From a virus: 21,157 nt of DNA. Both the position numbers and the translations under genes were made by a program. The stretch's first letter is position 1. Each line of letters opens with the position of its first letter. Of this stretch, positions 1 to 21,157 are shown piece by piece. The stretch covers positions 1 to 21,157 of IMG/VR virus record IMGVR_UViG_3300031669_007305; one strand, given 5' to 3'. Below the pieces are notes generated by a model, which was given only the letters and a program-made list of their open reading frames with translations, was not told the origin of the DNA and did no database searches.

Positions 1-932
1 GTCGTTGTGAGTGAGACCGTATAGGTGCCTGCGGCCGCATAGGTGTGACTAACACCCTGAGAATTGGACGTAGCCCCATCGCCGAAATCCCACAGCCACG
101 AAGTAATCGGAGGATTTAACGTGGTCGACGTATCGGTGAAGGTGACGGAAAGCCCGTTTATCACGTAACTGAACGAAGGGGTTGCCACTGCCACTGATTG
201 ACTAACTTGGTTAACGTTGGACGCACTATCGCCTGCGGTCAGCGTAACCGTGTAACTTCCAGCGGAGGAGTACGTGTGGACAGGGTTCTGCGCCGACGAT
301 ACCTGGCCGTCGCCAAAATCCCAGTGCCACGTATCGATCGTGCCCCCAGGCGCTGATGTGATCGACTGATCTGTAAAGGTGACTTGCAGGTCCGCTGTGG
401 TAAAATTGAATGCAGCCGTGACAGCTGGTGCTTGCGTTACCGTGATCGGATAACTGACCATAGCGGACTGTGTACCGCTATAACTATCACTGGCCGTCAA
501 GAGGACCGTATAGGTGCCGGGTAAGTGGTAGGTATGCGTCGGATTCTGGACACCGGATGTCCAATCGTCGCCAAAATCCCACAGCCATGCGGTGATGGGT
601 GGAAAACTGGTGGTACTGGTATCGGTGAACGCTACGGCCAAGTAATCAATGGCAGCGGTGAAGGCCGGCTCCGGCGCGAAGGTATTTCCACTCACTGAGC
701 CATTGGTCACCCCCGACGTAGCAACGACGATATTGCCGCTGACCGAATAACTACTGCCGTTCGCATTGGTGACCGTTAAGACCACGGTAAAGGTGGAGGC
801 CTGCCCGTAGGTGTACGTGGGATTTTGGACGGTAGAGGTTGTGCCGTCGCCAAAATCCCACAGCCAGCTCACCGGTGTCGGAGACGATTCATCAGTGAAG
901 GTCAAGGCTAGACCGTTGGCCGCCCAGGCGTA
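1..932 (-). repeat. Four tandem PKD-coding repeats
   Basis: The PKD units recur about every 230-275 bases. The most conserved DNA segment is the one encoding WDFGDG, which on the plus strand reads close to TCGCCAAAATCCCACAGCCA in the copies near 842, 567, 306 and 79. The rest of each unit has diverged strongly at DNA level, so this is protein-domain repetition and not a recent tandem duplication. Confidence 0.75.
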
Positions 933-974
933 ACCAGGAAGGATGGGGATACCGCTATCGACTGGCGTAGTCAT
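1..974 (-). CDS. PKD-domain repeat protein, probable virion/fibre protein (3' end beyond window)
   Basis: An open frame runs from ATG at 974 to the left edge without a stop, giving about 324 residues of a longer protein. It contains four immunoglobulin-like PKD domains, each with the hallmark core W-[LH]-W-D-F-G-D followed by a QNPTYTY-like strand (one copy reads QGVSHTY) and a TYTVxLT-like strand. The WDFGD cores lie near 842-867, 561-590, 305-330 and 74-98. PKD domains are non-enzymatic beta sandwiches used in extracellular proteins for binding or spacing. In a phage, a tail-fibre, capsid-decoration or receptor-contact role is the natural reading, but that is inference. There is no signal peptide. 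The ribosome-binding stretch TAGGA overlaps the stop codon of the upstream glycosyltransferase-like gene only 12 bases away, so the two are co-transcribed. More repeats probably lie beyond the left edge. Confidence 0.85.
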   Translation of the reverse strand, partial: MTTPVDSGIPILPGYAWAANGLALTFTDESSPTPVSWLWDFGDGTTSTVQNPTYTYGQASTFTVVLTVTNANGSSYSVSGNIVVATSGVTNGSVSGNTFAPEPAFTAAIDYLAVAFTDTSTTSFPPITAWLWDFGDDWTSGVQNPTHTYHLPGTYTVLLTASDSYSGTQSAMVSYPITVTQAPAVTAAFNFTTADLQVTFTDQSITSAPGGTIDTWHWDFGDGQVSSAQNPVHTYSSAGSYTVTLTAGDSASNVNQVSQSVAVATPSFSYVINGLSVTFTDTSTTLNPPITSWLWDFGDGATSNSQGVSHTYAAAGTYTVSLTT

Positions 975-986
975 ATTCAGAACGTC

Positions 987-1601
987 CTAGGGGTGAGGAT
1001 GCAACATAGTAACATGGCCTTCACGCGCGCGACGCAGTTCCATGGGGTCGCGGTAACGCAAAGGCATCGAATTGCTAGTGGGATACACCCGCCATACGTA
1101 CGAAGGGGTATCAAGATCCACGAGATGGGATTGTTGTTCCAGATAAACCATTTGGGCGACATCACCGGCCCATAACCACGGGCGAAAATCGATAAGATGT
1201 TTACGATGAAACACCTTCATGGAATGGCGTTGACGGCCCGGCTGTCTTGGTCCCTCTATCACACGATTTCCGTCAATTGTGCAATGACACAGAAGTTCGC
1301 GAGGAAAAATCGCGTCACATTCCCCCATGAGTGCGGGTTTGAGAACCGCGAATGCATGGGGTAGGAGAAGATCATCGTCGTCGACATTTGTGACGTACGG
1401 CGCAGTGCCCTTGCGATAGCCCTGATACCGCATAATCCCTAAATGGCCTTGCACCGCCGGAATGACATGAATGGCCAAGGGAAAGCCCGCGCGCTGACGT
1501 GCTACTTCAATCGAGGCAAAGCAGCGCTGCTGCATCCACGGGCAGGTAGTGGCCGAGGTGAGAATATGCACATCCAACCGAGGGGATTGTACAAGAGACA
1601 T
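987..1601 (-). CDS. GT-A-fold glycosyltransferase-like protein
   Basis: This 204-residue protein begins with a strand-like segment (DVHILTSATTC) followed by a helix with Ser and Arg, as at the nucleotide-sugar end of family 2 GT-A glycosyltransferases. It then has YVTNVDDDDLLLP at about residues 70-81. The DDDD run at 74-77 fits the metal-binding DxD motif and is followed by a hydrophobic, proline-ended helix as in that family. A later SMKVFHRKHL / WLWAGDVAQM region resembles the acceptor half. It is short for the family, so it is a minimal or divergent enzyme. It lies 12 bases upstream of the PKD gene in the same orientation, which suggests it may modify that protein or another surface component; this is inference. 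No clear Shine-Dalgarno precedes ATG 1601. A general nucleotidyltransferase-fold protein is the main alternative. Confidence 0.6.
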   Translation of the reverse strand: MSLVQSPRLDVHILTSATTCPWMQQRCFASIEVARQRAGFPLAIHVIPAVQGHLGIMRYQGYRKGTAPYVTNVDDDDLLLPHAFAVLKPALMGECDAIFPRELLCHCTIDGNRVIEGPRQPGRQRHSMKVFHRKHLIDFRPWLWAGDVAQMVYLEQQSHLVDLDTPSYVWRVYPTSNSMPLRYRDPMELRRAREGHVTMLHPHP

Positions 1602-1623
1602 ATAGCCATCCCATTTCTTTAAA

Positions 1624-1644
1624 AGTATGAGTTCAAACCATACT
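1624..1644. promoter_or_regulatory. Divergent leader with inverted TATG pair (AGTATG-N9-CATACT)
   Basis: Between the divergent genes at 1601 (minus) and 1682 (plus) there is an exact inverted repeat, AGTATG at 1624-1629 and CATACT at 1639-1644, with a 9-base centre. Each arm carries TATG on the strand of the gene it faces: 1626-1629 for the plus-strand spanin genes (about 53 bases before ATG 1682) and 1642-1639 for the minus-strand glycosyltransferase gene (about 38 bases before ATG 1601). TATG is the late-promoter motif I recall for phiKZ. The symmetry could also be an operator. Promoter function is inferred. Confidence 0.4.
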
Positions 1645-1681
1645 CATGCCGTTTCCCAACGGTGTAACAGGGGATTTTGCT

Positions 1682-2053
1682 ATGCTTGAAGGGATTTTGA
1701 CTATCATCCGCTTACTCGTGCCTTTTCTATACGAGGTGGTCTTTGGCAACGCATCGACCAAAGCATGGTTCAAGAAAAATGGACTAACGTTACTCTGGTT
1801 GCTTTTTATTATTCTCATGTTGGGCGTCGTGTTGCGTGTCGCGGGAGTTTTGTCCCGAACGAATCACGATAACATCGCCTTAACTGCGCAAAATACAACA
1901 TTGACGCATCGTGTCCAGCAGCTTGAGTTACAATGCCCGAAACCGCATTCTCCGACGGTGACATCGTCTCGGTATACACGAGACCCCCATGCCCGCGCTA
2001 CCCAGGACTTGTTGGATGAACTTCGTCAAATCAAAACCAATGAGGAGCATTAA
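1682..2053 (+). CDS. Small inner-membrane protein, probable i-spanin (holin possible)
   Basis: This is 123 residues when started at ATG 1682, which has AGGGGAT placed well upstream. The frame also contains ATG 1646, but that has no ribosome-binding site. A first hydrophobic stretch spans about residues 4-22, a basic turn (KAWFKK) follows, then a strong membrane segment at about 35-57, and finally a hydrophilic tail with a probable helical or coiled-coil start (residues 60-84) and a charged C-terminal helix. The stop is four bases before the start of a lipoprotein gene. A membrane protein with a coiled tail next to a small lipoprotein is the classic Rz/Rz1-type two-component spanin layout, which fuses inner and outer membrane at lysis of Gram-negative hosts. 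The two hydrophobic stretches leave a holin as the main alternative. Confidence 0.55.
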   Translation: MLEGILTIIRLLVPFLYEVVFGNASTKAWFKKNGLTLLWLLFIILMLGVVLRVAGVLSRTNHDNIALTAQNTTLTHRVQQLELQCPKPHSPTVTSSRYTRDPHARATQDLLDELRQIKTNEEH

Positions 2054-2057
2054 TCCC

Positions 2058-2468
2058 ATGCGATTCATGTATTTGTTCATCGCGGGGGTTCTTACTCTTA
2101 CCGCTCTCTCACTTCAAGGGTGTATGGTGGAATTCATTCCACTGCACCCCAACCAAACACCGCCCCGTGAGAGACGCAGTGAGAGCCATTCAACAACTCC
2201 TCACTTGAATAGAGCGGTGGCTGGAGTGATGTACAGTAGAGATGCCATCGCACCGTCGAGCGATAGTGCATGCGATCACTATTCACCTCCTGAAAAATCG
2301 AAGCGACCTATCATTCCCACATTTACTCAAGACGACGTGCATCACCCTGCGGACATGAATCGTCAGTTGATTGACTATATCAAACGCCTTGACGTGTACA
2401 TCGCCTTACGTCAGAAGAAAGAAGATGAGAACTATAGGCGCTGGAAGGATAGCTGTCATTTTCCGTAA
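2058..2468 (+). CDS. Outer-membrane lipoprotein, probable o-spanin
   Basis: The start is ATG 2058, preceded by GAGGAG at 2042-2047 inside the end of the upstream gene. In-frame codons further upstream only extend into that gene. The 136-residue product has a short basic N-terminus, a hydrophobic core and the lipobox LSLQGC, with the lipidated cysteine at residue 22. The residue after the cysteine is Met, not Asp, so the lipoprotein should be sorted to the outer membrane. The mature part is proline- and serine-rich, followed by a charged C-terminal helix (DYIKRLDVYIALRQKKEDE). Paired four bases downstream of a membrane protein with a coiled tail, it fits the outer-membrane half of a spanin pair. 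It is longer than lambda Rz1 but within the range of other phage o-spanins. A host-exclusion or unrelated lipoprotein is possible. Confidence 0.6.
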   Translation: MRFMYLFIAGVLTLTALSLQGCMVEFIPLHPNQTPPRERRSESHSTTPHLNRAVAGVMYSRDAIAPSSDSACDHYSPPEKSKRPIIPTFTQDDVHHPADMNRQLIDYIKRLDVYIALRQKKEDENYRRWKDSCHFP

Positions 2469-2522
2469 AACCCACCGGAAGCGCACGATGCTGTGTCCTT
2501 TATCTCTTGGGAATTCTTTTAC

Positions 2523-4034
2523 ATGGTTGACGATATCACTGCCGCGGCGCTGTTCGGTGTCATTTACACCGACGGTAGCTGCAATGCAATAAACCCGTAC
2601 GAATCGGCTTCGCGTGGATATGCCGGGTGGGGCATGCACGGATACCTTTATACCAACGATCTCCCTAAAACGGGTTCCGGTGCCAAAAAAGGACTCCCTA
2701 CAGATAAGGGATACGATCTCAAAGGGACCGGCAAGGGAACGATCACGATCCTGAAGTACGTGGATGGTTTTGGATCGATCCCCGGTGAAGCAACCAACAA
2801 TGTGGCTGAACTGACTGCTGCCATCCAGGCATTAGAGATTGCAGTCCAACAGAAGCTTGCCGGCATCCTTATTCGCAGCGATTCGAAGTATGTGGTGGAA
2901 GGACAAAGCTGGTTGGAGAAATGGCGCAAGAACCAGTATCGTAAATCGGACGGTAACGAGATTGGCAATGTCAAACTCTGGCAGCGCATTGACGAGCTCT
3001 TGGGGTTGCTCAAGGATCTGGGCACCAAGGTCGATTTTGTCTGGGTGAAAGCCCATAACGGAAAAGATGCCGACCCGGGCAATGCGATTGCAGATCGCTA
3101 CGCGCGCCGCGGAACCCTCTGCAATCGTGAAAAGAAACCCATGGTGGAGATCGCCGTCACCGAAGCCAAGGGATATTGGAAAGCACAACACGAACACCAT
3201 CGCATGCTGTCACTGGCCAATTGGTACCTGACCACGACAGGTGAGATGGATGAAACCGCCCCTGACGGTCGGACGATCTATTACCTGGGCGATATTCGAA
3301 CGCGGGAGGAGTTTCTCGGTAAGCGCATCGGTGAGGCTTCTTTTGCGGTTGTCTATTTGAAAGATGGTGAGCCCATGTTGGATCGATTGCGCCGCCAATT
3401 CACGGAGCTGGCACAAGGGACTATACAGGGTTTGATTGTCACGAGCTTGCACGCGGTCTTTTCACCCCACGTGTACGAAGCACTGACCATGTACGGTGAG
3501 AAACTCTTGGTATTGAATCGTCAGCGACAATCCATCGAGCATATGGACAAAGCCAAGGACGAAGACAAAGAAGGTATCGAGCTCGGCCATGAGATTCGAC
3601 CAACACGACTGGCATACAGTGCCGTGGAGGTTCTCGAAACATTGGAAGGGGTCTTGAATGACTATCTGGTGCCAAAACCCACTAGCCGTTCGCGTGTGCA
3701 GGATATCACCGCACTACTGTATGAGCGCACAGAAACCTCCAAGAAGATCACTGTGAAGCTGCGCAACGAACTGCCCAGCGGTATCAAGGCTGTTGATGTG
3801 CCGGTCGTTTATTCGGCCGGAGGTGAAGATCAGTCCAAATCCATACGGTTGACGTTGGGTCAGGATCTTCCTGATCGCAATACGTTAGCCTCGCTGGCCA
3901 TGGAAGGATTGAAGGTCAGTGTGATCACGTGGCCCGAATCGCCACAAGCGTTTCGGTATGCGACCGTGATCGAGTGTGGTGACGATGTGGGAATTTGGGC
4001 TGGGCCTTACGCCAATCTTCAGCTTCTTATGTAA
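2523..4034 (+). CDS. Ribonuclease HI with a large unassigned C-terminal region
   Basis: This 503-residue protein has an N-terminal RNase HI domain (about residues 10-197). It carries the full catalytic set: Asp17 in YTDGS, Glu96 in NNVAELTAA, Asp120 in IRSDSKYV, His178 in WVKAHNG and Asp191 in GNAIADRYAR. It should cut the RNA strand of RNA-DNA hybrids using two metal ions. A roughly 35-residue insertion rich in Gly and Lys (about 41-75) separates the first strands. The remaining ~300 residues match nothing I can name; they mix helices (ANWYLTTTGE, ERTETSKK) with strand-like segments and end in a GDDVGIWAGPYAN stretch. GTG 2493 would add ten residues, but ATG 2523 is closer to the domain. The gene stands between the spanin genes and a hairpin terminator at 4043-4070. 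From memory, phiKZ-like phages carry an RNase H gene close to their UvsX-like gene, as here. Confidence 0.88.
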   Translation: MVDDITAAALFGVIYTDGSCNAINPYESASRGYAGWGMHGYLYTNDLPKTGSGAKKGLPTDKGYDLKGTGKGTITILKYVDGFGSIPGEATNNVAELTAAIQALEIAVQQKLAGILIRSDSKYVVEGQSWLEKWRKNQYRKSDGNEIGNVKLWQRIDELLGLLKDLGTKVDFVWVKAHNGKDADPGNAIADRYARRGTLCNREKKPMVEIAVTEAKGYWKAQHEHHRMLSLANWYLTTTGEMDETAPDGRTIYYLGDIRTREEFLGKRIGEASFAVVYLKDGEPMLDRLRRQFTELAQGTIQGLIVTSLHAVFSPHVYEALTMYGEKLLVLNRQRQSIEHMDKAKDEDKEGIELGHEIRPTRLAYSAVEVLETLEGVLNDYLVPKPTSRSRVQDITALLYERTETSKKITVKLRNELPSGIKAVDVPVVYSAGGEDQSKSIRLTLGQDLPDRNTLASLAMEGLKVSVITWPESPQAFRYATVIECGDDVGIWAGPYANLQLLM

Positions 4035-4042
4035 CCGACGTG

Positions 4043-4073
4043 GCGATTCCTCAATCCATAGAGGAATCGCTTT
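4043..4073 (+). terminator. Hairpin terminator after the RNase HI gene
   Basis: A perfect 10-bp stem (GCGATTCCTC at 4043-4052 with GAGGAATCGC at 4061-4070) encloses an 8-base loop. It is followed by a short TTT and starts 8 bases after the RNase HI stop codon. The U tract is short, so some read-through into the 4161 gene is likely. Confidence 0.7.
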
Positions 4074-4160
4074 ACGCATCACCGTGGTGACATCTTTTCC
4101 TTTTTTCCCTGTAAGTTCATGCTTTTTTCCTTATCTGACCCTTCCCCCTGAGGTTCCGTT

Positions 4161-4604
4161 ATGCAAACGCTCGTGAGCGCCCACGGATTGACACAGAGGT
4201 CCTTCGGCCATAGCCTGATGGTTCTGTTTTACAAATGTGTATCCAAGCACGCCAAGCACGTTTTCTTTATAGCGAGTCTTCATGGCCAATTTAGCCAGCT
4301 AGCCGAACACCGGCGTATGGCGATCGGCAAATTGAATCAAGTGATGCAATTGGCTTATCGTCCCGATGCACTTCGATTTCCTGAAGCCGTCCATGCCCAA
4401 GTCTGGCAAGGCACAGGGATTGAAGATGTGCTGACTGAAGCCGCCGTGATTAATGCGGTTGACGATTCGACGGTGATTGCATTGGCCCGCCAGGTGGTAT
4501 CTGTTGCCCCCCGCTGGGCACGATACGCCTCCACCAATGAAATGATTGACGATACAGCTGCATGGATTCGATCGCAGCATGACCATTACCGCCACGCCGC
4601 GTGA
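4161..4604 (+). CDS. Unknown protein, 147 residues
   Basis: The ATG at 4161 has TGAGG eight bases upstream. The product is basic, histidine-rich and looks largely helical (for example HRRMAIGKLNQVMQLAYRP and DDTAAWIRSQHDHYR), with a mildly hydrophobic segment near residues 20-40 but no convincing membrane helix or signal peptide. I do not recognise a family. It lies after the RNase HI terminator, with 126 bases between the genes, and ends at a bidirectional terminator. Its leader (4074-4160) has a T-rich tract but no TATG element, unlike most other leaders here, so it may depend on read-through from the RNase HI gene. The codon structure, clean ribosome-binding site and position between regulatory hairpins support it being a real gene. 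Confidence 0.65.
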   Translation: MQTLVSAHGLTQRSFGHSLMVLFYKCVSKHAKHVFFIASLHGQFSQLAEHRRMAIGKLNQVMQLAYRPDALRFPEAVHAQVWQGTGIEDVLTEAAVINAVDDSTVIALARQVVSVAPRWARYASTNEMIDDTAAWIRSQHDHYRHAA

Positions 4605-4614
4605 GCCTTTATAT

Positions 4615-4659
4615 AAAGCCCTCTCTCCTCGCTTTTAAAAGCGAGGAGAGAGGGCTTTT
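4615..4659. terminator. Bidirectional terminator, 22-bp perfect inverted repeat
   Basis: Bases 4615-4636 and 4637-4658 are exact reverse complements, centred on CTTTTAAAAG. The repeat is bounded by TTTT on the plus side and TTTATA on the minus side. It lies in the 61-base gap between the convergent genes ending at 4604 (plus) and 4666 (minus), and can serve both. Confidence 0.9.
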
Positions 4660-4665
4660 ATGCAG

Positions 4666-5502
4666 TTAGGCAGCTTTCGACTGTACAGTGGCGATGAGTT
4701 GATCCAAGGCGTAATCCAAAACCAGCGCCCGGCGGTAAGTCAGACCGTAAAACTCCACAGCGGTGGCCGACACATAGGAGGCATTGACAACTGCGGTCAA
4801 TGTAGTGGCTGAAACCTTGTACGCATTGTGATCGTGAGTCAGGCGTTGAATCAACATGGCCAGTAGGGTATTGGTTCGGTCGACTTTGGCCTTGAAACGA
4901 TCGTGATCGGACTGGGTGAAGACTCCGTGAATCGTCTGACTGTTCGCCAAGATGCCTGGCCAGTCGGCGTTTCGTTTGATGAGCTGCCCGTACGGTTTCG
5001 ACGGCTGGTCATGCTTCAGATCCAAGCATTTGCGGATGGCGGCATTGTGCGCCGTCAGTTCAGCAAGTGTGATGTGGCTCAGCGTATCGTCCGGTTGCGC
5101 ATTTTTCAATCCATCGGGATGCGCCAATTTGCGCGCGATGTAATCGATGAGCGGATCCAGGTAATGAGTTTCCACGTCTTGACTGAATAGGGCGTCAGCG
5201 GCCAGCTGATTCGTATAAGTGAGATAATCGCAGCGCAGACCCGGTACCGCTGGTACGTTGACCGAACGCATCTGCGGATAGGGGATCGCTGTCAGTTGAT
5301 TCACCGCCCAATGCAAGTCTCTGGCGGGAAACAGCGCATCAATTGGGTGACTCAAGGCCTCTACAAGCTTCTTGGTAGTCGCTTTGAGGAATTCGGGAAG
5401 ACGCGTCACCGCCTGCTGGAGCGAGGCATTACCCGCACGGGCCTCCAGCGTGAGGATGCGATACTGTGACTCCAGGGAAACGTTATCCATCGACAGCTTC
5501 AT
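4666..5502 (-). CDS. Unknown helical protein, 278 residues (probable phage-conserved/virion protein)
   Basis: The ATG at 5502 is preceded by AAGGAT at good spacing. The product is soluble, with no membrane segment or signal, and is predicted largely helical by eye (SLQQAVTRLPEFLKATTKKL, TNTLLAMLIQRLTHDHN). A central DPLIDYIARKL region is present. No catalytic motif is visible and I cannot name a family. A minus-strand TATG at 5542-5539 lies about 37 bases before the start. The gene ends at the bidirectional terminator at 4615-4658, so it can be a one- or two-gene unit with the small ORF at 5545-5697. Its place between the RNase HI and UvsX-like genes suggests a conserved phage core or structural gene, but that is inference from context only. 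Confidence 0.7.
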   Translation of the reverse strand: MKLSMDNVSLESQYRILTLEARAGNASLQQAVTRLPEFLKATTKKLVEALSHPIDALFPARDLHWAVNQLTAIPYPQMRSVNVPAVPGLRCDYLTYTNQLAADALFSQDVETHYLDPLIDYIARKLAHPDGLKNAQPDDTLSHITLAELTAHNAAIRKCLDLKHDQPSKPYGQLIKRNADWPGILANSQTIHGVFTQSDHDRFKAKVDRTNTLLAMLIQRLTHDHNAYKVSATTLTAVVNASYVSATAVEFYGLTYRRALVLDYALDQLIATVQSKAA

Positions 5503-5538
5503 AGGGGTAGATCCTTACACATGTGGGAATAGGGGCGT

Positions 5539-5542
5539 CATA
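5539..5542 (-). promoter_or_regulatory. Candidate TATG late-promoter element for the 5502 gene
   Basis: The minus strand reads ACCTATGACGCC here, about 37 bases before ATG 5502. The same CCTATGAC context occurs before the 11671 gene. It overlaps the end of the small ORF at 5545, so it would be an internal promoter. Confidence 0.35.
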
Positions 5543-5544
5543 GG

Positions 5545-5697
5545 TTAAACGACCAGACCCATCTTAGACGCACGAAGGCATTCCAGACATCCGCGACGGA
5601 TAGGGTTGCCATCGCGCAAAGCGGGTCGAGAAGGTGTACCGCAATTTTGACATGAGGTCTCCAGCATTTCCCGAGGATTTATACACACACTCCTCAT
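5545..5697 (-). CDS. Possible small zinc-ribbon-like protein (CxxC...CxxC), 50 residues
   Basis: The frame ending at 5545 carries TSCQNCGTP and, some 17 residues on, RGCLECLRA: two CxxC knuckles that could bind one zinc ion. Starting at ATG 5697 gives 50 residues without overlapping the UvsX-like coding region that begins at 5753. The frame stays open back to 5877, but the extra part lies antisense to the UvsX-like gene and is probably a shadow. No well-placed ribosome-binding site precedes ATG 5697; GAGGAG lies just inside the frame, so the true start is uncertain. It would share a transcript with the 4666-5502 gene. Small zinc-ribbon proteins are common in phages as nucleic-acid-binding or regulatory factors. 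Its existence rests on the cysteine pattern and on filling an otherwise empty gap. Confidence 0.45.
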   Translation of the reverse strand: MRSVCINPREMLETSCQNCGTPSRPALRDGNPIRRGCLECLRASKMGLVV

Positions 5698-5709
5698 TCT
5701 GTAGTGAGA

Positions 5710-5713
5710 TATG
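5710..5713 (+). promoter_or_regulatory. Candidate TATG late-promoter element for the UvsX-like gene
   Basis: GAGATATGTACC on the plus strand places TATG about 40 bases before ATG 5753. This is one of seven such placements in the window. Confidence 0.35.
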
Positions 5714-5752
5714 TACCTCTCATTTTCCTTCCACTTAACTTCACGGATTCCC

Positions 5753-7207
5753 ATGGCTCCGAAAGCGAAAGCAAAAACGTCTGTATCCACCGAACCCTTC
5801 GCTATCGGCATGCGCACGGGCTTCATCGAAGCACCCCCTTTTCGGCCAGGATTGAATCTTGGCTGTTGCATGGACATACCTACGGGACGCTTTGAACGTG
5901 GCTATGATGGACATTGGTACCATACCGGTGGTCTGAACCAAATCACCGGGATTGGCGGACGAGGCAATACGTTCAAGAGCGCACTGGCCCATGCCATGAT
6001 GCTCATTGCGTTAGGGCGCTTCTTTCCCTACGTTGAAGCCCAAGCGCGCGATACGGAGTTCAGTCAAACCTACGCGCGGTTCCAAGAACTGGCTGTCCAC
6101 CTGGAACGACTGGTTGGTGTTGATTTGTCTGAAATTGTCAATTTCATGATTACCTCACAGGGTGAGGATTCGGGGAACGTGTGGTTCGGCAAATTGGTCG
6201 ATCATTTCCAGGCCAAGCGGACCGCTGGAAAGAAGTTCATCTACACCACGCCCTTCATGGATAACCACCAACATCCCCTCACCACGCTCTATCCTTCCAT
6301 TGTCGAGTTGGATTCCATGTCCGGATTCTTAGCCGACGTGGCAGCCAAGATTCTCGAGGAGAATGAAGTCGGTGAATCCGGTGGCAATACGGTTTTCCTC
6401 CGTAATGCCGGCGCCAAGGCGCAGATGATGATGCAGCTCCCCGGCCTCATGGCCACTAGCGGCGGCTACTTCATTACTACTGCGCACATGGATGAAGAAA
6501 TCAAAATGGAAGCCTACGCGCCGGATACACGCAAGTTGGCTTACATGAAGATGAATTTGAAGTTCAAGAATGTGCCCAACAACTTCCATACGTTGACCAA
6601 CAATTTGTGGATGGTGCTGAAAGCTGCACCGGAGCAGGACGATAAGAAACGGGCCAAGTACCCACGTGATGTCAAGGATAACGGCGAAGGCAATACCGAC
6701 CTCATGTGTCTGACTGTGGTCAATTTGCGCGGCAAGCAAGGGCCATCGGGACTACCCTTTGATCTGTATCTTTCCCAGAGCGAAGGTCTTCTGGTTCCCG
6801 TGACCGAATTCGAGTATCTCAAGAGTCGCGGCTTTTATGGTGTGACGAAAGCCGGCCAGTCGCTGACTTTGGATCTCTATCCCGGAGTGGAATTTGATCG
6901 CCTTACCTTGCGATCGATCGCCTATGGCGATGTCGCTTTTCAGCGAGCGATGACGATCACATCGGAGCTTTGTCAGATCAAGTACATGAAACCGGAACAC
7001 CATGCGATTCTGGTTACTCCCAAGAAGCTTCTTGAAGGATTAATCGCGAAAGGCTTCGACATGGAGAAGATTCTCCATGCACGCGGATACTGGGTGTTTT
7101 GTGAACATGAAAGTGAACACGTTCCGTTTCTTTCGACCATGGACTTGCTTCAGATGAATGCAGGCGATGAAGAGCAGCGGTGGTACCAGCATTTCAAGAA
7201 ATCATGA
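5753..7207 (+). CDS. RecA/UvsX-like recombinase ATPase
   Basis: This is 484 residues from ATG 5753, which is preceded by GGATTC; ATG 5711 is in frame but lacks a site and would include the TATG element. Residues 66-76 read GIGGRGNTFKS. From Gly69 this is GxxxxFKS, the Walker A form of T4 UvsX (Phe where RecA has Gly), with catalytic Lys75. A Walker B-like strand IVELDSMSG with Asp187 follows, then a GGYFITTAHMDEE strand about where RecA carries its DNA-binding loops. UvsX-type proteins form ATP-driven filaments on single-stranded DNA and perform strand exchange in recombination-dependent replication and repair. The protein is about 90 residues longer than T4 UvsX, mainly at the C-terminus. 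It heads a plus-strand block through 9583. A RecA-fold helicase of the DnaB/RadA kind is the alternative. Confidence 0.75.
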   Translation: MAPKAKAKTSVSTEPFAIGMRTGFIEAPPFRPGLNLGCCMDIPTGRFERGYDGHWYHTGGLNQITGIGGRGNTFKSALAHAMMLIALGRFFPYVEAQARDTEFSQTYARFQELAVHLERLVGVDLSEIVNFMITSQGEDSGNVWFGKLVDHFQAKRTAGKKFIYTTPFMDNHQHPLTTLYPSIVELDSMSGFLADVAAKILEENEVGESGGNTVFLRNAGAKAQMMMQLPGLMATSGGYFITTAHMDEEIKMEAYAPDTRKLAYMKMNLKFKNVPNNFHTLTNNLWMVLKAAPEQDDKKRAKYPRDVKDNGEGNTDLMCLTVVNLRGKQGPSGLPFDLYLSQSEGLLVPVTEFEYLKSRGFYGVTKAGQSLTLDLYPGVEFDRLTLRSIAYGDVAFQRAMTITSELCQIKYMKPEHHAILVTPKKLLEGLIAKGFDMEKILHARGYWVFCEHESEHVPFLSTMDLLQMNAGDEEQRWYQHFKKS

Positions 7208-7218
7208 GGAACCGTGCT

Positions 7219-7512
7219 ATGACATTCACTTCCGATTCACCCGTCGAATACATCCACCATCAAATCTCAGCCGAAGATCCTCAGGCAGCTCTGCGCTTTC
7301 AGACGGACGTGCAGGGTTTTTCACACGATCCTGCTGCGCAGCAGGTCATCTTGTTGAATCGTTACTGGCGCCGCCAATTAGCGGCGTTACCTGAGAATAC
7401 CATCGATGCGCGCGAGGCGCTCTTAGATGGTATCACGGTCATGGAGTGGACGCGGCTTTTCGTACGCCATGTCCTACCGCTGGTTATCCGGTACCATTTA
7501 CCCGTCGCTTGA
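7219..7512 (+). CDS. Unknown small protein, 97 residues
   Basis: ATG 7219 is chosen because GAGGAA sits just upstream, overlapping the end of the UvsX-like gene; earlier in-frame ATGs lie inside that gene. The product has a polar N-terminus and a helical C-terminal half ending in a mildly hydrophobic segment (WTRLFVRHVLPLVIRY). No motif is recognised. It sits 11 bases after the UvsX-like stop and 34 bases before the RNAP-like gene, so it is co-expressed with both. A small accessory or structural role is possible but not shown. Confidence 0.65.
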   Translation: MTFTSDSPVEYIHHQISAEDPQAALRFQTDVQGFSHDPAAQQVILLNRYWRRQLAALPENTIDAREALLDGITVMEWTRLFVRHVLPLVIRYHLPVA

Positions 7513-7546
7513 TGGGTGTATTTTTCTTCATTAAGGATCTCCTGAC

Positions 7547-8221
7547 ATGGCGCGTAACCGGAAGGAATTCATCGATTTCGTGGTGAAGTATTTGGATAAG
7601 TTGCTGCCTGGCGGCGAGAATAGCACATATATGCGCGGCCGGCTGGAAGCCATGAGCCCCGACCAGATGGATGCCTACGTGGCTAAGTTGGCTTCGGGGG
7701 ATGAAATTATCCCCCTAGTAGCCCCCAGTTTACACGATAAGAAAATCACCATCGAGAACAATTTCAAGGTCGCGAAGGAATTGGGGCATGATTTCTTTCA
7801 CCACTTGCGATTGACCGACCCAGCCACGGGGACGGTGTATCTCACGCCGGAGAAGTATCTGGTAATCGATATTCCTGTCAGGCGCCAACGTCAGCTTCAG
7901 CGCAAGAAGATCACCATCCCGCAAGGTACGCGACATGTCGATGAACTTTCCGGTCAAGTCACCGGTGCCTCCCGTGGTTCGAAGATCTCCATGCCTGAGC
8001 TTCAAGTGCTTTATTCGCAAGAATTGACACAACCCATCGTGGAACTCATCAAATACCGCGGAGGCGATATCAAGGGGCAGCAGCTCTTGTACCGATCTTT
8101 AATGGAAACGGGACATGCGTCACAGAAAGCACTCTCGGTGACCCCCACTTCGGTTCGCTCCACGCAGGTCTTGGGGATTCTCTTCAACGCCATGCACCTT
8201 TCCACTACCTTGAATACATGA
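7547..8221 (+). CDS. RNA polymerase beta-subunit C-terminal-like protein (phage multisubunit RNAP piece)
   Basis: This is 224 residues, with AAGGAT before ATG 7547. Residues 100-190 can be laid on the C-terminal part of bacterial RpoB. YLVIDIPV matches the strand YMYMLKLNHLV; a segment with conserved spacing leads to SKISMPELQVL at 145-155, against QRFGEMEVWAL; then VELIKYRGGDIKG at 165-177 against LQEMLTVKSDDVNG; and finally a Tyr-containing helix and a closing helix. In RpoB this region contacts the beta-prime clamp and packs near the active centre. phiKZ-like phages encode beta and beta-prime in separate pieces for a virion and a non-virion polymerase. From memory, phiKZ gp149 is the C-terminal beta piece of the virion enzyme and lies a few genes from UvsX and RNase H, as here. 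The alignment was done by eye. Whether this belongs to the virion or non-virion enzyme is inference, with the virion enzyme favoured. Confidence 0.65.
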   Translation: MARNRKEFIDFVVKYLDKLLPGGENSTYMRGRLEAMSPDQMDAYVAKLASGDEIIPLVAPSLHDKKITIENNFKVAKELGHDFFHHLRLTDPATGTVYLTPEKYLVIDIPVRRQRQLQRKKITIPQGTRHVDELSGQVTGASRGSKISMPELQVLYSQELTQPIVELIKYRGGDIKGQQLLYRSLMETGHASQKALSVTPTSVRSTQVLGILFNAMHLSTTLNT

Positions 8222-8225
8222 CTGT

Positions 8226-8783
8226 ATGTCGACTCCATCGAAATCACAACCCCATGCTTCACGATCCTCTATCGACTGGCCATTCGTTCGCACCACCCTT
8301 GGGGAGGTGTTCGAAAGAGCTCGTCTCTTTCACCACCCGGACGCCATGTTGCGACAGCAAGCGACGCTGTTCCTGATGACTGTCGCATCAGGGTTGCGTG
8401 AATACGCGCTGGCTTTGCCCGAGGATATCAAGCCTATCTGGGAATTGCTGCGCAATGATACCCAGACGTTAGACATGCTCCTTGACGTAACCGGTGAAGT
8501 CTTATTACTCACTGGTTATACGGTTCCTGAACTGGCGGCGCCCTATGCTGATGCGGTACACGCAGCCATTCCACGCATCAATCGAAATGGTACACCGACG
8601 ATTCCCGCTGAAACAATGAGCGATACTGGTTTTTTGGAATCCATCGCGCAACCAGAAGAACTCGCGACCCTATTAGCTGCCAATCCGTGGTTGCTGACCA
8701 TTTTGCTGTTGAAGCATACGGGGCACTTGAGCCTGCTACGGTCAACCGTGACCGTAGAACCACAGCCTCCTAGGGGTGAATAG
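8226..8783 (+). CDS. Unknown helical protein, 185 residues
   Basis: ATG 8226 lies four bases after the stop of the RNAP-like gene and has no obvious ribosome-binding site, so translation is probably coupled to the gene before it. The product is helical and leucine-rich (FLMTVASGLREYALALP, TLDMLLDVTGEVLLLTGY, NPWLLTILLLKHTGHL), with no signal peptide or certain membrane helix. No family is recognised. Tight packing with the RNAP-like gene before it and the 8786 gene two bases after it suggests one transcript and perhaps a shared process such as virion assembly or packaging of the polymerase; that is inference. Confidence 0.7.
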   Translation: MSTPSKSQPHASRSSIDWPFVRTTLGEVFERARLFHHPDAMLRQQATLFLMTVASGLREYALALPEDIKPIWELLRNDTQTLDMLLDVTGEVLLLTGYTVPELAAPYADAVHAAIPRINRNGTPTIPAETMSDTGFLESIAQPEELATLLAANPWLLTILLLKHTGHLSLLRSTVTVEPQPPRGE

Positions 8784-8785
8784 TC

Positions 8786-9583
8786 ATGAGCCGACGTGAA
8801 GGTCGCTCTAAGCCCGGCATGGTCTTCCGCTTTCTGGTGGAAATCGATGCAATTTTGGATACGCGTTTGGGTCTCATGCATCATCTTGATCCGGACAGCG
8901 CACAACGACTAGTGGATAACCCTGCGTATTTCACACGAGAACTGGATCAATTCGAACCACTGTGTGGAATGGACGACGTTCTCTGGAAGGAAGCCTGGAA
9001 ACATCGCACGGTCGAGGCCTTGAAATCCGCAATTAACACGCCAGTGATCGATCTGGTCCATTACATGGTCCTGGAAGCTGAGTATCGCGCTATCAACGAT
9101 CCGCAGATTGCTGGCGCCGAAGTCGACCTCAACATATGGCCGTACCAGCTCAATGTAGAGGAACGTCATGTCATGGCAGCGGCGTTGACCCAGCGAGTAG
9201 GATGGAAATCGCCGATCACGGTGATTTGTCAACCTCCCGTCTACTTCACACCGGGACTGGTGGGGAACACGTACTACGCCATGGTGCTCTACGATCACGA
9301 TGCATGGTTCAAAGCCCATCAAGCAGAGCTCTTTGCCGGAGAGTACGGTATTCCGAAGGTCACGCTCTATGCGCCACGTTTGGCGGCGAAGAGCATGCCT
9401 CCACCGGAATTGCTTGATTTCACACGACATGGCATCACCAGGAAGATCGATATCTTCGATGCGGTGGCGCATGCACTGGCACAATTCATTGCTCTGCAAT
9501 ACCTCCCGGTTCAGCAGTACTGTGTGTGTTACCCAGGCATCAACGATAGCGCTATGAAACCGACTATTTCGCCGACGGCATAG
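8786..9583 (+). CDS. Unknown protein, 265 residues, probable phage-conserved
   Basis: AGGGG lies at good distance before ATG 8786 and overlaps the end of the previous gene, whose stop is two bases upstream. The product is soluble and mixed alpha/beta, with aromatic-rich segments (LNIWPYQLNVEERHV, PPVYFTPGLVGNTYYAMVLYDHD). There is no membrane segment, signal peptide or catalytic motif I can assign. It is the last gene of the plus-strand block that starts at the UvsX-like gene and ends at a strong hairpin 4 bases after its stop. Position suggests a core phage function, possibly structural. I do not recognise it. Confidence 0.75.
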   Translation: MSRREGRSKPGMVFRFLVEIDAILDTRLGLMHHLDPDSAQRLVDNPAYFTRELDQFEPLCGMDDVLWKEAWKHRTVEALKSAINTPVIDLVHYMVLEAEYRAINDPQIAGAEVDLNIWPYQLNVEERHVMAAALTQRVGWKSPITVICQPPVYFTPGLVGNTYYAMVLYDHDAWFKAHQAELFAGEYGIPKVTLYAPRLAAKSMPPPELLDFTRHGITRKIDIFDAVAHALAQFIALQYLPVQQYCVCYPGINDSAMKPTISPTA

Positions 9584-9586
9584 TGC

Positions 9587-9619
9587 CCTCTCCCAGCCTT
9601 CTCGTAAGGCTGGGAGAGG
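9587..9619. terminator. Hairpin terminator between convergent genes
   Basis: A 14-bp perfect stem (9587-9600 with 9606-9619, arms CCTCTCCCAGCCTT and complement) has a 5-base loop. It starts four bases after the stop of the 8786 gene and is followed by a T-rich stretch on the plus strand. It also lies downstream of the minus-strand 9652 gene, but there the U tract is lacking, so termination is mainly for plus-strand transcription. Confidence 0.8.
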
Positions 9620-9651
9620 ATTCTGTGTCTTTTGTACAAATGCATTGGATG

Positions 9652-10101
9652 TTATGCCGTACGGCCTAGACTTTCCCTATGCTTCCGGCCTTGATCATCC
9701 ATGAAGTGATCGTAATTGACGGGATCCAACCCCTGGGTCAGTTCTCCCTCGACGAGAATCACATTCGGTAGATCGTTTTCATCGATAGGTGTGGAGGGTC
9801 CTTCCTGAGTGGCATCCGCAGGTATATCGGAACGAGCCAAATCTTTCGATCCCAAGCGCGCAGAAAGGGCATGGAACTGTGCCAAGGCTTGCCGATCGGC
9901 ATCGGCCACGTTGTTGTCCGAATCGATTCGTTTCAAGGTCAGTGTGACCCGATCGTAATCTTTCAAAGCTCCTAGAAGAATGGTCAGCATTTTGGGATCG
10001 TTAGGAAACTTCCCCTCCTGCATGAATTGTTCGACCAGCTTCCGGCGCAGTTCCTGAGTGAACGCCAGTTGTTGATCGTCGGTATAGGCGATAGCACTCA
10101 T
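9652..10101 (-). CDS. Unknown acidic protein, 149 residues
   Basis: ATG 10101 is preceded by AAGGGGAG. The N-terminal half is helical (AFTQELRRKLVEQFM, then PKMLTILLGALKDYDRVTLTLKRIDSDNN), with a middle helix ADRQALAQFHALSARL. The last third is acidic and extended, ending EGELTQGLDPVNYDHFMDDQGRKH. I recall similar helical proteins with an acidic tail in many large phages, sometimes near packaging genes, but I cannot name the family and do not claim a small terminase. It is a single-gene unit on the minus strand. Its leader holds both a sigma70-like promoter and a TATG element, so it may be expressed in two phases or by two polymerases. It ends opposite the 9587-9619 hairpin. Confidence 0.75.
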   Translation of the reverse strand: MSAIAYTDDQQLAFTQELRRKLVEQFMQEGKFPNDPKMLTILLGALKDYDRVTLTLKRIDSDNNVADADRQALAQFHALSARLGSKDLARSDIPADATQEGPSTPIDENDLPNVILVEGELTQGLDPVNYDHFMDDQGRKHRESLGRTA

Positions 10102-10136
10102 AACTCATCACTCCCCTTGAAAAGGGCTTGTTCACA

Positions 10137-10140
10137 CATA
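10137..10140 (-). promoter_or_regulatory. Candidate TATG late-promoter element for the 10101 gene
   Basis: The minus strand reads TCCTATGTGTGAAC, placing TATG about 36 bases before ATG 10101. It lies downstream of the sigma70-like promoter in the same leader. Confidence 0.35.
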
Positions 10141-10169
10141 GGATAAAAAGTATTTCTTTCATGGCCTGA

Positions 10170-10198
10170 ATTATAGGTCGTGGTTAACAGTGTTACAA
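10170..10198 (-). promoter_or_regulatory. Sigma70-like promoter for the 10101 gene
   Basis: On the minus strand, TTGTAA (10198-10193, four of six matches to TTGACA) is followed after exactly 17 bases by a perfect TATAAT (10175-10170). This is host-type promoter geometry facing the 9652-10101 gene and leaves a leader of roughly 60 bases. It is the best sigma70-like site I saw in the window. If the phage relies on its own polymerases, this site would mark expression by the host enzyme. Confidence 0.5.
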
Positions 10199-10201
10199 AG
10201 A

Positions 10202-10209
10202 CATATTAC
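10202..10209 (+). promoter_or_regulatory. Weak candidate early-type promoter core (CATATTAC)
   Basis: CATATTAC differs by one base from the TATATTAC core I recall for phiKZ early promoters and lies about 30 bases before the 10239 gene. That gene's leader has no TATG. The upstream sequence is not notably A/T-rich, so this is only suggestive. Confidence 0.2.
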
Positions 10210-10238
10210 CCCTTGGATAGTCGGAGGATTTGCCTGTG

Positions 10239-10787
10239 ATGAAAATGTTGACTGCCGCGTTCCACCGTTGGTGGCGCCAGCGGGCCTTACTCGGTGGCCA
10301 CCTCACCATGTCTCGTGACGGGCAGTGGGGAGCGAACCATCTCACCTTCCAATTCATTGGCGATATGATCGGCCCTTTGGTACAGCGAGGGTATCGCCAT
10401 GAACCACAACTGCGTAAGATCGTAGGGTCGTTACATACGACGACGATCGATGAGTTGACATCCGATTTGTTTTTAATTGAGCGCAATATCAAAATCCTTG
10501 GGTATGTCGATCAGCGGCTCGTCTATGCCTCATTCATGCCTCGACATCTGTATACCTATCTGGCGCTTTCCTCAGGTCGAGCCTTAACACCTGAAGAAGC
10601 CTGGAGTACCTTCAACGCTATGGCACTAACATCCACCTTACCTCTTACTTTAATGGTGAGTGATGACTCCTATGCTCAAAGCGATTACTACCGGCTGCGT
10701 TACGCATCGGTTTGGGAGGAGACCTTCGAAGTCTATCGTCTCTTCGCCCGCTTGGTGGGTTTGGACTTGCCGCCGCTACACCACTGA
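10239..10787 (+). CDS. Unknown protein, about 182 residues
   Basis: GGAGG at 10223-10227 fixes the start region. GTG 10236 is 8 bases away and ATG 10239 is 11 bases away; TTG 10230 is too close. ATG is used here, and the GTG start would add one residue. The product is basic at the N-terminus (AAFHRWWRQRALLGGH), then mixed, with helices such as ELTSDLFLIERNIKIL and YYRLRYASVWEETFEVYRLF. There is no signal peptide or certain membrane segment, and no family is recognised. It heads a plus-strand block with the 10860 and 11671 genes, and faces the divergent 10101 gene across a 137-base regulatory region. Its leader lacks a TATG element. Confidence 0.7.
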   Translation: MKMLTAAFHRWWRQRALLGGHLTMSRDGQWGANHLTFQFIGDMIGPLVQRGYRHEPQLRKIVGSLHTTTIDELTSDLFLIERNIKILGYVDQRLVYASFMPRHLYTYLALSSGRALTPEEAWSTFNAMALTSTLPLTLMVSDDSYAQSDYYRLRYASVWEETFEVYRLFARLVGLDLPPLHH

Positions 10788-10790
10788 TTC

Positions 10791-10829
10791 GAGCATCGCT
10801 TACCTCCCGCAAAGACGCGAGCGATGCTC
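10791..10829 (+). repeat. Inverted repeat between the 10239 and 10860 genes
   Basis: GAGCATCGCT (10791-10800) pairs exactly with AGCGATGCTC (10820-10829) across a 19-base loop, starting 4 bases after a stop codon. There is no T tract after it, so it is more likely an mRNA processing or stabilising hairpin, or a weak attenuator, than a full terminator. Confidence 0.5.
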
Positions 10830-10859
10830 TCACCGACCTAACCACGAGAACCTTACACC

Positions 10860-11561
10860 ATGGCTGACAAAATCCGCAAAATCGTAAGCCCTGAAGGCAT
10901 CAAAGAAGCCAAGAATGAATTGGCCCATTTGTTTCGTATGATCTGCTGGGAATTAGGGATCGGTCCGAACGAGTGGGAGTACAAGCTTCGCAAGTATTTG
11001 GAACTGACGGAGGCAACTGTCCCCCGCAATGCCAAGGATCGCTCCTACGCTCGCGGTAATCTCAATGCCCAGCTCATGGATAAGAAAATGACCTGGACCA
11101 CTTTCATGCGGGGACTGAAGTTCTTGGGCGTCACCAAGATCAACTTCATGGTATCATTGACCCATCCCTCCGGAGAGGTCACGGAGCACCGCATGGGGAT
11201 ACGGACCCGTCTGACGGCTGATGACATGTCCCTGGCCGAGAAAGAGGTTAGCTTGCCGAACAAACCCAAGGGGCGTTATGTGGCAGCGGTGGAGCATCCT
11301 TCTGGCGAAACGACCCGGCACACTGGTAAAGTAGTTACCAACGATTTGTTGGAGCCCAAACTGGCAAACTTGGAACAAGCTTTGACTGATTTCAAGGAAG
11401 TGCCAGGAACTTTGTTCGATGCGGCCAACGATGCCAGTGTGACTCCCGCTGTAAATGATGACGGTAAGCCTCTCAAAGAGAGTGGCTTAACTTCTTTCCA
11501 CGCCGACAACCTTAAACGTCGACGCGAAGCAAAGGCAAAGAAAGTTAGCAAAGAAAGTTAG
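10860..11561 (+). CDS. Unknown protein with basic, SARG-like helical region, 233 residues
   Basis: ATG 10860 is preceded only by a weak GAG, 73 bases after the previous stop. The N-terminal part is helical (NELAHLFRMICWELGIGPNEW). It is followed by a conserved-looking KDRSYARGNLNAQLMDKKMTW and GLKFLGVTKINFMVSL segment. I recall comparable modules in hypothetical proteins of T4-type and other large phages, without an assigned function. Two HPSGE motifs (residues 102-106 and 146-150) stand in similar beta-hairpin contexts 44 residues apart. The C-terminus is lysine-rich. A 13-base tandem duplication sits at the very 3' end and alters the last residues. The gene ends at a strong terminator. A nucleic-acid-binding role would fit the basic character but is not shown. 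Confidence 0.75.
   Translation: MADKIRKIVSPEGIKEAKNELAHLFRMICWELGIGPNEWEYKLRKYLELTEATVPRNAKDRSYARGNLNAQLMDKKMTWTTFMRGLKFLGVTKINFMVSLTHPSGEVTEHRMGIRTRLTADDMSLAEKEVSLPNKPKGRYVAAVEHPSGETTRHTGKVVTNDLLEPKLANLEQALTDFKEVPGTLFDAANDASVTPAVNDDGKPLKESGLTSFHADNLKRRREAKAKKVSKES
11535..11560 (+). repeat. 13-base perfect tandem duplication at a gene's 3' end
   Basis: GCAAAGAAAGTTA occurs twice in a row (11535-11547 and 11548-11560). Because 13 is not a multiple of three, the second copy shifts frame and creates the TAG stop at 11559-11561. Without it the frame would end VSKV with a TAG a few bases later. Confidence 0.8.
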
Positions 11562-11566
11562 CAAGG

Positions 11567-11630
11567 TATAGATACCCACTCACCCCATTCGGGGTGAGTG
11601 GGTATCTATAGTCATTTGTTTTTTTTTTCT
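11567..11630 (+). terminator. Strong intrinsic terminator (20-bp stem plus T tract)
   Basis: Bases 11567-11586 pair perfectly with 11591-11610 around a 4-base ATTC loop. A long T tract follows at about 11618-11629. It lies just after the stop of the 10860 gene and separates it from the 11671 gene. Confidence 0.92.
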
Positions 11631-11641
11631 TTGGTCAACCC

Positions 11642-11645
11642 TATG
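11642..11645 (+). promoter_or_regulatory. Candidate TATG late-promoter element for the 11671 gene
   Basis: CCCTATGACTTC on the plus strand lies directly after the strong terminator and 26 bases before ATG 11671. A gene placed right after a terminator needs its own promoter, and this is the only candidate seen there. Confidence 0.38.
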
Positions 11646-11670
11646 ACTTCCACCTTCAATGGATCTTTCC

Positions 11671-12723
11671 ATGTCAGCGCTATCCACTTCGTCGATTCTT
11701 GCGAACCTGTCCCCTACTTTGTTCCAAGCCGGCCCTCAGGATATCGTGGCCACGCCGGATATCTACACGCTAAATTCCGGCTCTCTTAATTCCACCCAAA
11801 CCATCAATACCACCGTCGACCGCTTCAATCCATTCGCGGGATCGATCGTTAACAATCTTTTGTCAGGAGCCAGTGGCATTCTGAGCGCAGTGACGTCCAC
11901 GATTGGACTCACCCAGGCCCTCAATAATCCCATGTCGTTGGTTAACGCTGCCACAGTGGGTCGACTGGCCAGTGTGGTTGGATTTCCCATCACATCGCTA
12001 TCGCCTGTTTTGCAAAGCACTTTGAGTGCGGCCATTAATCTTAATGCCAGTAACTTCAATTCATTGGATGTCTTCAATTCAGGCAGCAACATCACTTCAG
12101 CGATTCAGACGGGTGATATTGAAGGCGCCACCAACGTCTTGTCGATGGCAAGTGCCATGTCAGGCAATGCCTCCTTCACCCAAGTGACAGACGTTGGGGC
12201 ACGGTCCACCATGGCCTCCACAGTCATCACAGCATTGATTGGACTGGGATTGGCTACAACAGTGGGGGATTTCATCACCACCCAAGATGCACCCATTGCC
12301 CGCCATGCATTGTCGCAAAATGTCCAAACGGCATTGATGAACTCCGACCTGATGACAGTGCAGTTATGCATTACACAGTTGGGCGTGGGCGGGGTATTGT
12401 CGCAAGTCCCTGACGCGGCACTTCAATTGCTCAAGTACTACCGCCTTCCCGCAGGGACTGCGAGTACGGCGTACGCGACGGCATGGCAAGCCCTCCTGGC
12501 TATCCTGGTTCAGCTTGCCCCCAGCTGGAACACGACACTGCGCAGTGGGGTGAGTTACGAAACCTTGACGTATTTTCAAGTAGCGTCCAAAGACGCCATC
12601 ACGGTGATGAAAACCGATAGCGATCTGACCACAGTCATGGGTGCAGCGATCGCCGGTACTTTTCATCGGGAAAATACACTCTCCACATTGAAACAGATGT
12701 ATCCCCACATGCTCGTGATGTAA
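11671..12723 (+). CDS. Probable virion structural protein, 350 residues
   Basis: ATG 11671 is preferred because GGATC lies upstream at good spacing; ATG 11659, in frame four codons earlier, has no such site. The protein is rich in Ser, Thr, Ala, Asn and Leu, with few charges, and alternates glycine/alanine-rich helical segments (for example ASGILSAVTSTIGLTQALN and STVITALIGLGLATTV) with polar linkers. This composition is typical of phage virion or tail proteins rather than enzymes, and no catalytic motif is visible. Some segments are hydrophobic enough for membrane association. It is a single-gene unit between the terminator at 11567-11610 and the bidirectional hairpin at 12728-12762. It converges on the 815-residue probable virion gene. 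Confidence 0.6.
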   Translation: MSALSTSSILANLSPTLFQAGPQDIVATPDIYTLNSGSLNSTQTINTTVDRFNPFAGSIVNNLLSGASGILSAVTSTIGLTQALNNPMSLVNAATVGRLASVVGFPITSLSPVLQSTLSAAINLNASNFNSLDVFNSGSNITSAIQTGDIEGATNVLSMASAMSGNASFTQVTDVGARSTMASTVITALIGLGLATTVGDFITTQDAPIARHALSQNVQTALMNSDLMTVQLCITQLGVGGVLSQVPDAALQLLKYYRLPAGTASTAYATAWQALLAILVQLAPSWNTTLRSGVSYETLTYFQVASKDAITVMKTDSDLTTVMGAAIAGTFHRENTLSTLKQMYPHMLVM

Positions 12724-12727
12724 CACA

Positions 12728-12762
12728 AGGCTCTCCCTCGACCATCGGTCGAGGGAGAGCCT
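12728..12762. terminator. Bidirectional hairpin terminator
   Basis: A 16-bp perfect stem (12728-12743 with 12747-12762) has a 3-base loop in the 46-base gap between the convergent genes ending at 12723 (plus) and 12770 (minus). T-rich bases follow on each side, but no long T tract. Confidence 0.8.
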
Positions 12763-12769
12763 ATGTCAT

Positions 12770-15217
12770 TTAAGGACGATCAGTGCCGCGAACCATACCG
12801 GAGATGAGCTGGCCAATGGATGTACCATTGGCCCACCCTGCCGCGTGTGCGGGTGACTTGAAGGTATCGTAATCCAGGCGGGCCTTATCGCGTGCGATGG
12901 ACCACTTCCGCAAGGGATAGACCTGGTCTTTCCAATCCAACGCACCGAGAACCGCCAAGTAATCGGAGAAATTGCTGTAGTCGGAATAAGGGCCCGAGGT
13001 CAAGTACGAGGCCACGGATGTCCCTGTGGAGCCACCTTGCGAGGCATTGGTATTCATTCCCAAGGCACCTGCCAACGAGCCGGTAGCAGTGCCGATGGCA
13101 TCGCCTGCCCCCATGATGGCTTTATCCAACGTTCCAGTGGAAGCAACGACAGGCATGTACATCATGGATGAATAGTCAGTTACGGTGAAAGAGATATCAA
13201 TGCCCAAGGGAAGCATATCCGGCGTCCAGCCAATATTACCCGTACCGCGTGTGATGGTCATGTCCGAAATAATACCGTTGCGAATCTGCATACGGCCTTT
13301 CGCAAAGATCTGGCACGAGAAAGGCGCATTCCATGATGAGGCGCCCGTGGCCCGTGGCATGACACCAGCCAGGAGACACGCCAGGGGAAGATAGATGTTC
13401 TGCAACAACGCCAATTTGTGCCCTGACCATGAACGTAATTCAATGGTGAAGGTTTGGTTGGGCATCGTCACGGACGAGGAGTCGTAGACGTTGGGAATAT
13501 CGACGTACGCGGCACCGGCCAAGGCCGCCAGTCCTGAAATATGCAGGCCGTTGGCAATTCCCGACACCAGATCCCCCACTGCACTGGTGATACCACCTAC
13601 TACCTTTCCAAGGGCTCCCCCTACGAGATTACCGCCCGCCATATCGAAGGAGGTCATGCGCGACTCGGAGGACTTGGAATTGATTTTCGATTGCAAATCA
13701 GAAGGTCGGGTCGAGTTACTGAAGGACTCGCCAATCGTCCCACCGTAATCCGTACGGAAGGTAATGTACTGGGAACCGTCCGAGAGATCGGCTTTGAGGG
13801 AATCCCAGAACGCCCCCCACCAGTCGGCAATTTTCCCCGAGAAACTGGTATCGGACGACTTACTATCAGGGGGTGCAGTCGATGACGGCGCTGGATTGGA
13901 CGAGTTTCCCGTAGTCCCCGAGGTCCCGCCGGTATTGGTTGAACTCTGTGTGGCTGGAGTGCCGGTGGCCGTATCTTGGGACATGGTTTCCACCGTGGCC
14001 GAGTTGCCGTCACTGGTATCGTTATCCGCGGCCGAACCACCTGCCCCCTTCAAATAGGCGGGAAGGACATCTTTCAGGTACTTTGTCGGTGGTCGAGTCA
14101 GGTTTCCGCCAATGACGCCCAGGAGTCTCTGTTGGAGATTCGAGCCGCGCGTGGCCTCATCCAAGGCTTTTTGCACCCGTTTGGTGAATTGATCGGCCAA
14201 ACGCTGAGAGCGGTTCGCGACAGCATAAACATCGATGTAACCGCCCTGTGCCTTGCCGTTAACATCCTTGGAGATCGGAATGTAGATATCCGGCAAGAAT
14301 GCCGACATGGCTCCGATATCGTCCTCGATACCAGTGGTATCATTACTCCATGATGGCGAGTTGGGATCCTTATACATGGTCTGCTGGAAGGCATTCAATT
14401 GGCGATTATGGATACCTAAATTGGCGGTAATGCCATTTAGCATCGTATTGACTGCATTCCAATACACCGGCATCGTTGGCTTGAAATAACTGAACTTCGT
14501 TGACGGAATATTCAACGCGCTCTTGATCACCTTCGACCCAAAGATGATGGGGGCAAAAGGTACCGACAAGAGGTAACCGGCAGCTGAACCCAAATGGAAG
14601 AACAAGCCTTTCGCGCGACCTGTACGCACGATCGCCGAGGCATTGGAATCGTAAAAGTTACCAAAGAACGATGACAGTGAGTTGAAGGCCTGCACACCAA
14701 AGGACATCGTAATCAACTGTGCATTATCGTCGATGATATCCGAGTAGGCCCGGCCCATGCCGAAAGATCCTTGCGTCGTCATCGTCGTGCGATCGGGGGC
14801 GTTTTGATAACGGTGATCGCCACCCATGGTGACATCGGAGAATTCCGTGTACTGTGGCGGACAGTTGATCGGCCAATTGCCTCCCAACGTGGTGTCCGTG
14901 TATTTCCAGGCAGCGGTGGTAAAGATGCGCCGCGCCATGTCTTGAGTGGAGATATCGTCCAAGATGCCGTTATTACCCAACGTGTTGAGCATGAACGCTT
15001 GGCGAATCCAGCTTAAGTTGGTGATGCGGTCGGTGGTCAGGAAGTCAGCGATCGAAGCCGGCAACGTGACATCAGGAGTGGTGACAAACGAGGCCGGTGG
15101 ATACGCCGGACTGGGAGTGATCGGCAGCCCGAGTTTATCGTGAGTTGGATCATGAGCAGCGAGTGCTGCACCTTCGATTTGGTTATATAGGGCATTGAGC
15201 TGTGAAGGAACAGACAT
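12770..15217 (-). CDS. Probable virion (tail/baseplate) structural protein, 815 residues
   Basis: The start is ATG 15217, with a weak GTGGGA upstream and a TATG element about 41 bases before it. The N-terminal ~390 residues are globular-looking, with helical and aromatic segments (SFGVQAFNSLSSFFGNFYD, MPVYWNAVNTMLNGITANL). They are followed by a low-complexity Ser/Thr/Gly/Asn/Pro linker at about residues 392-460. The C-terminal part contains a Gly/Ala helix (GKVVGGITSAVGDLVSGIAN), then IELRSWSGHKLALLQNIYLP, GRMQIRNGIISDMTITRG and PLGIDISFTVTD, and a final DYLAVLG / VYPLRKW segment. I recall that C-terminal pattern from structural proteins of jumbo myoviruses but cannot name the part. A tail or baseplate role is inferred. 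It follows the SLT gene with a terminator between them, so it can be expressed separately. Confidence 0.65.
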   Translation of the reverse strand: MSVPSQLNALYNQIEGAALAAHDPTHDKLGLPITPSPAYPPASFVTTPDVTLPASIADFLTTDRITNLSWIRQAFMLNTLGNNGILDDISTQDMARRIFTTAAWKYTDTTLGGNWPINCPPQYTEFSDVTMGGDHRYQNAPDRTTMTTQGSFGMGRAYSDIIDDNAQLITMSFGVQAFNSLSSFFGNFYDSNASAIVRTGRAKGLFFHLGSAAGYLLSVPFAPIIFGSKVIKSALNIPSTKFSYFKPTMPVYWNAVNTMLNGITANLGIHNRQLNAFQQTMYKDPNSPSWSNDTTGIEDDIGAMSAFLPDIYIPISKDVNGKAQGGYIDVYAVANRSQRLADQFTKRVQKALDEATRGSNLQQRLLGVIGGNLTRPPTKYLKDVLPAYLKGAGGSAADNDTSDGNSATVETMSQDTATGTPATQSSTNTGGTSGTTGNSSNPAPSSTAPPDSKSSDTSFSGKIADWWGAFWDSLKADLSDGSQYITFRTDYGGTIGESFSNSTRPSDLQSKINSKSSESRMTSFDMAGGNLVGGALGKVVGGITSAVGDLVSGIANGLHISGLAALAGAAYVDIPNVYDSSSVTMPNQTFTIELRSWSGHKLALLQNIYLPLACLLAGVMPRATGASSWNAPFSCQIFAKGRMQIRNGIISDMTITRGTGNIGWTPDMLPLGIDISFTVTDYSSMMYMPVVASTGTLDKAIMGAGDAIGTATGSLAGALGMNTNASQGGSTGTSVASYLTSGPYSDYSNFSDYLAVLGALDWKDQVYPLRKWSIARDKARLDYDTFKSPAHAAGWANGTSIGQLISGMVRGTDRP

Positions 15218-15257
15218 GTCTAGGTCCCACGTTGAGAATGAGTCAAAAGAATTACCC

Positions 15258-15261
15258 CATA
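15258..15261 (-). promoter_or_regulatory. Candidate TATG late-promoter element for the 15217 gene
   Basis: The minus strand reads GTTTTATGGGGTAATTC, placing TATG about 41 bases before ATG 15217 and immediately after the terminator of the upstream SLT gene. Confidence 0.38.
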
Positions 15262-15301
15262 AAACAAGCCGCAGGGGCGAGGCACAAGCCTCGCCCCTGC
15301 G
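15262..15301 (-). terminator. Terminator after the SLT virion-protein gene
   Basis: On the minus strand a 14-bp perfect GC-rich stem (15301-15288 with 15283-15270) has a 4-base loop and is followed by TTGTTTTA. It starts 13 bases after the stop codon of the SLT gene and precedes the 15217 gene's own leader. Confidence 0.88.
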
Positions 15302-15313
15302 CTATACACCGAC

Positions 15314-18300
15314 TTACCCGTACTGTGGTCTCGCCATAGATACCGGAGCCCGTGGGAGTGTGGCCGGTTGAGGCCTTCCAGCCATGGAAGCGTCATCCGT
15401 CCTGGATGCCCCTGATGGAGCTCCCTGGATCGAGGCAGTATCCGTACTTTGCCCTGACAACCCCCCTGCTTTGGCGATACTCGGTAACGCACCGGTATTG
15501 CTTTCGATCGAGATCAGGACGGCCACGGCTTTGGAGAGCAAATCCGTTTGCTGTTTGAGGTACGTTGAAATATCTCCCGTCCTGGCCATTTGTGCTTGCG
15601 CAGTGGCCTGTGCTTGGCGGTCAGCCATGACCGCCTTATGTTGCTGCGCCGCTTGAGCCACCATCACGGGATCGACTGTGGAATCATTCGCTATCGCCGG
15701 CATCCCCGGTGCGACAGACGGCATGATCAGATGCGCCGAAGGCTTTCCACCCGATGGCGGTGCGATCGATGCCAAAGCCGCCGTACCGGCCGCTGCCGCG
15801 GCAGCGGAGCCCTTCGGATGCACTGTCTCTGCTCCTAAGCCGCCCTTGGTACCGTTGGCCGTGGTGGTGGTTTTACTCGCCACCCCTGCCGACGTACTGG
15901 CCATTTCCGTATTGGGCGATGCAGTGGGTAGTGTCGGTTCGGAGGCTGATACCTTCGAGCGAAATTTACCTACTTTACCATCCAACAACTTCACGACCTG
16001 TCCCTTAGTCAATGCCGTACCGCTTCGATAAAAGATCGAAGCATTGGATGCAGCAGCTTTGGGGGAAACCGCTGCCGCAATGGCTTTATCCGGAGCGGAA
16101 AGCAACTGCACCGCCCCGGCAGGGCCGAGGAAATGCGCAATGTACAGCTCCGTATCGGTGGGAGGGCGTCCTAAGCGCTTGGTTAGGTATCGTTGATTCT
16201 CCTTAATGAATTCACCAAGCATGAGCGCCGAAGCACGCGGATCGGTCTGAGGGGTGTTGGGATTGATGCCATACTTCGCACCGTACTTCGCTAGCATGGC
16301 TCGCCACGTCGAATCAAGGAATTGACCTAAGCCCTTGGCAGATGACGTGCCTGCTTTGGCATTGGGATTCCAGGAAGATTCAATACCCGTGAAGATACCC
16401 AACAACTTGGGATCCATACCGGTCATTTTCGCCGCCGCATCCAAGGTAGCCTTGACTGCCGCATAACCCCGTCCAGTAGGTTCCGGCACCTTATTGATGT
16501 CGCCAACCGTGCCGTGCCCCGGTTGGGCCACGGGTTGACCGACAACGGCACCCGGTTTCCCAGCAGCGGCTGCAATGGATTGTGCCACCGCCGATCCGGC
16601 TTCAACGCCACGCGGCAATGCCACTGCCTGTTGGAGTTGAGGTTTGGTGGAAGCCGACGATGCCGTCGCTCCAGCAGCTGAAATACCGTCCTTGGCGCTT
16701 GTCGTCCCCGTCGGAGTGGTTTGTTTCTTCGCGGCAGCTTTGGCCTCTTGCTCCTGCAAGACCTGTTTCTTTACTGCATCCTTCAACGCCTGAATATTGG
16801 CTTTAGTGCTATTGGAATCAGCGTTCAACGGTGTGTTATCGCTAAACGGTGTCTCAGTAAAGCTCCATACCGAGGCAGTGGTCAGTTTCGAGCCAAAGGT
16901 AGCTGCGACCGTCATGGTCGCCACATCCAACAGATGGGCAGGCCCCAATCGATTCTCCGCGTCCCGCGGATCGATCATCTTGTTCGCATGCTTCACAGCA
17001 GTAGCGTATTGCAGGATCGTCGGTACAAAGCGTTTGGCGAACCAGCTGTACCAGCGAAGCTTGGCATCCTTGTCCGTGGGCGATACCCCGAAATACCCCT
17101 GGTAATGATCGAAGTAATAACTGGCATCGTCGGTGAAACTGGCCGTACCGTCACTGGTGTACTGGATCTTCTCGAAGACATCCTGCTCCAAGAGAAAGAG
17201 CGCTTTGGCTTTAGTGGGATCCATCTTGGACAAACCGTAGGTCTTGTAACGAACTGCTGTCAAGGCCGAGACCTTCCCGCCCAAGAAGCCAAAATCTGAC
17301 TTCAGGTGCGAGGTGGCCGTGAGGCCGACCTTACTGGCGACGTTCTTACCCGAGGCATCTTTGGTGGCTGCCACCAAAGCCCCAACCGAGGCTGCGGCAC
17401 CACCTGCTGCCGTAATGGCGGCCTTGGCTGGAATCGCACTCTTTAGACCACCCACGGACGCCACGAACGCATTGGCGATCGCACTGGCCGAGGTCGGCCC
17501 TCCCTTACCATCTCCCTTTTCCGGACCCAGATCTTTCAGTACTGCCAACTGGGCCGCCGCGACTTCTTTCTTCCCGGCAGTGAGTGGATCATCCTTGAAA
17601 GGAGACGTCATCTGATCGTAAATATTCGGCGCGATGGTCATCACTTGTTTCAGCAGCGCGCGTTTCTGTTCGGGCTTCAATACGTCATCGACATCCGAGA
17701 TCGACAGACCTTCTTTCTGCGCATGGACTGCTTGAATCCAATGCAGGAAGACTGGCTTGAATCGCTTGTCCATCCAGGTACCGAGTGCCTGCTGCTGGTT
17801 GGCTTCCTTAGCCGTACCATGATGGAACCAGTTTAATGGGTTCCAGTTACTGCGATAAAAGCCGAAGATCTTGGTGACCTTGATCAGATCAGCCTTCTTC
17901 ATCGTGCGCGCGTTGATGGTGGCCGTACCGGCACTGACTGTGGTGTGGGGTTCGAGCAACCCTTCGAGTTCTCCGACGATCTTGGAATTGGACAAATCCT
18001 TGTCCACATCCACACCGTACTGGGCCATGCGTAAACTCCGTAGCTTCATGCTACGTAGTTTGTGGTTACTGTAAAGCTTGTAAGCGCCGTAGGCGAGCGC
18101 GCCAACAGCCAGAGCCCCTAGGACCACGGGGGCACTGATGACAGCCGCTATACCGCCTAAAATAGAGCCTGCGGCCCCTGCGGCACCGGCAAGCAGACCA
18201 CCACCTTCAGCCACTGCACCGGCGGTAGCTATTCCTTCGGCAGCCGTCGTTCCCGCCACCGCCGCTTCACCCAGTCCAGCAGCGCCTTCCACGGCACCCA

Positions 18301-21157
18301 CTGCTCCTTCTGCTCCTTCGGCGCCTTCGACCAATTCCCCACCACGTCCAAGATTCTTGGCCATGTTGAAAAGTTTCTTGCCCTTACCCAAGAATCCCTT
18401 ACCGCTTTTGAGATCCTTCCAGTAACCCTTGAGTTTGCGGAACTTGTTCAAGATACCACTGCCTGAACTACCACCGCTACCGCCATGGTGAATATCGTCC
18501 ATTTCGCCGGTGGCGGCGGTACCGTGGGGATGCGCTATCGCGTGGCGCTGTGCCGCCTCTTCAGCGGCATGCTCTTTCAGTTCTTCCTGGAAGGTACCGG
18601 TGCGTTTCTTGGTCGGTTTGGTCAAACGTTCTTTCAAGGTAACGAGTATGTCATTTAACAGCCCGTGGGTCTTTTCGTCTTTTGTCGGTAAACCGTCTTT
18701 GGGCATTTTCAGTTTACGACCAAACGGTCCCATGCCGAGAAAATGCGAAAGGAGATTAAAGGGCGCTGCCGCGACCTTACCGCCGAGTTTGGCCATCGCC
18801 CCGAGGGTATGGACAAAAGCTCCTGCCGCGGCACCACCGGCGCGCAGCACACCACCTACGAGCCTGGCCGTCATGGACGCTTTGATCGGGAAGCGCTTAC
18901 CCCGAGCATCGACCAATCCCTTGTCGAAGTCTTCCTTGAAGATTTTCTGTTCCGGATGGGGACCGGAGATCTTCATGACCTCGCCGGTGATGTCATGCAC
19001 ATTGCGGATCTTCTTGGACGGCTTGTCCTTGAGAACGTAAATGCCTGCCCTCATACCCATCGCGGTCAGACGAGGTTCCCACGGTTGATCCCCTTTGACA
19101 TAGACGTCCACCGGCATTTTGGCGAGTTTAAACACCTCACCCACGACTTTTCCGATAGCCCCGATGGCCTTGATAGGTGCGGTGATCAGACTGCCGTAGA
19201 ACCCACCTAAGACTTTGGCTGTCGACCACAATCCCCGAATGACATTGCCGAAGAACGAATGGCCCTGGTTATCGGTTAACTTCTTCTTGTAATCCTCCAG
19301 GCTAATCAGTGTATTGCCGTCGGCGTCGATCACCGGACCACCGATGTCCTTTGGCACCCGAATAGGCTTGCCGCGTTTACCGTCGGGATTCACATTGAAA
19401 TAATGTCCCGCCTCCATGGCGCCTTTGGTCAGTCGAGGTGTCTTCTCTCCCTTGACGAAAACATCCGCCGGCTCGGTACCCATGTGGGTGCGATCGAACC
19501 CACGCCCCGCAAAGGCTGCGACCTTACCCACTGCACGGAACGGTAGTCCAAATGCCGTTTTCACGTAATTGCCATAGAGCCCAGCGGTTTTCTTGACCAT
19601 GCCACCGATGCCAGTGATGCTGTTTTTGGCACCGGTAAGGATCGACTTCTGCCACCAGTGTTTCTTCTTACCCCCTTGACCAGGGGTACCTGAGATATTC
19701 CCTCCAGTTTGCGTGAAGTCGCGATCGGATAGCACTTCCAAGATGTCATCCAGGAGCTTGAGATTCCCTTCCTTGAACGCCGTGACCAATTCCACCATCG
19801 TCGATGCGACATCCGGGGTCGTGGTTGGCTGCATAGCCTCGTGAATGCTGGCCGTCGCTGAGGACGCCGCTGAAGCCGTGCGTTGAAACGTGGCTTCACG
19901 CCCTTCCGGCGTGAGAACTGTATGCCCCAATGGGGTTTCTTTGGCGGCTTCCGAGACCTTGCTCAAACCCTCTTGAACTTTGTCCACCAGATCCGAGAAC
20001 TTCTCACCACTTTCGGTCCGCAATTCATCGATGACTTCCTGCGGCGTTGCGATCCAATCGCCCGTATGCGCATCCTTGACGCCTTCGGCAAGATTACGTA
20101 CATCCTTGATCACACGACCCGACTGGGCGGAGACGTATGCACCGGCTTTGAGTTTGGCTTCTTCAATCACCGGTGCCGCCTTGGATCCCTTAAACAGATC
20201 CATGGCGTACGCCCCCACGTTCATCGCTTTTTTCCAATGGCGTTTCACGGAGGTGATCAGGGAATCATAGATCGAGGGAGCTTCGCTTTTCACTTTCGAT
20301 TGCACGGATTGAGCGGCTTGTGCCACACTGGCGGCTGCTGACTGCACTGCATGGACTGCTTGAGATGGTGCTCGCTGAGCCGCCGCTTTGACCTGAGCCT
20401 TCGCCTCCTGTGCGGCTTGGCGCCGCCCTGTCCGGGTCCGTAACCGCCGTCCAGCACCGTGCTCCATGAAAGTATCGACTTTATCGCCGACACCGGATAG
20501 CTTCTCATCCAGCGCTTCGCTGACCCGCGTCAATCGCCCTTTCGTGGCATTCACGGACTTCTTGGAGGTTTGCAGAAATTCCAGGAAGGGCTCGCCGCTG
20601 CCGGTGACTAGTTTACTGATCTCCGCTGCGGTGGCCACTACGCGGCCACTGAGTAAGACACCGCCGACAAGCTGCCTCATCAGGACAATAGGCTCGCCTG
20701 TCTTGGCATTTTGATACTTACCCATCGACACGTTCGATGCCAGAATGACAGGCGAGTTCATGTCCGAGGGATGGTACAGATTGACGTAGGTCTCTTGACT
20801 GCGTTGGCGGAACGATACCTTCTCCCGACCTGCGGCAGCCAGGTGGTCCTTACGCCCCACGGGTGAGGTCACTGGCCCTGTGGCTTGCTGCCCGACCATG
20901 TGATTCACGAACGTATCGTGATTCAACATGACATGATCGCCTTCTTCGGTCACGACCCCCAATTTGCGCAGGTCACTCATTGCACCCAGTTGGCGATAGG
21001 CGTCGATCTGGGCACTGACATTGGGCGTCGTATTGCGCACCACATCGTACTTACTGTGGAGCTGCGCCAGAAGCACCTGATCCGTACGGCCGTTGGACCC
21101 TTTCAAGCGACCCCGCATTTGTTGCATGATTTCTTTGCGATGCTCGGCCAGGTGGGG
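15314..21157 (-). CDS. Very large virion protein with lytic transglycosylase (SLT) domain (5' end beyond window)
   Basis: The frame stays open through the right edge. ATG 21127 has no ribosome-binding site and ten further codons upstream read on, so the start lies outside; 1947 residues are visible. Counting from ATG 21127: repeated modules at about 110-176, 315-388, 551-631 and 670-761 alternate with Gly/Ala amphipathic helices; a strong hydrophobic stretch lies at 988-1018; a roughly 150-residue domain occurs twice (about 1025-1183 and 1288-1430); and an SLT domain lies at about 1560-1720. In the SLT domain, GIESSWNP carries the catalytic Glu1583, followed by KGLGQF and AHFLGPAGAVQ. This domain cuts the peptidoglycan glycan strand. 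With the hydrophobic segment and great length, the protein resembles the tail-associated cell-puncturing or tape-measure proteins of jumbo phages, probably used during DNA entry. From memory it resembles phiKZ gp181; this is not verified. Confidence 0.82.
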   Translation of the reverse strand, partial: PHLAEHRKEIMQQMRGRLKGSNGRTDQVLLAQLHSKYDVVRNTTPNVSAQIDAYRQLGAMSDLRKLGVVTEEGDHVMLNHDTFVNHMVGQQATGPVTSPVGRKDHLAAAGREKVSFRQRSQETYVNLYHPSDMNSPVILASNVSMGKYQNAKTGEPIVLMRQLVGGVLLSGRVVATAAEISKLVTGSGEPFLEFLQTSKKSVNATKGRLTRVSEALDEKLSGVGDKVDTFMEHGAGRRLRTRTGRRQAAQEAKAQVKAAAQRAPSQAVHAVQSAAASVAQAAQSVQSKVKSEAPSIYDSLITSVKRHWKKAMNVGAYAMDLFKGSKAAPVIEEAKLKAGAYVSAQSGRVIKDVRNLAEGVKDAHTGDWIATPQEVIDELRTESGEKFSDLVDKVQEGLSKVSEAAKETPLGHTVLTPEGREATFQRTASAASSATASIHEAMQPTTTPDVASTMVELVTAFKEGNLKLLDDILEVLSDRDFTQTGGNISGTPGQGGKKKHWWQKSILTGAKNSITGIGGMVKKTAGLYGNYVKTAFGLPFRAVGKVAAFAGRGFDRTHMGTEPADVFVKGEKTPRLTKGAMEAGHYFNVNPDGKRGKPIRVPKDIGGPVIDADGNTLISLEDYKKKLTDNQGHSFFGNVIRGLWSTAKVLGGFYGSLITAPIKAIGAIGKVVGEVFKLAKMPVDVYVKGDQPWEPRLTAMGMRAGIYVLKDKPSKKIRNVHDITGEVMKISGPHPEQKIFKEDFDKGLVDARGKRFPIKASMTARLVGGVLRAGGAAAGAFVHTLGAMAKLGGKVAAAPFNLLSHFLGMGPFGRKLKMPKDGLPTKDEKTHGLLNDILVTLKERLTKPTKKRTGTFQEELKEHAAEEAAQRHAIAHPHGTAATGEMDDIHHGGSGGSSGSGILNKFRKLKGYWKDLKSGKGFLGKGKKLFNMAKNLGRGGELVEGAEGAEGAVGAVEGAAGLGEAAVAGTTAAEGIATAGAVAEGGGLLAGAAGAAGSILGGIAAVISAPVVLGALAVGALAYGAYKLYSNHKLRSMKLRSLRMAQYGVDVDKDLSNSKIVGELEGLLEPHTTVSAGTATINARTMKKADLIKVTKIFGFYRSNWNPLNWFHHGTAKEANQQQALGTWMDKRFKPVFLHWIQAVHAQKEGLSISDVDDVLKPEQKRALLKQVMTIAPNIYDQMTSPFKDDPLTAGKKEVAAAQLAVLKDLGPEKGDGKGGPTSASAIANAFVASVGGLKSAIPAKAAITAAGGAAASVGALVAATKDASGKNVASKVGLTATSHLKSDFGFLGGKVSALTAVRYKTYGLSKMDPTKAKALFLLEQDVFEKIQYTSDGTASFTDDASYYFDHYQGYFGVSPTDKDAKLRWYSWFAKRFVPTILQYATAVKHANKMIDPRDAENRLGPAHLLDVATMTVAATFGSKLTTASVWSFTETPFSDNTPLNADSNSTKANIQALKDAVKKQVLQEQEAKAAAKKQTTPTGTTSAKDGISAAGATASSASTKPQLQQAVALPRGVEAGSAVAQSIAAAAGKPGAVVGQPVAQPGHGTVGDINKVPEPTGRGYAAVKATLDAAAKMTGMDPKLLGIFTGIESSWNPNAKAGTSSAKGLGQFLDSTWRAMLAKYGAKYGINPNTPQTDPRASALMLGEFIKENQRYLTKRLGRPPTDTELYIAHFLGPAGAVQLLSAPDKAIAAAVSPKAAASNASIFYRSGTALTKGQVVKLLDGKVGKFRSKVSASEPTLPTASPNTEMASTSAGVASKTTTTANGTKGGLGAETVHPKGSAAAAAAGTAALASIAPPSGGKPSAHLIMPSVAPGMPAIANDSTVDPVMVAQAAQQHKAVMADRQAQATAQAQMARTGDISTYLKQQTDLLSKAVAVLISIESNTGALPSIAKAGGLSGQSTDTASIQGAPSGASRTDDASMAGRPQPATLPRAPVSMARPQYG
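15960..16450 (-). other. SLT lytic transglycosylase domain within the large virion protein
   Basis: The segment encodes LLGIFTGIESSWNP (catalytic Glu codon at 16379-16381), SSAKGLGQFLDSTW, the ELYIAHFLGPAGAVQLL segment and the ASNASIFY end. This order is typical of goose-type/SLT lysozymes, including the phage forms such as phiKZ gp144. All the motifs I would look for are intact, so activity is expected. Confidence 0.85.
16818..18050 (-). repeat. Two copies of a ~150-residue domain in the large virion protein
   Basis: The copies are encoded at about 17578-18050 and 16818-17268. They share an LRxxxYG / VRYKTYG beginning, a helix with acidic residues, a central large-aromatic segment, WMDKRFKPVFLHWIQAVHA against WFAKRFVPTILQYATAVKH, and a TSPFKDDPL / ETPFSDNTPL end. 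Divergence is high, so the duplication is old. Confidence 0.65.
18845..20800 (-). repeat. Diverged repeat modules (DVYVKG-type) in the large virion protein
   Basis: The clearest pair is encoded at 19235-19475 and 18845-19120. Each has D-V-[FY]-V-K-G, P-R-L-T, A-G-x-Y, I-R-x-x-x-D-I-x-G and a DY/DF-centred helix, and each is preceded by a Gly/Ala helix starting YGxx. Weaker copies lie at about 19965-20185 (AGAYVSAQSG...) and 20600-20800 (MGKYQNAKTGEPI...). Boundaries are estimates. Confidence 0.55.

Follow-up and report, generated by a model that had tools for sequence, protein, structure and literature searches.

The DVYVKG repeats encoded by the large open reading frame at one end of this viral DNA are real, old, and structural, since one to three copies occur at matching positions in almost all related giant phages. 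The stretch that we analyzed (the window) is the entire 21,157-base virus record IMGVR_UViG_3300031669_007305, and both window and record end inside the repeat-bearing gene, whose product is a probable tape measure protein and tail-associated murein hydrolase of the phiKZ gp181 family. The repeated modules are predicted to be small, independently folded alpha/beta domains, arranged like beads on basic amphipathic helices. The gp181 family is known already; for its DVYVKG module we found no earlier description in the parts of the literature that were available, which did not include the full text of the 2008 gp181 papers.

Table 1. Features of the gp181-type gene, its product, and the adjacent gene (nt, window positions; aa, residues of the partial protein).
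Feature	aa	nt	Strand	Remarks
phiKZ gp181-family tail protein ORF	at least 1947 aa	15314-21157	minus	N-terminus cut by window end
Module b1, weak	127-188	20594-20779	minus	held-out profile 15.8 bits at aa 132-188, E 6e-7
Linker b1-b2, 130 aa	189-318	20204-20593	minus	predicted helices
Module b2	319-384	20006-20203	minus	held-out profile 27.9 bits at aa 324-384
Linker b2-b3, 180 aa	385-564	19466-20005	minus	YGNYVKTAF near C-terminal end; low AF2 confidence
Module b3 (DVFVKG)	565-632	19262-19465	minus	held-out profile 64.9 bits
Linker b3-b4	633-683	19109-19261	minus	basic amphipathic helix; contains YGSLITAPIKA
Module b4 (DVYVKG)	684-753	18899-19108	minus	held-out profile 47.1 bits
Strongest TM-like segment	1003-1021	18095-18151	minus	Kyte-Doolittle mean 2.36 over 19 residues; within Gly/Ala-rich stretch
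C-terminal repeat, first copy	~1030-1210	17528-18070	minus	score 67 vs second copy
C-terminal repeat, second copy	~1290-1490	16688-17290	minus	pair score 67
Lytic transglycosylase (SLT) domain	1556-1733	15959-16492	minus	PF01464 above cut-off; conserved Glu at aa 1593
phiKZ gp182 homologue, next gene downstream		12770-15217	minus	phrog_3181; relative of solved tail tube initiator

To locate the modules, we used a profile of 64 positions derived from 22 other proteins, with the window protein held out. This one profile unites all four copies, which score 15.8–64.9 bits, whereas the best score among 500 block-shuffled window proteins was 2.4 bits. The preliminary description had placed at least two clear and two weaker copies between positions 18,845 and 20,800 and had named scores no better than those of shuffled sequence as a refuting outcome; the copies are borne out, and this refuting outcome did not occur. 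Direct comparison of b3 with b4 gave a score of 80 (shuffles 27±5, maximum 51), and b1, whose closest match within the protein is b2, aligned with it at a score of 70 (shuffles 24.6±4.3, maximum 52). The cross-pairs b1-b3, b1-b4, and b2-b3 were marginal (p ∼0.015–0.026), with the b1-b4 match falling out of module register; b2-b4 was not significant in pairwise comparison, and direct self-BLAST of the window protein returned nothing beyond the self-match. The conserved core measures ∼64–70 residues instead of the 75–90 first proposed, and the suggested periodicity holds for the last pair, whose starts lie 119 aa apart, but not for the earlier starts, which are separated irregularly by 192 and 246 aa. 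A second, larger repeat pair toward the C-terminus also scored above shuffled sequence (67 versus 31±5, maximum 57).

Structure prediction with AF2 yielded the same ∼65-residue alpha/beta domain for all four copies, mostly at pLDDT 90–97. In the prediction of aa 505–850, b3 and b4 were modeled at pLDDT 92–97 (b4 at ∼95–97) with identical order of strands and helices; in that of aa 110–400, for which the input alignment contained other module copies and so favored like folds, b1 and b2 were mostly at 90–97 and b2 mostly above 90. The two-module predictions agree with each other, so that the other refuting outcome named beforehand, unrelated folds of the modules, did not occur either, and Foldseek searches with the b3-b4 and b1-b2 models mostly led to one and the same group of viral proteins of very large size. 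In BFVD, every match with E < 0.001 was to a very large phage protein, and all those with a name fit the gp181 family. No curated Pfam model exceeded its cut-off for the module and no PDB entry matched its fold, in keeping with the initial impression that no named domain shows this pattern. Weak Pfam matches to DUF2944/2946, DEP, DUF3659, and DUF6944 were discarded, as each was below cut-off and confined to one member. The PDB matches of profile A4 were to coiled coils or designed helices only, arose from low-complexity linkers, and were judged spurious.

We then surveyed the module across giant phages, drawing on 80 proteins' worth of IMG/VR loci, gathered with SLT alignment A2, and on 23 annotated phages; this gave 83 distinct module proteins, including that of the window. 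One copy was found in 5, two in 59, and three in 18 of the 82 other proteins, so that the four of the window protein are the maximum. Start-to-start spacing had a median of 115 aa (interquartile range 111–119). In a tree of copies, with modules numbered from the C-terminus, the nearest neighbor shared the position number in 166 of 181 cases, compared with at most 103 after shuffling of labels, a difference that is to be taken as support and not as a strict probability because sequences of related phages are not independent. This positional orthology indicates that the majority of copies were inherited from an ancestral set instead of arising anew in individual phages. Judged from sequence and structure prediction, the last two modules are present in nearly all members at matching positions, and an upstream copy was gained in the window lineage, probably by duplication of b2. 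None of the other ORFs of 106 loci yielded the module. Two relatives, L074 (1796 aa) and L104 (1720 aa), are phrog_3201 members that adjoin a gp180 homologue and have no modules; no gp182 homologue was detected downstream of either. Because this lineage exists without them, the modules are not indispensable.

The sequences between modules had been described as hydrophobic, Gly/Ala amphipathic helices of ∼45 residues, and only part of this description stands. In 90 distinct regular linkers of the family, the median length was 50 aa and the mean net charge +6; the hydrophobic moment at 100 degrees was 1.60 compared with 1.13±0.03 in shuffles, and at 160 degrees it fell below the shuffles. The regular linkers are therefore, as far as sequence can tell, ∼50-residue basic amphipathic helices, and AF2 also predicts helices, partly at low confidence. 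Gly and Ala are barely enriched (24% versus 22% in whole proteins), and the linkers are basic rather than hydrophobic. None of the 90 contains a 19-residue window of transmembrane grade, and the clearest TM-like stretch of the window protein (aa 1003–1021) falls outside the repeat region, beyond the modules; both findings speak against a pore inserted into the membrane through the linker helices, as originally suggested. Two weaker TM-like windows occur at aa 157–175 and aa 1246–1264, the former of which lies within b1 and is therefore unlikely to be a membrane segment.

Assignment of the window protein to the phiKZ gp181 family rests on homology and gene order. The phrog_3201 family matched it with E = 2e-223 in five stretches, the best covering aa 890–1943, and homology to phiKZ gp181 and phrog_3201 spans most of its length. 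In relatives, the gp181-type gene is situated between an opposite-strand virion RNA polymerase gene and a gp182 homologue, the order of phiKZ 180-181-182, and in 65 of 69 metagenomic loci the gp182 homologue is directly downstream. The comparison with phiKZ gp181 proposed at the outset was thus well placed. The divergent upstream polymerase gene is seen in relatives, the window ending before the gp181-type gene does; alignment of window aa 316–477 with aa 668–836 of Xanthomonas phage LucasX places ∼350 N-terminal residues outside it. The product of the downstream gene matched PDB 9xqs, PHIKZ182 (E = 4e-97), and 11lx, "Tail tube initiator complex protein gp203" (E = 5e-91); a third match, 36za, carries the label capsid decorator. 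By tblastn, 264 phage records matched the window protein, and those listed were all giant phages except the 167-kb JM-2012. Public labels for the family vary among tail fibre, endolysin, chitinase, and hypothetical protein.

Elsewhere in the window, an open-ended ORF (3–974, minus strand) carries several tandem WLWDFGDG..T.NP.HTY units that appear PKD-like by eye and may belong to a surface or fibre protein. A 513-aa RNase H-type protein (2493–4034, plus) matches phrog_3265 and phrog_531, and a 224-aa ORF (7547–8221, plus) matches phrog_3233, RNA polymerase beta subunit, a label that may come from neighbors.

The C-terminal part of the protein presents a slot for murein hydrolases. The SLT domain of the window protein matched the structure of phiKZ gp144 (3bkh) with E = 1e-34, and Glu1593 is invariant in alignment A2. 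SLT domains occupy this slot in the window, phiKZ, and JM-2012; GH19-type enzymes fill it in FLC9, where the match exceeds the Pfam cut-off, and in Goslar, EaH1, and CF8, where it falls short; and peptidase M23 is found in Yong MS32 and BONAISHI. All of these named members carry modules. Free exchange of the enzyme while the modules stay argues against a module role tied to one wall chemistry. Across the gp181 homologues L005, L008, L010, L004, and L024, the slot is filled by differing murein hydrolases (SLT, GH19, M23), and the public annotations (tail fibre, chitinase, endolysin) vary to match. Separately, we note that PDB 9xps chain S is deposited as phiKZ endolysin gp144 under a code close to that of 9xqs, and that gp181 has a gp144-like domain.

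The protein is large, its gene adjoins that of the initiator, and it combines helical linkers with a TM-like segment; for these reasons we favor a tape measure over a puncturing device as the nature of this family, and adjacency to a tail tube initiator homologue is typical of, though not strictly defining for, a tape measure gene. Published tail lengths are 190 nm for BONAISHI (two copies), 200 nm for phiKZ (three), and 240 nm for pVa-21 (two). In these three phages only, the values correspond to 0.089–0.103 nm of tail per residue and would need 60–69% of residues in extended helix, a possible but weak fit to an extended-helix tape measure. We found no solved structure that matches a phiKZ-like tape measure protein.

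What the modules do is a matter on which we lean, tentatively, toward folded beads, within a tape measure and tail lysozyme, that do their work close to the inner membrane while ejection proceeds or once it has taken place. In such a sequence of events, the sheath would contract and the protein would then exit the tube; the hydrolase would open the cell wall; the folded modules and basic amphipathic helices would settle on the face of the inner membrane; and together they may help the TM-like segment at aa 1003–1021 to organize a passage for DNA and the virion RNA polymerase. The phiKZ 180-181-182 synteny, the predicted module folds, the basic amphipathic linkers, and the exchangeable hydrolase slot are consistent with this action, as is the diffocin tape measure, whose wall-degrading and TM parts are proposed to refold after ejection (PMC10996793, in the parts available). 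Against it, coiled-coil packing within the tail would suit the basic amphipathic helices just as well, the L074/L104 lineage has no modules, and the family has also been published in another role, as discussed below. The more specific proposal, that a new domain, fixed as a pair or triplet in a phiKZ-like tape measure, forms with its helices an inner-membrane ejection device that passes DNA and virion RNA polymerase after contraction, we regard as rather doubtful.

The chief rival of an action on ejection, and one that is almost as likely, is that the modules are structural beads of the resting tail, folded in the tail or hub chamber, where they would self-associate or anchor, keeping the bundled tape measure aligned or tethering this bundle to the tube initiator or the hub. 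Positional orthology and the near-fixed 115-aa spacing suit such a role, as do the retention of modules while the enzyme is exchanged and the conserved initiator gene alongside. However, if the protein is a trimer, three globules of 64 residues at one level would, as estimated from their mass, take up ∼5.5 nm, more than the 4.5-nm lumen given for the phiKZ tail in the available part of PMC7909554; the estimate does not argue against staggered modules or a site in the hub. The irregular spacing of the upstream copies in the window protein also fits poorly.

That gp181 forms part of the tail spike as a needle-like trimeric puncturing device, with the modules as spike domains, appears unlikely to us. 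phiKZ gp181 is listed as such a device in the available part of PMC5380687, and this listing also weighs against an action of the modules on ejection. Yet no T4 gp5/OB-fold, beta-helix, or spike Pfam family is present in the 1947 aa, the module has no PDB fold match to support a spike domain, a protein of >1900 aa with long helical linkers is at odds with a needle, and a homologue is named tape measure protein by the SPN3US group. Modules that bind the wall or envelope and keep the hydrolase at its substrate are more improbable still: the enzyme is on the same polypeptide, but it lies at least 800 residues from the modules, which are kept with three types of hydrolase and show no resemblance to known binding domains in Pfam or among PDB folds. 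The length ruler first suggested, in which module plus helix is a tape unit and copy number sets tail length, has very little in its favor beyond the narrow spacing and the probable tape measure nature of the protein, since copy number hardly tracks protein length (r = 0.15), the three tail lengths, too few for the comparison to have power, show no trend with it, folded domains gain little length per residue, and the module-less lineage keeps the protein.

phiKZ-like phages have to bring a very large genome together with a multisubunit RNA polymerase through the inner membrane, and for the study of this step the module offers a concrete handle. Being a defined, conserved, and expressible unit of ∼65 residues with known boundaries, it lends itself to structure work, deletion tests, and better annotation.

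Among known systems, the diffocin tape measure CD1366, a long tube-lumen protein, offers an analogy of working; DVYVKG modules are not reported for it in the available part of its description (PMC10996793). SPN3US gp239 (2372 aa) belongs to the same family as the window protein by BLAST and has the same neighbors, but unlike the window protein it has only one module copy above threshold (34 bits). In the available parts of PMC5694885, PMC10052503, and PMC5105663, it is named tape measure protein and is placed in the tail from mass-spectrometric data on virions versus tailless particles, a placement that concerns this homologue only (PMC10052503, PMC5105663). The closest annotated relative is a hypothetical protein of LucasX (2459 aa) with copies matching b2, b3, and b4, its module at aa 672 aligning with b2; unlike the window protein, it has no detectable b1. 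Finally, phiKZ gp181 (2237 aa), a tail-associated peptidoglycan hydrolase, is homologous to the window protein and shares its SLT domain and the gp180 (virion RNA polymerase)-gp181-gp182 order of the family, but carries three module copies compared with four in the window protein, which adds the upstream b1 and an irregular spacing.
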